Source of the DNA: an uncultured Oscillospiraceae bacterium
GTDB taxonomy: Bacteria; Bacillota; Clostridia; Oscillospirales; Oscillospiraceae
DNA: 64,000 bases
NCBI GenBank assembly: GCA_934675115.1
Contig: CAKUPH010000002.1
Span: 6,729-70,728, forward strand
Direction of reading: 5' to 3'
The position numbers and the translations under genes are program-made. Positions 1-64,000 of the stretch are shown here, piece by piece; positions within the stretch are counted from its first letter, which is position 1, and every line of letters starts with the position of its first letter. The notes below the pieces were generated by a model. It ran no database searches. It saw only the letters and a list, made by a program, of their open reading frames with translations, and had not been told where the DNA came from.

Positions 1-139
1 TTGCAAATGATGTTTAATCGAGTAAACAATATTTTAACGCATTAAACAGAAAACGTCAATGCATATTGCTTGAAAAAAGATGCAAAAAATCCAGTGATCC
101 CGTGGCGCGCTCCGTGAAAAATGCAGGAAGGTGAATTGA

Positions 140-1192
140 TTGTTGCAAAATTGTAAAGATTGGACAAGCATTCGCCTGCCCATGACGGCGGGCCTGCTGG
201 CCGGGCTGCTGGTGCTGCTCATGCCCCTCCTGTGGGTGGATGGGCCGGAGCCGGGGGCGGCGGCAGCGCCGGAGGTCAGCCACGCTCCGGCAGAAACGGC
301 GGCGGAGCCGTCCCCATCTTCTGCCCAGACCGCCCCGGCAGCGGACGACGGAGCGTACACCGTCCGGGTGCTGACGGAGGGCGGGGTGGAGGAGCAGACC
401 ATGGCGGATTACCTCTGGTCGGTGACGGCGGCGGAAATGCCCGCCGGGTTCGAGCCGGATGCCCTGCGGGCGCAGGCGGTGTGCGCCCGGACGTACACCC
501 TCTGGAAGGCCACCCACAACTCAAAGCACAAGGAGCAGGGGGCGGACGTGTGTACCGATTCCGCCTGCTGTCAGGCGTACATCACCAAGGAAGCCGCGGC
601 GGAGCGCTGGGGCGCGTCGGCGGCGGAGTACACGGCGAAGATCGCCGCCGCCGTGGCGGACACCTCCGGCGTCATCGCCGCCTACGACGGCAAGCCCATT
701 CAGGCAGTGTTTTTCTCCTCCGCCTCCGGGGCCACCGAGGACGCGGCGGCGGTGTGGGGGAACGCCCTGCCCTATCTGGTGTCGGTGGACAGCCCGGAGG
801 GGGACGAGGTGCCCAATTACCGCTCGGAAACGGTCCTCACCCGGGACGAGGTAAAGTCGCTGGTGACGGCGGCCTACCCCGGGGCGGACCTGTCCGGGGA
901 GCCGTCGGAGTGGTTCCAAAACGTGACCTACACAGCTTCCGGCCGGGTGGCGTCGGTGGGCGTGGGCGGCGTGACATTATCCGGCGGCGCGGCCCGGAAT
1001 TTGTTTTCCCTGCGCTCCGCCTGCTTCACCGTGGCTTATGCCGAAGGGTGCTTCACCTTTTCCGTCATCGGCTACGGCCACGGGGTGGGGCTGAGCCAGT
1101 ACGGGGCCAACGCCATGGCAAAGGCGGGAAGCGGCTGGCGGGACATTCTGGCCCACTACTACACCGGCGTGACGCTGGAGCCGGGCTGGTAA
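140..1192 (+). CDS. spoIID: SpoIID/LytB-domain protein (stage II sporulation protein D)
   Basis: Probable peptidoglycan lytic transglycosylase acting in forespore engulfment, membrane-anchored facing the wall. A hydrophobic segment lies at about residues 15-32, followed by an Ala/Pro-rich linker and the SpoIID domain. The family's catalytic Glu is seen in AAEMPAGF, followed by ALRAQAVCARTYTL. A His/Cys group (HNSKHKEQGADVCTDSACC) resembles the zinc-binding cluster known in the C. difficile enzyme. The C-terminus has the typical GYGHGVGLSQYGANAMA motif. I chose the TTG at 140 because an AGGAAGGTG ribosome site sits 7 bases upstream and the hydrophobic anchor follows. At 350 aa it is normal length. 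No other sporulation genes adjoin it, so the exact paralogue assignment is inferred. Confidence 0.9.
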   Translation: MLQNCKDWTSIRLPMTAGLLAGLLVLLMPLLWVDGPEPGAAAAPEVSHAPAETAAEPSPSSAQTAPAADDGAYTVRVLTEGGVEEQTMADYLWSVTAAEMPAGFEPDALRAQAVCARTYTLWKATHNSKHKEQGADVCTDSACCQAYITKEAAAERWGASAAEYTAKIAAAVADTSGVIAAYDGKPIQAVFFSSASGATEDAAAVWGNALPYLVSVDSPEGDEVPNYRSETVLTRDEVKSLVTAAYPGADLSGEPSEWFQNVTYTASGRVASVGVGGVTLSGGAARNLFSLRSACFTVAYAEGCFTFSVIGYGHGVGLSQYGANAMAKAGSGWRDILAHYYTGVTLEPGW

Positions 1193-1300
1193 GGGGATTT
1201 TCCCTTGAAATCGGCGGGCATTGCTGATATACTACCATGGGTCTGAACAGCCTGTACTATTAAATATAGAATAAACATAAAGAAATGGGAGATGCGCGCA

Positions 1301-2701
1301 ATGAACACCCGTTATGACGTCATGATCCTCGGCACCGGTGAAGCCGGAATTTTCGCCGCCTATGAGCTGAGCCTCAAGTGCCCCGGCGCCAAGGTGCTGG
1401 TGGTGGATCAGGGAGCGGACATTTATCACCGGAGCTGCCCCATCGTGGCGGGCCGGGTGAAGAGCTGCATCCACTGCAAGGTGTGCGGCACCATGTGCGG
1501 CTTCGGCGGCGCGGGCGCGTTCTCCGACGGAAAATATAACTTCACCACCGCCTTCGGCGGCTGGCTCACCGACTTTCTGGACGAGCGGGAGGTCATGGAC
1601 CTCATCGACTACGTGGACAGCCTGAACGTCAAGCACGGCGCCACCACCGAGGTGTACTCCACCTCCACCCCCGAGGCCAAGGCGCTGGAGAAGCAGGCGC
1701 TGGAGCACGACCTCCATCTCCTTCAGGCCCGGTGCAAGCATCTGGGCACCGAGAACAACCTGAAGATCCTCACCAACATCTACGAGGCCATCCGGGACAA
1801 GCATACCTTCCTGTTCAACACCGCCGTGCAGGACATCGAGGCGGACGCCGACGGCGGCTACGTCCTCATCACCGAGGACGGCCAGCGCTATTCCGCCCCC
1901 TACCTCATTGCCGGGCCGGGCCGGAGCGGCGCGGAGTGGTTCTCCAACCAGTGCAAGAAGCTGGGGCTGGAGCTCATCAACAATCAGGTGGACATCGGCG
2001 TCCGGGTGGAGCTGCCCGCCACCGTGTTTGAGCATATCACCAACGTGGTGTACGAGTCCAAGCTGGTCTACCGCACCAAGCAGTACGGCGACCCGGTGCG
2101 CACCTTCTGCATGAACCCCTACGGCCATGTAGTGGCGGAGAATGTGGAGGGCATCAATACCGTCAACGGCCACTCCTACTCCGACCCGAAGCTCCAGAGC
2201 GAGAACACCAACTTCGCCCTGCTGGTATCCAACCGGTTCACCTCCCCCTTCAACGAGCCGTACCGCTACGGCAAGCACATCGCGTCCCTGTCCAACATGC
2301 TGGCCGGCGGCGTGCTGGTCCAGCGCTTCGGCGACCTGGTGTCCGGCATCCGCACCAACGACCACCGGCTGGGCAAGTCCTTCACCCGGCCCACCCTGAC
2401 CGCCGCTGTCCCCGGCGATCTGTCGCTGGCTCTTCCCAAGCGCCAGCTGGACGACATCATCGAGATGATCTACGCGCTGGACAAGCTGGCCCCCGGCACC
2501 GCCAACTATGACACCCTGCTCTACGGCGCGGAGGTCAAGTTCTACTCCGCCCGCATCCAGTTGTCCCACCAGCTGGAGACTGCCATGCCCGGCTTCTTCG
2601 CCGTGGGCGACGGCGCAGGGGTCACCCGCGGCCTCGCGCAGGCGGGGGCTTCCGGTGTGAAAGCGGCCAGAGTGGTGGCGGAGCGGCTGAACGAGCAGTG
2701 A
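1301..2701 (+). CDS. NAD(P)/FAD-dependent oxidoreductase (COG2509-type)
   Basis: Soluble flavoprotein of the uncharacterised FAD-dependent dehydrogenase family; the substrate is unknown. The N-terminal Rossmann motif GTGEAG (about residues 9-14) binds FAD. A Cys-rich stretch (SCIHCKVCGTMCGFGGAG, about residues 47-64) matches the family's conserved cysteines. The C-terminal FAD motif is FAVGDGAG followed by GLAQAGASG. An upstream in-frame ATG at 1292 overlaps the GGGAG ribosome site, so the ATG at 1301 is preferred, giving 466 aa. It is transcribed in the same direction as spoIID with a 108-base gap, so co-transcription is possible but not shown. Confidence 0.85.
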   Translation: MNTRYDVMILGTGEAGIFAAYELSLKCPGAKVLVVDQGADIYHRSCPIVAGRVKSCIHCKVCGTMCGFGGAGAFSDGKYNFTTAFGGWLTDFLDEREVMDLIDYVDSLNVKHGATTEVYSTSTPEAKALEKQALEHDLHLLQARCKHLGTENNLKILTNIYEAIRDKHTFLFNTAVQDIEADADGGYVLITEDGQRYSAPYLIAGPGRSGAEWFSNQCKKLGLELINNQVDIGVRVELPATVFEHITNVVYESKLVYRTKQYGDPVRTFCMNPYGHVVAENVEGINTVNGHSYSDPKLQSENTNFALLVSNRFTSPFNEPYRYGKHIASLSNMLAGGVLVQRFGDLVSGIRTNDHRLGKSFTRPTLTAAVPGDLSLALPKRQLDDIIEMIYALDKLAPGTANYDTLLYGAEVKFYSARIQLSHQLETAMPGFFAVGDGAGVTRGLAQAGASGVKAARVVAERLNEQ

Positions 2702-2734
2702 CGCGCGCCGCCCGCAAAATTGGGCGCAAAGAAT

Positions 2735-2757
2735 AAAAAAGGCCGCCGCAGGCGGCC
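2735..2757 (-). terminator. GC hairpin with U-tract on the minus strand
   Basis: GGCCGCC-GCA-GGCGGCC is preceded by six A on the plus strand, so only minus-strand transcripts gain a U-tract. It would stop readthrough from the right toward the convergent oxidoreductase gene. The 525-base gap 2702-3226 otherwise holds the DnaA-box-like cluster and a second hairpin. A 66-codon frame at 2896-3096 has no support. Confidence 0.5.
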
Positions 2758-2937
2758 CCCGGATCAAAGCCCAGCGACAGCGGGTTTGATCCGGAAAGGA
2801 GAAGCAGGGGAGCGGGCGAAGTTTTTGCCGAACGGCGGAAACGGAGCGAAGCGGACTTTGCGGCGGCAACGGTTCTTGCACAAAATAATTATTTTTTGAC
2901 GCCCAAAACCCCGGTGAGCCGCCGCCGCTGCGCCCCT

Positions 2938-3010
2938 GCTTCCACAGCGGAAAAACGGCGCAAAGCCAGCGGGCAGAGAGTTTTCCACAGCTTCCACAAA
3001 GTTTTCCACA
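2938..3010 (+). promoter_or_regulatory. Cluster of four DnaA-box-like sites
   Basis: GCTTCCACA at 2938-2946 and 2990-2998, and TTTTCCACA at 2981-2989 and 3002-3010, all lie on the same strand. TTTTCCACA differs from the DnaA box TTATCCACA at one position. A 20-base core (2991-3010) recurs exactly, inverted, at 29951-29970. The role is inferred: DnaA binding or titration, or a dispersed repeat. Confidence 0.45.
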
Positions 3011-3082
3011 AAACTGCGGAAAGCTTTTTGGTAGACATAAAAGATGTCAAGAATTATTTCTCCGCCGATTATCACAAAAATG

Positions 3083-3122
3083 AACCCGGGCCGTGACCAC
3101 GCAGGTCACAGCCCGGGTTTTA
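3083..3122. terminator. Long hairpin, probable mnmE terminator
   Basis: AACCCGGGC and GTGACC pair with GGTCAC and GCCCGGGTT around a 5-base loop. T-rich bases flank both sides, so it may work in both directions. It lies about 100 bases downstream of mnmE. Confidence 0.6.
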
Positions 3123-3226
3123 TTGGTTAAAGAAAGCCAGCAGCCCGGTCGGTGGTTATGATTTTTTTCACCGATGGGTCGGCAAACTCAGTAAGGTTTT
3201 TTGTGGCTGCGACAACAGTGCCGCCC

Positions 3227-4597
3227 TTATTTTCCCACGCAGAACCGCTCGAAGATCCGGCTGGTGATGTCCTCCCGGACGGTGCGTCCGGTGAGCTCAC
3301 CCAGTGCGGACATGGCCTCCTCCACGTCGGTGAGCACCGCGTCGGGGGGAAAGCCCGCCCGCAGGGCGTCCGCCGCCCGGGCCACGGCCTGCTGGGCGCG
3401 GCCGGCCGCCTCGGCCTGCCGGGCATTGGTGAGCAGCGTCCCGGGCCGCAGGCCGGGGTCGTCGGGGAAGAACCCGGCCACCGCCCGCTCCAGCTCATCC
3501 AGCCCCTGCCCGCTGGCGGCGGACAGGACCACCAGCGGCACGCCCTCCGGCCGGGGCACCCGGGCCATCCGGGGGGAGGGCAGGTCGGCCTTGGTGCAGA
3601 CCAGCACTGTGGGTCCGTGGGCGGCAGCGGTGCGCAGCAGCTCCAGATCCTCGTCCACCCACGGCTGGGAGCCGTCCACCAGCACCAGCGCCAGCTCCGC
3701 GCGCTGGAGGGCCGCCCGGCTGCGCTCCACCCCCAGCTGCTCCACCGCGTCCTCCGAATCCCGGAGCCCGGCGGTGTCGATGAGCCGCAGCAGCGTGTCC
3801 CCGAGGGTCACCGTCTCCTCCACCGTGTCCCGGGTGGTGCCGGGGATGGGGGTGACGATGGCCCGGTCGTAGCCAACCAGTGCGTTGAATAGGGTGGACT
3901 TGCCCGCGTTGGGGCGACCCACGATGGCGCAGGGCACGCCCTCGGTCAGTGCCCGGCCCCGGCGATAGGTGGCGGCCAGCCTTTGGAGCTTTTCTCCGGC
4001 GGCAGTGAGGGCGGCGGAGATCTCCTCGGCCTCAAAGGGGTCAATGTCCTCGTCCGGGTAGTCCAGCACCGCGTGGAAGTGGGCCATGAGGTCGGTCAGG
4101 CCGTCGTACACCTCGCCGATGACGGCGGACAGCGCCCCGGACAGCTGCCCCGCCGCCTGCCGGACGGCCCCGGCGCTCCCGGCATGGATGAGGTCGGCCA
4201 CCGCCTCCACCTGTGTCAGATCCAGCTGCCCATTGAGGAAGGCCCGGCGGGTGAATTCCCCGGCGAGGGCCTGCCGGGCTCCGGCGGCGAACAGGGCCTC
4301 CAGCCCCAGCGCCAGCGCGGCCGGGGAGCCGTGGCACTGAAGCTCCGCCGTGTCCTCGCCGGTGTAGCTGTGAGGGCCGTGGGACACAGTGGCAAGGCAC
4401 CGGTCGATGGCCTGCCCGCCCGCGTCCCGGAGGGTGCCGTACACCAGCTGCCGGTCGGGGCGTTCCGACATGGGGCCGCCGCGGTCGGGGGTGAACACCC
4501 GGTCGATGACGGCGATGGACTCCGGCCCGGACAGCCGGAGGATACCGATGGCGGAGGGGATGGCCGCCGTGGCGATGGCGGCAATGGTATCGTTCAT
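3227..4597 (-). CDS. mnmE: tRNA uridine-5-carboxymethylaminomethyl(34) synthesis GTPase MnmE
   Basis: Works with MnmG to modify U34 in the wobble position of certain tRNAs. The order is an N-terminal folate-binding domain (residues 1-120), a helical domain, then an inserted G domain with GRPNAGKST (Walker A, about residue 226), DTAGLRD (G3) and CTKAD (G4). The C-terminus CVGK matches the essential C-x-G-K tail with its conserved Cys. The 456-aa length is normal. The usual neighbour mnmG is absent, so the common oriC-proximal order is not kept here. A GAGGTGAG ribosome site precedes the ATG. Confidence 0.97.
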   Translation of the reverse strand: MNDTIAAIATAAIPSAIGILRLSGPESIAVIDRVFTPDRGGPMSERPDRQLVYGTLRDAGGQAIDRCLATVSHGPHSYTGEDTAELQCHGSPAALALGLEALFAAGARQALAGEFTRRAFLNGQLDLTQVEAVADLIHAGSAGAVRQAAGQLSGALSAVIGEVYDGLTDLMAHFHAVLDYPDEDIDPFEAEEISAALTAAGEKLQRLAATYRRGRALTEGVPCAIVGRPNAGKSTLFNALVGYDRAIVTPIPGTTRDTVEETVTLGDTLLRLIDTAGLRDSEDAVEQLGVERSRAALQRAELALVLVDGSQPWVDEDLELLRTAAAHGPTVLVCTKADLPSPRMARVPRPEGVPLVVLSAASGQGLDELERAVAGFFPDDPGLRPGTLLTNARQAEAAGRAQQAVARAADALRAGFPPDAVLTDVEEAMSALGELTGRTVREDITSRIFERFCVGK

Positions 4598-4731
4598 AAG
4601 CTCACCTCGTGGGGTTGTTTGACATCAGTTTACCACGCCGCCGCTCTTTTTTCAACGCGGGGCGGTTTTTGTTGCGCCGGGGACGGGAGTGTGGTAAACT
4701 AAGGGAAATCCAATGTCAGGAGGTTTTTTCC

Positions 4732-5136
4732 ATGATCGAGCTGAACATGATCTCTTACAAGCTGCAGGACATGCAGTTTTTCAACAAGCTGGACAAGCCC
4801 GGTCAGGTGCAGCTGGAGAACAATTTCTCCTATTCCGTGGACTACAATAAGGAAAACACCCGCTGCATCGCCAAGCTGTACCAGTGCGTGAAGGACAAGT
4901 GCGACGACGAGAACCACAAGTTCTTCGTGTCGGTGGAGATGCTGGGCGTGTTTGACATCGTCGGCCCCGTCACTGACGAGGACAAGAAGGAGATCCATGT
5001 GCGCACCTATCAGCAGGTGTTCCCCTATGCCGAGCTGCTGGTCAAGCAGCTGTGCGCCGCCGGCGGCATGCCCAACTTCATGCTCCTGCGCCACAAGATG
5101 GACCCGGAGCAGGTGGCTTTGAACAAGAAGCAGTAA
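4732..5136 (+). CDS. SecB-like protein-export chaperone family protein
   Basis: Small cytoplasmic protein of 134 aa resembling SecB. The C-terminal half contains QVFPYAELLVKQLCAAGG followed by PNFML, which parallels the SecB segment LFPYAR...S.G.FP. In Proteobacteria SecB holds precursors unfolded for SecA. In Firmicutes such homologues are scattered and their role is uncertain; some accompany toxin-antitoxin systems, and none is seen here. An AGGAGG ribosome site 6 bases before ATG 4732 sets the start. Transcribed alone between divergent mnmE and a convergent membrane protein. Confidence 0.7.
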   Translation: MIELNMISYKLQDMQFFNKLDKPGQVQLENNFSYSVDYNKENTRCIAKLYQCVKDKCDDENHKFFVSVEMLGVFDIVGPVTDEDKKEIHVRTYQQVFPYAELLVKQLCAAGGMPNFMLLRHKMDPEQVALNKKQ

Positions 5137-5149
5137 AAGCAGTAAAAAC

Positions 5150-5181
5150 GCCCTCATCCCGCTGGGATGAGGGCATTTTTT
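5150..5181 (+). terminator. Rho-independent terminator of the secB-like gene
   Basis: A perfect 11-bp stem (GCCCTCATCCC / GGGATGAGGGC) with a GCT loop is followed by ATTTTTTG. Confidence 0.9.
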
Positions 5182-5260
5182 GCTTTTTGGGCACTTTTGC
5201 GGAAAATTCATCCGGGCCTTTTCCACGCAAAAAAAGAGCCGCCCGCCTCACGAAAGACGT

Positions 5261-5677
5261 TCAGCTCTTTTCCTCGAAGGTCGCGCCGCAGGTGCGGCAG
5301 TGGACGGTGATGCGCCCCTTGCCCCGGGGCACCCGCATCTGCTGGCCGCAGTTGGGGCACTTGAAGTAGCGGTGCTCCTTGTCGCGCATCCGGGCGCGGT
5401 GGGAGTTCCAGCGGTTCCGCATGGGCCGGACGATCTGGAGGAACTTCGTGTTCTCCGCCCGCCGCCGGGCCAGATTACGGGACAGCATCCGGAACAGGGT
5501 GATGAACAGCACGATATATTCGAGAATGACCAGCGTCAGCATCACGCCGTTGGGGGCGAAGCGCTGGACGATCATCTGGACGAGCCACAGCAACAGGTAC
5601 AGCCCGAGGGTAAAGAGCCCCAGCTGATCTGTGCCGTTCCGGCCATACATAAAGCGCGCCAGCGCGTTCCGGATCAT
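5261..5677 (-). CDS. Membrane protein with C-terminal zinc ribbon
   Basis: A 138-aa protein with two hydrophobic helices (about residues 19-37 and 44-63), a basic Arg-rich stretch, and a C-terminal zinc ribbon (CPNCG...CRTCG). The topology suggests a small inner-membrane protein with the ribbon in the cytoplasm. The function is unknown. AGGGGTGAG precedes the ATG. It converges on the SecB-like gene and is divergent from the dCMP deaminase. Confidence 0.75.
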   Translation of the reverse strand: MIRNALARFMYGRNGTDQLGLFTLGLYLLLWLVQMIVQRFAPNGVMLTLVILEYIVLFITLFRMLSRNLARRRAENTKFLQIVRPMRNRWNSHRARMRDKEHRYFKCPNCGQQMRVPRGKGRITVHCRTCGATFEEKS

Positions 5678-5857
5678 CAGGACTCACCCCTTTCAAAAAA
5701 TACCGCACTTATTAAAGTCTAAACCTTATCATAATATCGAAAAATGACTGAGTCAATGGCAAAACCGTAAACAATATGTGAATTTGCACATTGCGCGGCA
5801 GACAAAAAGTTGCTATACTGCAAAATCAGAAGGAATCACTGCGGGGAGGCTGCGCCT

Positions 5858-6349
5858 ATGGATCGCATCGACAAGGAAAATTATTATCTGGACATCGCGG
5901 GCACCGTGCTGGAGCGGTCCACCTGCATGCGCCGGTGCTACGGCGCCATCATCGTCAACCACGACGAGATCGTGTCCACCGGCTACAACGGTGCGCCCCG
6001 TGGGCGGCGGAACTGCGCCGATCTGGGCTACTGCACCCGGGAGGCCATGAACATCCCCTCCGGCCAGCGGTACGAGCTGTGCCGCTCCGTCCACGCCGAG
6101 GCCAACGCCATCATCTCCGCCTCCCGCCGGGAGGTGCTGGGGGCCACGCTCTACATGGTGTGCAAGGACCCCAAGACCGGCGAGCTGCTGCCCGGCTCCA
6201 CCTCCTGCTCCATGTGCCGGCGGCTCATCATCAACGCGGGCATCGAGAAGGTGGTCATCCGGGACACCCCCACGGAGTACCGGGTGGTGGACGTCCAGCG
6301 GGAGTGGATCGACGAGGACGATTCGTTGCCGGAAAATGCTGTGCATTGA
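5858..6349 (+). CDS. dCMP deaminase / ComEB-type cytidine deaminase
   Basis: Zinc-dependent deoxycytidylate deaminase that makes dUMP for thymidylate synthesis. The motifs are HAEANAI (zinc His and catalytic Glu, about residue 78) and TSCSMCRRLI (two zinc Cys). The length of 163 aa is typical. ATG 5858 follows GGGGAGG. The last three codons come from a short insertion. The same gene end is repeated 170 bp downstream (6486-6507), where it would read DDSLPENM then stop, instead of the present DDSLPENAVH. The enzyme core is intact, so activity is probably kept. Confidence 0.9.
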   Translation: MDRIDKENYYLDIAGTVLERSTCMRRCYGAIIVNHDEIVSTGYNGAPRGRRNCADLGYCTREAMNIPSGQRYELCRSVHAEANAIISASRREVLGATLYMVCKDPKTGELLPGSTSCSMCRRLIINAGIEKVVIRDTPTEYRVVDVQREWIDEDDSLPENAVH

Positions 6350-6507
6350 ACAGGGCCCCGCCTCGGCGGGACGGCACGGGTGTGCCGTGCAAGCGTTTGC
6401 CGCAGGCAAACCTTGGCGCAAGGGCGAATTCAGTTCGCCCGCGCAAAATGGATCGGGGTCCCCGGGCGGCGGAGCCGTCTGGGGTGGACGATTCGCTGCC
6501 GGAAAAT
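6316..6507. repeat. Hairpin-rich insertion flanked by 22-bp direct repeats
   Basis: The 22-base sequence at 6316-6337 recurs at 6486-6507 with one mismatch. The 148 bases between form several small hairpins: GGCACGGGTGTGCC, GTTTGCCGCAGGCAAAC, GGGCGAATTCAGTTCGCCC and GGGGTCCCC. There is no coding capacity. It resembles a REP/MITE-like palindromic element, with the direct repeats as target duplication or unit ends. This is inference. Confidence 0.55.
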
Positions 6508-6529
6508 ATGTAACGTAATTATAAGGTAA

Positions 6530-6565
6530 AAGCGCGGAAGGCCGACGGCCTTCCGCGCTTTTTCG
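6530..6565. terminator. Bidirectional terminator between convergent genes
   Basis: A 14-bp perfect stem (AAGCGCGGAAGGCC / GGCCTTCCGCGCTT) with a GAC loop and T-rich flank. It separates the deaminase from the esterase. Confidence 0.85.
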
Positions 6566-6574
6566 CGTTTCTGC

Positions 6575-8521
6575 TTACTTGCCGGGGATGGTGAGCACTG
6601 TGCCGACACGGATCATGTTGGGATTGCGGAGAACGGCGCGGTTGGCCTCATACAGCTCGGTCCAGCGGAAGCCGCTGCCCAGCAGGTTTTTGGCGATCTT
6701 CCACAGGCTGTCGCCCTTCTTCACCACATAGGTGGAGGCGGGGGCGGGCTCGGGCTGAGGCTCGGGCTTCTCGGGTGCGCCGGGGCCTTCGGTCAGCTCC
6801 ACCACGGAGCCGTCCTCGCCGCGGGCGAAGCGGGACATGTACTCCCACGCCAGAGAGGCGTACACGTTGGAGCAGGCGTGGGACACGCCCTCCGCGCCCA
6901 CCAGCCGGACCATGGGATTGGTGTAGCCGTCGGCGTAGAAATCGCTGATGTTGTAGCGGATGCCCTGATAGACGCGGCTGTCGTCGGTGTCGGCCTTGTA
7001 GCCCCAGGGGTTGATGGAGTAGTCGGGGTCGCCGGCCTTGATGCCGTTGAAGGTCATGGCCGCGGAGGCCACGTTGCCGCCCATGGCGTTGACGGCGGTG
7101 TTCCCGGCATCGTCCACGGTCACGTTCTTGTCATCGGCAAGGCCGGTGAGGAAGAAGGTGGGCATGTCGTAGGTCTCGGTATCGATGTTGAACTCGCCCA
7201 GCTTGGGGAAGCCCGCCATGGGGGCCGCGGCGGCAAAGACGCCGGCGTTCATGTAGCTGGTGAAGAAGGTGTTCATGCCGCCCATGGAGAAGCCGGTGAG
7301 GTACACCCGGGAGCGGTCGATGTTGTAGTTCTCCAGCGTCTCGTTGACGATGGTCATGACGCAGTCAACGGCCACGCCCTTGCTGGCGATGTCGTTGAGG
7401 TAGTCGGGAGCCACGAGGATGAAGCCCTCCTGAGCGGCCATGTCGGCCCAGCCGCAGGTGGCGGCGGGGCACAGGGGGTCCTCGCTGAAGCCGTGGAGCA
7501 GCACGACCAGCGGCACGGCCTTGCCGCCGGTGTAGGAGTCGGGAACGTAGTCGTAGGCGTTGTAGTCCTTGCCGTCGTAGTTATAGGTGTGCTCCTTGAC
7601 GGTGAGGCCCAGCTCGCCGTAGTTGGGCCAGGTCATGAGCACCCACTCGCTCATGTCGGCGGTGTTGATGACCACGTTGTTGAGCATGGGGGCGCGGGTC
7701 AGGCGGGAGAGCATGGAGCCCCACGCCTCGGCGATGACCTTGGCGTCGAAGCTGCTGCCGCCGGTTTTGACGACGACCTGCTTTTCGGTGTAGCCGCTGT
7801 TGACGAAGTGACCGGCGGCCTTCTCGCTGTCGGTGCCGTTGACGGCCTTGTAGTAATCAACGGCGGTCTGTCCGGCGTTGACCAGATAGGCGGGCAGGGC
7901 CAGCCCCTTGGCAAGGCCCTTGTCCATCTCGCCGCCGAAGGTGAGGATGCCGGCGATGCGGCCGGCGTTCTGGCTCAGCACGTTGTTGACGAAGGTGGCA
8001 CCTGTGCCCTCAGCCATGATGTACTGGAGGTTGTTGTAGGTGCATCGCTTGAACTCGCCGGTGGGCGGGGTGAAGGAGATGATCTTGCCGCCGGCCAGAT
8101 AGATCTGGGACTCATAGTAGACGTTCAGGTCGTCCTGAGTGAAGCCCTTGCCGTCCAGCGGGTTGGGGCAGACGATGTACGCCGGGGCGGCCTCGGCGAT
8201 GTCGATCAGGCCCATCCTCTCCAGCGCGGCGAGGGCCTCGTCCCGGCTGGCGTAGGGCTTGTCAGGGTAGACGTAGATGACGGCGTTGAGCTGGCCGCTC
8301 ATCAGGTCAAAGTCGTGGGGATCGGAGGGAGAGTACAGGTAGAAGGAATAGTCGCTTTTCGGGGTGTAGGCGCTGTCGGTGACGGCGATGTTCTCCAGCA
8401 GCTCGAACGTGCCCTTCAGTTCGCCTTTCGCCGGGGCGGCCATGGAAGGCAGTGCGCAGACGGAGAACAGCAGGGCGGCGCTCAGCACCGAGGAGACGAT
8501 GCGTTTGAGTCCGATTTTCAT
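6575..8521 (-). CDS. Secreted alpha/beta-hydrolase (esterase) with C-terminal LysM
   Basis: A 648-aa exported protein. It has a signal peptide (residues 1-28, ending SMAAPA), a long N-terminal region without a recognised domain, and an esterase/PHB-depolymerase-like hydrolase domain with VPLVVLLHGFSED and the nucleophile elbow GFSMGG (about residues 409-414). A Pro/Glu linker leads to a LysM domain (KKGDSLWKIAKNLLG, about residues 600-648) that should tether it to peptidoglycan. The start is set by AAAGGAGTGG before ATG at 8521. The substrate is unknown; dietary or wall esters are plausible. Confidence 0.8.
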   Translation of the reverse strand: MKIGLKRIVSSVLSAALLFSVCALPSMAAPAKGELKGTFELLENIAVTDSAYTPKSDYSFYLYSPSDPHDFDLMSGQLNAVIYVYPDKPYASRDEALAALERMGLIDIAEAAPAYIVCPNPLDGKGFTQDDLNVYYESQIYLAGGKIISFTPPTGEFKRCTYNNLQYIMAEGTGATFVNNVLSQNAGRIAGILTFGGEMDKGLAKGLALPAYLVNAGQTAVDYYKAVNGTDSEKAAGHFVNSGYTEKQVVVKTGGSSFDAKVIAEAWGSMLSRLTRAPMLNNVVINTADMSEWVLMTWPNYGELGLTVKEHTYNYDGKDYNAYDYVPDSYTGGKAVPLVVLLHGFSEDPLCPAATCGWADMAAQEGFILVAPDYLNDIASKGVAVDCVMTIVNETLENYNIDRSRVYLTGFSMGGMNTFFTSYMNAGVFAAAAPMAGFPKLGEFNIDTETYDMPTFFLTGLADDKNVTVDDAGNTAVNAMGGNVASAAMTFNGIKAGDPDYSINPWGYKADTDDSRVYQGIRYNISDFYADGYTNPMVRLVGAEGVSHACSNVYASLAWEYMSRFARGEDGSVVELTEGPGAPEKPEPQPEPAPASTYVVKKGDSLWKIAKNLLGSGFRWTELYEANRAVLRNPNMIRVGTVLTIPGK

Positions 8522-8660
8522 AGGGTCCACTCCTTTTTGCTTTGATAGCTTCATCTTACCAAATCCGGCGGGCGGGGACAAACACAAGTTTTTTGAATAT
8601 CACAGGAAAAACCTTGTGCTGTCGAAAGAAAATGTGCTATTATGTAGAAAATGACGGGGG

Positions 8661-9116
8661 ATGACGGCGTTGAATTTGAATAATCTGCGGTGCTTTCTGA
8701 CAGTGGTAGAGACGGGCTCCATCTCCCGGGCGGCGAAGGAGGGCTTCGTGACCCAACAGGCCGTCAGTGAGCAGATCCGGCGGCTGGAGCAGGACTTCCA
8801 GACGCCCCTTCTGGAGCGCACCCGGCCCGTCCAGCTCCCGGCGGGGCGGTTCTGCGGCCCGGGGCGGGTGAATGCCGCGGGCCTTGCGGACATGGATCTG
8901 GTGCTGTACCGCTGCTCCGCCGGGCTGGAGGCCGCCGTGCTGCCGGAGCACTACGCCCGGATGGCCTTCGCGGGCAGCGGCGATGTTTGTATTTTCCCCA
9001 TCGTGCCGGAGATTGCCGCCTTTCAGGTAGGGGTGGGCGTGTGGCGGGACCGCCCGGTCAGTACCGCCGCCCGGGCGTTCATCCGGCTGGCCCGGGAGGA
9101 ACTGGCCGGTATGTGA
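8661..9116 (+). pseudogene. LysR-family regulator with internal deletion
   Basis: The N-terminus is a normal LysR winged helix (NLNNLRCFLTVVETGSISRA, then QQAVSEQIRRLEQ). At about residue 60 it jumps to the distal end of an effector domain (VLPEHYARMAF, then VWRDRPVSTAARAFIRLARE). About 150 residues of the usual 300 are missing, so the frame is joined but the inducer pocket is gone. It may be a dead remnant or a DNA-binding-only protein. The ATG 8661 directly abuts a GGGGG; TTG 8670 gives better spacing. It lies between the esterase and the ABC exporter. Confidence 0.75.
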
Positions 9117-9224
9117 GCCGGTGAATATTATATAATGTGCCGCCGGAGTGGGGAACCGCTCCGGCATTTTCCCGTTTTCCCCGCCGAAATGAAAAATCTT
9201 AATGAAATCTTCAGAAGATTTCTA

Positions 9225-9278
9225 TTGTTTTCCCCCTCGGCCGCGTATATACTGACTGTACCAATACGGTTAATACAG
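9225..9278 (+). promoter_or_regulatory. Promoter and dyad upstream of bceAB-type genes
   Basis: TTGTTT (9225-9230), 17 bases, TATACT (9248-9253). Directly after the -10 lies an interrupted inverted repeat with arms CTGTA (9256-9260) and TACAG (9274-9278), a possible repressor operator. No candidate repressor is adjacent. Confidence 0.45.
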
Positions 9279-9306
9279 CTAACGCGGAAAACGAGAGGAG
9301 AACCCT

Positions 9307-10074
9307 ATGCCCATCCTTGAAGTCGAACATGTAAAAAAGATCTATTCCACCCGCTTCGGCGGGCAGAAGGTGGAGGCGCTGGCCGACGTGTCATTCACCG
9401 TGGAGGAAGGGGAGTACATCGCCATCATGGGCGAGTCCGGCTCCGGTAAGACCACCCTGCTGAACATTCTGGCCGCCCTCGACCGGCCCACCGCCGGGGC
9501 GGTGCGTCTGGCGGGCCGGGATCTGGCCGGGGTGAAGGAGCGGGACATGGCCGCCTTCCGCCGGGACAACCTGGGCTTTGTGTTTCAGGATTTCAACCTG
9601 CTGGACACCTTTTCCCTCCGGGACAACATTCTCCTGCCCCTTGTGCTGGCGGGGAAGAAGTACCCGGAGATGGAGGAGCGGCTGGAGCCGCTGGCCCGGA
9701 CGCTGGGGATTCAGGAGCTGCTGGACAAGTACCCCTACGAGGTGTCCGGCGGCCAGAAGCAGCGCTGCGCCGTGGCCCGTGCCCTCATTACCCGGCCCCA
9801 GATCGTGCTGGCCGACGAGCCCACCGGGGCGCTGGACTCCCGTGCGGCGGACAGCCTGATGGACCTCTTCGCCGCCGTCAACCGGGCGGGGCAGACGGTG
9901 CTCATGGTCACCCACTCCACCGCCGCCGCCAGCCGGGCGGGCCGGGTGCTGTTCATCCGGGACGGCCGGGTGTACTACGAGATCCGCCGGGAAAACCGGA
10001 GCGGCGGCGACATGTACCGCCTGATCTCCGAGACCCTCACCCGCCTTGCCGCCGGAGGTGAGACCCTTGCGTAA
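9307..10074 (+). CDS. ABC transporter ATP-binding protein (BceA-type)
   Basis: ATPase of a MacB/Bce-class system that confers resistance to wall-targeting peptides. Walker A is GESGSGKTT (about residues 41-49), the signature is VSGGQKQR, Walker B is IVLADEPTGALDS, and the H-loop is MVTHST. The length of 255 aa is typical. Its 3' end overlaps the permease start by 8 bases, so the two are translationally coupled. The partner two-component genes usual for Bce modules are absent on both sides. Confidence 0.9.
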   Translation: MPILEVEHVKKIYSTRFGGQKVEALADVSFTVEEGEYIAIMGESGSGKTTLLNILAALDRPTAGAVRLAGRDLAGVKERDMAAFRRDNLGFVFQDFNLLDTFSLRDNILLPLVLAGKKYPEMEERLEPLARTLGIQELLDKYPYEVSGGQKQRCAVARALITRPQIVLADEPTGALDSRAADSLMDLFAAVNRAGQTVLMVTHSTAAASRAGRVLFIRDGRVYYEIRRENRSGGDMYRLISETLTRLAAGGETLA

Positions 10075-12085
10075 CGCCCTCTATCCCCGGCTTGCCGCCC
10101 AGAACCTCCGGCAGAACCGCCGGTTTTACCTGCCCTACCTGCTGGCCCTCGTGGGGCTGGCCGCCGCCTTTTACGTCATGGCCGCCCTGTCCATGGATCA
10201 GGGCGTGCAGGAGCTGCGGGGCACGGAGTTCGTCTCCTACATGATGAGCCTTGGCCTTGTGGTGGCGGCCATCCTGTCCGCCGTGCTGGTGCTGTATATC
10301 AACAGCTTCCTGATGAAGCAGCGGAAAAAGGAACTGGGCCTTTACAACATCCTCGGCATGGGCAAGGGCAACATTGCCCGGCTCCAGTGCTGGGAGAGCT
10401 TTTACACCGCCCTCATCGGCATCGCGGGCGGCATCCTGTGCGGCATTGCCCTCCACTGGCTGTCCACCGTGGTCCTCGTCCGGCTGCTCCGGTTCGCCGT
10501 CCCCTTCCGGCCGGGAGTGTCCCCCGCCGCCATGGCCATGACGGCGGCGCTGTTCGGCGGCCTTCTGCTGCTGGCCCTGCTGTTGAATCTGGGCCGGGTG
10601 CGCCTGTCCGACCCCATCGAGCTCCTCCGGGGCGGCCAGACCGGCGAGCGGGAGCCCCGCACCCGCTGGCTGCTGGCCGTCATCGGCGCGGCGGCGCTGG
10701 GCGGCGGCTACGCCATCGCCGTCCTCGTGGACGACCCCGTGATGGCGGTGGCGCTCTATTTTCTGGCGGTGCTGCTGGTCATCATCGGCACATACTGCCT
10801 GTTCACCGCCGGGAGCATCGCTCTGCTGAAGCTGCTGCGGAAAAACAAGCGCTTTTACTACCAGACCGGCCACTTTATCGGCGTGTCCGGCATGCTCTAC
10901 CGGATGAAGCGCAACGCCGTGAGCCTTGCCAACATCTGCATCCTGTCCACCATGGTCATGGTCATGATCTCGGGCACGCTGGCCCTCTATCTGGGCACCG
11001 GGAAGATCATCGCCACCCAATACCCCACCAGCCTCCGGATGGAGGTACAGTACGCGCAGGGGGAGGAGGAACCCTTCAACAGCCAGATGGCGGCGGATCT
11101 GGCCGTCCGCTTCGTCGAGGAGCAGAACATCCCCGTTCAGGATGTGCGCACAGTCCGGTATCTGAGCTTTTCCATGTGCAGGGAAGGGGATGAGGATGGC
11201 TGGCTGCTGGCCATCAGCAGCGACCGGGCCAGCAACCGCAGCGCCTATTTTCTGACCGCCGCTGACTATGCCGCCCTCACCGGGCTGGCGGCCCCGGCGC
11301 TGAACTCCGGGGAGATCGCGGTGTGCGGCGGACAGGGGGCGGACGCCCCGGCGCCCGGGCCGTTGGAGTTCCGGACGGTGGAGGGGAAAACCTTACGGTT
11401 CGATGTGGCCGCCTTCCTGCCGGAGATCGCGTATTTTTCCGCCACCTTCGATGTGTTTGAGGTGGTCTGCTTCGTGGTGGCGGATGAGGCGGCGCTGTCC
11501 GACATATACCGGTTCAAGCAGTATCAGGACTACAGCTGCCTGATTTTTTTGGATCTGGACTGCACCGCCGGGGAGGAGCTGGCGCTGGAGGATGCATGGT
11601 ATGATGCCGCCATGGACGAGAACTTTTTCGCCGGCACCGGAAGCTGGGAACGCTGGAGCGTCGTCAGCCGGGCGGAGATGGAGGTGGAGGGCTACGCCAT
11701 GGCCGGGGGCTTCCTGTTCCTGGGCATCCTGCTGGGCGGTATCTTCCTGCTGGCCACGGCCCTTATCCTTTATTATAAGCAGGTGTCCGAGGGCTACGAG
11801 GACCGGGGCCGGTTCGAGATCATGCGCAAGGTGGGCCTGAGCCAGCGGGAGGTCCGCGCCTCCATCCGCAGTCAGGTGCTGCTGGTGTTCTTCCTGCCCA
11901 TTGCGGCAGCCGCCGTCCACATTCTCTTTGACTTCAACATGGTGGTGAAGCTCCTGTCCCTGCTGTCGGTGCGCAGCGTGGGCCTCATCGCCGCCTGCAC
12001 CGGCGGCACGCTGCTGGTCTTTCTGGCGGTGTACGGCCTGATGTACCTGCTCACCGCCCGGACGTATTATAAGATCGTCCGCTGA
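10067..12085 (+). CDS. FtsX-family ABC permease (BceB-type)
   Basis: A large permease of 672 aa with about ten membrane segments: one near residues 15-38, a group at 55-270, the large extracellular domain at about 300-530 characteristic of BceB, and a C-terminal group of three. The start is TTG 10067 (RNALYPRLAAQNLRQ), set by GGAGGTG 6 bases upstream; the in-frame TTG at 10046 lacks a ribosome site. In known systems the extracellular domain senses the peptide for a paired histidine kinase. That kinase is not here, though an orphan kinase lies at 40676. Confidence 0.88.
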   Translation: MRNALYPRLAAQNLRQNRRFYLPYLLALVGLAAAFYVMAALSMDQGVQELRGTEFVSYMMSLGLVVAAILSAVLVLYINSFLMKQRKKELGLYNILGMGKGNIARLQCWESFYTALIGIAGGILCGIALHWLSTVVLVRLLRFAVPFRPGVSPAAMAMTAALFGGLLLLALLLNLGRVRLSDPIELLRGGQTGEREPRTRWLLAVIGAAALGGGYAIAVLVDDPVMAVALYFLAVLLVIIGTYCLFTAGSIALLKLLRKNKRFYYQTGHFIGVSGMLYRMKRNAVSLANICILSTMVMVMISGTLALYLGTGKIIATQYPTSLRMEVQYAQGEEEPFNSQMAADLAVRFVEEQNIPVQDVRTVRYLSFSMCREGDEDGWLLAISSDRASNRSAYFLTAADYAALTGLAAPALNSGEIAVCGGQGADAPAPGPLEFRTVEGKTLRFDVAAFLPEIAYFSATFDVFEVVCFVVADEAALSDIYRFKQYQDYSCLIFLDLDCTAGEELALEDAWYDAAMDENFFAGTGSWERWSVVSRAEMEVEGYAMAGGFLFLGILLGGIFLLATALILYYKQVSEGYEDRGRFEIMRKVGLSQREVRASIRSQVLLVFFLPIAAAAVHILFDFNMVVKLLSLLSVRSVGLIAACTGGTLLVFLAVYGLMYLLTARTYYKIVR

Positions 12086-12106
12086 CGCAATTTCATAGGA
12101 AATGCC

Positions 12107-12139
12107 AAAGGCCCGGGGGAAAGCTCCCCCGGGCTTTTG
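12107..12139 (+). terminator. Rho-independent terminator after the BceB-type permease
   Basis: A 10-bp stem GCCCGGGGGA / TCCCCCGGGC followed by TTTTG. Confidence 0.85.
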
Positions 12140-12169
12140 ACACTTTGTGAATAACTTTCGGATTTTCGC

Positions 12170-12198
12170 TTGACAGAAAAGATTCAGACCTTTACAAT
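12170..12198 (+). promoter_or_regulatory. Sigma-A promoter of rny
   Basis: TTGACA (12170-12175), 17-base spacer, TACAAT (12193-12198), near consensus. The roughly 230-base leader that follows holds an AT-rich stretch (12270-12310) and an imperfect hairpin (ACCGCGCCC/GGGGCGGT, 12320-12343) followed by TTTTTC. The hairpin might attenuate or stabilise the message; nothing more is identifiable there. Confidence 0.75.
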
Positions 12199-12432
12199 AG
12201 AAGCGGATAATTTTGAGGGACCGGGTGGATTTTCGCCTGTTTGAGCGATCTAAGCGCCGTTTGACGCGTTTTCATATATTTTTTATCTCGCAATATATGA
12301 CAATATGACACTCAGATACCGCGCCCATGTGGCGGGGCGGTTTTTCAGTTATCGCGGTGTGCCGTTTCGGCGCATCGCGTCTTATTTTTGAATTTAAGAG
12401 AAAAACCACAAACAGGAGGTGTGGAAACCAAC

Positions 12433-13989
12433 ATGATGTCAATTATCTTAGCTGTGATCCTGATGATCGTTGCGCTGGCGCTGGGCCTCATCTTCGGCGC
12501 GCTCATCGGCTATCAGCGCCGCAAGGCGACGGCTGAGCGGGAGATCGGCTCCGCCGAGGAGGAGGGCCGCCGCATCCTGAACGAGTCCATCAAGAACGCC
12601 GAGAACAAAAAGCGCGAGGCCACCGTGGAGGCCAAGGAGATCATCCTCAAGGAGCGCACGGAGTTCGAGAAGGAGGTCAAGGACCGCCGCAGCGAGCTGT
12701 CCCGTCAGGAGAACCGCCTGAACCAGAAGGAAGAAAATCTGGACCGCAAGACGGAAAATCTGGAGAAGAAGGAAAATCAGGTTTCCGCCCGGCTCGCTGA
12801 GCTGGACGCGGAGAAGGAGGAGCTGGACGAGGTCAAGCGCAGCCAGCTCGAGGTGCTGGAGCGCATTTCCGGCCTGACCACCGAGGAAGCCAAGCGCTAC
12901 CTCATCGACCAGCTGGCCGACGAGGTCACCCACGAGGAGGCCGTGAAGCTCAAGGAGATCCAGGCCCGCTTCAAGGAGGAGGCCGACACCTACGCCCGGG
13001 AGCAGATCGCGCTGGCCATCCAGCGCTGCGCCGCCGACCACGTGGCCGAGGCCACCGTGTCCGTGGTGCCCCTGCCCAACGACGAGATGAAGGGCCGCAT
13101 CATCGGCCGCGAGGGCCGCAACATCCGCACGCTGGAGACCATGACCGGCGTGGACCTCATCATCGATGACACCCCCGAGGCCATCACCGTGTCCTGCTTT
13201 GACCCCGTCCGCCGGGAGATCGCCCGGCTGGCGCTGGAGAAGCTCATCCTCGACGGCCGCATCCATCCCACCCGCATCGAGGAGATGGTGGAGAAGGCCA
13301 AGCGCGAGGTGGACGCCACCATCAAGGCCGAGGGCGAGCGCGCCGTGTTCGAGACCAACGTCCACGGCCTGAACCCCGAGCTGGTCAAGCTGCTGGGCCG
13401 CCAGCACTACCGCACCAGCTACGGCCAGAACGTGCTGAACCACTCCATCGAGGTGTCCCATCTGGCGGGCCTGCTGGCCGCCGAGATCGGCGCCGACGTG
13501 ACGCTGGCCAAGCGGGCCGGCCTGCTCCACGATCTGGGCAAGTCCATCGACCACGAGGTGGAGGGCTCCCACGTGCAGATCGGCGTGGAGCTGGCCCGGA
13601 AGTACAAGGAGAGCGAGGAAGTCGTCCACGCCATCGAGGCCCACCACGGCGACGTGGAGGCGAAGACCATTGTGGCCTGCCTCGTTCAGGCGGCGGACGC
13701 CATTTCCGCCGCCCGCCCCGGCGCCCGCAAGGAGAACGTGGAGTATTATATCAAGCGTCTGGAGAAGCTGGAGGAGCTCACCTCTTCCTTCCCCGGCGTG
13801 GACAAGGCCTATGCCATTCAGGCCGGCCGGGAGGTCCGCATCATGGTCAAGCCCGAGGAGGTCTCCGAGGACCGCATGGTGCTCCTTGCCCGGGAGATCG
13901 CCAAGAAGATCGAGGACGAGCTGGAGTACCCCGGCCAGATCAAGGTCAACCTCGTCCGGGAGACCAAGGCCATCGAGTACGCGAAGTAA
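12433..13989 (+). CDS. rny: Ribonuclease Y
   Basis: Membrane-anchored endoribonuclease that initiates mRNA decay in Firmicutes. It has an N-terminal transmembrane helix (residues 2-24), a long charged coiled coil (about 30-200), a KH domain with [12 protein letters not shown] (about residues 222-233), and an HD domain with [12 protein letters not shown] carrying the metal-binding HD pair. The length of 518 aa is standard. ATG 12433 follows AGGAGG at a rather long 13-base spacing; the next codon is also ATG. Confidence 0.97.
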
Positions 13990-14010
13990 AAACCGCCGGA
14001 GGGCGGACGA

Positions 14011-14044
14011 AGAGCGGCATAACATCGGTTGTGCCGCTCTTTTA
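14011..14044 (+). terminator. Rho-independent terminator of rny
   Basis: AGAGCGGCATAAC / GGTTGTGCCGCTCT stem, then TTTTAT. Confidence 0.8.
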
Positions 14045-14111
14045 TATCCGAAAGCGATCACAAACCGACGGGATTTCGGCGGAAAACGCATAAGCGGAGC
14101 CGTTTCCGCGA

Positions 14112-14140
14112 TTGCCATTCCCCTATAAATGTGCTATGAT
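14112..14140 (+). promoter_or_regulatory. Promoter upstream of the DUF2156 gene
   Basis: TTGCCA (14112-14117), 17 bases, TATGAT (14135-14140). Confidence 0.65.
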
Positions 14141-14192
14141 ATAATAAGCCGCGTACAGCGGCAAAGAATCATCATCAGAAGAGGAAGTTTTT

Positions 14193-15098
14193 ATGGATAC
14201 CTTCAAACGCCCGGAGTTGAGCGACCGCCAGTGGGTGGTCGACCTGCTTGCCAAAGAGGGCAGCCGGGCCTGTGAACACAATTTCGCGAGCATTTACCTC
14301 TGGGCCACCGCCTATCCCCAGAAGATCGCCCGGGTGGGCGACCGCCTGCTGGTGGAGATGCTGGGCGGCCCCGGCCTGAGCCACCTGTTCCCCATGGGCG
14401 CGGGCCCGCTGGCCCCGGCGCTGGACGCGGCCAAGGCGGACGCCGAATCTCACGGCGCGCCCCTCACCCTCATCTGCCTGACGGCGGAGCAGAAGGCCCA
14501 GCTGGAGGCGGAGTTCCCCGGCCGGTTCGTCTTTCGGGAGGACCGGGACGGCTTTGACTACATCTATACCATCGACAAGCTGGCCGACCTGTCCGGCAAA
14601 AAGCTCCACGCCAAGCGCAACCACATCAGCCGCTTCTGCGACCAGTTCCCCGACTGGATGTTTGAGCCCATCGGCCCGGACAACATCGCCGACTGCCTCG
14701 ACATGGAGGAAAAGTGGTACGCCGAGCAGGTGGCCGACGACCGGGCGGATGCCAATCTGGGCCACGAGAAGGACGCGGTGGAGACCGCCCTGCGCCACAT
14801 GGACGAGCTGGGCGTGTCCGGCGGCCTGATCCGGGCGGAGGGCCGGGTACTGGCCTTCTCCATGGGCAGCATGACCACCGCCGACTGCTACAATGTGCAC
14901 TTTGAGAAGGCCTACGGCGAGATCCAGGGCGCCTACGCCGTCATCAACCGGGAGATGGCCCGGTGGGTGCGCGCCACCCACCCGGAGGTGGCCTATTTCA
15001 ACCGGGAGGACGACATGGGGCTCGAGGGCCTGCGGAAGGCGAAGCTGTCCTACTATCCGGATATCCTGCTGGAGAAATTCAGCGCCAGAGAGGCATAA
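14193..15098 (+). CDS. DUF2156 (GNAT-fold, LPG-synthase C-terminal-like) protein
   Basis: A 301-aa soluble protein resembling the DUF2156 family, related to the catalytic domain of phosphatidylglycerol lysyltransferases but without the membrane half. Recognisable features are the N-terminal ACEHNFASIYLW, KKLHAKRNHISRF near the middle, and the C-terminal NREDDMGLEGLRKAKLSY. It probably transfers an acyl or aminoacyl group; the substrate is unknown. The ribosome site is AGAGGAAG. A second GNAT-fold gene follows after a terminator and its own promoter. Confidence 0.8.
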   Translation: MDTFKRPELSDRQWVVDLLAKEGSRACEHNFASIYLWATAYPQKIARVGDRLLVEMLGGPGLSHLFPMGAGPLAPALDAAKADAESHGAPLTLICLTAEQKAQLEAEFPGRFVFREDRDGFDYIYTIDKLADLSGKKLHAKRNHISRFCDQFPDWMFEPIGPDNIADCLDMEEKWYAEQVADDRADANLGHEKDAVETALRHMDELGVSGGLIRAEGRVLAFSMGSMTTADCYNVHFEKAYGEIQGAYAVINREMARWVRATHPEVAYFNREDDMGLEGLRKAKLSYYPDILLEKFSAREA

Positions 15099-15100
15099 AA

Positions 15101-15127
15101 AAAGGGCGGCGCTGCCGCCCTTTTTTT
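15101..15127. terminator. Rho-independent terminator
   Basis: AAGGGCGGC / GCCGCCCTT stem with A-run before and T-run after; works in either direction. Confidence 0.9.
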
Positions 15128-15205
15128 ATGCCGGAGCCGCCGGTGGTATGAGCCTTATAACATAATAGTCACTATAATTCGAACAATTCGTATAAGAATA
15201 ACGTA

Positions 15206-15234
15206 TTTACTTTAAGAAAACTGTACGATATAAT
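15206..15234 (+). promoter_or_regulatory. Promoter of the GNAT gene
   Basis: TTTACT (15206-15211), 17 bases, TATAAT (15229-15234), in an AT-rich island. Confidence 0.65.
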
Positions 15235-15255
15235 GAAGAGCCGGAGGAAATCCTT

Positions 15256-16119
15256 ATGATCGAATTACGCAGAGCCAGACCCGGAGAGGAAGCGGCGGTA
15301 GCCGCCCTCTGGAATCAGGTGTTCGGAGACGACGAGACTTTTCTGGCGGACTTTTACCGCCTGTGCGTGCCCTACGACCGCATTCTGGTGCTGGTGGAGG
15401 ACGGCGTGCTGCGCACCATCCTGTGCGCGCCGCTGATGACCTTCCGCTTCCCCAACGGGAAGAGCCTGAAGAGCGGCTATATGTACGCCCTCGCCAGCGA
15501 CCCGGACATCCGGGAGCGGGGCTTCGGGCGGCAGATGATGCGCTACGGCGAAACTTATTTAAAAGGAGAGGGCGCGGACTGCGCCATTCTCGTCCCGGCG
15601 GAGCCGTCGCTGTTCCGCTTTTTCGACAGCCTTGACTACGTCCCGGCCTTCGCCCACATCCGGCGGGAATTTTCCCGGGATGAGGTGACGGCGATCGCCG
15701 AGGGAGCCGTCCCCATTGCCCCGGCGGAGTACAATGCCATCCGCCGCCGCTGGCTGGAGGGCCGCTGCTACGCCGACTGTGACGATAAGCTGGTGGAGTT
15801 CCAGCAGTTCCTGTCCCACGCCGCCAGCGGTGACATCTACTCGCTGGCCCTGCCCGGCGGAACGGGCTGCGCCGCGGTGGAGATGGACGGCGACACCGCT
15901 ATGGTCAAGGAGCTTCTGTGCGAGAGCGCCGACGTGGCCGCCGCCCTCGGGATGCTGGCAGCCCGGCAGGAAGCGGAGCGCTATGTGGTTCGCCGCCCCG
16001 TCTGGTACGGCGAGCCCGGTGAGCGGGTGCTGTGGGGCGCGGTGCGCTGGCTGTACGACCACCCGTCTCCCTGGTGCCCGGAGGGCACCGATGGCTATCT
16101 TGGGCTGGCCTTTGACTGA
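15256..16119 (+). CDS. GNAT family N-acetyltransferase
   Basis: A 287-aa protein with one clear GNAT domain at the N-terminus. RERGFGRQMMRYGE (about residues 92-105) is the acetyl-CoA pyrophosphate loop, followed by LVPAEPSLFRFFDSLDY. The C-terminal half (about 150-287) is less conserved and recalls Eis-like two-part acetyltransferases. The acceptor is unknown. GGAGG precedes the ATG. It stands alone between two promoters. Confidence 0.8.
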   Translation: MIELRRARPGEEAAVAALWNQVFGDDETFLADFYRLCVPYDRILVLVEDGVLRTILCAPLMTFRFPNGKSLKSGYMYALASDPDIRERGFGRQMMRYGETYLKGEGADCAILVPAEPSLFRFFDSLDYVPAFAHIRREFSRDEVTAIAEGAVPIAPAEYNAIRRRWLEGRCYADCDDKLVEFQQFLSHAASGDIYSLALPGGTGCAAVEMDGDTAMVKELLCESADVAAALGMLAARQEAERYVVRRPVWYGEPGERVLWGAVRWLYDHPSPWCPEGTDGYLGLAFD

Positions 16120-16162
16120 CAGATTTGTCAAGAAACTGGAAAAACATAGAAAAGGCGACAAA

Positions 16163-16219
16163 ACGTTTGCAATTGTACCGCGGGTTTTTATTGCATTTTT
16201 AACAAGCCTGCGTTATAAT
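16163..16219 (+). promoter_or_regulatory. Promoter of the sugar-type ABC operon with possible cre site
   Basis: TTGCAT (16191-16196), 17 bases, TATAAT (16214-16219). About 25 bases upstream, AAACGTTTGCAATT resembles a LacI/CcpA-type half-palindrome (cre-like, imperfect). Catabolite control would suit a sugar importer; this is inferred. Confidence 0.6.
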
Positions 16220-16299
16220 ACGATATGATTTCCGGGGGGACGCGGCGGATTGCAGACCGGCGCGGCTCGGGGGAAAACAAGCAAAAAGGGGGAATAGCT

Positions 16300-17838
16300 T
16301 TGAGCGGAGGCAAAGTATTCATTGAGCTCAAAGACATCGTGAAGATCTTCCCCGGCGTCCGGGCGCTGGATGGCGTCTCATTCGACATCCGTGAGGGCGA
16401 GGTACACTCGCTGTGCGGTGAGAACGGCGCGGGAAAATCGACACTGATCAAGGTCATGACCGGCGCCCACGAGCGGGACGGCGGCGATTACCTGATCGAC
16501 GGACAGTCCGTGAGCTTCAAGTCCACCACCGAAGGCATTGCCAAGGGTGTTTCCTGTGTGTATCAGGAACTGTCCATCGCGCCCCAGCTGGACGTGGCAA
16601 AGAACCTGTTCATTGGCAACCTGCCCATGAAGGGCGGTCTGGTGGACCACAAGACGCTGTATAAGCGGGCCGCCGAGATCCTCGCCGAGCTGGATATGCA
16701 CATCTCGCCCAAGACCATCGCGGGCGACCTGTCCGTGGGCCAGCAGCAGATGATCGAGATCGGCCGTGCGCTGACCCGCAACGCCCGGCTCATCATTATG
16801 GACGAGCCGACCTCCTCTCTGTCCGAGGCGGAGACGGAGACTCTGTTCCAGATCATCCGGAAGCTGGTGGCGAAGAACATCGCCGTGGTGTACATCAGCC
16901 ACAAGCTGGACGAGGTCATGGAGCTGTCCGACCGGATCACCGTCATCCGGGACGGCAAGAACATCATCAGCAAGGACAAGGACCAGTTCACCGAGGAAGA
17001 GCTCATCGCCAACATGATCGGCCGCCCGCTGGAGAACCTGTACCTCAAGGAGCCGGCGGAGATCACCGACACCATGCTGGAGGTCAAGGGCCTGACCCGC
17101 AAGGGCGTGTTCGAGGACATCTCCTTCTCCGTCCGCAAGGGCGAGGTCGTGGGCTTCTTCGGTCTGGTGGGCGCCGGCCGCTCCGAGATCATGCGCGCCA
17201 TATTCGGCGTGGATAAGTACGACGCCGGCGAGGTGGTGCTGGACGGCAGGAAGCTCCGCGGGGGCGACCCCGCCGCCGCCATCGACGCGGGCATCGGCTT
17301 CTGCACCGAGGACCGGAAGAAGGAAGGTCTGGCCCTGCGGCTGTCCATCCTGCTGAACATGACGCTGGTGCGTCTGCCCTTCCTGTCCAAGGCCGGCGTC
17401 ATCAACCGGGCCGCGCAGCGCTCCGCCGCCGACGAGTACATGAAGTCCATCTCCATCAAGGCCCCGTCCGTCACCCAGCTGGTGGGCAACCTGTCCGGCG
17501 GCAACCAGCAGAAGGTGGTCGTGGCCAAGTGGCTGATGATGGACCCCAAGGTCCTCATCGTGGACGAACCCACCCGCGGCATCGACGTGGGCTCCAAGTC
17601 CGAGATCTACGGCCTGCTGTCCGACCTTGCCAAGCAGGGCATGGCCATTATCGTCGTCTCCTCCGAGATCGAGGAGATCATGGGCGTGTGCGACAGCGTC
17701 ATCACCATTTACGAAGGCAAAAAGACCGCGCAGCTGGAGATCAATGACCAGCTGACCCGCGAGCAGGTGCTCGCCTGTGCTCTGGGCAGCACCATGAACG
17801 ATTCGGCAGTCGCCGGAAAGGAGGGGGCTGCACAATGA
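16300..17838 (+). CDS. Sugar-type ABC importer ATP-binding protein (RbsA/MglA family)
   Basis: Double-ATPase subunit of a monosaccharide or nucleoside importer. The first cassette has CGENGAGKST and SVGQQQMIEI then IIMDEPTSSLS. The second has the degenerate Walker A FGLVGAGRSE, NLSGGNQQK and LIVDEPTRGID, the usual RbsA pattern. TTG 16300 is preferred (AAGGGGG 7-8 bases upstream), giving 512 aa; an in-frame ATG at 16225 lacks a ribosome site. The last four bases overlap the next gene. Confidence 0.93.
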   Translation: MSGGKVFIELKDIVKIFPGVRALDGVSFDIREGEVHSLCGENGAGKSTLIKVMTGAHERDGGDYLIDGQSVSFKSTTEGIAKGVSCVYQELSIAPQLDVAKNLFIGNLPMKGGLVDHKTLYKRAAEILAELDMHISPKTIAGDLSVGQQQMIEIGRALTRNARLIIMDEPTSSLSEAETETLFQIIRKLVAKNIAVVYISHKLDEVMELSDRITVIRDGKNIISKDKDQFTEEELIANMIGRPLENLYLKEPAEITDTMLEVKGLTRKGVFEDISFSVRKGEVVGFFGLVGAGRSEIMRAIFGVDKYDAGEVVLDGRKLRGGDPAAAIDAGIGFCTEDRKKEGLALRLSILLNMTLVRLPFLSKAGVINRAAQRSAADEYMKSISIKAPSVTQLVGNLSGGNQQKVVVAKWLMMDPKVLIVDEPTRGIDVGSKSEIYGLLSDLAKQGMAIIVVSSEIEEIMGVCDSVITIYEGKKTAQLEINDQLTREQVLACALGSTMNDSAVAGKEGAAQ

Positions 17839-18887
17839 GCGAGAAAAAGAACAGCGGACTGGGCGCTGAAAGCGTCGTGGCGAAGGATCCCCGCTCCGTA
17901 TGGACCAAATTCATGAGTCTCAACGGAAGCTCCATCCTGCTGGCCACCATTGCGGCGTTCATCCTCTTTGAGATCATTCTTCAGGTGAGAAACCCGGGTT
18001 CCGGCGGCCTGCTCTTCATGACCCCGTCCAACCTGATGGGCATCGTCCGTCAGCAGGTCTACATCGGCGTCATCGCCTTCGGCCTGACGCTGGTCATGCT
18101 CACCGGCAACATCGACCTGTCTGTGGGCAATATGCTGACCTTCCTGTGCTGCGTCTGCGCCAAGGTCATGATGGCCACCGACAATCTGGCCCTCACCCTG
18201 CTGGCCACGCTGGGCCTCGGCATCCTGTGCGGCGTCTTCAACGGCGTGCTGGTCAGCTATGTGAAGCTCAACAGCTTTATCACTTCTTTAGGCTCCAGCT
18301 CCATCTTCAGCGCGCTGGCCATGATGGTGTCCGCGGGCACTATTCTGGTCATCCCGGACAGCTGCAGCGCCGCCTTCCGGGCGATGGGCAAGTCCTCCCT
18401 CGGCCCCATCCACATCCTCATCGTGTGGTTCGTGCTGGTGGCCGTGGTCCTGGGCCTGCTTCTGAGCCGTACCGTCTACGGCCAGCAGCTGTACGCCATC
18501 GGCGCCAATCCCATCGCCGCCCGCTTCTCCGGCATCCGGTACAAGCGGAACATCACCATCGCCTACATCATCACCGGCCTGTGCGTGGCGCTGGCCGCGG
18601 TGATCATGATGGCAAACTCCCTCAGCTCCAACCCGCAGTCCGGCTCCAGCAAGGAAATGGAGGTCATCCTCTGCGTCGTGCTGGGCGGCGTGGCCGTCAA
18701 CGGCGGCAAGGGCTCCGTCTGGGGCACCGTCATCGGCATCCTGTTCTACGGCGTCCTGTCCGCTGGCTTTACCAGCCTGCGTATGCCCATCCACCTCCAG
18801 TGGGCGGTCATGGGCCTGATCATGCTGGTGGCCCTGTCTCTGGATGTCCTGAAAGGAAAGGGGGTCAAACTGTGGAAGAGAAAGTAA
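17835..18887 (+). CDS. Sugar-type ABC importer permease 1 (RbsC/MglC family)
   Basis: Inner-membrane permease of 350 aa with about ten helices. The conserved segment GLTLVMLTGNIDLSVGNM (about residues 78-95) and the EAA-like region around GGVAVNGGKGSVWGT are typical of the BPD_transp_2 family. The start overlaps the ATPase stop (ATGA), and the stop overlaps the next permease by 16 bases, so the three genes are tightly coupled. Two distinct permeases suggest a heterodimeric channel like LsrC/LsrD or RhaP/RhaQ. Confidence 0.9.
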   Translation: MSEKKNSGLGAESVVAKDPRSVWTKFMSLNGSSILLATIAAFILFEIILQVRNPGSGGLLFMTPSNLMGIVRQQVYIGVIAFGLTLVMLTGNIDLSVGNMLTFLCCVCAKVMMATDNLALTLLATLGLGILCGVFNGVLVSYVKLNSFITSLGSSSIFSALAMMVSAGTILVIPDSCSAAFRAMGKSSLGPIHILIVWFVLVAVVLGLLLSRTVYGQQLYAIGANPIAARFSGIRYKRNITIAYIITGLCVALAAVIMMANSLSSNPQSGSSKEMEVILCVVLGGVAVNGGKGSVWGTVIGILFYGVLSAGFTSLRMPIHLQWAVMGLIMLVALSLDVLKGKGVKLWKRK

Positions 18888-19879
18888 TGGCCTCCAAGGC
18901 TCAGAAAAACAAGCAGATGGTCCGTCTGGTCAAGGACAATAACTCCATCATTATTCTGGTGGTCCTTCTGCTGGTGGCCTTTATCGGCGTCAGCGGCTTC
19001 AGCAAGGGCTTCTACAACGTCATCAACTACGCCGCCATGTACGGTCCCGTGTGCGTGGGTCTCGGCCTTGTGATGATCACCGGCAATATCGATCTGTCCG
19101 CCGGGTTCCAGGCCGGCCTGTCCGGCGTCATGTCCGTCATCGTGTTCAACGCGGTTTACGCCGCCACCGGCGGCAACTCCGTGGCCGCACTGGTGGTGAG
19201 CATCGTCGGCGCACTGGTCACCGGCGCCGTCACCGGCGTCATCAACGGCTTCGTGGTGGCCAAGATCGGCGTCTCCCCGCTGATCGCCACCATCGCCTCC
19301 AACTTCGCCTATAAGGGCATCGTGTTCTACTTCGCCAGCAGCGCCTTCAGCCCCGATGACGCCGACATCGTCAAGCTCATGGCCAAGACCCGCATCGGCG
19401 GTCTGAAGTGGCTCACGCCCTCCGTCATCGTCTTCGCGGTCATCGTGGCGCTGGTCATCCTGTGGATGTACGCCACACGCTTCGGCAACCGTCTCCACGT
19501 GGTGGGCGATAACCCCGAGGCCGCGGCCTACGCCGGCATCAGCGTGCCTAAGACCGTCTGGATCACCTATGTCATCAGCGGCGTTCTGGCCGCCGTCAGC
19601 GGCTTCGCCATGGTGTCCAACGCGGGCTACGCCATTTACAATCAGGGCAACAGTCTCGCGACCCTGACCATCTCCTGCTGCGTCATCGGCGGCATCAAGA
19701 TGACCGGCGGCAAGGGCACCGCGTTCCACGTGCTGCTGGGTGTGTTTATCATGCGCGTGATCTCCCAGATCATGGTGGCGCTGTACCTGAGCACCGACAT
19801 GGTGAACCTCATCACCGGTGTTCTGCTCATTCTGGTCCTGATCATCGACCGCTTCACCAGCACCAAGGAAGTGGAGTGA
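18872..19879 (+). CDS. Sugar-type ABC importer permease 2 (RbsC family)
   Basis: Second permease, 335 aa, with GLGLVMITGNIDLSAGFQ matching the same family motif and GGIKMTGGKGTAFHV near the C-terminus. GTG 18872 has GGAAAGGGGG at proper spacing; ATG 18887 is an alternative that would shorten it by five residues. It is clearly diverged from permease 1, so the pair likely forms a heterodimer. Confidence 0.9.
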   Translation: MEEKVMASKAQKNKQMVRLVKDNNSIIILVVLLLVAFIGVSGFSKGFYNVINYAAMYGPVCVGLGLVMITGNIDLSAGFQAGLSGVMSVIVFNAVYAATGGNSVAALVVSIVGALVTGAVTGVINGFVVAKIGVSPLIATIASNFAYKGIVFYFASSAFSPDDADIVKLMAKTRIGGLKWLTPSVIVFAVIVALVILWMYATRFGNRLHVVGDNPEAAAYAGISVPKTVWITYVISGVLAAVSGFAMVSNAGYAIYNQGNSLATLTISCCVIGGIKMTGGKGTAFHVLLGVFIMRVISQIMVALYLSTDMVNLITGVLLILVLIIDRFTSTKEVE

Positions 19880-19960
19880 GTCCCGTTCCCATTTTGTCGA
19901 TCACCCCGGAAGGGGATCGAAATAAGTCCTGCACAATGATTTGAAAGGATGGAAATCAAC

Positions 19961-21013
19961 ATGAAGAAGTTCAAAAAGCTCTTTGCCCTTTTGCTCGCCC
20001 TGAGCATGGTGTTCGCTCTGGCTGCCTGCTCCAACAGCGGCGGCAAAGAGTCCAAGACCCCCGACAGCGACGCTTCCCAGCCCGTCGAGAACAACGGCGA
20101 GGAGTCCAAGACCCCCGAGGGTGACGGCGCCATCGACCTGTCCGGTAAAACCATTGGCTACGTGACCATCACCTCCACCGCTCCCTGGGGCGGCCGCGTG
20201 GGCACCGAGTTTGAGCGGATGGCCAAGGAGTACGGCGCCAAGGTCAACGTTCTGGACGCCCAGACCAACCCCGACGATGTGACCAACTTCTGCATGCAGA
20301 TGATCGACAACGGCGTTGACGCGCTGGCCGTCTTCGGCGGCGACCCCACCGCCATGGTCGACGTCGCCAAGGCCTGCAAGGACGCCGACATCCCCCTGTT
20401 CCTCTGCGCTCTGGACGTGGATGAGGCCGGCCGCGAGTACGCCACCGCCTGCATCGGCCCCGATCAGGAGCAGGCTTTCGTTGACATCGCCAAGTACGTG
20501 GTCGATGACAACGGCGCCGATGCCGGCTGCACCGTGGTGCAGATCTCCGGCGTGCCCTTCCTGAAGGACTATCAGCTCCGTGAGGCTGGCTTCGCCGCCG
20601 GCACCAAGGACACCAACTACAACCTGCTGGCTCCCGACTATGCGTTCTCCAGCCGCACCGACGCCAAGAAGTTCATGGAGCAGCACCTCCAGGCCGAGGG
20701 CGACAACATCAGCATCGTGATGGGCTATGACGACGACCTGACCATGGGCGCTGTTGACGCCATCGACGAGGCTGGCAAGACCGGCACCATCAAGGTGTAC
20801 TCCTTCACCGGCCAGAACGACGCCATCCAGGCCGTTAAGGACGGCAAGATGGAGCTGACCGTCATGAACCGCGCTGACGACATCGCCGCCGAGACCTGCG
20901 TTGCCATCAGCGAGTACTTCGCCACCGGCAGCACCGAGTACTATCACTACACCGATCTGGTCTACATCACCGCCGAGAACGTCGACGAGTGGATCGGCAA
21001 GGGCGAATTTTAA
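19961..21013 (+). CDS. Sugar-binding lipoprotein of the ABC importer (RbsB-like)
   Basis: Periplasmic-binding-protein type 1, lipid-anchored outside the membrane, 350 aa. The signal peptide is followed by the lipobox LAAC (Cys about residue 21) and a Ser/Lys/Glu-rich linker, then the Peripla_BP_4 fold (GKTIGYVTIT, NPDDVTNFCMQMIDNGVDAL, GYDDDLTMGAVDAI). The start is ATG 19961, since ATG 19949 overlaps the ribosome site. The ligand cannot be read from sequence, and no kinase, isomerase or hydrolase gene accompanies the operon. Confidence 0.9.
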   Translation: MKKFKKLFALLLALSMVFALAACSNSGGKESKTPDSDASQPVENNGEESKTPEGDGAIDLSGKTIGYVTITSTAPWGGRVGTEFERMAKEYGAKVNVLDAQTNPDDVTNFCMQMIDNGVDALAVFGGDPTAMVDVAKACKDADIPLFLCALDVDEAGREYATACIGPDQEQAFVDIAKYVVDDNGADAGCTVVQISGVPFLKDYQLREAGFAAGTKDTNYNLLAPDYAFSSRTDAKKFMEQHLQAEGDNISIVMGYDDDLTMGAVDAIDEAGKTGTIKVYSFTGQNDAIQAVKDGKMELTVMNRADDIAAETCVAISEYFATGSTEYYHYTDLVYITAENVDEWIGKGEF

Positions 21014-21338
21014 AGCGCGAGCGTTTCTGCGGAAACGCTGAGACCGCTGACGCGGCGCGCTTTCAAAGGGGGACCAGTCCCCCTTTGAGGAACCCCCTGC
21101 CCTACGGGGCGGACGAGGGATATGCGGCATATGCCGACACAGCCCTCTGAAACCAGCGGGGCGGACGGGAGCCGTCCGGCGCACCTCCGTCACAGACCCT
21201 GAACCCCAAAACCCCGGGGCGCATCCGCGCCCCGGGGTTTTTCTGCCCTCGTCTGCATAAAAACTGCACAGAAATGTATAAACATTCCGTGTAATTTGAA
21301 TCAAACCGCATGAAATGCAGAAAAAACCAAAATAATCC
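21014..21338. other. Intergenic region with hairpins and terminator
   Basis: No gene is seen. It holds a hairpin of TCAAAGGGGGAC / TCCCCCTTTGA at about 21063-21088, other small GC hairpins, the terminator at 21211-21242, and an AT-rich stretch with the palindrome AATGTATAAACATT (21273-21286) that could be an ArgR-like or other operator for the amino acid transporter. Confidence 0.5.
21211..21242 (+). terminator. Rho-independent terminator of the sugar ABC operon
   Basis: ACCCCGGGGC / GCCCCGGGGT stem, 8-base loop, then TTTTT. Confidence 0.9.
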
Positions 21339-21367
21339 TTGCGTCGGCGGTGCATACGATGTATAAT
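21339..21367 (+). promoter_or_regulatory. Promoter of the amino acid ABC operon
   Basis: TTGCGT (21339-21344), 17 bases, TATAAT (21362-21367). Confidence 0.65.
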
Positions 21368-21421
21368 TCAAACATCAAAAGTCCATGTGGACGATTTTTT
21401 GGATCGAGGAGAATGAATGAT

Positions 21422-22219
21422 ATGAAAAACATGAAGAAAGTGCTGGCCCTTGTGCTGGCTCTGGCCATGGCTCTGGCCATGGCCGCCTGCGGCAGCAAGG
21501 ATAAGGGCGGCGACGCCGCCTTCACCACCGTGGAGTCCGGTAAGCTGCATATGTCCACCAACGCCGCCTTCCCTCCCTATGAGATGATCGCCGACGACGG
21601 CAGCTTCGAGGGCATCGACGTTGAGGTGGCCGCCGCCATCGCCGAGAAGCTGGGGCTGGAGCTGGTCGTGGACGACATGGGCTTTGACGCCGCCCTCACC
21701 GCCGTGCAGACTGGCAAGAGCGACATTGCCATGGCCGGTATCACCGTGACCGACGACCGGAAGGAAGTCATGGACTTCTCCGACAGCTACGCCACTGGCA
21801 TTCAGGTGGTCATCGTCAAGGAGGATTCCCCCATTCAGACCGTTGACGATCTGAGCAACGCCGAGATGATCGGCTGCCAGAAGGCCACCACCGGCTACAT
21901 CTACTGCTCCGACACCGTGGAGAACGGCGGCTACGGCGAGGACCACGTCACCGCTTACGACACCGGCGCCCTTGCGGTCATGGCTCTGGTCAACGGCCAG
22001 ATCGACGCCGTGGTCATCGACAGCGAGCCCGCCAAGGCCTTCGTGGCTGCCAACGAGGGTCTGAAGATCCTGGACACCGAGTTTTCCGTTGAGGATTACG
22101 CCATTGCCGTGGGCAAGGGCAACTCCGCTCTGCTGGACGCCATCAACAACGCCATGGCTGAGCTGAAGGCCGACGGCACCTTCCAGAGCATCGTGGACAA
22201 GTACATCCCCGCCGAGTAA
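21422..22219 (+). CDS. Polar amino acid ABC transporter substrate-binding lipoprotein
   Basis: SBP_bac_3 family binder of 265 aa. A signal peptide with lipobox MAAC (Cys about residue 23) precedes AAFPPYEMIADDGSFEGIDVEVA and later GITVTDDRKEVMDFSDSY, the hallmark ligand-binding segments of glutamine/histidine/arginine-type binders. The ATG at 21422 is 10 bases after GAGGAG; the one at 21413 overlaps it. A hairpin separates it from the permease, which would raise its level over the downstream genes. The specific amino acid is unknown. Confidence 0.92.
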   Translation: MKNMKKVLALVLALAMALAMAACGSKDKGGDAAFTTVESGKLHMSTNAAFPPYEMIADDGSFEGIDVEVAAAIAEKLGLELVVDDMGFDAALTAVQTGKSDIAMAGITVTDDRKEVMDFSDSYATGIQVVIVKEDSPIQTVDDLSNAEMIGCQKATTGYIYCSDTVENGGYGEDHVTAYDTGALAVMALVNGQIDAVVIDSEPAKAFVAANEGLKILDTEFSVEDYAIAVGKGNSALLDAINNAMAELKADGTFQSIVDKYIPAE

Positions 22220-22233
22220 GAAGAAACCCCGGG

Positions 22234-22264
22234 AAAGGCGGCCAGACTGGCCGCCTTTCTTCTT
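22234..22264 (+). terminator. Intra-operon hairpin / partial terminator
   Basis: AAGGCGGCCAG / CTGGCCGCCTT with a 1-base loop, then TCTTCTT. Placed between binding-protein and permease genes, it probably limits readthrough so the binder is made in excess. Confidence 0.75.
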
Positions 22265-22300
22265 ACGTTTACATTCAGAAAGAAAAGGAGGGCCATCATT

Positions 22301-23020
22301 ATGATCGAATGGCTCGTCAAACTCGGCCCCCGGTTCCACCGGGCCTTCATTGAGGGCAGCCGATGGAAGCTCTACCTCAAGGGTCTGGGCGCAACGGTGG
22401 AGATGACCGTTCTGGCCCTCTGCATGGGCATCATTCTGGGCGTTCTGGTGGCCGTTGTTCGGGCGGCTCACGACCAGCAGCGCCCCGGACAGCATAACAT
22501 CATTCTGGGCATCCTGAACGCGGTGTGCAAGATATACACCACCATCCTCCGGGGTACGCCCATGATGGTCCAGTTGCTGATCTGGGCCTTCGTCGTGTTC
22601 AAGACCAGCCGGAACATGATCATGGTGGGCGTGGTGGGCCTCGGCATCAACTCCGGCGCCTACGTGTCCGAGATCGTCCGCGGCGGCCTGATGAGCGTGG
22701 ACGCGGGCCAGTCTGAGGCGGGCCGCTCCCTCGGCCTGAACTATCTGGACACCATGCGGTTCATCGTTATCCCGCAGGCGTTCAAGAACATCCTGCCCTC
22801 GCTGGGCAACGAGTTCATCACCCTGTTCAAGGACACCTCTCTGGTGCAGGCCATCGGCGGCGCGGAGCTTGCCTATTACGCCTCCACCATCGGCGGTACC
22901 ACCTTCGACTATATGCCGCCCTACATCGGCATCGCCGTGATGTATCTGGTCATCGTGGTGGTGCTCACCGCCCTTCAGGGCAAGCTGGAAAGGAGGCTGC
23001 GTCAGAGTGATCGACGTTAA
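22301..23020 (+). CDS. Amino acid ABC transporter permease (HisM/GlnP family)
   Basis: A 239-aa inner-membrane protein with about five helices. It has [14 protein letters not shown] and the EAA loop [25 protein letters not shown] (about residues 142-166), diagnostic of this permease class. Its 3' end overlaps the ATPase gene by 14 bases. Confidence 0.93.
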
Positions 23021-23729
23021 AAATCTCTCCAAGTCCTTCGGCAGCAATCTGGTGCTGGACAACATTTCCGAGCACGTTTACCCCGGGGAAAAGGTGGTCA
23101 TCATCGGCCCCTCCGGCTCCGGCAAGTCCACCTTCCTGCGCTGCCTGAACCTGCTGGAGACGCCCACCGCCGGCACCGTTACTGTGGACGGCGTGAACAT
23201 CACCGACCCCAAGACAGACATCGACGTGGTCCGCCGCCAGATGGGCATGGTGTTCCAGCATTTCAATCTGTTCCCCAACATGACCATCCGGAAGAATATC
23301 ACCCTCGCCCCGGTGCGCACCGGCCTGATGAAGCAGGACGAGGCGGACGAGGAAGCGCTGAAGCTTTTGCGCCGGGTCGGGCTGGAGGAAAAGGCGGACG
23401 CCTATCCCGCCCAGCTGTCCGGCGGACAGAAGCAGCGCATCGCCATCGTCCGGGCGCTGGCCATGAAGCCGAAGGTCATGCTCTTCGACGAGCCCACCTC
23501 CGCCCTTGACCCCGAAATGGTGGGCGAGGTGCTGGCGGTCATGAAGGAGCTGGCCGACGAGGGCATGACCATGGTGGTGGTCACCCACGAGATGGGCTTT
23601 GCCCGGGAGGTGGGCACCCGCGTCCTCTTCATGGACGGCGGCCACATCGTGGAGCAGGGCGCCCCCGACGAGATCTTCTCTCACCCAAAGGAGGCCCGGA
23701 CGCAGGACTTCCTGTCCAAGGTGCTGTAA
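23007..23729 (+). CDS. Amino acid ABC transporter ATP-binding protein (GlnQ family)
   Basis: A 240-aa ATPase with GPSGSGKST (Walker A), [12 protein letters not shown] (signature) and [14 protein letters not shown] (Walker B), followed by [13 protein letters not shown] typical of GlnQ/HisP. It starts with GTG at 23007 inside the permease gene with GAAAGGAGG upstream. It completes a binder-permease-ATPase importer. Confidence 0.95.
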
Positions 23730-23740
23730 GTTCAATCTAA

Positions 23741-23771
23741 ACTCCCGCGGATGTGTCCGCGGGAGTTTTTT
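23741..23771 (+). terminator. Rho-independent terminator of the amino acid ABC operon
   Basis: ACTCCCGCGGA / TCCGCGGGAGT with TGTG loop, then TTTTTTG. Confidence 0.93.
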
Positions 23772-23863
23772 GCCCCTGTGGGCGGTTCGGGCGGGAACCC
23801 CTTGAAAAACCGGCCGCGTTCCGGTACACTGAGGGCAGAAAAAACGAAGAGGAGGGGACGGCG

Positions 23864-24451
23864 ATGGACCGCGGGGATGTGACCGTCCAGATCATGGCCG
23901 GGGGGCGCTCCACCCGCATGGGCCGGGACAAGGCGCTGGTGGAGCTGGGGGGAAGGACCCTGCTCCAACGGGCGCTGGACACGTGGCAAAATTACGGCGG
24001 GGCCGTTCAGCTGTCGGTGGGGACAGCGGAGCGGGCGGCGCTGGCTCCGGCGTGCGTGCGCGCAGTGGTTGACCGCTATCAGGACTGCGGGCCGCTGGGC
24101 GGCCTGCACGCCGGGCTGCTGGCGTGCCGGACGGAGCTGCTCCTGCTGACGGCGGTGGACTGCCCCTTTGTGACGGCGGAGCTGGCCGACGGCCTGCTGG
24201 GGGCCATCGGCGGGGCGGACGCCTGCGTCTACACCGCCGCGGAACGGCCCCAGCCCCTGTTCGGCCTGTACCGGCGGACTTGCCTTGCCCCGGCGGCGGA
24301 GCTGCTGGCGGCGGGGGAGTACAAAATGGGGCTGCTGCTCCGCCGGGTGGAGACCATCCGGCTGCCCGCCGCCGACCCCGCCCCCTTCCGCAACCTGAAC
24401 ACCCCGGAGGAACTGGAGCGGGAGGGGCGCGGTTGTGACCGGGCAACATGA
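23864..24451 (+). CDS. mobA: Molybdenum cofactor guanylyltransferase
   Basis: Transfers GMP to Mo-molybdopterin. The N-terminal nucleotide-binding motif is MAGGRSTRMGRDKALVELGG (about residues 11-30), with DCGPLGGLHAGLL and a VDCPFV metal-binding segment as in MobA. The length of 195 aa is normal. ATG 23864 follows GGAGGGG. It lies upstream of the riboswitch and has its own 5' region, so it is probably not under the same switch as the other Moco genes. Confidence 0.9.
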   Translation: MDRGDVTVQIMAGGRSTRMGRDKALVELGGRTLLQRALDTWQNYGGAVQLSVGTAERAALAPACVRAVVDRYQDCGPLGGLHAGLLACRTELLLLTAVDCPFVTAELADGLLGAIGGADACVYTAAERPQPLFGLYRRTCLAPAAELLAAGEYKMGLLLRRVETIRLPAADPAPFRNLNTPEELEREGRGCDRAT

Positions 24452-24479
24452 AAAGTGTGGCAAAACAGGAGGGAAGCCC

Positions 24480-24508
24480 TTGCTTTTTTGCTCCGGAGCA
24501 CCTATACT
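24480..24508 (+). promoter_or_regulatory. Promoter of the riboswitch-controlled Moco operon
   Basis: TTGCTT (24480-24485), 17 bases, TATACT (24503-24508), ending about 17 bases before the first riboswitch stem. Confidence 0.7.
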
Positions 24509-24524
24509 ATAGCGAGTGAGATCA

Positions 24525-24640
24525 GATCCGAGCCTGTCCGCCTACGGCAAACGCTATGGCGGCCCGGCCGGGGGGGCGCTGGAAACGGCGCCGCCTTCCT
24601 TGTTGAAAAGGATCAGGCTGCACCGGCGTATCATCGGCGG
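24525..24640 (+). ncRNA. Molybdenum cofactor (Moco) riboswitch
   Basis: The leader contains the conserved blocks of the moco RNA motif: CCGAGCCTGTCCGCC, then GGCGGCCCGGCCGGGG, a GC stem, CCTTCCTTG and AAAAGGATCAGGCT followed by CACCGG. AGCCTG (24531-24536) pairs with CAGGCT (24614-24619) as the closing helix, and CCGCC with GGCGG forms the extra stem. It sits directly before Moco genes and a terminator. Identification is from recall of the motif; a covariance-model search would settle it and tell Moco from tungsten-cofactor preference. Confidence 0.8.
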
Positions 24641-24672
24641 CTTTGTCCTTGGGGGACAAGGCCGTTTTTTTA
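24639..24672 (+). terminator. Riboswitch expression platform terminator
   Basis: GGCTTTGTCC / GGACAAGGCC (one G-U) with TTGGG loop, then GTTTTTTTATTTT. It is placed just after the aptamer and before the first ribosome site, so ligand binding most likely permits termination (OFF switch). Confidence 0.8.
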
Positions 24673-24688
24673 TTTTGGAGGGAGCGTT

Positions 24689-25714
24689 ATGAAGCTGGTC
24701 AAGACCACCGAGGCGGTGGGCCATGTGCTGTGCCACGATATGACCCAGATCATTCCCGGCGTCACCAAGGACGCCCGGTTCCGGAAGGGCCACGTGGTGA
24801 CGGAGGAGGACATCCCCGTGCTGCTGAGCATGGGCAAGGAGAACCTGTACGTCTGGGAAAAGACGCCCGGGATGCTCCATGAGGACGAGGGGGCGGCGCG
24901 GCTGTGCGCCCTGTGCCGGAACGGGCACATGACGGCCTCCGCCCCCAAGGAGGGCAAGATCGAGCTGACCGCCGACTGCGACGGCCTGTTCCGGGTGGAT
25001 GTGGAGCGGCTGTACGCCGTCAACAGTCAGGAGGAGCTGATGATCGCCACCCGGCACAGCAATTCCCCGGTGAAGCGGGGGATGAAGCTGGCGGGGATGC
25101 GGGTCATCCCGCTGGTCATCGACGAGAGGAAGCTGGCCGCCGCCGAGGCGGCGGCGGGGGAGGGCGGCCCCATCCTGTCCCTGCACCCCTACGTACTCAA
25201 GACCTGCGGTTTGATCGTTACAGGCAGCGAGGTGCGGAAGGGCCTTATCGAGGACCAGTTCTCCCCGGTGGTGAAGGACAAGCTGGCCCGGTACGGCATC
25301 GCCGTCACCATGGAGTGCACCCCCGGCGACGACCGGGCGGCCATCACGGAGGCCATTCTGGACTACAAGCGGGCCGGGGCGGACATGGTGTTGTGCACCG
25401 GCGGCATGAGCGTGGACCCCGATGACCGCACCCCCGGCGCCATCAGGGATACCGGCGCGGACATCGTCACCTACGGCGCGCCGGTGCTGCCCGGCGCCAT
25501 GTTCCTGCTGAGCTATCTGGACGGCACGCCGGTGTGCGGCCTGCCCGGCTGCGTCATGTACGCCAAGGCCACCATTTTCGACCTGATGCTGCCCCGTCTG
25601 GCGGCTGGCCTGCCCGTCACCCGGGCGGAGCTGGTGGGTCTGGGCCACGGCGGCCTGTGCCTTGGCTGCGGGGAGTGCCACTATCCCGTCTGCCCCTACG
25701 GAAAGGGTGTGTGA
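24689..25714 (+). CDS. Molybdopterin-binding (MoeA/MogA-fold) protein with C-terminal Cys cluster
   Basis: A 341-aa protein of the molybdopterin-binding superfamily. The domain at about 170-300 has LIVTGSEVRKGLIEDQFSP, PGDDRAAITEAI and VLCTGGMSVDPDDRTP, the MoCF fold's binding loops. The N-terminal part differs from MoeA. The C-terminus carries GLCLGCGECHYPVCPYGKG, a four-Cys metal or Fe-S-like motif. Such proteins accompany xanthine-dehydrogenase-type Mo hydroxylase maturation in Firmicutes, but the exact step is not known to me. It is the first gene behind the riboswitch; GGAGGG precedes the ATG. Confidence 0.78.
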   Translation: MKLVKTTEAVGHVLCHDMTQIIPGVTKDARFRKGHVVTEEDIPVLLSMGKENLYVWEKTPGMLHEDEGAARLCALCRNGHMTASAPKEGKIELTADCDGLFRVDVERLYAVNSQEELMIATRHSNSPVKRGMKLAGMRVIPLVIDERKLAAAEAAAGEGGPILSLHPYVLKTCGLIVTGSEVRKGLIEDQFSPVVKDKLARYGIAVTMECTPGDDRAAITEAILDYKRAGADMVLCTGGMSVDPDDRTPGAIRDTGADIVTYGAPVLPGAMFLLSYLDGTPVCGLPGCVMYAKATIFDLMLPRLAAGLPVTRAELVGLGHGGLCLGCGECHYPVCPYGKGV

Positions 25715-25716
25715 GG

Positions 25717-26922
25717 ATGAAAACGCGCATTTCCGTGGAGGAGGCCGTGGACATCATCCGCGCCAACACCGCACCCCTCCCGCCGGAGCGCCGCGCCGGA
25801 GCCGGGCTTCCGGGCCTTGTGCTGGCGGAGGACGTTATTGCCCCCATGAGCCAGCCCCCCTTTGACCGCTCCCCGCTGGACGGCTACGCCCTCATCGCCG
25901 CCGACACTGACGGCGCGTCGGCGGACACGCCCGCCCGCCTTCAGGTCATTGATACGGTGTATGCCGGGGGCTGGTCGGAGGTCACCGTCCGCCCGGGCCA
26001 GTGCGTCCGCATCATGACCGGCGCGCCCATCCCCGCCGGGGCGGACTGCGTCGTCCGGCAGGAGGACACCGACCGGGGAGACCCGGTGGTGGCTGTCCGG
26101 GTGCGGCTGAAGCACCACGAAAACTACTGCTTCCGCGGCGAGGACTACCGGGAGGGCGAGACACTCATCCCCGCCGGGTATCCGCTGGACGCCGCCGCGT
26201 TGGGCCTGCTGGCCGGGGCGGGGCTTGAGGGGGCGGAGCTGCCCGTCCGTCCCCGTCCCCGGATCTTGCTGGCGGGCACGGGGGACGAGCTGGCCCCGCC
26301 GGGCCAGCCCCTCCGCCCGGGGCAGATCTACAACTCCAACCTGCCCCAGCTGGCCGCCCGCTGCCGGGAGCTGGGCTATGCGGCGGACGCCGTTCAGCTC
26401 CCCGACGACCCGGAGCTGACGGCCCGGGAACTGGACCGGGGCGTCCGGGACTACGACTGCGTCATCACCACCGGCGGCGTCTCGGTGGGGGAGAAGGACA
26501 TCTTCCATCAGGCCCTGCCCTTGGCCGGGGCGGAGCGCCTGTTCTGGCGGGTGATGCTCAAGCCGGGCACGCCCATGATGTTCTCCCTTCTGTCGGGCAA
26601 GCCGGTGCTGTCCCTGTCGGGCAACCCATTTGCCGCCGCCGCCACCTTCGAGCTGTTTGCCCGCCCCATGCTGGCCGCCCTGTCCGGGGACTGCCGGTGG
26701 GAGCCAACTACCCTGTCCGCCCCGCTGGCCAATGAGTTTGGAAAGAGGAGCGGCGTCCGCCGCTTTATCCGGGGCCGGTATGCCGGCGGCGAGGTCCATC
26801 TGCCCGAGGGGCACTCCTCCGGCCAGCTGCGCTCCTCGCTGGGCTGTAACTGTCTGGTGGACATTCCGGCGGGCTCTCCCGAACTGAGGGCGGGGGAGAC
26901 CGTCCGGGTCATCCTGCTGTAA
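25717..26922 (+). CDS. moeA: Molybdopterin molybdenumtransferase MoeA
   Basis: Inserts molybdate into adenylated molybdopterin. The N-terminal domain has [13 protein letters not shown] (about residues 48-60) and [20 protein letters not shown]. The MoCF domain has [14 protein letters not shown] and [12 protein letters not shown], then [24 protein letters not shown]. The length of 401 aa matches the family. It starts 2 bases after the previous stop, with GTGAGG as ribosome site. Confidence 0.95.
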
Positions 26923-26936
26923 GGAGAGGAACGAAA

Positions 26937-27428
26937 ATGCTGAACGGACTCAATCATTTTGACGCTCAGGGCAAGGCCGTCATGGTGGATGTGACGGACA
27001 AGGAGGCTACCCATCGGGTGGCCGTGGCCCGGGGAGAGATCCATGTCAACGCGCCGGTGATGACCGCCATCTGCACCGGTACGGCGAAAAAGGGTGACGT
27101 GCTGGGCGTGGCCCGTGTGGCAGGCATCATGGCGGTAAAGCGCACCTCTGACCTCATCCCCATGTGTCACCCGCTGGCGGTGACGGGCACCGCCGTGGAC
27201 TTCGACGTGCTGCCCGATGACGACGGCAGCGGCAAGGTCGTCGCCACCTGCACCGCCACCGTCACCGGCAATACCGGCGTGGAGATGGAGGCCCTCACCG
27301 GCGTGACCACCGCCCTGCTCACCATTTATGACATGTGCAAGGCGCTGGACCGGGCCATGACCATTAGCGACGTCCACCTTGTGCGCAAGGAGGGCGGAAA
27401 GTCCGGGGTGTTCGTCAATGAGCGGTAA
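26937..27428 (+). CDS. moaC: Cyclic pyranopterin monophosphate synthase MoaC
   Basis: Second step of molybdopterin synthesis, converting the MoaA product to cPMP. It has [32 protein letters not shown] (conserved catalytic Lys/His region) and [24 protein letters not shown]. The length of 163 aa is normal. AAGGAGAGG precedes the ATG. The end overlaps mobB by 11 bases. Confidence 0.97.
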
Positions 27429-27909
27429 GAAGCCCATCATCGCCGCCGTCTCCGGCGTGAAGAACTCCGGCAAGACCACCATGATGGAAAAGCTCATCGC
27501 AGAGCTGTCCCGCCGGGGCCTCAAAGTGGCGGCCATCAAGCACGACGGCCACGATTTCACCCCCGACGTGCCGGGCACCGACTCATGGCGCTTCGGGCAG
27601 GCCGGAGCCTGCGGCTACGCCATCTACTCCCCGGTGCGGTACGCGCTGGTGCGGATGACACCCACCGACGAGCGGGACTTTTTCCCGGTGTTTCCCGAGG
27701 CGGACGTGATCTTGCTGGAGGGCTTCAAGGACAGCGCCTATCCCAAGATCGAGGTGGTCCGGGCGGGGAATTCCGAGAGGCCGGTGTGCGACCCGGCCAC
27801 CCTGCTGGCCGTGTGCAGCGACCTGCCGCTGGAGCTGGGGGATATCCCGGTGCTGGGGCTGGACGACGCGGAGCGGGCGGCGGATCTTATTTTGACCTTG
27901 AGGAGATGA
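27418..27909 (+). CDS. mobB: Molybdopterin-guanine dinucleotide biosynthesis protein MobB
   Basis: GTP-binding adapter for MobA. It has [17 protein letters not shown] (Walker A, about residues 10-26), [10 protein letters not shown] and [18 protein letters not shown], typical of MobB. The length is 163 aa. ATG 27418 lies inside moaC with GGAGGGCGG upstream, indicating translational coupling. Confidence 0.93.
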
Positions 27910-27913
27910 CGGG

Positions 27914-28876
27914 ATGCTGGACGGATTACAGCGGAATATCGACTATCTGCGCGTTTCGGTCACCGACCGGTGCAACCTCCGGTGCATATACTGCATGCCG
28001 GAGAACGGGGTGGAGTGCCTGTCCCACGCCGATATCCTCCGCTATGAGGAAATTCTGCGGCTGGTCCGGATCTTCGCCGGGCTGGGCGTGAAAAAGATCA
28101 GGCTCACCGGCGGCGAGCCGCTGGTGCGGCGTGGGCTTCCGGAGCTGGTGGCCGGGCTGACCGCCATCGACGGCATCGAGCAGGTCACCCTCACCACCAA
28201 CGGCGTCCTGCTGGCGGAGCAGCTCCCCGGCCTGATGGCCGCGGGGCTGAGCGGGGTGAACGTGAGCCTTGACACCACCGATGAGGACACCTTCCGCCGC
28301 CTGACCCGCCGGGAGGGGGTGGATCGGGTGCTGGCCGCCATCGACGCCAGCCTTGCCGCCGGGCTGCCCACCAAGGTCAACTGCGTGCCCGCGGCGCCGG
28401 AGGCGGAGCTGCTGGCGCTGGCGGAGCTTGCCCGGACCCGGCCCCTGCCCGTCCGGTTCATCGAGCTGATGCCAATCGGGCTGGGCAAGAGCCTGCCCCG
28501 CCGGAGCGAAGGGGAGCTGCGCGCCCTGCTGGAGGGGGCCTTTGGCCCCCTGACCCCCTATGAGGGGACGCTGGGCAGCGGCCCATGCCGGTATTTCACC
28601 ATACCGGGCTTTCAGGGGCAGATCGGCTTCATTTCGGCCATGAGCCACCAGTTCTGCGGCCAGTGCAACCGGGTGCGGCTGACGGCCAACGGCTTTTTGA
28701 AGACCTGCCTGCAATACGACAGGGGCGTGTGGCTCAGGCCGCTGCTGTCCGGCAGCGATGAGGCCCTTGCCGCCGCCATGGCGGAGGCCATCCGCCAGAA
28801 GCCCGCCGCCCACCAGTTTACAAGGGCTGTGGTGCCCGGCGGCGAGGGACACATGATGAGTCAGATCGGAGGATAA
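27914..28876 (+). CDS. moaA: GTP 3',8-cyclase MoaA
   Basis: Radical SAM enzyme starting molybdopterin synthesis from GTP. The N-terminal cluster motif is DRCNLRCIYCMP (about residues 17-28). The C-terminal second cluster lies in FCGQCNRVRLTANGFLKTCL, and the protein ends with the catalytic Gly-Gly tail (QIGG). The length of 320 aa is normal. It starts 4 bases after mobB. Confidence 0.97.
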   Translation: MLDGLQRNIDYLRVSVTDRCNLRCIYCMPENGVECLSHADILRYEEILRLVRIFAGLGVKKIRLTGGEPLVRRGLPELVAGLTAIDGIEQVTLTTNGVLLAEQLPGLMAAGLSGVNVSLDTTDEDTFRRLTRREGVDRVLAAIDASLAAGLPTKVNCVPAAPEAELLALAELARTRPLPVRFIELMPIGLGKSLPRRSEGELRALLEGAFGPLTPYEGTLGSGPCRYFTIPGFQGQIGFISAMSHQFCGQCNRVRLTANGFLKTCLQYDRGVWLRPLLSGSDEALAAAMAEAIRQKPAAHQFTRAVVPGGEGHMMSQIGG

Positions 28877-28880
28877 GAAA

Positions 28881-29351
28881 ATGGGAAACGTGATCGCGGT
28901 ATGCACCAGCCCTGCCAAGGGGACACAGAAGACCAACGTGGGCGCCGGAAAATTCATTGAGGACTGGGGCATCGAGGGCGACGCCCACGCCGGAAAGTGG
29001 CATCGTCAGGTGTCTCTGCTGAGCTGGGACAAGATCGAGGCCTTTCGCGCCCGGGGGGCCGAGGTCCACGACGGAGACTTCGGAGAAAATCTGGTGGTGT
29101 CCGGCATCGACTTCCGGACGCTGCCCATCGGCACGAAGTTCCAATGCAGCGACGTGGTGCTGGAGCTGACCCAGATCGGCAAGGAGTGCCACAACGGCTG
29201 TCAGATCTTTCAGAAGATGGGCGAGTGCATCATGCCCCGGGAAGGGGTATTTACCAGAGTGCTCCACGGCGGCACTATCTCCGTGGGGGATACGCTGACT
29301 GTTATTTCAACCCCGAAAAACCGCTTATCAACCGAGAATATGGAGGAATGA
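28881..29351 (+). CDS. MOSC domain protein
   Basis: A 156-aa stand-alone MOSC domain, related to the Moco sulfurase C-terminal fold. It has GIEGDAHAGKWHRQVSLLS, DFGENLVVSGIDF and TQIGKECHNGCQIF, where the last Cys (about residue 98) is the conserved family cysteine. Single MOSC proteins in Moco operons are thought to carry sulfur or handle the cofactor. Its position between moaA and mogA fits. Confidence 0.88.
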   Translation: MGNVIAVCTSPAKGTQKTNVGAGKFIEDWGIEGDAHAGKWHRQVSLLSWDKIEAFRARGAEVHDGDFGENLVVSGIDFRTLPIGTKFQCSDVVLELTQIGKECHNGCQIFQKMGECIMPREGVFTRVLHGGTISVGDTLTVISTPKNRLSTENMEE

Positions 29352-29354
29352 ACC

Positions 29355-29849
29355 ATGAAATACAAAGCGGCCATCATCACCGCCAGCGACAGCGGCTATG
29401 CCGGGAACCGGGAGGATCAGTCCGGCCCCGCCGCCCGGGAGCTGCTGGAGCAGGCGGGCTTTGAGGTAGTCCATTACGTCATGCTGCCCGACGACCGGGC
29501 CATGCTGTCCGCAGAGCTTGCCCGCCTGTGCGACGAGGACGCGGCGGCGCTGGTGGTCACCACCGGCGGCACCGGCTTCTCCTCCCGGGACTGCACCCCA
29601 GAGGCCACCATGGACGTGGTGGAGCGGCCCACCCCCGGCATCCCCGAGTCCATGCGGGCCTACTCCGCCCAGTTCACGGACCGGGCCATGCTCAGCCGCG
29701 CCGCCGCGGGCATCCGGAAGGGTACCCTCATTGTGAACCTCCCCGGCTCGCCGAAGGCGGTGCGGGAGTGCCTGGAGCACATTCTCCCGGCGCTGGGCCA
29801 CGGGTTGGACATCCTCCGGGGAAACGACGCGAACTGCGCCCGCCATTGA
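29355..29849 (+). CDS. mog: Molybdopterin adenylyltransferase (MogA/MoaB family)
   Basis: Adenylates molybdopterin before metal insertion. A 164-aa MoCF domain with ITASDSGYAGNREDQSGP, VVTTGGTGFSSRDCTPEAT (binding loop) and LIVNLPGSPKAV. Last gene of the operon. MoaD, MoaE and MoeB homologues are not in this window, so the sulfur-carrier step must be encoded elsewhere. Confidence 0.93.
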   Translation: MKYKAAIITASDSGYAGNREDQSGPAARELLEQAGFEVVHYVMLPDDRAMLSAELARLCDEDAAALVVTTGGTGFSSRDCTPEATMDVVERPTPGIPESMRAYSAQFTDRAMLSRAAAGIRKGTLIVNLPGSPKAVRECLEHILPALGHGLDILRGNDANCARH

Positions 29850-29920
29850 ATTGTAAAATTTTTGTGAAAATTTGTCGGGGAAAATCCCTTGACAGATGTT
29901 ATGTAACCCGATGATGAATA

Positions 29921-29947
29921 AAAAGCGCCGGCTCCGCCGGCGCTTTT
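29921..29947. terminator. Rho-independent terminator of the Moco operon
   Basis: AAAAGCGCCGGC / GCCGGCGCTTTT, 12-bp perfect stem with TCC loop. The rest of the gap to 30143 holds the inverted DnaA-box-like cluster and AT-rich sequence only. Confidence 0.85.
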
Positions 29948-29950
29948 CCC

Positions 29951-29980
29951 TGTGGAAAACTTTGTGGAAGTTGTGGAAGT
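29951..29980 (-). promoter_or_regulatory. Three DnaA-box-like sites (second copy, inverted)
   Basis: TTTTCCACA (29951-29959) and ACTTCCACA twice (29963-29971, 29972-29980), read on the minus strand. The 20-base block 29951-29970 is the exact reverse complement of 2991-3010. Confidence 0.45.
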
Positions 29981-30143
29981 CCTGCGGAAGCAGGGATTGC
30001 GCCGTTTTGTCTCCGGGAAAGGGCGGATGGAGTATTCATTTTTTCCTGTATATAATTTGTCAAAAGAAATTATGAGCGAAACGCCCAAATGAATGCCACA
30101 AAAATTGTCTGATTTGCCGAGCCCGATTCTGTAAAAATCCGCA

Positions 30144-30173
30144 TTGAAAAACGCCGCGGAATCGTGTTATGAT
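30144..30173 (+). promoter_or_regulatory. Promoter of the 147-aa gene
   Basis: TTGAAA (30144-30149), 18 bases, TATGAT (30168-30173). Confidence 0.6.
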
Positions 30174-30221
30174 ATGGCTATAAAGCAAATATCCAAAATA
30201 TTTCAACAGGAGGAATGTACG

Positions 30222-30665
30222 ATGCTGATCAGTGAGATCATGGAAAAGGCAGGGGCGACCACCGCTGCGGACAATATGGCCAACCATCTGGCGGACAGAG
30301 TGCGCAACATCTGGCTGAAGAACCGGAACGCCGGTGTGGATCAGTGGGAGGAGAACTTCTACGAGGCTCCCGACGGCGTGAGCTTCCTGCGCAGCGAGAG
30401 CTTCCCCAATCTGGTGGGCATGGATTACATTTTCAAGTGGTGGGGCAACGCCGATCTGGAGGGCCTGGCCGGTGAGCTGGAGGTCCTCTGGAAGGTGAAT
30501 GAGAACGGCGAGGTCGATATTTTCAAGACATGGATCCGCTTTGCCGACCGTGACTTTGTCATCGGCACCGTCCGCGAGGAGAGCGCCAAGCGTGAGGTTA
30601 ACCGCCGCGACTTCCGCGCCGCCTTCGCCCAGTGGCAGAAGCTGTACGCCAACCGCCAGAAGTAA
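30222..30665 (+). CDS. Conserved hypothetical protein (147 aa)
   Basis: I do not recognise the family. It is a soluble, acidic, alpha/beta-looking protein with several Trp (NIWLKNRNAG, FKWWGNADLEG, FKTWIRFADRDF) and no Cys cluster, signal or membrane segment. CAGGAGGA precedes ATG 30222. It has its own promoter and a very strong terminator, so it is a well-expressed single gene. Codon use matches its neighbours. Confidence 0.75.
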   Translation: MLISEIMEKAGATTAADNMANHLADRVRNIWLKNRNAGVDQWEENFYEAPDGVSFLRSESFPNLVGMDYIFKWWGNADLEGLAGELEVLWKVNENGEVDIFKTWIRFADRDFVIGTVREESAKREVNRRDFRAAFAQWQKLYANRQK

Positions 30666-30681
30666 AAATTTTTCCCGAATG

Positions 30682-30716
30682 AAAAACCTCCCCGGACAGT
30701 GTCCGGGGAGGTTTTT
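30682..30716 (+). terminator. Rho-independent terminator
   Basis: A 16-bp perfect stem (AAAAACCTCCCCGGAC / GTCCGGGGAGGTTTTT). It also serves the convergent nuclease gene. Confidence 0.95.
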
Positions 30717-30733
30717 GCTTTGTGGTTATTCGA

Positions 30734-31633
30734 TTACGGCTTGCACTGGCCGCAGGGCGTGTACCCCTGCGCGATGAGGTTCTCCCGGGTGCCGGAGTAG
30801 TCCTGCCGGTTGCTCTCGCTGATGGAGTCGGCGCAGGCCGCGCCGGGCTGGTGGAACTTCTTCGAGTTGGTGTTGAGCACGTAGCTGACGATCTCGCCGT
30901 TGGACTCGCTGTCCGCCAGATGGCTGTCCCCGTCGGCGTAGCTGATGACCACGCCGGGCTGGACGTTGTAGACGTACACGTTGTAGCATACGCCCTCGCC
31001 GCCGTCCTCTACGGACAGGGCCTCCATCTGCACGCCCCGGGCCACCAGTTCATCCTCGCAGAAAATGGGCGTCACCCGGTAGAGCACGTGGTACTCCGTC
31101 TCCTTGACAAAGTCAGCCACCAGATTCTCAAAGGGGAGCATCCCCACCACGTTCATGTACCGGGTGCCGGTGATGAGGTTCCGGTCGTTGGCGTTTTCCG
31201 CCGTCAGCTGGTAGCCGATGAGGTGGCAGCGGTTGTAGAGGTACTTGCCGTCTACGCAGTCGTACTTGGCGGTTTTCCAGCCGGAGGGCTTCACCTGTCC
31301 GATGTTCCCCCGTTTTTCGGTGGGCATGGTCTCAAGGCATACGTTGGCGTAGGCCGGGCCGCAGCGGCCCAGCCCGTCCAGCGGGCTGTAATCCTCAAAG
31401 GCGGTGGTGCTGCCCTTGTCCGCATCCGGGAAGTCGGGGACATTGTCGTTGAGCACCACGTAGGCCTCGCCGCTGTACTCCGGGATGTCGTCAAGGGAGA
31501 AGGTAAAGCTCCCGGCGGACAGCTCCTGACCGGGCGCGGGGGTCCCGGCGGGGACGTCCATGGCGCCGCAGCCGGACAGCGCCAGCAGCAGGGCGGTGAG
31601 CAGGGCCAGACGGGCAAAGATCTTCTGTTTCAT
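30734..31633 (-). CDS. Secreted DNA/RNA non-specific endonuclease (EndA/NucA-like lipoprotein)
   Basis: A 299-aa exported nuclease. The signal peptide has lipobox LSGC (Cys about residue 22). The catalytic segment YNRCHLIGYQLTAEN (about residues 160-174) matches the beta-beta-alpha metal motif of EndA-type nucleases ((D/N)RxH), followed by NDRNLITGTRYMN with the metal-ligand Asn. It could scavenge nucleic acids or aid DNA uptake. The ribosome site is AAAGGAAG. Its start overlaps the upstream gene's stop (ATGA). C-terminal CGQCK is a Cys pair of unknown role. Confidence 0.85.
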   Translation of the reverse strand: MKQKIFARLALLTALLLALSGCGAMDVPAGTPAPGQELSAGSFTFSLDDIPEYSGEAYVVLNDNVPDFPDADKGSTTAFEDYSPLDGLGRCGPAYANVCLETMPTEKRGNIGQVKPSGWKTAKYDCVDGKYLYNRCHLIGYQLTAENANDRNLITGTRYMNVVGMLPFENLVADFVKETEYHVLYRVTPIFCEDELVARGVQMEALSVEDGGEGVCYNVYVYNVQPGVVISYADGDSHLADSESNGEIVSYVLNTNSKKFHQPGAACADSISESNRQDYSGTRENLIAQGYTPCGQCKP

Positions 31634-32037
31634 CGGGTGTAAACTTCCTTTGTGATTTTTTCGTGGGAGTGGCCGGAAAATTCCTCCGTCCCGGCCAGCG
31701 TCCACCCCTCCGGCGGCAGGGCGACGGCCAGATCGAAGGGGTACGTCCGGTTCCAGCGGTACACGATGAGCCGGTCCGCCCGGGCGAGGGCCGCCGCCGG
31801 GTCGGAAAGCTCCACAAAGCATGCGTCAGCGGCCCCGGCTTTGTCGAAAAAGTCCTCGTCCGCCGAAATATGTTCCGCCTGCTCCGGCCCGAACTGCCGG
31901 GCGGAGTACGGGCTCATCCACAGCTGCCCTCCGGCGGCGTCGGCCAGAATGTGCTCCCGGACGATCCGGTCCTGACTCTGGCGGCGGCGGTTGAAGGCCA
32001 TGCCGCCCCGGTCGTCCGCGCAGATGATGAGGGTCAT
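31630..32037 (-). CDS. Conserved hypothetical protein (135 aa)
   Basis: A small soluble protein I recognise only as a recurrent clostridial family. Conserved-looking parts are CADDRGGMAFNRRRQSQDR at the start, WMSPYSARQF in the middle and SGHSHEKITKEVYTR at the end. The fold faintly recalls dihydrofolate reductase, but no folate site is evident. Some relatives carry unreliable labels. It is coupled to the nuclease by a 4-base overlap and sits 37 bases after tcdA. Confidence 0.7.
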   Translation of the reverse strand: MTLIICADDRGGMAFNRRRQSQDRIVREHILADAAGGQLWMSPYSARQFGPEQAEHISADEDFFDKAGAADACFVELSDPAAALARADRLIVYRWNRTYPFDLAVALPPEGWTLAGTEEFSGHSHEKITKEVYTR

Positions 32038-32074
32038 GAGATGATTCCCCTTTCCGCCGCGGTCAGCGGCGCGT

Positions 32075-32842
32075 TTATTTCTGCGGCTGGAAGCCGCACA
32101 GGTCCTTTACCACCGCTCCGGCGCAGATCAGCCCGGCCACCGACGGCACAAAGGCGTTGCTCCCCGGCACCTGCCGCCGCTGGGTGCACGTCCGCGCGGT
32201 GCCCGGCGGGCAGACGCAGTGGTTCTTGCAGCTGATCTCCTCGGTCTCCATGGGCGTCATGGCGGGCTCCTGAGAGTACACCACCTTCAGCTTCGGAATG
32301 CCCCGTTTTTTCAGCTCCTTGCGCATGATCCGGGCCAGCGGGCACATGGATGTCTTGTAGATGTCCGCCACCTGAAAGGCGGTGGGGTCCATCTTGTTCC
32401 CCGCCCCCATGCAGCTGATGATGGGCGTCCCGGCGCGGTAAGCCTGCTCCACCAGCGCCAGCTTGCCGGTGACGGTGTCGATGGCGTCGATGACGTAGTC
32501 GTACCGGGTGAAGTCAAACTGCTCCGCCGTCTGGGGGCCGTAGAAGGTCTTGTGGACGTTCACCGCCGCGTTGGGGTTGATGTCCAGTACCCGCTCCCGG
32601 GCCACGTCCACCTTGTACTTGCCGATGGTGCTGCGGGTGGCGATGATCTGCCGGTTGAGGTTGGTCAGGCACACCCGGTCGTCGTCGATGAGATCCAGCG
32701 TGCCGATCCCGCTGCGGGCCAGCGCCTCCACGGCGTAGCCGCCCACGCCGCCGATGCCGAACACGGCCACCCGGGCGGCGCGGAGCCGGTCCATGGCCTC
32801 CCGGCCCAGCAAAAGCTCCGTGCGGGAAAACTGATCTAACAT
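32075..32842 (-). CDS. tcdA: tRNA threonylcarbamoyladenosine dehydratase TcdA
   Basis: ThiF/E1-like ATP-dependent enzyme that cyclises t6A at tRNA position 37. It has GIGGVGGYAVEALARSGIG (nucleotide-binding, about residues 32-50), DLIDDDRVCLTNLNRQI, DAIDTVTGKLALV and SCMGAGNKMDP. The length of 255 aa is normal. It is the first gene of a minus-strand set of three; its promoter lies in the 277-base AT-rich region shared with the divergent surface protein. Confidence 0.95.
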   Translation of the reverse strand: MLDQFSRTELLLGREAMDRLRAARVAVFGIGGVGGYAVEALARSGIGTLDLIDDDRVCLTNLNRQIIATRSTIGKYKVDVARERVLDINPNAAVNVHKTFYGPQTAEQFDFTRYDYVIDAIDTVTGKLALVEQAYRAGTPIISCMGAGNKMDPTAFQVADIYKTSMCPLARIMRKELKKRGIPKLKVVYSQEPAMTPMETEEISCKNHCVCPPGTARTCTQRRQVPGSNAFVPSVAGLICAGAVVKDLCGFQPQK

Positions 32843-33119
32843 AAGTCAAGCCTCGCTTCTGATAGACAGCAGATCGGCGGCTGTCCGCCGCCGAATTGCA
32901 TACAAATATGGTATGTAAATGATGATAGCATGACCGGGCCCCGGTGTCAATGATGCGGGGGCGATTGCTCCAGCGGAATTTTTTGAAAAATTTTTCGCGA
33001 AAAAATGCCGTATGGGAAGCGCAGAACGAAAAAACAGTGAAAAACTATGCAGCCAGTTAATTGTTTTTCGCTGCCCCTTGCCGTAAGGTAGCAATAACTA
33101 TAATTGTGAGGTGTTGCAC

Positions 33120-36100
33120 ATGAAATGCAGAAAATGGCTGGGCCTGCTTCTGGCGGCGGTGCTGTGCGTGGCCGCGCTGCCGATGGCGGCGAATGCAGCG
33201 AGCGCCAGCCCCTTTGACGGCGGCAGCGGTACGGTGGCTGACCCGTATCTGATCTCCACCAAGGAGCAGCTGAACGAAGTGCGGAATTATCTGAGTGCTT
33301 CGTTTAAGATGACCGCTGACATTGAATTTACCGACGCTGATTTTTCACCTGGCGGCGATTTTTATAACAGCGGGAAAGGCTGGAAACCCATAGGAGTCAA
33401 CGAAAATAATACCTTCACCGGTACCTTTGACGGCGACGGACATATGATAAGCGGCCTCACATGCGGGGCTTGGTATTTTACTGGCCTTTTCGGCTATGCA
33501 GAGAAAGCATCCATAATGAATCTTAATATGGATGATGTCAGCATATCCGGGAAAGATGCCGTTGGTGCCATTGTTGGTTATCTCCGTAGAGGAAGCATAA
33601 GCGGCTGTACTGTATATGGTGGCTCAATATCTGGCCAAAGTTGGGTCGGTGGTGTTGTTGGTTACGCATATGTATACGAAGGCACTATCAGCAACTGTGG
33701 AAATATGGCTCAGGTGAGGGGTAAAAGCCCTGTCGGTGGTATTGCTGGATATATATACTGCGTAAATGATGATGGTACTAGCACTTGCTTCAATACCGGT
33801 GCCGTAACCGCCAATGTAGGCACCGAGAATATTACCTGTATTGCAGGCGGTATTGCTGGGGATGTGTATGGCTATGTGGAAAAATGTTATAATACCGGCG
33901 CAGTCACCGTAGAAGCGGGCAGCAATACCGCCACTAACGCTGCCGGTGGCATTGCGGGCAGTGCGGGCCGCTACGTTCTAAACGGTGTGGCCCGACCGTG
34001 CAAAATTATTAATTGCTATAACGCCGGTGCGATTGAGAATACCTATAGTTCTGGCGCTGCTGGAGGAGTGGCGGGATATGCTATTGAGCTCACTATCGAC
34101 TACTGCTACAATGTGGGAACGGTAACAGGCGGCAAACTGGCATTTCTCGAATTTTATGGAGAACATGGTGCTATTGCCGGCGAAAGCGGCATTCTCACCG
34201 GTTGCTATTATATGGACAATGCCACTCCGGATGTTGGTACTTCTACTTCCTTCACTACCAAAGCGACCATGTGCAGTTCCGATGAAATGATGCGGCAGTC
34301 CACATTTTTGGCATTTGATTTCAACGAGATATGGACGATGGCGGGCAATGCGGACTACCCCTATCCCGAATTGCAGGCGAATCCCATGACATCCGTTGCG
34401 AAAACGCTGACCGGCATCACCATTGAGGGCGCTTCTGAGGCGGAAATTCCGGCTGAGGGAAGCACCACTGTAAAACTGACTGCCGCAGGCAGTTATACAA
34501 GCCAGTATGGTGCGAGCAGTAAAGACCTGACGAATTCCGCGATTTGGAGTGTTGTGGATACGCCCGCTGGCATCAGTGTAAATAAGGGCGTTGTCACGAT
34601 CGCGTCTTCTGCCGCGGCGGGGGATATTACCGTCAATGCTGCTTATAACGGAAAGTCGGCGACGCACACGATCACGCTGACGGGACCTTGTGCGAGTGGC
34701 CAGCACAACTTCGGCGAGTACACCGTTGTCACCCTTCCCACCGCCACGGCGAAGGGGAAGGAGACCGGAACCTGCTCCGTGTGCGGCGCCACGGTGACCC
34801 GCTCCATCCCGGCGAGTGCGGAAGCCGCCGTGACCGTGGGCGGCGTGAAGCTGACGAAGGACGCGCCCTATTATGTGAATGGAAACAACAAAGCGCTGAC
34901 CGCCGATGAGTTGACCGGCGGCGCGTACAACGCTTACTATGACGCGGCCAGCAGGACGCTGACCCTCAACGGGCTGGAGATCGATAACTATAATGGCAAC
35001 GGCATTGACGCCGATGGAGCGCTGACGCTGGTCCTGAAGGGAACAAATTCGATCAAGCTCTGGTGCAGTTGGAATGACACCCGTAATTATAATAAAGGTA
35101 TTCGGACGAATACGCTCGTTATTCAAGGCGATGGAAGTCTTAGCTTTGATTTAGGCTCGAATCAAGCGTTTAGAGGATCGTGTATATATAACGGCATAAA
35201 TGTTGATGAGCTTTACATGAAGAGCGGTAATGTTACGGTCGCTTATTCGTATAATGCCGGAGTGTTTGCGGAAGAACTGCAAATTTCCGGCGGCAGCCTT
35301 ACTGTTGCAGGGCCGGGCAGCCACGCGTTTAGTGCCCGGCATATTGTGATCGCGGGCGGCACACTCACCGGATATACCACTGCATCCATTTCACACAGTG
35401 ACTGGTCGGAAGCCTGCCATGCCGTCTCCTCCCAACCGGAGTTCAGCGGCTGCGGCACCTACATGATCATGGCCGGCAATAAGAAAGATGGTGAAGAAGC
35501 GGTTTCTGTGTCTCGGGATGATACGCTGACAAGGTATCGGTATCTTCAGATCACAGCGAAGAATGTCAGCCACACACCGGTGACTGACCCGGCGGTTGCC
35601 GCAACGTGCACTGCCACCGGCCTGACCGAAGGCCAGCATTGCGCTGGCTGCGGCGCGATCCTGACGCCGCGGACGGCTGTCAACGCCCTGGGCCACACCT
35701 ATGGCGAGTACGTGTCGAACAACGACGCGACCTGCACGGAAGACGGCACCAAGACGGCGAAGTGCGTCCGCTGCGACGCGACGGACACAGTGACGGATAC
35801 CGGCAGCGCCACGGGCCACAGCTTTGGCGCGAAGGCGTCTGACAAGCTGGCGAGTGCTGCAACCTGTACGGAAGCCGCAAAGTACTATGTGCAGTGCGAT
35901 AATTGCGACGCCGTGAGCGAAACCGAGACGGTTACGGTTGGTGCCCCTAACGGCCATGACTGGAAAGAAGCGACCTGCACCGTGCCTAAGACGTGCAGGA
36001 CCTGCGATGCGACTGAAGGTAACGCTCTGGGCCACGATTTCGGCGACTACGAAGTGACCACCCCCGCGACCTGCACGGAGAAGGGTGAAAAGACCGCAAC

Positions 36101-37790
36101 GTGCAGCAGATGCGATGCGAAGGATGTGCAGGAGATCCCCGCCACGGGCCACACAGAAGTGACCGACCCGGCAGTCGAGCCGACCTGCACGGAACCGGGC
36201 AAGACCGAGGGCAAGCACTGCTCTGTCTGCAACGAAATTCTGGTGGAACAGACCGTGATCCCCGCCACGGGCCACACTCCGGCGACTGCCGTCAAGGAAA
36301 ACGAAGTTCCCGCGACCTGCACCACTGACGGCACCTACGACGAAGTGGTGTACTGCTCTGCCTGCCGGACGGAACTCAGCCGCGAGAAGAAGACCATCGA
36401 GAAGCTGGGCCACAGCTTCACGAACTACGTGTCCGACAACAACGCGACCTGCACGGAAGACGGCACCAAGACGGCGAAGTGCGTCCGCTGCGACGCGACG
36501 GACACAGTGACGGATACCGGCAGCGCCACGGGCCACAGCTTTGGCGCGAAGGCGTCTGACAAGCTGGCGAGTGCTGCAACCTGTACGGAAGCCGCAAAGT
36601 ACTATGTGCAGTGCGATAATTGCGACGCCGTGAGCGAAACCGAGACGGTTACGGTTGGTGCCCCTAACGGCCATGACTGGAAAGAAGCGACCTGCACCGT
36701 GCCTAAGACGTGCAGGACCTGCGATGCGACTGAAGGTAACGCTCTGGGCCACGATTTCGGCGACTACGAAGTGACCACCCCCGCGACCTGCACGGAGAAG
36801 GGTGAAAAGACCGCAACGTGCAGCAGATGCGATGCGAAGGATGTGCAGGAGATCCCCGCCACGGGCCACACAGAAGTGACCGACCCGGCAGTCGAGCCGA
36901 CCTGCACGGAACCGGGCAAGACCGAGGGCAAGCACTGCTCTGTCTGCAACGAAATTCTGGTGGAACAGACCGTGATCCCCGCCAAGGGCCACACCCCCGG
37001 AACCGCTACCCGCGAGAACGAGACAGCCGCCACCTGCACCGCCGACGGCTCCTACGACGAAGTGGTGTATTGCTCCGTCTGCAATACGGAGATCAGCCGC
37101 AATCACAAGACCACCGCGAAGACCGGCCACAGCTTCGGCGGCAACCTCGAGTACTGCGCCAACGGCTGCGGCACGAAGAACCCCGGCTACGTTCCGCCCT
37201 ATCAGCCGCCGTACATCCCGCCGGTGGATCCCGTCCAGCCGCCTGAGCCGGAAGAGCCCGAAAATCCCTTCACCGACGTGGGCGAGGATGATTTCTTCTT
37301 TGATCCGGTGATCTGGGCCGTGGGCGAGGGCATCACCTCCGGCGCCGGAGACGGTAAATTTGACCCCTACGGCATCTGCACACGGGCCCAGATGGTGACC
37401 TTTCTCTGGCGTGCGGCGGGCAAGCCGGAGCCGGTGAGCGCAGTCAACCCCTTCACCGACGTGGCGGAGAGCGCCTACTATTACAAGGCCGTGCTGTGGG
37501 CGGTGGAAAAGGGCATCACCAAGGGTACCAGAGCCACGACCTTCAGCCCGGACGACACCTGCACCCGCGCACAGGCGATGACCTTCCTGTATCGTCTGGC
37601 CGGTATGCCGGAGACGGACGGAACTGCTCCCTTTAATGACGTAAACGAGACAGCATATTATTATGATGCCGTGATCTGGGGCGTCGCGGGAAAAATCACG
37701 ACGGGAACGAGCACCACCACATTCTCGCCGGATGATCTCTGCACCCGCGGCCAGATCGTGACCTTCCTCTACCGTTATCTTGTGAAGTGA
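33120..37790 (+). CDS. Giant SLH surface protein with GLUG and Cys-rich repeats
   Basis: A 1556-aa exported cell-surface protein. In order: signal peptide (1-25); GLUG-like repeats (about 80-400, GG(I/V)AGY patterns); a Big_2-like Ig domain (about 425-525); a beta-helix/carbohydrate-binding-like region (about 575-810); Cys-rich repeats with CxxC pairs of the TC...G....C..C type (about 815-1355); a Pro-rich linker; and three SLH domains (about 1382-1556, NPFTDV / [12 protein letters not shown]) that bind wall polymer. ATG 33120 follows GTGAGGTG. Residues 870-1049 and 1109-1288 are encoded by a perfect DNA duplication. The GLUG part is less G+C-rich than the rest, suggesting mosaic origin. Likely an adhesin. 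Confidence 0.88.
35727..36267 (+). repeat. 541-bp direct repeat, copy 1
   Basis: By eye identical to 36444-36984 over 541 bp, offset 717 bp, with 176 bp of unique coding sequence between. The unit encodes Cys-rich repeat modules and is in frame, so copy number could change by recombination. Confidence 0.9.
36444..36984 (+). repeat. 541-bp direct repeat, copy 2
   Basis: Second copy of the repeat at 35727-36267. The first difference after it is C to A at 36985 relative to 36268. Confidence 0.9.
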
Positions 37791-37800
37791 GTGAATCGAA

Positions 37801-37839
37801 AAACCCCCGGGAGCTGATGTTCAGCTCCCGGGGGTTTTT
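37801..37839. terminator. Strong terminator between convergent genes
   Basis: AAACCCCCGGGAGCTGA / TCAGCTCCCGGGGGTTT with TGT loop, then TTG; symmetric A/T flanks. Confidence 0.93.
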
Positions 37840-37841
37840 GT

Positions 37842-38093
37842 TTAGAGAGGCCGATCCGGCTCTGCCGGATTTGCGCGGCCCATAGGGCGGGACTGATCCG
37901 GCCGGGTGCCCAGCAGGTAATCCGCCGAAATATTATAGAGCTTGCACAGGGTGATGAGATGGCGGACGGGCAGTTCGTTTGCGCCGCGCTCGTAGCGGGC
38001 GTACATGGTCTGGGAGGTCCCCAGCGCCTGCGCCACCTGCTGCTGGGTCAGGTCGTTGTCCTCCCGGAGGGCGCGAAGCCGGTACAGATTCAT
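37842..38093 (-). CDS. XRE-family transcriptional regulator
   Basis: An 83-aa Cro/C1-type helix-turn-helix protein. LTQQQVAQALGTSQTMYARYERGANELP is the HTH with recognition helix, followed by LITLCKLYNISADYLLG, the typical tail. The start at 38093 (NLYRLRALREDN) fits homologues; an upstream in-frame ATG would lie at or before the transcript start. The ribosome site is weak (GTGGTG). Divergent from the zinc-ribbon gene, with two operator dyads in the shared promoter, so it probably represses both. Confidence 0.85.
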   Translation of the reverse strand: MNLYRLRALREDNDLTQQQVAQALGTSQTMYARYERGANELPVRHLITLCKLYNISADYLLGTRPDQSRPMGRANPAEPDRPL

Positions 38094-38143
38094 AGCACCA
38101 CAACTTTCTTCAAGGCTGATATGCAGTGCCGCAATCATATAAT

Positions 38144-38189
38144 AGTAAAGATATTTACTGTTGACTCTAGTAAATATCTTTACTATAAT
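38144..38189. promoter_or_regulatory. Divergent promoter with two mirrored operators
   Basis: AGTAAAGATATTTACT (38144-38159) and AGTAAATATCTTTACT (38169-38184) are exact reverse complements of each other, and each is itself a near-palindrome. On the plus strand TTGACT (38161-38166), 17 bases, TATAAT (38184-38189) is a strong promoter overlapping the second operator. TATTAT on the minus strand (about 38140-38146) abuts the first. Confidence 0.75.
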
Positions 38190-38215
38190 AAGAAAAAAGA
38201 AAGCGGGGGATGAAT

Positions 38216-38578
38216 ATGATATGTCCGAAATGCGGGCAAAATATTCCGGAGGACGCGCGTTTTTGCCCAAACTGCGGGGAAAACGCCGGGCCGGATGAGC
38301 AGAAGCCGAAGCCGCAGGCGGCCCCGTCCTATAATGTGCTGGCCATTGCCGGGCTTGTGGTGTCGTGTGCGTCGCTGCTGTTCGGGTTCGGCGGGCTCAC
38401 GGGGCTTGCGGGCGTGATTTTGTCCGTTATCGGCTACCGGCAGGTACAGCAGACCGGGGAGAAGGGAAAGCCGCTGGCGCTGATCGGTATCATTCTCGGC
38501 GGTTGTTCGGCGGTGTATTCGCTGATCGCGCTGCTGTTTTTGGCGAAAGCAGTCGGATTTCTGCGGATGCTTTACTAA
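38216..38578 (+). CDS. Zinc-ribbon DUF4190-type membrane protein
   Basis: A 120-aa protein with an N-terminal zinc ribbon (CPKCG...CPNCG, residues 3-25), a Pro/Lys linker, and two glycine-rich membrane helices (about 43-66 and 86-112) separated by GYRQVQQTGEKGKPLALIG, the DUF4190 pattern. Role unknown, perhaps envelope stress. ATG 38216 is better spaced from GCGGGGG than ATG 38210. Likely controlled by the divergent XRE regulator. Confidence 0.75.
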   Translation: MICPKCGQNIPEDARFCPNCGENAGPDEQKPKPQAAPSYNVLAIAGLVVSCASLLFGFGGLTGLAGVILSVIGYRQVQQTGEKGKPLALIGIILGGCSAVYSLIALLFLAKAVGFLRMLY

Positions 38579-38594
38579 GAGCTTTGACTACATA

Positions 38595-38646
38595 GCGCAA
38601 AAGAGAGGAAGCCGGCTTTCCAGCTTCCTCTCTTTTGCGCTTTTTT
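38595..38646 (+). terminator. Very strong Rho-independent terminator
   Basis: An 18-bp perfect stem (GCGCAAAAGAGAGGAAGC and its complement) with a 10-base loop, then TTTTTT. Confidence 0.95.
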
Positions 38647-38679
38647 CAGTGCCTTTTTAAAGAATTTTGAAATTTGCTA

Positions 38680-38708
38680 TTGACAACACATGTGTTTTTG
38701 TATATACT
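38680..38708 (+). promoter_or_regulatory. Consensus promoter containing palindromic operator
   Basis: TTGACA (38680-38685), 17 bases, TATACT (38703-38708). The perfect palindrome AACACATGTGTT (38685-38696) fills the spacer next to the -35, a classic repressor site position. Confidence 0.75.
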
Positions 38709-38760
38709 AAATCACGTAGATGAAAACGGCTATATGAAAACTTGAAAGGAGATATTTATC

Positions 38761-39165
38761 ATGAAAGCTGTCTACAACGATTTTCTTTCTTCCAATCCGA
38801 ACTGCTCCAAATTTTCTTCTAACAAAGACGCGATCACGATCTTCGATTTTCTCAATCAGGATGATACGATCATCAAGATGATCGACTACTGCGAAATGGG
38901 AAAGCCTGCGCTTGCTGCGTGTGTTTCAGATCTCGAAGCGCTTGTTGACCAGATGCCCCAGCCCACCGTAGATCTGTCTGACAGCTTTACCCGCACTGCA
39001 ATCGGCCGTATGGTCAAAGCCATTCTTGACCCGTTTGGTTATCGCCCGACCGTTCAAAAATCTTTCCCCAAAACAGGCGATATTAAGTATTTTTCTTCTG
39101 CCTCCTGCTATCGCTTGACGGGGCCCGCAACCATGAAGGTCGCAAAATTTATCACGGAGGTGTAA
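38761..39165 (+). CDS. Hypothetical protein (134 aa), lower-GC, regulated
   Basis: I do not recognise the family. It is soluble with no signal or membrane segment. The N-terminal 70 residues are helical and acidic; the C-terminus has MVKAILDPFGYRPT and YFSSASCYRLTGPATMKVAKF. It uses A/T-ending codons (TCTTCT, ATT, TTT) far more than its neighbours, suggesting acquisition. AAAGGAGAT precedes the ATG. A near-perfect promoter with an operator drives it. No clear terminator follows on the plus strand before 39300. Confidence 0.7.
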   Translation: MKAVYNDFLSSNPNCSKFSSNKDAITIFDFLNQDDTIIKMIDYCEMGKPALAACVSDLEALVDQMPQPTVDLSDSFTRTAIGRMVKAILDPFGYRPTVQKSFPKTGDIKYFSSASCYRLTGPATMKVAKFITEV

Positions 39166-39308
39166 ACATCCACCTTTTTATCCAGCGTTACTCCCCACAA
39201 AGTGTAAAAAGAGAAACATCCACATTGCTGACTTCCAATTTGACTCTTTTATAGAGCAAAAAATAAGCGGGTATTCCGCAAATCTTCCACTCATGGCGGC
39301 GGAGAGCG

Positions 39309-39343
39309 CAAAAAAGGGGAAGCTGATTTCTCAGCTTCCCCTT
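39309..39343 (-). terminator. Terminator of the perR-rubrerythrin operon
   Basis: AAGGGGAAGCTGA / TCAGCTTCCCCTT with TTTC loop and six A upstream on the plus strand, giving a U-tract on the minus transcript. Confidence 0.85.
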
Positions 39344-39374
39344 AAAAATCTCTTGATTTTTCAGCGCCTTCGGC

Positions 39375-39962
39375 TTACTTGAAGTATCTCTCAAGCAGGC
39401 CCTTGAGCGCCTTGCCATGACGAGCCTCGTCGCGGGCCATCTCATGGACGGTATCGTGGATAGCGTCCAGGCCGTTCTTCTTGGCGCACATGGCCAGATC
39501 CACCTTGCCCTGAGTGGCGCCGAACTCGCAGTCCACCCGCCAGGCCAGATTATCCTTGGTGCTGGCCTTCATGTTGGGCTCCAGCTCGGTGCCCAGCAGC
39601 TCGGCGAACTTGGCGGCGTGCTCGGCCTCCTCGTAGGCGGCCTTCTCCCAGTACAGGCCGATCTCGGGGTAGCCCTCCCGGTGGGCGATGCGGGCCATGC
39701 ACAGATACATGCCGACCTCGCTGCACTCGCCGGTGAAGTTGGCCTTCAGCTGCTCCAGAATATACGCCTTGTCCTCGTCGCTGATGTCGGCGTTGTTCTT
39801 GACGGTCTTGTCGTAGATGCCGTACTCATGCTCGGCGGCCAGCTTCATATCGCCGTCCTGCTCGATGAACTTGGAGCCGGGGATGTGGCACACGGGGCAC
39901 TCGGTGGGGGGATTTTCGCCTTCGTGAACATAACCGCAGACGGGGCAAATCCATTTCTTCAT
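39375..39962 (-). CDS. Reverse-type rubrerythrin / NADH peroxidase
   Basis: A 195-aa diiron peroxidase for H2O2 removal in anaerobes. The rubredoxin domain comes first (CPVCGYVHEG...CPVCH, residues 6-25), the reverse of classical rubrerythrin and as in clostridial NADH peroxidases. It is followed by a four-helix bundle with the iron ligands in ECSEVGMY, EEAEHAAKF and EMARDEARHGKAL. It lies 30 bases downstream of the perR-like gene on the same strand, so it is probably in its operon and derepressed by peroxide. Confidence 0.93.
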   Translation of the reverse strand: MKKWICPVCGYVHEGENPPTECPVCHIPGSKFIEQDGDMKLAAEHEYGIYDKTVKNNADISDEDKAYILEQLKANFTGECSEVGMYLCMARIAHREGYPEIGLYWEKAAYEEAEHAAKFAELLGTELEPNMKASTKDNLAWRVDCEFGATQGKVDLAMCAKKNGLDAIHDTVHEMARDEARHGKALKGLLERYFK

Positions 39963-39992
39963 AATAATCTCTTCCTTCCAAAAAATAATGTT

Positions 39993-40388
39993 TTAATTGT
40001 GTTCTGAATTTCTGCAGTCTTTGCAGAGCCCGAAAATGTGCAGCTCGTAGGACTGTTCCACGAAGCCGTACTCTTCGCCCAGCGGGGCGATGGTCTCTTC
40101 TGACACGCAGTTGGGCAGGTCGATGACCGCACCGCAGCGGTTGCAGACAAAGTGGGAATGGGGGGCAGTGCAGGCGTCGAACCGCTCCTGCCCGCGGACC
40201 ACGCCAACCGATTTGATCAGCCCTTCTTCGCTGAGTTGGTTCAGATTGCGGTAGACGGTGCCGAGGCTGACGTCGGGGAACTGCTCCCGCATCCGCTGAT
40301 ATACCCAATCAGCAGAGGGGTGGCAGGTGGTGCCGCGCATCAGCTCCAGCATGGCGTCGCGCTTTTTGCTGCGCCGGACAATGGGCAT
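39993..40388 (-). CDS. perR: PerR-like Fur-family peroxide regulator
   Basis: A 131-aa metal-dependent repressor. The winged helix is CHPSADWVYQRMREQFPDVS followed by LGTVYRNLNQL. The metal site segment is RFDACTAPHSHFVC, and structural zinc is bound by CNRC and CKDC. Pairing with a rubrerythrin favours PerR over Fur or Zur. The start at 40388 follows GAGGTGA; the longer frame upstream would run through the promoter. Confidence 0.85.
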   Translation of the reverse strand: MPIVRRSKKRDAMLELMRGTTCHPSADWVYQRMREQFPDVSLGTVYRNLNQLSEEGLIKSVGVVRGQERFDACTAPHSHFVCNRCGAVIDLPNCVSEETIAPLGEEYGFVEQSYELHIFGLCKDCRNSEHN

Positions 40389-40420
40389 TGGCTTCACCTC
40401 GCTTGAGTCTGTGAAATCAG

Positions 40421-40469
40421 TAATTAGATTTACTATTGTTAATATAGCAGGCGCCGCTCCGTTTGTCAA
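40421..40469 (-). promoter_or_regulatory. Promoter of perR with possible PerR box
   Basis: On the minus strand TTGACA (40464-40469), 17 bases, TATATT (40441-40446). Just downstream lies AT-rich AACAATAGTAAATCTAATTA, a poor match to the PerR box but suitably placed for autoregulation. Confidence 0.65.
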
Positions 40470-40494
40470 CACCTAAATAAGAATTTTTACAAAA

Positions 40495-40534
40495 AAGAAG
40501 ATCCGGAACGGGCCGTCAGACCTGTTCCGGATCT
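40495..40534 (-). terminator. Orphan minus-strand terminator hairpin
   Basis: AGATCCGGAAC pairs with GTTCCGGATCT across an 18-base loop, and only the minus strand has a T-tract (CTTCTTTTTTG). No minus-strand gene lies immediately to the right, so it may be left from a deleted gene or stop antisense transcription. Confidence 0.5.
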
Positions 40535-40675
40535 TGCATGAGGGGCACGTGCAAAGACTTGAACAGGACAAGTATACCGTTTTATTCTGAAATGAGCCTG
40601 AAATTTCAGAAAAATACTTTCTTTTTTTCCCGGATGATGTAAAATAATCGAAAAACCCGCTGAGGAGGCCCGCCC

Positions 40676-41902
40676 ATGCTCAGGCAGCTGCGCCGGAAGT
40701 TCATATGGATCAACATGGCGCTGGTGGCGCTGGTGCTGCTGGCGGTGACGGCGGTGCAGGTGTTCACCGTCTGGCGGCAGGCGGGGGCGGAGACCGACGC
40801 CGCCCTCCGGCGGGCGGTGATGTGGGAGACGGGGGCGGACCGCTGGCAGATCGGCGGCCGGGGGGATCAGTCCATGGTGCCCACCTTCTGCGTTGTCCTC
40901 GATATGAGCGGCGACATCCGCATGACCATGGACAACTATGTGGAGATTTCCACCGACACCCTCACCGCCGCGGTGTCCGCCGCCCTGAACGGGGAGGAGG
41001 ACACGGGCCGCATCCCGTCGCTGGGCCTGCGGTATCTGCGGATGTTCACCGGGGTGAGCATTCGGCTGGCCTTCGCGGACACCAGCTGGCAGCGCGGGCA
41101 GGTCCGCCATCAGGCGGCGGTGTCCCTGCTCATCATGGCGGCGGCGCTGGCGGTGTTTTTTCTCATCAGCCTGTTCCTGTCCCGCTGGGCCCTGCGCCCG
41201 GTGGAGCGTAGCTGGAAGCAGCAGCAGCAGTTCGTGGCCGACGCGTCCCACGAGCTGAAAACGCCGCTGACCGTCCTGCTGGCCGACGCGGACATCCTGC
41301 TCGCCCACCCGGACGACACCATCGCCAGCCAGCGCAAGTGGGTGGAATACATGCAGGACGAGGCGGGCCGGATGCGGGAGCTGGTAGAGGATATGCTTTT
41401 TCTCGCCCGCAGCGACAGTTCTTCCGACCGGGAGCAGATCCGCCAGACCGTGGCCCTGTCCGACCTGTGCTCCAACTGCCTGCTGTCCTTCGAGCCGGTG
41501 GCCTTCGAGCGGGGGGCGCGGCTCACCGACGCGGTGGAGCCGGACGTGACCGTTCTGGGCGACGAGAGCCAGCTCCGGCGGCTCATCGCCATCCTGCTGG
41601 ACAATGCCTGCAAATACTGCGGGGAACAGGGCACCGTGACCCTCACTCTCCGCCGGGAGGGGAGCCGGGCGGTGCTGTCCGTCCGGAACACCGGCGACCC
41701 CATCCCGCCGGAGGCCCTGCCCCACCTGTTCGAGCGCTTTTACCGGGCGGACTCCGCCCGGGCCAGAGATACCGGCGGCTGCGGCCTTGGCCTTGCCATC
41801 GCCGCCGCCATCGCCGAAAGCCACAAGGGAAAGATCTCCGCCGCCAGCACCGCGGCGGAGGGGACGACGTTCACCGTCACCCTGCCGGCGGAGCACGGCT
41901 GA
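40676..41902 (+). CDS. Sensor histidine kinase (orphan)
   Basis: A 408-aa membrane kinase. One helix at about residues 13-31, an extracellular sensor region of about 110 residues without a known domain, a second helix at 143-165, then HisKA with FVADASHELKTPLTVLLA (phospho-His) and HATPase with LLDNACKYCG (N box), GGCGLGLAIAAAIAESH (G box). GAGGAGG precedes the ATG. No response regulator is adjacent on either side, unusual for this class. It could partner a distant regulator, perhaps one controlling the BceAB-type exporter at 9.3 kb. Confidence 0.92.
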   Translation: MLRQLRRKFIWINMALVALVLLAVTAVQVFTVWRQAGAETDAALRRAVMWETGADRWQIGGRGDQSMVPTFCVVLDMSGDIRMTMDNYVEISTDTLTAAVSAALNGEEDTGRIPSLGLRYLRMFTGVSIRLAFADTSWQRGQVRHQAAVSLLIMAAALAVFFLISLFLSRWALRPVERSWKQQQQFVADASHELKTPLTVLLADADILLAHPDDTIASQRKWVEYMQDEAGRMRELVEDMLFLARSDSSSDREQIRQTVALSDLCSNCLLSFEPVAFERGARLTDAVEPDVTVLGDESQLRRLIAILLDNACKYCGEQGTVTLTLRREGSRAVLSVRNTGDPIPPEALPHLFERFYRADSARARDTGGCGLGLAIAAAIAESHKGKISAASTAAEGTTFTVTLPAEHG

Positions 41903-41996
41903 CAGAGGAGAATGCACTCCGCACAAACAAAACGCCCCGCTCGCATTGCTATTATAATTCCTTCTTTATCTCTTAGCTTTTGTTTTGACATAGGAA

Positions 41997-42033
41997 CGCC
42001 CCCTATGTAGCTTATTTTCCTACATAGGGGGCG
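41997..42033. terminator. Bidirectional terminator
   Basis: CGCCCCCTATGTAG / CTACATAGGGGGCG, 14-bp perfect stem with a 9-base loop, between the kinase and the convergent LysR gene. Confidence 0.88.
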
Positions 42034-42122
42034 CTTTGTCTTATTGTCCGTTTTTACTGGTTCAGTTCACTAAGCCGGTGGGTATCTATTATTCACATAT
42101 GATCTGGCCTCCCTTGGGCGGC

Positions 42123-43046
42123 TCAACAACCCACGGAATCCAGATACTGCTTCTGGAGCTCTCCCTGGGCGGTGAAATAGTCCACTGTAAAATCGTACAG
42201 CTCCTGTACCGCGCGGGAAAAGTAATGCCCCTGTCGGCTGACCACGCCGATGCACCGGACCGGGCGGTCCGCCCGGATGGGCAGGGCACGGATCCGGTCA
42301 TCCGTACCGGGGAAAAGCATGGAGGCACTGTTGAAGCTCACTACCATGACGCCCTGACCTGCGGAGACCATATTCACCGCCACGCTGAATTCATTGGTCT
42401 CAATGGTGCTGCCGGGGCGGGACCCGCCGGGAACAGCGACACCGTATTCCTGCTCCTCCTTATCATTGAAGCGCTGACGGATAAAGCGCTCTCCCTCCAA
42501 CTGGGCCATTTCCACATAGGGCTGCGCGGCAAGGGGATGATCCGGCGGCAGGAGCACAAAGGGCTGCTCCGCAAGCAGCTGGCGGTACACCAGCCCGTTT
42601 CCCCTGATCTCCCGGGTACACACGGCAAAATCCACTACGCCCTTATACAGGTCATCCACGATGATGGCGTCATGGTGGATAAAATACTCCAGCTTCATCG
42701 GCTTGTGGCTCTTGAAAAACTCATAGAACAGTGTCGAGCACAGCCCCAGCGAAGTGCCGTACACCGTAGCCCGCCGCTCCCGGTCGCCCCGCATATCGCT
42801 GAGCTGGCTGATTGCTTCATTCAGCTCCTGAAACGCCAGACCAGTACGGCGCATGAGCACCCGTCCGGCCTCCGTGAGCACCACACGGCCGCCAAGGCGG
42901 TCAAAAAGGGCGATCCCCAGTTCCTCCTCCAGTTTGCGTATGGCTACGCTCACCGCGGGCTGGGACACGTGCATCTCCGCTGCGGCCCGGGTGATGTTCT
43001 GTGTTCTGGCTGCCGCCGCAAAGTATTCCAGCTGCTGAATATCCAT
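42123..43046 (-). CDS. LysR-family transcriptional regulator
   Basis: A 307-aa full-length LysR protein. The N-terminal HTH is QLEYFAAAARTQNITRAAAE, then QPAVSVAIRKLEEEL; the effector domain follows from about residue 90. It is divergent from the flavoprotein-PrpD-transporter run with a 230-base AT-rich gap holding the likely binding sites, the standard arrangement for a regulator of the neighbouring catabolic operon. The inducer is probably the imported carboxylate (inference). Confidence 0.92.
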   Translation of the reverse strand: MDIQQLEYFAAAARTQNITRAAAEMHVSQPAVSVAIRKLEEELGIALFDRLGGRVVLTEAGRVLMRRTGLAFQELNEAISQLSDMRGDRERRATVYGTSLGLCSTLFYEFFKSHKPMKLEYFIHHDAIIVDDLYKGVVDFAVCTREIRGNGLVYRQLLAEQPFVLLPPDHPLAAQPYVEMAQLEGERFIRQRFNDKEEQEYGVAVPGGSRPGSTIETNEFSVAVNMVSAGQGVMVVSFNSASMLFPGTDDRIRALPIRADRPVRCIGVVSRQGHYFSRAVQELYDFTVDYFTAQGELQKQYLDSVGC

Positions 43047-43279
43047 ACAGTTCCGCCCCTCCCGGCATCAAATATCACCGTACATCGCTTTGCGTTTTTC
43101 GATGGATTCCATTATAATCATCCTCAGTATATTTGAAAAGCCCTCGCAGACCATAATTTCTGTTTATGGTATTATGTCCAAACGATATTGGATTTCTATA
43201 TGGATGTATGTGATAATCAAATCACCGGACCAACGGAAATTTTCGTTATTTCGTCAAAAATCCAATGGAGGTGGTTTGC

Positions 43280-45316
43280 TTGCAGCATTATCCGCACCTG
43301 CTTTCCCCACTGCGCATCAACAACACTGTGCTGAGATCCCGCGTCAGTTATCCACTGGCCGCACTGCACTTTCTTCAGGGACCGGAGACTTGGCCAACGG
43401 AGGCATTCCGGGCATGGTACACGGATCTGGCCCGGGCCGGCACCGCGTACATCGATCTGGAGGAGTTCAGCAACCCGGACAACGTCAGCAATCAGAAGTC
43501 CAGCCAGCCGGACATCAAGCGCAAACACTGCTTTGATTTCGACAGCAACCTCAGTGTCGAGAATTACTGGTGCCAGCTGGCCGATGACGTGAAGCTCTTC
43601 GGCACGAAAATGTGCTATCACAACGGGAACTATTCCATTCCCTTCCCCAAGGGCTATTCCTTTACCGGCGCGCCCCAGCGCTCCGTGCGCGGCCTGCCCC
43701 TTCAGGCCACAGAGCCCGCACCCACGGAAATGCTGGATCAGGCCATCGACCTGCTCATCACGAAGCTGAAGAAATATCAGGGCTTCGGTTATGAAATGGC
43801 CAACCTGTCCCTCTACCAGCTATGGCGGCCCGCCGCCAGCTACCTGTATAACCCCAATACCCGCACAGATGAGTACGGCGCGCAGAATTTTGAAAACGAA
43901 GTGCGCTTTGCCCGCCGGGTGGGCACCCGGGTGAAGGAGACGCTGGGAAAGGATTTCCTTCTGGAGGAAATCGTGAACGGAAACTTCTGGGGCGTGTATA
44001 CGGTGGACGATTTGGCCGAATTTCTCAAGGCCATGGACGGTATCATCGACATCGTCGTGCTCCGGGACAGCGGTCTTGCCCGGCAGGTGCCGTCGACCTA
44101 CACCTACCGCGGTCGGGGCGACCACGAAAACATCCGCACCGCCCGGCGGCTGCGGGAGCTCGGCGTAAAGCAGGTGATCTCCCTCAACGGCGGGTTCCAG
44201 TATCCCGACGAGATGGAAGAGCTCATCGAGCAGGGCGTGTGCGACATGTTCGCCGTGGCCCGTCCGCTGCTGGCCGATCCGGAGTTCCTGCAGAAGGCCC
44301 GACAGGGGCGGCTGGAGGATATCCGTCCCTGCATTTCCTGCAAACGGTGCCACGGAAACATGCGCGCCCCATGGCTGAATGTGTGCAGCGTCAACCCTCT
44401 GATCGGCGACGACGAACGGATCGCCCGCCTGATCCCGCCCGCCGGGCCGTCCCGGAATGTGGCGGTGGTGGGCGGAGGCCCCGCCGGTCTGCGGGCCGCG
44501 CTGGAGTGCCGCCTTCGCGGGCACTCGGTCACGCTTTACGAAAAGACGGATTATCTGGGCGGACTGCTGCGCCATGCGGACTACTATGACTTCAAGTGGT
44601 GCCTGAAGAATTACAAATCCTGGCTCATCCGCCAATGCGAAAAGGAGGGCGTGGTCTTCCGGATGAACACCGAGGCCACCCCCGAGTCGATCCGGGCGGG
44701 TGGGTACGACGCGGTGATCGCCTGCTGCGGCTCCGAGGGCTTTATCCCAGACATCGACGGCATCTTCGCCCCTGACGGCAGCCGTGTGCCGGGGATCCTG
44801 ACGCAGATAGAATCCGTGGGCCGGGACGATGAGATCGGCCGCCGGGTCGTGGTGGTGGGCGGCAGCGAAAGCGCCGTGGAAACAGGCTGCCATCTGGCCT
44901 CCCGCGGAAAGGACGTGACCATGCTCACCCGGCAGGACCGGCTCTGCCACGACCTGTCGGCCATTCACGGCATCACCATGAGCTGGGCGGATGAAACCAA
45001 GTTTGCCGATGGTCCCTTCGCCGGTATCCGGGCTGAATGGGACAAATATCCCGATACCTTCCGGTTCTACACCCACGCCCGCACAGTACACATCGACCCG
45101 AACTGCGTCACTTGGGTGGATCAGGCCGGAAATACCCACCGCACAGAATGCGACAGCGTCGTGGTCTGCGGCGGCAATCGCCCGCTGGTGGACGAGTCGG
45201 CCGCCTTTATCGGCAGCGCCCCGCAGTTCATGCGGGCCGGCGACTGCATCGCCCCCGGCGGCAACGTTCAGATCGCCACCCGCACCGCCTTCGGCGCCGC
45301 GCTCCAGATCGAGTAA
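43280..45316 (+). CDS. Old-Yellow-Enzyme-type Fe-S flavoprotein (enoate / 2,4-dienoyl-CoA reductase family)
   Basis: A 678-aa NADH:flavin oxidoreductase. Residues 1-345 form the FMN TIM barrel; CISCKRC plus a Cys 12 residues later (about 355-375) is the 4Fe-4S motif; residues 390 to the end form the FAD/NAD domains (VAVVGGGPAGLRAALE, VVVVGGSESAVETG). This layout is that of 2-enoate reductase and 2,4-dienoyl-CoA reductase, which reduce activated C=C bonds. The expected barrel catalytic residues are not clearly conserved by eye, so the substrate is open. TTG 43280 sits 5 bases after GGAGGTGG; ATG 43265 overlaps it. Confidence 0.85.
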   Translation: MQHYPHLLSPLRINNTVLRSRVSYPLAALHFLQGPETWPTEAFRAWYTDLARAGTAYIDLEEFSNPDNVSNQKSSQPDIKRKHCFDFDSNLSVENYWCQLADDVKLFGTKMCYHNGNYSIPFPKGYSFTGAPQRSVRGLPLQATEPAPTEMLDQAIDLLITKLKKYQGFGYEMANLSLYQLWRPAASYLYNPNTRTDEYGAQNFENEVRFARRVGTRVKETLGKDFLLEEIVNGNFWGVYTVDDLAEFLKAMDGIIDIVVLRDSGLARQVPSTYTYRGRGDHENIRTARRLRELGVKQVISLNGGFQYPDEMEELIEQGVCDMFAVARPLLADPEFLQKARQGRLEDIRPCISCKRCHGNMRAPWLNVCSVNPLIGDDERIARLIPPAGPSRNVAVVGGGPAGLRAALECRLRGHSVTLYEKTDYLGGLLRHADYYDFKWCLKNYKSWLIRQCEKEGVVFRMNTEATPESIRAGGYDAVIACCGSEGFIPDIDGIFAPDGSRVPGILTQIESVGRDDEIGRRVVVVGGSESAVETGCHLASRGKDVTMLTRQDRLCHDLSAIHGITMSWADETKFADGPFAGIRAEWDKYPDTFRFYTHARTVHIDPNCVTWVDQAGNTHRTECDSVVVCGGNRPLVDESAAFIGSAPQFMRAGDCIAPGGNVQIATRTAFGAALQIE

Positions 45317-45357
45317 GCCCCGGCCGGCACAGATTCAAGGAAAGGAAGCGACCTCCC

Positions 45358-46743
45358 ATGTCCGCTACCCGTCAATTCGCCGCTTTCATCGCCAACACCC
45401 GCTATGAGGATCTGCCGCCGGAGGTGGTCGGGATGGTAAAGCGCGACCTGCTGGACACGCTGGCAGTCATGCTCGCTGCCACGTCCGCCGACAAGATTGC
45501 GGACCTGCGGTGTCTGGCCGAAACGCTGGGCAGCGCTCCGGAAGAGGTCTCGGTCTACGGCTTTGACTGCCGCCTGCCCATCTGTCAGGCGGTGCTCGTA
45601 AACGCCGCGGCGGCATTTTTTCTGGACTACGACGACGTATGCCTGTTCACCGGCCACTTCGGTTGCACCGCGGTGCCCACCGCGCTGGCCGTTGCCCAGC
45701 GGCAGGGCGGCATATCCGGCAAGGCACTGATCACCGCCTGCGCCGTGGCAATGGAGACCGTCATTCGGCTGGGCATGGGCATCGACATGTCGGCCCGGAA
45801 TCCCAAGGATTTTGCGGGCGGCTGGGATATCACCCAGACCCACGGCGTATTCACCGCCGCCGTCATCGCCGCAAAGCTCATGGGGCTGGACGAGGACCGG
45901 ATCATCGACGCGCTGGGCATCGCCTACAGCGGTTCCTCCGGCCAGCAGATCGGCGCCCGGGAAGGCGCGGACACCAAGGTCCTCGCCGCGGCCTTCGCCG
46001 CCCGCCACGGCATTCTTTCCGCCCTTATGGCGCAGGCCGGTCTCCGGGGCCCGGCGTCGGTATTCACCGAGCATCCGCTGAGTCTGGCGGGGCTGTACTA
46101 CGGCGGCCGTTTCGACGAGCGCGTGCTCACCGACGGCCTTGGCTCCAGCTGGCATCTGGATCACATGTGCTTCAAGCTCTGGCCGTCCTGCGGACACACC
46201 CACTACTATCTCTACACCATTCTGGAGATGGTAAAAAAACATGGCATCCGCCCGGAAGAGATACAGTCGGTATCCCTTGAGGCCTGCCCCATGGTGATGC
46301 CCATGCTGGAGCACACGGACCGCAACCTGCGGCCGCAGGACCGGCAGAGCTGCGTGTTCAACGTGCTGTGGAACGCGGCCTGCGCCCTCGTCCGGGGACA
46401 GGTGACCATTTCCGAGCACGACGAGGACGCCCGGAACGATCCTGCCATTCAGGCCATGGCCCGGCGGGTCCATGCCGTCCTGCGGGACGATTTGACCAGC
46501 ACTGCCGACCCCTGCGCCGTGACCATCATCACGGACCGGGGGACCTTTACCGGGACCACCGTAACTCCGCCGGGCTATTTCGGCCGCCCGATCCCGGAGG
46601 ACCTCCTCTTGGACAAATATCTGGACTGCGTCGCCCACGCCCGCAAACCCTACACCCACCAGCAGGCCATAGAGTTCCGGGAACTGATCGGCAGGCTCGA
46701 ATCCCTCGCCGACATCCGGCCCGTCATCGACTTTCTGGCCTGA
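45358..46743 (+). CDS. MmgE/PrpD family protein
   Basis: A 461-aa member of the family that includes 2-methylcitrate dehydratase and cis-aconitate decarboxylase (IRG1). It has GHFGCTAVPTALAVAQ, GWDITQTHGVFTAA, LGIAYSGSSGQQIGAREGAD and LWPSCGHTH with the family Cys/His. It likely dehydrates or decarboxylates a branched di- or tricarboxylate. It is 42 bases after the flavoprotein with AAAGGAAG, and followed by two carboxylate carriers, so it should be part of one pathway. The usual PrpB/PrpC partners are not here. Confidence 0.88.
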   Translation: MSATRQFAAFIANTRYEDLPPEVVGMVKRDLLDTLAVMLAATSADKIADLRCLAETLGSAPEEVSVYGFDCRLPICQAVLVNAAAAFFLDYDDVCLFTGHFGCTAVPTALAVAQRQGGISGKALITACAVAMETVIRLGMGIDMSARNPKDFAGGWDITQTHGVFTAAVIAAKLMGLDEDRIIDALGIAYSGSSGQQIGAREGADTKVLAAAFAARHGILSALMAQAGLRGPASVFTEHPLSLAGLYYGGRFDERVLTDGLGSSWHLDHMCFKLWPSCGHTHYYLYTILEMVKKHGIRPEEIQSVSLEACPMVMPMLEHTDRNLRPQDRQSCVFNVLWNAACALVRGQVTISEHDEDARNDPAIQAMARRVHAVLRDDLTSTADPCAVTIITDRGTFTGTTVTPPGYFGRPIPEDLLLDKYLDCVAHARKPYTHQQAIEFRELIGRLESLADIRPVIDFLA

Positions 46744-46812
46744 ATCCCCCGCCGCAGGCTTCCCGCCTGCGTCAGAAAAAAGAGAATCAGAGAAAAAAGG
46801 AGAGAAAACGCT

Positions 46813-48267
46813 ATGGAAAACCAGACAAAGGACCGGCTCTTTTCCGCTGAACCGCGGCACTACATCCATCTCGGCATCTCCCTCGTCATCGCCATCTTTT
46901 TCCGCTTCCTGCCCCCCGTTGGAGAGATCACCGCGCAGGGCATGGCGGTCCTCGGCGTGTTTATCGGCGTCATCTACGGCTTCATCACTGTCAAAAACAA
47001 CCCGCTCGTCGCGTTGATGGGAATCCTGATGATGGGCTCGACCGGCTTCTACCCCTCGCCCAGCGCCTCGTACTACACGGCCATCGGCAGTGCCTATGTG
47101 GGGATGCTGGTCGCGATCTTTGCCATGATCGCCCTGATGAAGGACTCCGGCTTTCTGGACTGGCTCACCCGGTCGATCGTGGGCTGGAAGATCGGCCGGA
47201 AATCTCCGTGGATGCTGCTGATCCTGTTCATCTTTGCCCATTATGTGGTCGGTGCGTTTGCCGGCTGGGCTGTGACCTATATCCTGTGGAAGCTGTGGAA
47301 GGACGTCTGCACCCAGATGAACTGGGACAAGAAGACGCTGCGCTTCGGCATTGCCAGCCTGATGCTCTGCTGCATCACCGTGGGTCAGGCGTGGCCGATC
47401 TGCGTGAACATCATCACCCTGAACGGTATCTGGACCGCCTTCAGCGGCCTTGACGCGGCCCCCTTCCTCAACTACATGGGCTGGGCCACCATCGTCAACT
47501 GGTGCATCATCGCCGTCTGGCTGCTCCTCGGCCGCTTTGTGTTCAAGGTACAGATGACCAGCGTGTCCGGCTTTGAGGTCGAAAAGCCCGGCAAGCTCAC
47601 CGCTTACCAGTGGTACAGCGCCATCGCTCTGGTGGTCTACTTCGTCGTGCTCATCATCGCCGGTCTGGCCAAGGGCTGGCTCACAGATCTGGTCAATTCC
47701 TTCACCATGGTGGGTCTGGCGGTGCTGATCGTGCTCATCGCCTGCGCGATCCGTCCCACCGGCTGCAAGGGCCGCATCGAGTTCTTCTTTGCCGAGGCAA
47801 ACTGGGGCATTCTCCTGACCATGGCCATGATCTTCCTGTGCACCAAGAGCCTGTCCAGCCCGGACAACGGCATCGTGGCCACGCTGGGCAACGCTCTGGG
47901 ATTCATGAGCAATATGCATCAGACCGCTTTCCTCATCGTGATGACCCTGCTGCCCCTGCTGGTGACGCAGTTCATGAGCAACATCGCCACGGCGTCCATG
48001 TTTATCCCCGTGGCCTTCACCATCGGCTCCGCGCTTGGTGTGAACGTGTACGCGCTGAATATCGCCATCTACTTCCTCGCCTCTACCGCGCTGGGCACCC
48101 CGGCCGGCTCCGGCGCCGCCGGTATCTTCTTTGCGCAGGAAGATATGGACCGCAACACCGCGTACAAATACGGCTGGATCATCGCCGCCATTACATGGGT
48201 GGTAGTTCTGGTGATCGGCGTCCTGCTGTTGGGCGACGTGTTCTTCCCCCGTTCTCTGGCGGGCTGA
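46813..48267 (+). CDS. SLC13/DASS-family carboxylate transporter 1
   Basis: A 484-aa integral membrane protein with about 11-13 helices, resembling the divalent anion:sodium symporters. The N-terminal segment FFRFLPPVGEITAQGMAVLG and the C-terminal LVTQFMSNIATASMFIPVAF followed by NVYALNIAIYFLASTALGTPAG correspond to the two SNT-like signature regions. It probably imports the carboxylate processed by the neighbouring enzymes. 70 bases separate it from the PrpD-like gene; GGAGAG precedes the ATG. Confidence 0.88.
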   Translation: MENQTKDRLFSAEPRHYIHLGISLVIAIFFRFLPPVGEITAQGMAVLGVFIGVIYGFITVKNNPLVALMGILMMGSTGFYPSPSASYYTAIGSAYVGMLVAIFAMIALMKDSGFLDWLTRSIVGWKIGRKSPWMLLILFIFAHYVVGAFAGWAVTYILWKLWKDVCTQMNWDKKTLRFGIASLMLCCITVGQAWPICVNIITLNGIWTAFSGLDAAPFLNYMGWATIVNWCIIAVWLLLGRFVFKVQMTSVSGFEVEKPGKLTAYQWYSAIALVVYFVVLIIAGLAKGWLTDLVNSFTMVGLAVLIVLIACAIRPTGCKGRIEFFFAEANWGILLTMAMIFLCTKSLSSPDNGIVATLGNALGFMSNMHQTAFLIVMTLLPLLVTQFMSNIATASMFIPVAFTIGSALGVNVYALNIAIYFLASTALGTPAGSGAAGIFFAQEDMDRNTAYKYGWIIAAITWVVVLVIGVLLLGDVFFPRSLAG

Positions 48268-48355
48268 AGCGTTCCAGGTATTCATTGAGTCGACATCGGG
48301 CGGGGGCATTCGCCCCCGTCCCGCGGTCTGCATTCTCAGAAAGAGGGGTCGCCCT

Positions 48356-49825
48356 ATGGAGGAAAAATCCCTGACCACAAAAGACAAGCTGTGCTCAGCT
48401 GACCGCAGGTTTTACCTGCACCTGGGCGCAATTCTGCTCATAGGAATATTTTTTCGTTTTATTCCTCCCATTGCGGATATGACCGCAATGGGTATGGCCG
48501 TATTGGGGGTATTTCTGTCCACCATATACGGATGGCTGTTTTTGGGCAACATGGGCCTGTCCAGCTTTCTGGGCATTGTTCTGATGGGTACCACCGGCTT
48601 CTGGAAAAGTCCCAGTGCGTCCATCTCCGCCGCCTTCGGCAGCACCTATGTGGTGATGCTGGTGATGTGCTTTGCGGTGGTGGCGCTGCTGGAGCATTCC
48701 GGCGGGCTGGAGATCATCGTCAAGGCCATTCTGCGGATCAATGTTCTCCGTCGCTCCTCCGGACTGCTGCTGGCCGCGCTGATGTTCCTGAGCTTTCTCA
48801 TCGGCTCCTTCGGCCTGTTCGGCTACTTCTTCCTGATGTGGGCGCTGTGGGCTAAACTGTCGGATGAAATGGGCGGAAGTCTGGAATTCAAACAGCTGGG
48901 CATCGGCGGCCTGCTCATCAGCTTCACCATCGACTCTCTGGCGTGGCCCTTCTGCTCGGGGTATATCACGGTCACCGGCGTGTTCACCGGCGCATCCGGG
49001 CTGCCCGGTGCGCCCTTCCTCAACTACACGCTGTGGATGTGGCTCATGTTCATCCTCATCGGCGGACTGTACCTGCTGACCGGGCGCTTTCTTTTCAGGA
49101 TTCCTTTCCCCGATGCCAGCGGCCTGACTGTGGAGCCGGCGCGGCAGGTATCCCGCTATCAACGCTTCACCATCATCGGGCTGTTCACCTATATGCTGCT
49201 GATGATGTACAGCAGCATCTCTTCGGATCCCGTCGCGCAGTATCTGAAGGGCTGGGGGATCATCGGGCTGGGCGCGGCGCTGCTGCTGATCGCCTGTATG
49301 CTCAGGCCTTCCGGTGCGCTGGAAAAGCCGGATATGTACCTCAACAAGTACATTCCGTGGAGCCTGCTGATGAATATCGGCATGATCGCCCTGCTGTCCT
49401 CCTGCCTGTCCAGCGAGGAGCTCGGCATCATCGCTTCGGTGAACAGCAGCCTGAGCTTCCTGGCCGAGCTGCCCCTGTTCCTGTTCGTCCTGATCCTGTC
49501 CGCCATTCCGCTGGTGCTGACGCAGTTTCTGAACAATGTGGCGCTGGGCGCGGTGTTCATCCCCGTAACCTACGCGCTGAGCGTGAAGGCCGGGGCCAAT
49601 CTCTACGCTATGAACTACGCCATGTATCTGATGACGTCCATGGCCGTTGCCACGCCCGCCGGCTGCGCCACCGCCACGCTATTCTTCTCCAACGAGCATA
49701 TGACGAAGCGGGCCGCGTGGAAATTCGCGCTGCCGATCGTGATCATCACCTGGTTCGTGACGGTATTCATCGGCGTTTTCCTGCTGGGCGATGTGTTTTT
49801 CCCCGCCTCGCTTATCCCGGGCTGA
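48356..49825 (+). CDS. SLC13/DASS-family carboxylate transporter 2
   Basis: A 489-aa paralogue of the preceding carrier, sharing FFRFIPPIADMTAMGMAVLG, VLTQFLNNVALGAVFIPVTY and the ending LLGDVFFP. It diverges in the middle, so it likely has different specificity or acts as product exporter in an exchange pair (inference). The ribosome site is AAAGAGG. Last gene of the island, followed by a strong terminator. Confidence 0.87.
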   Translation: MEEKSLTTKDKLCSADRRFYLHLGAILLIGIFFRFIPPIADMTAMGMAVLGVFLSTIYGWLFLGNMGLSSFLGIVLMGTTGFWKSPSASISAAFGSTYVVMLVMCFAVVALLEHSGGLEIIVKAILRINVLRRSSGLLLAALMFLSFLIGSFGLFGYFFLMWALWAKLSDEMGGSLEFKQLGIGGLLISFTIDSLAWPFCSGYITVTGVFTGASGLPGAPFLNYTLWMWLMFILIGGLYLLTGRFLFRIPFPDASGLTVEPARQVSRYQRFTIIGLFTYMLLMMYSSISSDPVAQYLKGWGIIGLGAALLLIACMLRPSGALEKPDMYLNKYIPWSLLMNIGMIALLSSCLSSEELGIIASVNSSLSFLAELPLFLFVLILSAIPLVLTQFLNNVALGAVFIPVTYALSVKAGANLYAMNYAMYLMTSMAVATPAGCATATLFFSNEHMTKRAAWKFALPIVIITWFVTVFIGVFLLGDVFFPASLIPG

Positions 49826-49887
49826 GCGCTGGCCGCCATACAGGCGGCGAGAGCGCAGTTTTTTCGATCCCCTTGCTGTTTGAAAAA

Positions 49888-49927
49888 AGCGGCGGACGTG
49901 ACTTGGGTCACGTCCGCCGCTCTTTTT
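49888..49927. terminator. Rho-independent terminator of the carboxylate island
   Basis: AGCGGCGGACGTGAC / GTCACGTCCGCCGCT, 15-bp perfect stem with TTGG loop, T-rich on the plus side and A-run on the other. Confidence 0.93.
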
Positions 49928-49971
49928 ACTCAATATTCCGCAAAGGTATTGCTTTGATCCTTCGGCGCGAT

Positions 49972-50292
49972 TTAGAGGAGAGCCAGAGAGAAAGCGGGCA
50001 CGTAGGTGATGACCAGCAGTGCCGCGATGTACAGCAAAATGAAAGGCACCAGAGCCTTGGAGATCTTGGACATCGGCTCGCCCAGCACGCTCTGCGCCAC
50101 AAAGATGTTCATGCCGAAGGGCGGGGTGAACATGCCGATGGACAGGTTGACTGTAAACACAATGCCGAGATGCACGGGGTTGATGCCCAGCGCCTTGGCG
50201 GCGGGGAGCAGCAAGGGTGCAAGGATCAGCACGGCAGCGCCGGAGTCGAAGAAACAGCCCATAATAAGGAGCAGAATACACATTTTGGTGAT
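49972..50292 (-). pseudogene. 3' fragment of a TRAP transporter DctM gene
   Basis: About 106 codons of the DctM C-terminus (ILLLIMGCFFDSGAAVLILA, GINPVHLGIVFTVNLSIGM, TPPFGMNIFVAQ, VITYVPAFSLAL). The upstream three quarters of the gene are gone, and the frame runs without a break into a LysR effector fragment. It resembles but is clearly diverged from the intact DctM at 57304, so it is a remnant of another TRAP locus. Confidence 0.85.
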
Positions 50293-50700
50293 ATTTTCCC
50301 GTAGCTCCGGTGTCTCCTCCGCGTCAAAGGTCAGGATCTGCTCGTTTTCCAGAATGGCGGGGCTGACGATTTTATAACCTGCGTAGGGGTGGGTGTTGCT
50401 GACGATCAGCTCCACCTGGCCGGTGTAGATGCGCTTGTGCTCCAGTTCGTCATCCAGCGGAGGCTGAGACGTGTGGCTGACGACAAACGCCACGTCCAGC
50501 GAGCCGTCCATCAGGCCGCGCTGCGCCCCCTTGAAGGTGCTCTCCTTCAGCGTCAGCTCGGGTGGTGCGCTCAAAAAGCTCAACATTCAGCGTGTTTTCC
50601 AGATCCGCGATATGGCGGCTGAGCGTCGGCTGGCTGATGTACATCTGCTCCGCCGCCTTGGTGAAGCTCCGGCTGCCCGTTTTTCGCGCCGCAGCGCTTC
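50293..50700 (-). pseudogene. LysR-family regulator remnant, deleted and frameshifted
   Basis: Read on the minus strand, residues SFTKAAEQMYISQPTLSRHI and ADLENTLNVELFERTTR form a LysR HTH without a start codon. Near 50565 the frame shifts into ELTLKESTFKGAQRGLMDGS, then LDVAFVVSHTSQPPLDDE, an effector-domain piece, which fuses to the DctM fragment at about 50293. At least two deletions occurred (about 45-50 codons internal, plus the effector C-terminus). Confidence 0.85.
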
Positions 50701-50705
50701 TGGAC

Positions 50706-50722
50706 TTGGCACGGGATTTGCA
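50706..50722 (+). promoter_or_regulatory. Sigma-54 promoter of kal
   Basis: TTGGCACGGGATTTGCA: GG at 50708-50709 and GC at 50720-50721 with exactly 10 bases between, matching the -24/-12 consensus. It lies 58 bases before the kal start, at the edge of the LysR remnant. Confidence 0.85.
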
Positions 50723-50779
50723 TCAATATCAGGCATCAGGGGCGCCGGGCGTCCCAAAACCGAAAGGAGTCTGTGACAT

Positions 50780-51169
50780 ATGGAAAAAATCACATCTGAA
50801 CTGCGGGTCCGGATGTCGGCCAAGGACGCACACTACGGCGGGAATCTGGTTGACGGAGCGCATATGCTGCACCTGTTTGGAGATGTTGCGACGGAGCTTC
50901 TCATCCGCTGCGACGGCGACGAGGGTCTGTTCTGCGCCTATGACAATGTAGAATTTCTGGCCCCCGTGTACGCTGGAGATTATATCGAAGCCAGAGGCGA
51001 GATCGTCTCCGTGGGCAACACCTCCCGCAAGATGACCTTCGCCGCCTACAAGGTCATTACCACCCGCCCCGAGATCAGCGCTTCCGCCGCAGATGCGCTG
51101 GACGAGCCTGTCCTTGTCTGCCGCGCCAGCGGAACCTGCGTTGTTCCCACCGCCTGCAAAAGAAAGTGA
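50780..51169 (+). CDS. kal: 3-aminobutyryl-CoA ammonia-lyase (lysine fermentation)
   Basis: Hot-dog-fold enzyme converting 3-aminobutyryl-CoA to crotonyl-CoA plus ammonia in anaerobic lysine degradation to butyrate and acetate. [40 protein letters not shown] and [20 protein letters not shown] closely follow the Kal sequence as I know it. The length of 129 aa is normal. GAAAGGAG precedes the ATG. It is separated from kdd and kce by the regulator gene but shares a sigma-54 promoter type with them. Lysine aminomutases are not in the window. Confidence 0.92.
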
Positions 51170-51174
51170 TACAT

Positions 51175-51207
51175 AAAAAACGGCCCGGTGCACGGGCCGT
51201 TTTTTTA
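51175..51207 (+). terminator. Rho-independent terminator of kal
   Basis: AAAAAACGGCCCG / CGGGCCGTTTTTT stem, GTGCA loop. Confidence 0.92.
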
Positions 51208-51251
51208 CAATTTTCCCGACAAAAGAGAACAGTTTTTTATGCCAAAAATTA

Positions 51252-51280
51252 TGGACAATGCACATATTCCAGCGTATAAT
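51252..51280 (+). promoter_or_regulatory. Sigma-A promoter of the Kdd-type sigma-54 activator
   Basis: TGGACA (51252-51257), 17 bases, TATAAT (51275-51280). The regulator itself is thus read by the housekeeping polymerase. Confidence 0.7.
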
Positions 51281-51354
51281 GAGGGGCAATTAACCGCAAT
51301 CGCCTTAACTCAGACGAGACAAGGGCAGGTCAGCGTCAGGAAGGAGCGGAGCTT

Positions 51355-53424
51355 GTGGACACCTATGGGATCGGGCGGTCGGTAGAGCCTGCCCAGTCTG
51401 TGCCCCAGCAGGCATGGGCCGTGGACAACAGCATGACACTGCGGGAGGATGAGCTGCTGATCGATGTGCACATCATCAACATCAATCAGATCAGCTTCAA
51501 CGATATATGGGAGCACTCCGGCGGGGACGTGGACCGGCTGTGCCGCAGGGTCATGGAGATCATCCAGCAGCGCGGCAAGCTCCATAACCCCGTGACCAAC
51601 ACCGGCGGCATGCTGTACGGTACCGTCTCCCAGATGGGGCCGAAGTACCCCAATCTCTACGGCGTCAAGCCCGGGGACGAGATCATTTCGCTGGTGTCCC
51701 TGTCGGTGACGCCGCTGACGCTGACGCGGATCACCTCCGTGGACTATGCCTCCGCCCAGCTGGAGGTGACGGGGCAGGCCATCCTCTTTGCCAGCGCGCC
51801 GGTGGTCATCCGCCCCACCGACATCCCGCTGCGCGTGGCCCTCGCGGCCATGGACATAGCCGGCAGCCCCGCCTGCACCTACCAGACGGTGTACCCCGGC
51901 CAGCAGGTTCTGGTCATGGGCGCGGGGAGCAAGCTGGGGCTGCTGTGCGGCTGCGCCGCCCGGGACAGGCTGGGGTCCAACGGTCGCCTCGTGGGCCTGA
52001 TACGGTCAAAGGAGGAGCGCCGCGCGCTGGAACAGACCGGGCTGTTCGACGACATCCGCGTTGTGGACGCCGCCAACGTGGAGGCCTTCGCCACCCGCTC
52101 TGACGACCTTCGGAACTGCTTCGACGTGGTGCTCAACTGCATCAGCAGCGACAACACGGAGCTGGTCAGCCTGATGGCCGTCAGGCCCGGCGGCGCGATC
52201 TTTTTCACCACGCTGGGCTGCGACTACAAGTTCGCCGCGCTGACGGCGGAGAGCGTGGGCAAGCAGGTGCAGATCATCCCGTACACCGGCTTTGTAGAGG
52301 GCCATGCCAACTATACGCTGGCGCTGCTGCGGCAGTTCCCGTGGCTTCAGGGCTCCATGCTGAGGAAAATTCAGAATTCCATTCACCGGCACGAGCAGCG
52401 GGCCGACAATGGGGACAGTCAGGCGCTGGAGGGGGAGGAGGACGCAGCCTGCGGCTACGTGTTCCGCAGCGAAAAAGCAAAGGCCACCCTTCGCCGCGCA
52501 CTAAAGGTTGCCCACTATCCATCCAATGTGATGATCTATGGAGAGTCCGGTACCGGCAAGGAGATCATCGCCCGGATCATCCACCAGAACAGCGAGCGAA
52601 AGATCGCGGCCATGGTAAAGATCAACTGCGCGGCCATTCCGGAAAACCTGCTGGAATCTGAGCTGTTCGGCTATGAGAGCGGGTCGTTTACCGGCGCCAG
52701 CGCCAAGGGCAAAAAGGGACTGTGGGAGATGGCGCAGAACGGAACCCTCTTCCTCGATGAGGTGGGCGAGCTGCCCCTCTTCTTTCAGGCCAAGCTGCTG
52801 CGGGCCATTCAGGAAAAGGAGATCGTCCGGGTGGGCGGCGTGACGCCCATCAAAGTCAACACCCGCATCGTGGCCGCCACCAACCGGGATTTGGCGGAGA
52901 TGGTCCGGAACGGCTCCTTCCGGGAGGATCTTTACTACCGGCTGAACGTCTACCCCATCACCGTACCGCCCCTGCGTCAGCGCCGCGCGGACATCTCACC
53001 CATGGCCGGGTATTTTGTGGAGCGTTACAATCGGGAATTCGGCCTGAAAAAGGTGCTGAGCCCCGATACGCTGGCCTTTCTGGAAAAGCAGGAATTCCCC
53101 GGCAACGTCCGGGAACTCCAGAATCTTGTCCAGCGGCTGATGATCTCCTCCGACCAGCAGGTCATCGAGGTGCGGGACGTACTGGCGGCACAAGCCTTTG
53201 ACGAGCGGGACGAGGGCAGCCCGGAAACACCGGCAGTCCGTCCGTCGCTGGAGCGCTGCTCCCTGCGGGCCATTCTCGCCCAGCAAGAAGAGAGCATCCT
53301 CCGCGCTTATCACAGCCAGTACAGCTCTACCCGGAAGCTGGCGGAAATGCTGGGCGTCAGCCAGCCCTCCATCGTGCGCAAGCTCCGGCAGTATGGGATC
53401 GCCGCTGACGGAACCGGCGAATGA
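51355..53424 (+). CDS. Sigma-54 enhancer-binding regulator with Kdd-enzyme sensor domain
   Basis: A 689-aa three-part activator. Residues 1-345 are a complete homologue of 3,5-diaminohexanoate dehydrogenase: VSLSVTPLTLTRIT, ALAAMDIAGSPA, VLVMGAGSKLGLLCG (NAD-type Rossmann) and GFVEGHANYTLALLR parallel the same blocks in Kdd two genes away. Residues 370-600 are the AAA+ domain: GESGTGKE (396), GSFTGA (443, the sigma-54 contact loop, usually GAFTGA) and TLFLDEVGEL. Residues 650-689 are a Fis-type HTH (RKLAEMLGVSQPSIVRKLRQ). GTG 51355 follows AAGGAGCGG. It probably senses a lysine-pathway intermediate or NAD state and activates kal and kdd-kce. Confidence 0.93.
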   Translation: MDTYGIGRSVEPAQSVPQQAWAVDNSMTLREDELLIDVHIININQISFNDIWEHSGGDVDRLCRRVMEIIQQRGKLHNPVTNTGGMLYGTVSQMGPKYPNLYGVKPGDEIISLVSLSVTPLTLTRITSVDYASAQLEVTGQAILFASAPVVIRPTDIPLRVALAAMDIAGSPACTYQTVYPGQQVLVMGAGSKLGLLCGCAARDRLGSNGRLVGLIRSKEERRALEQTGLFDDIRVVDAANVEAFATRSDDLRNCFDVVLNCISSDNTELVSLMAVRPGGAIFFTTLGCDYKFAALTAESVGKQVQIIPYTGFVEGHANYTLALLRQFPWLQGSMLRKIQNSIHRHEQRADNGDSQALEGEEDAACGYVFRSEKAKATLRRALKVAHYPSNVMIYGESGTGKEIIARIIHQNSERKIAAMVKINCAAIPENLLESELFGYESGSFTGASAKGKKGLWEMAQNGTLFLDEVGELPLFFQAKLLRAIQEKEIVRVGGVTPIKVNTRIVAATNRDLAEMVRNGSFREDLYYRLNVYPITVPPLRQRRADISPMAGYFVERYNREFGLKKVLSPDTLAFLEKQEFPGNVRELQNLVQRLMISSDQQVIEVRDVLAAQAFDERDEGSPETPAVRPSLERCSLRAILAQQEESILRAYHSQYSSTRKLAEMLGVSQPSIVRKLRQYGIAADGTGE

Positions 53425-53489
53425 TTCATCCTTGAATCGTAAAGCGATACGCAATTGAATCGGCGATTCATTTGCGTATCGCTTTTTTA
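53423..53489. promoter_or_regulatory. Nested palindromes: regulator terminator and putative enhancer (UAS)
   Basis: GATTCA-tcct-TGAATC (53423-53438) is followed by a 21-base inverted repeat, 53441-53461 against 53465-53485, with one mismatch and a GGC loop, whose inner part is TTGAATC-ggc-GATTCA. A TTTTTT run (about 53483-53488) makes the large one a terminator. The repeated GATTCA/TGAATC dyads sit about 70-120 bases upstream of the -24/-12 promoter of kdd, the usual place for an activator site. Confidence 0.75.
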
Positions 53490-53540
53490 CGCCCCGGGGC
53501 CGCAAAACGGCCCAATTGTGCATTTGCAGAAAAAAATAAG

Positions 53541-53557
53541 TTGGCGCGCCGCTTGCA
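53541..53557 (+). promoter_or_regulatory. Sigma-54 promoter of kdd-kce
   Basis: TTGGCGCGCCGCTTGCA: GG at 53543-53544 and GC at 53555-53556 with 10 bases between. It lies 66 bases before the kdd start. Confidence 0.8.
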
Positions 53558-53622
53558 AATTACATAAAGCGGATCGAAGTTCAAACGCATCAATCGTCAA
53601 CATACCCAAAGGAGGGCTGCAA

Positions 53623-54657
53623 ATGCGTGGGGATAAATACGGAAGCCACCGGGTGATTTCCCCCAAAGGTCTGCTGCCGCAGGCGGCAGAAAAAATCAGC
53701 AACGACCCGAGCATCTTCAGCAACGAGATCCTGATCGACGTCATCGCGCTTCAGCCGACGGCCACTGCTTTTGGCCGGATCAACCGGGAAAACGGCGGCG
53801 ACAAGGAAAAAATCGCGGCTGAGATCCTCCGGATCGTAGAGGATCGCGGTAAGTTTCAGGATCCGGTCAGCAAATCCGGCGGCATCCTGATTGGCCGCGT
53901 CAAGGAAATCGGCGAGGATCTCCGGGATAAGACCGATTTAAAGACGGGCGACAAGATCGCCACGCTGGTTTCCCTGTCGCTGACGCCGCTGAAGATTTAC
54001 GAGATCACGGACATTGACCTCGACACCGAGCAGGTCCGCTGCCGGGCAGACGCCATTCTGTTCGAAAGCGGTATCTGCACCAAGCTGCCCGAGGATCTGG
54101 GCGAGCAGTTGTCTCTGGCGTTGATGGACGTGGCTGGTGCGCCGGCGCAGGTGGCCGTCCACGCCAAGGCCGGAGACACCGTGGTGGTCATGGGCGCAGG
54201 TAAAGCTGGCCTGCTCTGTCTGGCCGAGGCCAAAAAACGGGTGTCCCCCACCGGCAAGGTGGTGTGTATGGAGTACTCCGCTGAGCAGTGTGAGCTGGTG
54301 CGAAGCCTCGGCATCGCCGACGTGGTCATTCAGGCGGACGGCAGACAGCCGCTGGCGGCCTACGAAAAATATCTGAAGGAAATGAACGGAAGGCTGGCCG
54401 ACTTCACCGTGAGCACCGTGAGCGTCACGGACACGGAACTCGCTACCATTCTGGTGACCGGTGACGAAGGCATGGTCTATTTCTTCAGCATGAGCACCGA
54501 CTTCGTCAAGGCTTCTCTGGGTGCCGAAGGCGTGGGCAAGTACGTGAAAATGCTCATCGGCAACGGCTACTATCCCGGTCATGCGGAGATCGCCTTCGAC
54601 ATCGTCCGCCGGGAAGATGCCCTGCGGAAATATTTTGTCGACCGCTACTGCAAATAA
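53623..54657 (+). CDS. kdd: L-erythro-3,5-diaminohexanoate dehydrogenase (lysine fermentation)
   Basis: NAD-dependent oxidation of 3,5-diaminohexanoate to 5-amino-3-oxohexanoate. The 344-aa protein has RGDKYGSHRVISPKGLLPQA at the start, LVSLSLTPLKIYEI, VVMGAGKAGLLCLAEAKKR (Rossmann motif) and GNGYYPGHAEIAFDIVR at the end, all as in known Kdd. AAAGGAGGG precedes ATG 53623. First gene of the sigma-54 operon; kce follows after 27 bases. The regulator upstream contains a diverged copy of this same fold. Confidence 0.94.
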   Translation: MRGDKYGSHRVISPKGLLPQAAEKISNDPSIFSNEILIDVIALQPTATAFGRINRENGGDKEKIAAEILRIVEDRGKFQDPVSKSGGILIGRVKEIGEDLRDKTDLKTGDKIATLVSLSLTPLKIYEITDIDLDTEQVRCRADAILFESGICTKLPEDLGEQLSLALMDVAGAPAQVAVHAKAGDTVVVMGAGKAGLLCLAEAKKRVSPTGKVVCMEYSAEQCELVRSLGIADVVIQADGRQPLAAYEKYLKEMNGRLADFTVSTVSVTDTELATILVTGDEGMVYFFSMSTDFVKASLGAEGVGKYVKMLIGNGYYPGHAEIAFDIVRREDALRKYFVDRYCK

Positions 54658-54684
54658 CACAACTCTGGAAGAAAGGAGCTGGAC

Positions 54685-55509
54685 ATTACGGAAAAACTGA
54701 TCATTACCGCCGCCATCTGCGGCGCTGAAGTAACGAAGGAACAAAACCCCGCCGTACCGTACACAGTGGAAGAAGTGGCCCGGGAAGCCAAAGCCGCCTA
54801 TGATGCCGGGGCGTCCGTGATCCACCTTCATGTCCGCTGGGACGACGGCACTCCCACGCAGGATAAGGGCCGTTTTCAGGCGTGCACCGACGCCATTCTG
54901 GCCCTGTGCCCCGACGTGATCATTCAGCCCTCCACCGGCGGCGCCGTGGGCATGACCGATGAGGAACGGCTGCAATCCACCGAGCTGATCCCCACCCCGG
55001 AGTTTGCCACGCTGGACTGCGGCACCTGCAATTTCGGTGGGGACGAGATCTTCATCAACACCGACAATACCGTGATGAACTTTGCCCGCATCATGCAGGA
55101 GCGGAACATCAAGCCGGAGCTTGAGGTATTTGACAAGGGCATGATCGATATCGCTCTGAAGGCGGATCGGAAGGGTTTGCTGGTCCATCCGCTGCACTTC
55201 GACTTTGTGCTGGGCGTGCAGATGACCGCCACGGTGCGGGATCTGGTGTTCATGGCAGGGAGCCTGCCCGCCGGATCCACATGGACGGCCACCGGTCTCG
55301 GCAGGCACGCATGGGACATCGCTGCCGCCACCATCGTAATGGGCGGACATGTCCGGGTCGGATTTGAGGATAACCTGTATCTGGAGAAGGGCGTGCTGGC
55401 CAGAAGCAACGGTGAACTGGTAGCCAAGGCCGCTGCGCTCGCCAAGCTGCTGGGCCGCGAGATCGCCACGCCCGAAGAGGCCCGGCGCATCCTGAGCCTG
55501 AAAAAATAA
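54685..55509 (+). CDS. kce: 3-keto-5-aminohexanoate cleavage enzyme (BKACE family), apparent ATT start
   Basis: Zn-dependent enzyme that, with acetyl-CoA, cleaves 3-keto-5-aminohexanoate to 3-aminobutyryl-CoA and acetoacetate. It has EKLIITAAICGAEVTKE, GASVIHLHVRWDDGTPT (metal His), QPSTGGAVGMTDEER and LEVFDKGMIDIALK, then HPLHFDFVLGV. Homologues begin right before EKLIITAAI, and the only codon there with a proper ribosome site (AAAGGAG, 6 bases) is ATT at 54685. The next ATG/GTG (54766) would delete 27 conserved residues. Length 274 aa. Either a genuine rare ATT start or an ATG changed by mutation or sequencing error. Confidence 0.9.
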   Translation: MTEKLIITAAICGAEVTKEQNPAVPYTVEEVAREAKAAYDAGASVIHLHVRWDDGTPTQDKGRFQACTDAILALCPDVIIQPSTGGAVGMTDEERLQSTELIPTPEFATLDCGTCNFGGDEIFINTDNTVMNFARIMQERNIKPELEVFDKGMIDIALKADRKGLLVHPLHFDFVLGVQMTATVRDLVFMAGSLPAGSTWTATGLGRHAWDIAAATIVMGGHVRVGFEDNLYLEKGVLARSNGELVAKAAALAKLLGREIATPEEARRILSLKK

Positions 55510-55575
55510 CGTGTGATCTGCCTGCGGGCTGTAACTGAAACAACAAGGATACCGAATGACTGAAAGGAGCTCACT

Positions 55576-56649
55576 ATGAAACTGAAAAAATGGATCGCTC
55601 TTGCTCTGACTGCGGCGATGAGTCTCTCCCTCCTGACCGCCTGCAGCCGCCCCAGCGGCAACAATTCCACCCCCTCTGACAAACCCGGCCAGAATCAGGG
55701 CACTCAAAACGAGCCCTCCGACGATGTGATCACCATCAAGATCGGCCATACCGACTCCTCCACCCGTTCCACCCACGTCTGGAGCGTCTGGATCGGCGAC
55801 TATCTGGAAGAGAAGGCTCCCGGCCGCTTCAAGGTCGAGGTCTATCCCGACGGTCAGGCCGGTGACTCCCCCGACATGGTGGCCGGCGTCAAGCTGGGCA
55901 CTCTGACCATGGAGTTCGACCTGTCCTCCGTCGTCAGCTCCGTCACCGGCGCCGCCTCCAGCTGCATCGATCTGCCCTTCCTGTATCCCACCTATGAGGC
56001 ATGGGAAAAGGGCACCTTTGAGAACGGCGGTCTGGAGCTGTTCAACGAGACCCTCGCCGACGCCGGCTATTACTGCCTCGGCATGTACTACAACGGCATG
56101 CGTCAGGTCATCAGCCGCAACCGCTGCTATCACAACGCCGACGACCTGAAGGGCCAGAAGGTCCGCATCGCTCAGGACGAGCTGAACATCGAGATGTGGA
56201 AGGCCATGGGCGGCAACCCCACTCCCATGTCCTGGGGCGAGGTCATCACCTCCCTGTCCACCGGCGCCATCGACGCTCTGGATCACAGTCTGGGCGTGTT
56301 CAACGACTTCTCCCTCCATGAGATCGCTCCCTACGTGACCATCACCAACCACGCCAGCTCCCCCTTCCCCATCATCTGCTCCCTCGACTGGTTCAACAGC
56401 CTGTCCGCCGACGATCAGGCTCTGATCCAGGAGGCCGTCTCCAAGGCCTGCAAGCAGCAGCGCGACGAAGAACGCGCCAACGAGATGGATTACATCCAGC
56501 GCTTCAAGGATGAGGGCGCCACCGTCGAAGAGCTCACCGACGACGAGGTCGCCGCGTTCATGGAAGCCGTCCAGCCCGTGTACGATATGTGGCGCGAAAA
56601 GGTCGGCGACGATATGATGGATCGCTGGCTGGCTACTGTTCCCCAGTAA
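55576..56649 (+). CDS. dctP: TRAP transporter substrate-binding lipoprotein DctP
   Basis: Extracellular binder of a TRAP carrier, 357 aa. The signal peptide ends in lipobox LTAC (Cys about residue 17), then a Ser/Asn/Pro linker and the DctP fold (IKIGHTDSSTRSTHV, GRFKVEVYPDGQAGD, LKGQKVRIAQDELN, DALDHSLGVFNDF). It follows kce by 66 bases with AAAGGAG and no promoter in between, so it is probably part of the kdd operon. A link to lysine or a pathway acid is inferred from position only. Confidence 0.9.
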   Translation: MKLKKWIALALTAAMSLSLLTACSRPSGNNSTPSDKPGQNQGTQNEPSDDVITIKIGHTDSSTRSTHVWSVWIGDYLEEKAPGRFKVEVYPDGQAGDSPDMVAGVKLGTLTMEFDLSSVVSSVTGAASSCIDLPFLYPTYEAWEKGTFENGGLELFNETLADAGYYCLGMYYNGMRQVISRNRCYHNADDLKGQKVRIAQDELNIEMWKAMGGNPTPMSWGEVITSLSTGAIDALDHSLGVFNDFSLHEIAPYVTITNHASSPFPIICSLDWFNSLSADDQALIQEAVSKACKQQRDEERANEMDYIQRFKDEGATVEELTDDEVAAFMEAVQPVYDMWREKVGDDMMDRWLATVPQ

Positions 56650-56687
56650 GACATACATCGCCATCCGCACCGAGTGCTCTTCCCCGT

Positions 56688-56718
56688 CCGGAGAGCCGAC
56701 CTGAGGCCGGCTCTCCGG
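56688..56718 (+). other. Intercistronic hairpin between dctP and dctQ
   Basis: CCGGAGAGCC pairs with GGCTCTCCGG around an 11-base loop, without a U-run. It is likely an mRNA stability or processing element that keeps dctP message more abundant. Confidence 0.6.
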
Positions 56719-56744
56719 TAAATCGTGTGAAAAGAAAGGAGGGC

Positions 56745-56783
56745 ATGGATGTATTGAATCCAATACATCGCTTCTGCTTATGA
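56745..56783 (+). CDS. 12-codon leader ORF coupled to dctQ, with internal hairpin
   Basis: A consensus AAAGGAGGG (56735-56743) lies directly before ATG 56745, which opens MDVLNPIHRFCL and stops at TGA 56781-56783, overlapping the dctQ ATG (ATGA). A perfect 9-bp hairpin GATGTATTG-AATC-CAATACATC (56748-56769) lies within it. DctQ itself has no other ribosome site. Either a leader peptide that couples translation, or a hairpin that brings the ribosome site near the dctQ start. Confidence 0.5.
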   Translation: MDVLNPIHRFCL

Positions 56784-57307
56784 AAGGTAAAAAGCGCGTC
56801 TTCGACATCCTGAACCATATAGAGGAGGCTATCCTCGTTTTCCTGTTCGCAGTGATGGTCATCATTATTTTTATTCAGGTCATCATGCGCAAGGCGAACC
56901 ATTCCCTGTACTGGTCGGAGGAGCTTGGCAAGTTCCTGTTTGTCTGGATCTCCTGGCTGGGCATCTCCATTGGCCAGCGCAAGGGCGAGCATATCAAAAT
57001 CACCATGCTGACCGACCGTCTTCCCTTCAAGACGGCTCAGGTGTTTAATATTCTGTCCGATCTGGTGGTTATGGGCATCTGCCTTGTCACGCTGTACTAC
57101 GGCGTCACGCTGGTCTTCTCTCAGTGGACCTCCCCCTACGCCGGCATCAAGATCAGCACCTCTTGGGGCTATCTGGCCGTTGTGGTGGGCTGCGGCCTGA
57201 TGACCATCCGCTGCGTCGCCAGCATCGTCACCTCCGCGAAGCTTCTCGCCCACGGCAAGCCTGCAGAATCCGTTGAACAGACTGAGGAAGGGGGCGCTCA
57301 GGAATGA
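56780..57307 (+). CDS. dctQ: TRAP transporter small permease DctQ
   Basis: A 175-aa membrane protein with four helices (about residues 14-38, 53-70, 91-113, 131-155), the DctQ layout, with SLYWSEELGKFLFVWISWLG as the family signature. Its stop overlaps the dctM start by 4 bases. Start ATG 56780 agrees with homologues although its ribosome site is displaced behind the leader ORF. Confidence 0.9.
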   Translation: MKGKKRVFDILNHIEEAILVFLFAVMVIIIFIQVIMRKANHSLYWSEELGKFLFVWISWLGISIGQRKGEHIKITMLTDRLPFKTAQVFNILSDLVVMGICLVTLYYGVTLVFSQWTSPYAGIKISTSWGYLAVVVGCGLMTIRCVASIVTSAKLLAHGKPAESVEQTEEGGAQE

Positions 57308-58611
57308 ACTCCGCACTGATCGTACTGTTTCTGGTACTGATCATCATGCTGATGATCGGCGTACCCGTCGGCTTCGCCATCGGCGGCGCAACCATGATCT
57401 CCATGTTCTACTGCTCTGACCTGAACATGGTCGTCAACGCCCAGTACTGCTATTCCGGCATTTTCTCCTTCACCGTCATGGCCATCCCCTTCTTCATGCT
57501 GGCCGGCTCCGTCATCTCCACCGGCGGCATCGCCAAACGCATCGTGGAATTCGCCTCCGCACTGATCGACTTCGTCACCGGCGCGCTGGGCTGCGTGTCC
57601 ATGCTGGCCTGCATGTTCTTCGGCGCCCTGTCCGGCTCCGGTATGGCCACCACCGCCGCCATCGGCGGCATGATGATCCCCGAAATGAAAAAGCGCGGCT
57701 ACGACCCCTCCTATGCCGCCACTCTGGTGTGCTTCGGCGGCACCGTCGGTCCCATCATTCCGCCCTCCCTGTCCTTCGTGCTCTACGGTGCCACCACCAA
57801 GACCTCCGTGCCCGACCTGTTCAAGGCCGGCATCATCCCCGGCATTATGATCGGTCTGACCTTCTTGGTGGTAAACGTCATTATCTGCAAGCGCCGCGGC
57901 ATCGACGTGCGGGAGAAAAGCGACCAGAAGATCCCCCTGAAGGAGTTCTGGGGCAAGCGCCTGCGCCGTCTGGGCCGGGCCACCAAGGACGGCTTCTGGG
58001 CTCTGCTGTCCCCGGTCATCATTCTCGGCGGTATCTACTCCGGCATCTTTACGCCCACTGAGGCCGCCGCCGTCTCCGTGGTGTACTCCGTCATCGTGTC
58101 CATGTTCGTCTACAAGGAGATGACCTGGAAGAGCCTGTACGAGACGCTGGTCGGTTCCGCCGTCCTCAACGGCGTCACCTCCTTCCTGCTGGGCTACTCC
58201 ACGGTGTTCTCCACCTTCATGACCTTCGAGCAGGTCCCGCAGGGCATCACCCGGTTCTTGGCCAACGTGTCCGACAACCCCTTGGTCGTCCTGCTGGTCA
58301 TCAACCTGATCCTGCTGGTCATTGGCTGCTTCCTTGACACCGTGCCCGCCATCATCATCATGGCTCCCATGCTGCTGCCCACCCTGAAGGCCTTCGGTAT
58401 CAACCCCATCCACTTCGGCGTGGTCATGGCGGTGAATCTGGCCTTCGGCCTGTGCACGCCGCCTTACGGCTGCAATCTCTTCGTGGGCGCCGCCGTTGCG
58501 AAGATCAAGATGGAAAGCATGTTCAAGTGGATCGTGCCGTTCTTCTTGGTGTCCGTCGTCCTGCTGATGATCCTGACCTACGTCCCCGCGCTGTCCCTCG
58601 CATTCGTGTGA
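57304..58611 (+). CDS. dctM: TRAP transporter large permease DctM
   Basis: A 435-aa protein with about 12-13 helices. It has AIPFFMLAGSVISTGGIAKR, FFGALSGSGMATTAAIG and GGTVGPIIPPSLSFVLYG (the re-entrant loop motif), and TPPYGCNLFVGAAVAKIK near the end. It completes DctPQM, a Na+-driven importer of organic acids, sometimes amino acids. A diverged C-terminal fragment of another DctM survives at 49972. Confidence 0.95.
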   Translation: MNSALIVLFLVLIIMLMIGVPVGFAIGGATMISMFYCSDLNMVVNAQYCYSGIFSFTVMAIPFFMLAGSVISTGGIAKRIVEFASALIDFVTGALGCVSMLACMFFGALSGSGMATTAAIGGMMIPEMKKRGYDPSYAATLVCFGGTVGPIIPPSLSFVLYGATTKTSVPDLFKAGIIPGIMIGLTFLVVNVIICKRRGIDVREKSDQKIPLKEFWGKRLRRLGRATKDGFWALLSPVIILGGIYSGIFTPTEAAAVSVVYSVIVSMFVYKEMTWKSLYETLVGSAVLNGVTSFLLGYSTVFSTFMTFEQVPQGITRFLANVSDNPLVVLLVINLILLVIGCFLDTVPAIIIMAPMLLPTLKAFGINPIHFGVVMAVNLAFGLCTPPYGCNLFVGAAVAKIKMESMFKWIVPFFLVSVVLLMILTYVPALSLAFV

Positions 58612-58628
58612 CCCCAATCAACAAAGCA

Positions 58629-58664
58629 AAGCGCCCGGAGCCTGTGGCTCCGGGCGTTCTTCTT
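58629..58664 (+). terminator. Rho-independent terminator of the kdd-kce-TRAP operon
   Basis: GCGCCCGGAGCC / GGCTCCGGGCGT with TGT loop, then TCTTCTTT. The following 160 bases (58665-58825) hold nothing I recognise. Confidence 0.88.
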
Positions 58665-58825
58665 TCCGGGCTGGTTATCCAGCCCGGCGATGGTGCTGGT
58701 CTCCTGCGGGCGATGCCGCCGAAGGCCGCGATATGCTCTGGCCGGAAATCAGCGATCCCGTCAACAGGTCCCTTATTGTACATTATCGGGTGCAGTTCAC
58801 CCTGAGGTAAATCCACCGAACAGCA

Positions 58826-58866
58826 AGAGGGACGCCGGTCACAGACCGGCGTCCCTCTTTTATTTT
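58826..58866. terminator. Strong hairpin before the chimeric gene
   Basis: AAGAGGGACGCCGGTC / GACCGGCGTCCCTCTT with ACA loop, 16 bp perfect, then TTATTTT on the plus strand. Confidence 0.8.
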
Positions 58867-58897
58867 ACCTCTTTGTGTAAGTCGGCAGGTGTTTTTT

Positions 58898-60253
58898 TTA
58901 CTCCATCACGTCGTACCGCCGCATCAGCTCAATACGCTCCTTGGCCAGCTTGATGGAGCCAGAAGCGCTGTTGTCTGCGCCGGACTGCTTTTCGCTGGCG
59001 TAGTGCGCGATGCGCTGTACCCACGCGATTGGCAGCATATACGGACGCTTTTTCAGATATGGATACCGGCGCTCCAGATACTCCCGCTTGGGGAACACCG
59101 TGCTAAGTACGCTGCTCTTCTCGCCAGTGCGGTTGGCCTTGACGGCGTTCAGCGTCACGGTGGAGGAGTGGAGCCGGGTGTAGTCGTTGGAGCCGTACAC
59201 GCTGCCGCAGAGGGTGGCGTGCAGCAACGGCTCCACGCCGAGGGACGCATCCCACGGCGCGGGCAGGTCGAATTTGATGCCAAGATAGTCTCTGGCGATG
59301 CGGAACGCTGCCGCGGCAAATGTCGCCGCGTGAACACTGGCGCACTGGTCGTATAGGCGCTGCCAGTCGATTTCATCGTGGTACGCCCGCGCCCACAGGC
59401 CGATGTCGCAGAATTGCCGCAGGCCGATGCCGCTGCGCACAAAGTGCTTGTAGACATGCAGGTGGGACTGCTTGAAGAACACGTGGTCCCGCCCCGCGTC
59501 GCACATGCGGTTGTACCCATCCACGGCGGCGGTCAGGCCGTCCAGCCGTATGCCGGTCTTTTCGCACAGCTCCTCCAGCGAATCGGCGGCATAGACATAC
59601 GGGTAGTCCATATCCTGCGCGGCCTGAACGATCTTGTCCAGATCCAGCTCCGGCGCGGGCATTCCCGGGGGCGAGTCCAGCTTCAGTTCCCCAGTGTGAT
59701 ATAGCTCCGCGATATTGCTGGATGTAATCATAAACGCGGTGCCGCCGGGTTGGCGGTGAATGGCGTTGGCCATGTAATAACGGTCGGGATATGCCTCGTT
59801 CATAAAGCGCTCGCCCCGGAGGTTGACCAGCAGGTTCGGGTCGGACAGGATCTCCCAGCCCTCCTTTGTGCCCGCGGGGCCGCAGTAGATGGGCATGCCC
59901 TTGTAGGCATCCACCATCATTTCGCCCTTTGCCGCGCCCACGTCCCACGCCATCTGCATGCCGTCGCCGCAGATATTGGGCCGCTGGCGGGAGAAGAAGA
60001 TGTTGCCGTTGTTCTCATAGGTGGTGGTTTCCCGGATGAGCTTCGGGCTGCCCATGAAGCCGCCGGTGCCGATGACCACGGCCTTTGCTTCTATCTCGAT
60101 GCTGTTTCCTGCCTCGTCCTCGGCGATCAGGCCGGTGATCCTGCCGTCCTGCTTGATGAGCTTTTTCGCCGGGGTGTTGAAGTGGAAGTCCACAAGGCCT
60201 GTGTCTATGGCGCGGGTATACAGCAGGGTGGAATATCTGGTGCCCTGCGCCAA
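58898..60253 (-). pseudogene. Chimeric frame: flavoprotein middle fused to nucleotidyltransferase-like C-terminus
   Basis: 451 codons without a convincing start (TTG at the breakpoint, no ribosome site). The first 255 residues are the middle of a fumarate-reductase/urocanate-reductase-type FAD protein (VVIGTGGFMGSPKLI, RGERFMNEAYPDRYYMA); the N-terminal FAD motif is missing. Near 59490 it turns into the C-terminal part of an NTP_transf_5-like protein (RSGIGLRQFCDIGLW, DYLGIKF, RPYMLPIAWVQRI), about 197 residues. The flavoprotein's own C-terminus lies just to the right on the opposite strand. Probably not functional. Confidence 0.8.
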
Positions 60254-60494
60254 AGCGCCCTTCTACGCCGTTCGGGCCAAGCTGGGCACCGACGGCGCCT
60301 TCGGCGGCATTCAGGTCAACGGCGACATGCAGGCCTACCGGGCGGACGGCAGCCTGATCGATGGGCTGTACGTCACCGGCGACTTTGCCTCCGGCCGCTT
60401 TATCAACATGGCCGGTGTGAAGGTTCAGGTGCTCAACGATATGTCCTGGGCGCTGGCCAGTGGCTTCCTGGCCGGAACGAACGTCTGCCGCTGA
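60254..60494 (+). pseudogene. Inverted C-terminal fragment of the flavoprotein
   Basis: On the plus strand, APFYAVRAKLGTDGAFGGIQ and GLYVTGDFASGRFINMAGVK match the C-terminal FAD-binding end of fumarate-reductase-like flavoproteins, followed by a proper stop. It abuts the 5' end of the minus-strand fragment at about 60253, so an inversion breakpoint lies there. Confidence 0.8.
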
Positions 60495-60613
60495 TCGGGA
60501 ATTTACAAAAAAAGCCTGCACAGCAGCATTCAGATGCCCCCGCATGGCAGATGACTTCTGTGTTGTCCCCGCGACTTCCGTCCAGATATATTCAAGGTAA
60601 ATTTCAAAAACAT

Positions 60614-60652
60614 AAGGCGGACAGAGAAACTAAAGTTTCTCTGTCCGCCTTT
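60614..60652. terminator. Terminator of the desulfurase operon
   Basis: AAGGCGGACAGAGAAAC / GTTTCTCTGTCCGCCTT, 17-bp perfect stem with TAAA loop; serves the minus-strand pair and the plus-strand fragment. Confidence 0.88.
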
Positions 60653-60676
60653 TCAAATTCAGCAAATGCAGTGCGC

Positions 60677-62314
60677 TTATCCGTCGCTTTGGTTCCTCAG
60701 AACCTCCCGCAACCCCTGCGCCAGCGCGTCGAGCTCCTCGAATGTGTTATAAAACGCCGGCGACATACGAAGCGTATAGGAAATCCCCAGCGCGGCGTGG
60801 AGGGGCTGAGCGCAGTGGTCGCCGGAGCGCAGGGCAATGCCCAGCTGATCCAGCGCGGCGGCGGCATCAAAGGCCGTCACGCCGTCCAGCGTCAGGGACA
60901 GGCAGCCCTCACGGGGGCCGCTACCTACGAAGCGCACTCCGGGCAGCTCCCGCAGAAGGGTCTCCGCCCGGCGCAGCAGCGCTGCCTCGTGTTCCTGCCA
61001 GCCCTCGGGGAGGGCACGGCGGTACTCCACCGCCGCCGCGAGACCCACAGCCCCGGATACATTGGGCGTCCCGGCCTCCAGCGTGGGGAGGAAGGTCGTC
61101 GCTTCCGCCGTGACATGCTCCACCATACCGCCGCCGAACACCATCGGCTCCAGCGGCTCCTTGCAGTACAGAAGGCCGACGCCGAAGGGCCCGCCCAGCT
61201 TGTGGCCGGAACAGACGTAGTAATCGCAGTCCATGGCCGCCACGTCCACGTCCCGGTGGCACACCGCCTGTGCGCCGTCCACCAGCACCCGGACGCCCCG
61301 GCTGTGGGCCAGCCGGATGATCTCCTCCACCGGCACCGGCATCCCCAGCACGTTGGAGCACTGGCTCACCGCCAGAAGGCCGACATCGCCGGTGAGCAGG
61401 CTGTCCAGCGCATCCAGATCCAGCGCGCCGTCCGATCGGATGGGACAGACCCGGAAGGGCTTGCCGGTCCGCAGGCACAGCTGCTGCCACGGCACGAAAT
61501 TGGAGTGGTGCTCCAACGCGGTGGCCACCACGCCGCAGGGCGTCCGCGCCAGCGCCGCCGCCACCCGGTTGACGCCGTCGGTGGTGCCGGAGGTGAAGGT
61601 CACCTGCCCCGGCTCCGCCCCCAGAAAGGCAGCGCAGACCGCCCGGGCGTGCTCGTAAGCGTCGGTGCAGCGGTTGGACAGAGTGTGGATCCCCCGGTGG
61701 ACGTTGGCGCGGCACAGCTCAATGTCCCGCACCGCGTCCATCACCTGCCGGGGCATCTGGGCGGTGGCGGCGTTGTCCAGATAGATGAGCGGATGGCTGT
61801 GGACTGTCGTTTCCAGCGCGGGAAAATCCCGCCGCACCCGTGAAACGTCAAAGCCGCCGCCCTCCCCCGCTCCGGCAAAACTGTCCGCCCCGGCGGGAGC
61901 TGCCGGAGCCGCGGCCCGGCAGATGAACCGGGTCAGCGCCGTCACCGTGGTGATGTCCGCAAACTCCGCTGGGGTCATGGACACCTGAAACATATCCTGC
62001 ACCGCCTTCATCAGCAGCACTTTTTTGGAGATGACCGAGCTTGCCCCAGAGCAGGAGCGGGAGATCTGCCCCGGGTCGATGCCCATGCGCTTCAGTTCCA
62101 GCATGTACCGCAGGCTCACGTCCGCCAGATCCAGCAGCTTGTCGCTGACGCACATGGCGGGGGTGAGAAGAAATCGGTCCCGGATATAGCCCAGCACCAG
62201 CGGATACACGTGGTCGAAGTCCCGGCGGGGCAGCGCCCGGTACGCCGGGGCGTAGCCGGGCAGGCGCTCCCCGCAGGCGCGGAGCCGGGCGGCAATGTCC
62301 TCCCGGGCGTCCAT
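60677..62314 (-). CDS. SufS-type cysteine desulfurase with extra N-terminal carrier-like domain
   Basis: A 545-aa PLP enzyme. Residues about 160-545 are a class V / SufS domain: LIYLDNAATAQMP, ALEHHSNFVPWQQL, CSGHKLGGPFGVGLLYCK (PLP Lys) and RSGDHCAQPLHAALGI (persulfide Cys in the HCAQP loop). The first 150 residues are additional. Their end (KKVLLMKAVQDMFQVSMTPA then ITTVTALTRFI) resembles the second half of an acyl-carrier domain, with a Ser in VISKK near the expected attachment position. No suf or isc genes adjoin. Its start overlaps the isomerase-like gene's stop by one base. Role unknown. Confidence 0.82.
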   Translation of the reverse strand: MDAREDIAARLRACGERLPGYAPAYRALPRRDFDHVYPLVLGYIRDRFLLTPAMCVSDKLLDLADVSLRYMLELKRMGIDPGQISRSCSGASSVISKKVLLMKAVQDMFQVSMTPAEFADITTVTALTRFICRAAAPAAPAGADSFAGAGEGGGFDVSRVRRDFPALETTVHSHPLIYLDNAATAQMPRQVMDAVRDIELCRANVHRGIHTLSNRCTDAYEHARAVCAAFLGAEPGQVTFTSGTTDGVNRVAAALARTPCGVVATALEHHSNFVPWQQLCLRTGKPFRVCPIRSDGALDLDALDSLLTGDVGLLAVSQCSNVLGMPVPVEEIIRLAHSRGVRVLVDGAQAVCHRDVDVAAMDCDYYVCSGHKLGGPFGVGLLYCKEPLEPMVFGGGMVEHVTAEATTFLPTLEAGTPNVSGAVGLAAAVEYRRALPEGWQEHEAALLRRAETLLRELPGVRFVGSGPREGCLSLTLDGVTAFDAAAALDQLGIALRSGDHCAQPLHAALGISYTLRMSPAFYNTFEELDALAQGLREVLRNQSDG

Positions 62315-63861
62315 CAGGCGGTGATCACCCGCAGGCCGAGGTGGCGGCCCAGCACGCAGACCTGATCGAAGCAGTCGCCGTACACCAGCGGGACGTGGTT
62401 GCCCACCTCAAGCTGCTTCTGGAAGAAGTCGTTGCCGTCCTTCACCCGGAAGAACACGCCCTCGGAGCAAGAGTAGTCGCCGAAGCCCACGCCGCCTACG
62501 ATCTCGCCCTTGGCCACGAACAGGGTCTTGCAGTCCGGGGAGATGCGGCACATGGTGATGGTCTGGCCGGCGTCCTGATTGAAGTCGTAGCGGATGGTGA
62601 CGCCGAAGCCGCTGGCGGCGAAGGGACGGATGGCGTAGGGGGCCTTGGGGGCATCCCAGCCCTGCATGTTCCGGCGGGGCACTGCGTGCCACGTGAGGAT
62701 GACGTTGTCCGGATCGGCCTTGACCACGTCCATGCAGGCGTCATTGATGTCGGTGTGGAAGAAGGGAGACAGGCCGTAGCGCCCGGTGGCGATGGCCTTG
62801 GCATCGTGGGTGGTGTTGCCCATGTAGGCGGGCTTGTCCGCAAGGCAGGAGAGCACGGCGATGGACAGGCAGGCGGGGATGTCATACTCGCAGGCGGAGG
62901 GCACGCCCATCTCGCCCAGCAGAGAGTGGGTCAGGCAGAAGGTCATGTGCTCCTGATTGAGCCGCCGGGTGGCGCAGGCATCGGGACAGGGGGCGGCAAA
63001 GGCGTTGCAGCCGTAGTAGTCCAGCATTTTCTTCACCGTGACGTAGAACCGCTCGGAATTGAGGACCTCCTCCCGGGTCATGTCGCACTCCACGGCGTTG
63101 CCCATGAGATCGTCGGCCAGCGCCTCCATCTCGGCCACGTCCTCGTCGGTGGGGTTCAGGGCCGCACGGCCGGGCAGGGTGTAGTTCTCGCCGGACTTGC
63201 CGATGTGGGTCTGGTCGATGAGCTCGTGGAGGTTCACGAAGGTGAACTGGGTGCCCAGCACGTCGGTGACCTGCTCCAGACTTACGAAATTGCCCATGTC
63301 GCTGACGGAGCGGGCGGTGCCGAACCGGGCGGCGCACAGCACCCGGGTCTCCCGGAGCATCTTCTGCACCCGGAGCACCTCAAGGAAGTCGATGGTCTCC
63401 TTCCACGTGCGGTAGGCGTAGCTCTCCAGCCCTCTGGCCCGGGTGGATGCGATGAGAATGGTCTGCATGCACTGGGGGCCGGGGATGGTGATGATTGGCT
63501 TTTTCGCCTTCTGGGCGAAGTCGATGATGAGGTCGGACAGCCGCCCCATGGGGCCGACCAGATAGATGTCCACATCGTCCTTGCCCTGAAGCATCTGGTC
63601 GAGGATGTCCGGGGTCACGAGAAATTCCTCGTTCCGGTCGATCCAGATGGGCTCCATGACGTTGAAGTGGGGGCTGGTCAGGTTTTCGGCCAACTCCTCG
63701 TGGGCGCCGCGGATGAGCTCCGCGTTGGCCATGTCGTCGAACTCCTTCGTCAGTTCGAAGTCCTTGCCCATGCGGCAGGGGCCTTCGAACACGTAGTCGT
63801 GGTGAAGGGTCACCAGAATGGGGCAGATGTTGAGCTTTACGTCTTTTCCGAGATGGATCAT
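62314..63861 (-). CDS. L-fucose/L-arabinose isomerase-like protein
   Basis: A 515-aa soluble protein resembling the fucose isomerase family. VGPMGRLSDLIIDFAQKAKK and GCNAFAAPCPDACATRRLN lie in the N-terminal and middle domains; VILTWHAVPRRNMQGWDAPK and TIRYDFNQDAGQTITMCRIS lie in the C-terminal domain, where the family's Glu/Asp/His metal ligands would be. No sugar kinase or aldolase accompanies it, and the only partner is a cysteine desulfurase, so sugar isomerisation is doubtful. Start at 63861 with GGGAGGAA 8 bases upstream. Confidence 0.75.
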   Translation of the reverse strand: MIHLGKDVKLNICPILVTLHHDYVFEGPCRMGKDFELTKEFDDMANAELIRGAHEELAENLTSPHFNVMEPIWIDRNEEFLVTPDILDQMLQGKDDVDIYLVGPMGRLSDLIIDFAQKAKKPIITIPGPQCMQTILIASTRARGLESYAYRTWKETIDFLEVLRVQKMLRETRVLCAARFGTARSVSDMGNFVSLEQVTDVLGTQFTFVNLHELIDQTHIGKSGENYTLPGRAALNPTDEDVAEMEALADDLMGNAVECDMTREEVLNSERFYVTVKKMLDYYGCNAFAAPCPDACATRRLNQEHMTFCLTHSLLGEMGVPSACEYDIPACLSIAVLSCLADKPAYMGNTTHDAKAIATGRYGLSPFFHTDINDACMDVVKADPDNVILTWHAVPRRNMQGWDAPKAPYAIRPFAASGFGVTIRYDFNQDAGQTITMCRISPDCKTLFVAKGEIVGGVGFGDYSCSEGVFFRVKDGNDFFQKQLEVGNHVPLVYGDCFDQVCVLGRHLGLRVITA

Positions 63862-63899
63862 GATCATTTCCTCCCAATATTCATGATTTGACAAAATTC

Positions 63900-63970
63900 A
63901 TTATATCAGAGGAACCCCGGAAAGAGAAACAACGCTTTTTCTTATTTACAACTTAATTGTTGTTAATGTA
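63900..63970 (-). promoter_or_regulatory. AT-rich promoter region of the isomerase-desulfurase pair
   Basis: On the minus strand TATAAT (63900-63905) with only a weak -35 (TTCTCT). Further upstream an interrupted dyad ACAACTTAATTGTTGT (about 63948-63963) could bind an activator. No gene is visible from 63862 to the window end. Confidence 0.4.
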
Positions 63971-64000
63971 TAATCAAATCATGCTGATTTACTCATATAC

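Follow-up and report, generated by a model that had tools for sequence, protein, structure and literature searches.

A complete fold of L-erythro-3,5-diaminohexanoate dehydrogenase (Kdd) is joined to a sigma-54 AAA+ domain and a helix-turn-helix (HTH) domain in a single protein of the window (the whole stretch of DNA analysed here, 64 kb, from a gut-type anaerobe), and our analysis confirmed that this fusion is real. The fusion protein very probably works as a one-component sigma-54 activator: the Kdd fold would act as a small-molecule detector, and the activator would switch the promoters of kal and kdd-kce-dctPQM. The idea of an enzyme recruited as a sensor is well supported: the domain order, the fold, the gene neighbourhood, the promoter sites and, in a related clade, an operator motif were all read directly from the data.

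Domain architecture and occurrence of the fusion

The fusion gene forms a single open frame with a GTG start that codes for 689 amino acids, with the following parts.

51355..53424, + strand: fusion regulator, Kdd-like sensor with sigma-54 AAA+ domain and HTH (ORF, Pfam, NCBIfam, PDB, AlphaFold2)
51355..52344, + strand: Kdd-like sensor domain, residues 1-330 (alignment to Kdd, PDB matches, model)
52339..52407, + strand: predicted long helix, residues 329-351, linking sensor and AAA+ domain (AlphaFold2 model)
52462..52959, + strand: AAA+ sigma-54 activation domain, residues 370-535 (PF00158, Sigma54_activat, E=1.1e-67)
52681..52698, + strand: GSFTGA sigma-54 contact motif, residues 443-448 (motif reading)
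53260..53400, + strand: HTH_50 DNA-binding domain, residues 636-682 (PF18024, E=5.7e-13)

A first-pass annotation of this DNA had proposed an N-terminal Kdd homologue fused to AAA+ and Fis-HTH domains, with the enzyme fold in the place of the sensor. Both points stand: Kdd structures are the best matches to the N-terminal half, PF00158 and PF18024 lie in the same frame, and the PDB search and the structural model place the enzyme fold in the sensor position. Three of 40 PDB matches fall on the N-terminal half and all are 3,5-diaminohexanoate dehydrogenase (7dl3, 7dl0 and 7dl1; E 4e-54 to 2.5e-52), the remaining 37 falling on the AAA+ or HTH part. For the AlphaFold2 model (mean pLDDT 81, pTM 0.51; pLDDT below 50 at residues 348-362) the seven top PDB matches are all crystal structures of Kdd, with a TM to target of 0.80-0.86, and by PDB search and model comparison the Kdd fold extends across the full length of the N-terminal half. 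Pairwise alignment of residues 2-327 with the neighbouring Kdd gave 32% identity (182 bits, E=3e-56). With the NCBIfam KDD model (NF052381) the fusion scored 181.1 bits, below the curated cut-off of 200, and the true kdd 220.7. A better match to generic alcohol dehydrogenases had been named beforehand as evidence against a Kdd origin; such a relative was ruled out by NCBIfam, Pfam, the PDB search and structure comparison. Pfam found no other sensor domain in the window fusion, and PAS gave no match at E 0.001.

The C-terminal half has the features of sigma-54 enhancer-binding proteins, with Walker motifs and a GAFTGA-type loop in the AAA+ domain (GESGTGKE, GSFTGA, FLDE and FREDLYYRLNV), a lid at residues 541-613 (Pfam) and a C-terminal HTH (PF18024). 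GSFTGA is given as a variant that still permits activation in the accessible part of PMC6615313. The protein joins an enzyme fold to a DNA-binding part, as do regulators with enzyme-derived sensors.

A frameshift or assembly artefact was ruled out. A protein database search with residues 1-345, which scored the 7994 candidates with most shared words, returned 35 proteins, and because 33 of them carry PF26370 together with PF00158 the fusion is not a product of assembly; the other two have 378 and 404 aa. A search of viral contigs gave no match.

Most genomes with a Kdd homologue are without the fusion, since 6 genomes with a fusion (frame of 686-739 aa) stand against 27 with a match among 341 genomes across the class of Flavonifractor plautii; the fusion is uncommon across the class as a whole and common in certain lineages. 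A single order, sampled with 198 genomes, gave matches in 128; in at least 27 the top match lay in a frame of 688 aa or longer. A one-genome-per-species scan gave 406 relatives, and fusions make up ten of the best 80; kdd adjoins six of the ten, and one of the ten (L004) ends early at 566 aa. A search of the ten genomes concerned yielded 34 matches; 19 lie in frames 573-739 aa long. The single fusion of F. plautii (G001) adjoins a second, divergent kdd, kce and a TRAP transporter; the kam-kdd-kce set of the same genome (L090) has no fusion within the 14 kb read. In other Bacillota, sigma-54 activators of 458-522 aa that have no Kdd portion were also seen near kdd (L009, L013, L019, L025, L052, L091 and others).

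The comparison set used below holds 65 fusion genes with their neighbourhoods, the window's included, and was collected by similarity, so that its counts do not amount to an unbiased survey. L168 and L169 were omitted as repeats of L010 and L023, and L143 with its split fusion frame was omitted as well. L180 and L181 stand outside all trees and tallies; the fusion of L181 lies in a kdd-kal-kce-dctPQM set, and a canonical kdd is found some 2 kb away from that of L180.

Gene neighbourhoods, promoters and clades

In the window the fusion gene lies between kal and a kdd that starts 198 bp downstream of it, in agreement with the roughly 200 bp reported at first pass.

50706..50722, + strand: sigma-54 -24/-12 site TTGGCACGGGATTTGCA, 57 bp before kal (pattern search)
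50780..51169, + strand: kal, 3-aminobutyryl-CoA ammonia lyase (NCBIfam NF052388, 197.2 bits, cut-off 160)
53422..53439, + strand: possible operator TGATTCATCCTTGAATCG, 7/8 scored positions, starting at the fusion stop codon; clade A sites of this kind are hardly above background
53438..53491, + strand: strong hairpin followed by a T-run (folding of 53425-53500: -34.4 kcal/mol, z -5.8)
53541..53557, + strand: sigma-54 -24/-12 site TTGGCGCGCCGCTTGCA, 65 bp before kdd (pattern search)
53623..54657, + strand: kdd, divergent clade of 3,5-diaminohexanoate dehydrogenase (NF052381, 220.7 bits, cut-off 200; trees)
54685..55509, + strand: kce (NF052387, 408.8 bits, cut-off 382)
55576..56649, + strand: dctP, TRAP solute-binding protein (PF03480)
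56780..57307, + strand: dctQ, TRAP small permease (named from position and matches in relatives)
57304..58611, + strand: dctM, TRAP large permease (named from position and matches in relatives)

The hairpin is likely the terminator of the fusion gene and possibly also an operator. The kce frame at 54685 is open from an ATT codon after AAAGGAG, with a CTG two codons earlier; ATG, GTG or TTG is absent at the conserved kce start, possibly reflecting an unusual start codon or an error in the sequence. Two further observations concern the minus strand. At 49972-50722 we found remnants of a LysR-type regulator, its HTH and effector segments out of frame with each other, which merge into the C-terminal region of a DctM permease and whose upstream end is overlain by the kal sigma-54 site. 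At 58898-60253 an odd junction occurs in an FAD-binding frame, whose C-terminal part gives a match to the end of an NTP_transf_5 domain.

The pattern used for the sigma-54 search, in which R at one position was chosen after the kdd site had already been seen, has exactly two zero-mismatch sites in the 64-kb window against 0.02 expected, one before kal and one before kdd; with one mismatch allowed two sites were seen against 0.88 expected.

A tree of the 65 fusions (quick tree, unrooted, with SH-aLRT support) gave clade A (n=10, containing the window), clade B (n=30), clade C (n=23) and two unplaced Clostridium rows. In the quick tree a branch with 100% support sets apart all 27 sampled Kdd enzymes, and in an earlier tree of 119 rows (P0002, P0003 and P0020 omitted) such a branch likewise sets apart the 41 fusion sensors; both trees came with long-branch warnings and their finer placement is unsure. 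As the sensor domains are split from all sampled Kdds by a 100% branch, the neighbouring kdd is not their direct parent, contrary to what the first-pass annotation had assumed, and a recent duplication of that gene as origin of the sensor was ruled out by the tree. The sensor is rather an old branch of the Kdd family than a fresh copy of the adjacent kdd. The kdds that adjoin clade A fusions form a clade of their own in the 119-row tree (7/7 sampled).

Proximity to pathway genes, which had been predicted, was found in two of the clades: kdd or kamA lies within 6 kb of the fusion in 8/10 loci of clade A and 30/30 of clade B, with 0/23 in clade C and 0/2 among the unplaced. A fusion occurring mostly away from lysine genes would have counted against the original interpretation, and the total of 38/65 beside kdd or kamA shows that this is not the case, clade C contributing none. 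Within the same distance clade B has kamA in 28/30 loci and kdd in the other two, both genes in 24/30 and kal in 25/30 (NCBIfam identified the kam genes of L081, and similarity those of other loci), and its typical order is a divergent kal, the fusion, one or two kdd, kamA-E and a CoA-transferase. The two exceptions, L150 and L152, have kdd, and no kam gene was found in them. Tandem fusion pairs directly precede kamA and CoA-transferase genes without kdd in L087 (2258-6420) and L142 (7074-11312). Two tandem kdd follow the clade B fusion in L145, L146, L148, L149, L153, L154, L156 and L166, and where both copies are in the tree (L145, L153, L166) they split into two groups.

Clade A has a divergent kdd in 8/10 loci, a TRAP gene in 8/10, kce in 6/10 and kal in 4/10, all within 6 kb, and kamA, B, C, D and E gave no tblastn match in the 64-kb window. 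The circuit for lysine-to-butyrate fermentation first suggested for the window thus fits clade B with its kam operon and not in the window's own clade A; the lysine circuit proper is that of clade B, and the window represents a parallel branch. Clade C has neither kdd (0/23) nor kamA (0/23), and a kce match was found in L129 alone, 5.5 kb away. The gene behind the adjacent sigma-54 site was named in 14/22 clade C loci, by Pfam in six of the 14 and by sequence likeness in the others, giving nine of the PF03553 antiporter type, three of the EamA type and two CoA-transferases. The fusion adjoins an antiporter-like gene preceded by a sigma-54 site in L083, L126, L128, L129, L132, L134, L136, L139 and L140; PF03553 was confirmed in L083, L126, L132 and L139, the other antiporter-like genes being named by likeness.

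For all fusions we scored -24/-12 sites in the flanks (660 bp on the downstream side, 510 bp on the upstream side) with our own weights on the consensus for such promoters and a threshold of 0.87 or more. The kamA promoter of Bacillus thuringiensis, as printed in the accessible text of PMC4428206, has a form equal to the sites so scored. Sites were present in 9/10 fusions of clade A, 18/30 of clade B, 16/23 of clade C and 1/2 of the unplaced, leaving 1/10, 12/30 and 7/23 in clades A, B and C without a site at this threshold. Matched-length controls elsewhere in the same loci had 25/1240, and 410-bp controls gave 4/134 upstream of inner operon genes and 3/760 in shuffled pieces. As expected of sigma-54 enhancer-binding proteins, sigma-54 sites stand at the likely target genes, both in the fusion flanks and before kal and kdd of the window. 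The gene rpoN was present in 35/35 fusion genomes tested.

The GAFTGA loop is absent from 9/30 clade B proteins. None of these nine has a sigma-54 site (0/9; kdd, kal and fusion flanks), versus 18/21 of the proteins with the loop (fusion flanks); Fisher's p of 1.5e-5 overstates the independence of these cases, since the loop motif needs three changes on the tree, at least two of them forced by starred branches. Of the three loop-bearing exceptions, two come first in a tandem pair in which the partner has a site, and the third, L152, has a sigma-54 site before its more distant kdd. A candidate operator, TGAAC-N8-GTTCA (one mismatch allowed), was derived from the loop-bearing members, the nine loopless proteins standing outside the discovery set, and lies near the fusion in 15/21 loci with the loop and in 9/9 without. 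In clade B loci 41/77 matches to it fall in the flanks, which make up 24,926 of 470,666 bases, and shuffles gave 20; a scan of spacers gave 51 matches for spacer 8 versus 7-26 for the others. In clade B, then, loop and promoters vanish together while operator and sensor persist, a natural experiment in how an activator changes its mechanism. TyrR provides a comparison for a regulator that left sigma-54 behind. A search for a common operator in clades A and C gave nothing clearly above background, clade A having nine operator-like sites in the flanks (1.07 per kb versus 0.69 in whole loci) with nine matches at spacer 8 and eight at spacer 10.

Sensor residues, proposed mechanism and alternatives

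Residues of the sensors were compared with those of 111 canonical Kdds. Among near-invariant Kdd positions 42/83 are unchanged in more than 90% of 44 fusions, so that half have changed. The Kdd-invariant R12, E38, G84, K85 and E280 are kept in 98-100% of sensors in all three clades, and E310, described in the available part of a review (PMC9902596) as bonding to the amide of the cofactor, in 98% of clade A, 100% of clade B and 78% of clade C. The cofactor loop is mostly kept in clade A (G199 98%, G202 86%, G205 93%), which also keeps H328 (95%), and lost in clade B, where positions 202 and 203 are mostly Leu or Met and 205 is mostly Asn; the glycine loop is lost in clade C as well. At G321, conserved in at least 99% of Kdd enzymes, 98% of clade A sensors have Tyr and most clade B sensors Ala; N322 (99% in the canonical Kdds) is replaced in clade A, F302 is Tyr in 77% of clade A, and both V178 to Glu and F302 to Tyr are found in most sensors of clades A, B and C. 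The window fusion has Ser202, Ile178, Tyr302, Tyr321 and Thr322, thus keeping none of the near-invariant G321, N322 and F302. D49 is present in 100% of the canonical Kdds; at this position 100% of clade B and C sensors have E, whereas 98% of those of clade A have N. The nine Kdds in the divergent clade depart from otherwise invariant residues (N47Q, D49T, A51T, S52A); the acid at position 49 is lost in clade A sensors and divergent Kdds alike, and the specificities of sensor and enzyme may have shifted in step.

From these replacements we infer that clade B sensors would bind amine or ketone independently of NAD(H), and that clade A would sense and handle a related but different compound; catalysis has probably been lost in the sensors. 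NAD or NADH, proposed earlier as a possible ligand, fits clade B poorly because its sensors are without the glycine-rich NAD motif. The earlier interpretation is supported in part, and its core holds up.

In the mechanism we propose, a pathway metabolite would bind the old active-site cleft of the Kdd-like sensor, and the bound fold would release the AAA+ ring or help its assembly. The ring would then use ATP and the GSFTGA loop to open the sigma-54 promoters before kal and kdd-kce-dctPQM, and in the window the uptake and breakdown of the sensed compound would be switched on. In clade B the equivalent device would drive kal and the kdd-kamABCDE operon for lysine fermentation. Ligand binding, the direction of the response and activation of the targets are the parts of this scheme that are deduced. 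Our guess is that the ligand is the pair 3,5-diaminohexanoate / 3-keto-5-aminohexanoate in clade B and a related compound in clade A.

PutA and BirA are examples of enzyme and regulator in one protein, and the N-terminal domain might likewise still catalyse the Kdd reaction and report turnover or the level of NADH. The cofactor loop retained for the most part in clade A, with E310 at 98% and H328 at 95%, would suit such a bifunctional trigger enzyme, but G321, N322 and F302 are changed in that clade, clade B has lost the loop, and the window protein itself carries Ser202, Ile178, Tyr302, Tyr321 and Thr322, all of which makes it unlikely. The adjacency of fusion and kdd in most of clades A and B, together with the separate clade formed by the kdds beside clade A fusions (7/7 sampled), could also indicate that the Kdd-like domain co-assembles with Kdd subunits, the regulator then reading the amount or state of the enzyme instead of a small molecule. 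Yet the partners in the window share only about 32% identity and clade C fusions have no adjacent kdd, and we hold this docking to be very unlikely.

Finally the domain might be passive and serve oligomerisation or folding, with the signal sensed elsewhere, a view to which the change of half of the near-invariant positions and the putative status of the ligand lend themselves. It is at odds with the 42/83 positions that are the same in more than 90% of 44 fusions, with clade-specific changes at others and with the absence of any other sensor domain from the Pfam matches of the window protein, and it appears the most improbable of the alternatives.

Returning to the Kdd fold as a detector, a joint reading on which we are evenly divided would be that of a class of metabolite sensors derived from this fold in sigma-54 activators, with branches, each adapted to a ligand of its own, for lysine fermentation (B), for import and breakdown of a related compound via a second Kdd-Kce-Kal set (A) and for transporters (C), where clade B would have left sigma-54 two or three times and kept sensor and operator. 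A single origin of the class is permitted by the unrooted trees.

Relation to known systems and significance

Parts of this scheme have been published, namely sigma-54 control of a lysine aminomutase gene (KamR) and sensors derived from enzymes (BzdR, MocR). KamR of B. thuringiensis is described in the accessible text of PMC4428206 as a PAS-type sigma-54 activator of kamA, and lysine 2,3-aminomutase is listed among sigma-54 genes of Bacilli in that of PMC12316311. The likeness to KamR lies in a sigma-54 activator beside the lysine 2,3-aminomutase gene that it drives and in the same promoter type (PMC4428206, in part); the difference is that KamR is reported to have a PAS domain where the fusion has a Kdd enzyme fold. 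Moreover kamA adjoins KamR, whereas the window cluster is without kamA and clade B has it within 6 kb in 28/30 loci. The effector domain of BzdR is shikimate-kinase-like (PMC3602430, in part) and the sensor of MocR regulators aminotransferase-like (PMC5320631, in part). As in the fusion an enzyme fold is the effector-binding domain of these regulators, although the enzyme family is other than Kdd. To our knowledge BzdR and MocR have no AAA+ domain and do not work with sigma-54.

Enhancer-binding proteins of Clostridiales (OrdR, PrdR, CrbR and others) share with the fusion the order of N-terminal sensor, AAA+ domain and HTH and control operons of amino-acid fermentation (PMC6615313, in part). 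The sensors named for 490 such activators in the accessible part of that survey include PAS, GAF, HPr, PrpR_N, ACT, CBS, Fer4, Fe_hyd, FeS, V4R and RR, but a dehydrogenase fold is absent from them; of the 39 groups none is assigned a lysine target there and eight are of unknown function. With Kdd itself (PDB 7dl0, 7dl1, 7dl3, 7dl7) the N-terminal half of the fusion shares its entire fold, but several otherwise invariant positions are changed and the fold is joined to a transcription activator. In our searches of the literature open without subscription no title listed named a fusion of Kdd with a sigma-54 activator and no paper joining the pathway intermediate with sigma 54 was returned, and the word 'regulator' is absent from the available portions of PMC4697335 and PMC13134046, which deal with the fermentation of lysine by gut commensals.

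Should binding tests support it, the fusion would be a replicated case of a catabolic enzyme turned into the sensor of its own pathway in a sigma-54 system. The proposed mechanism, if true, would account for the switching-on of lysine-to-butyrate fermentation in many anaerobes and would offer ready-made biosensors for diamino acids.
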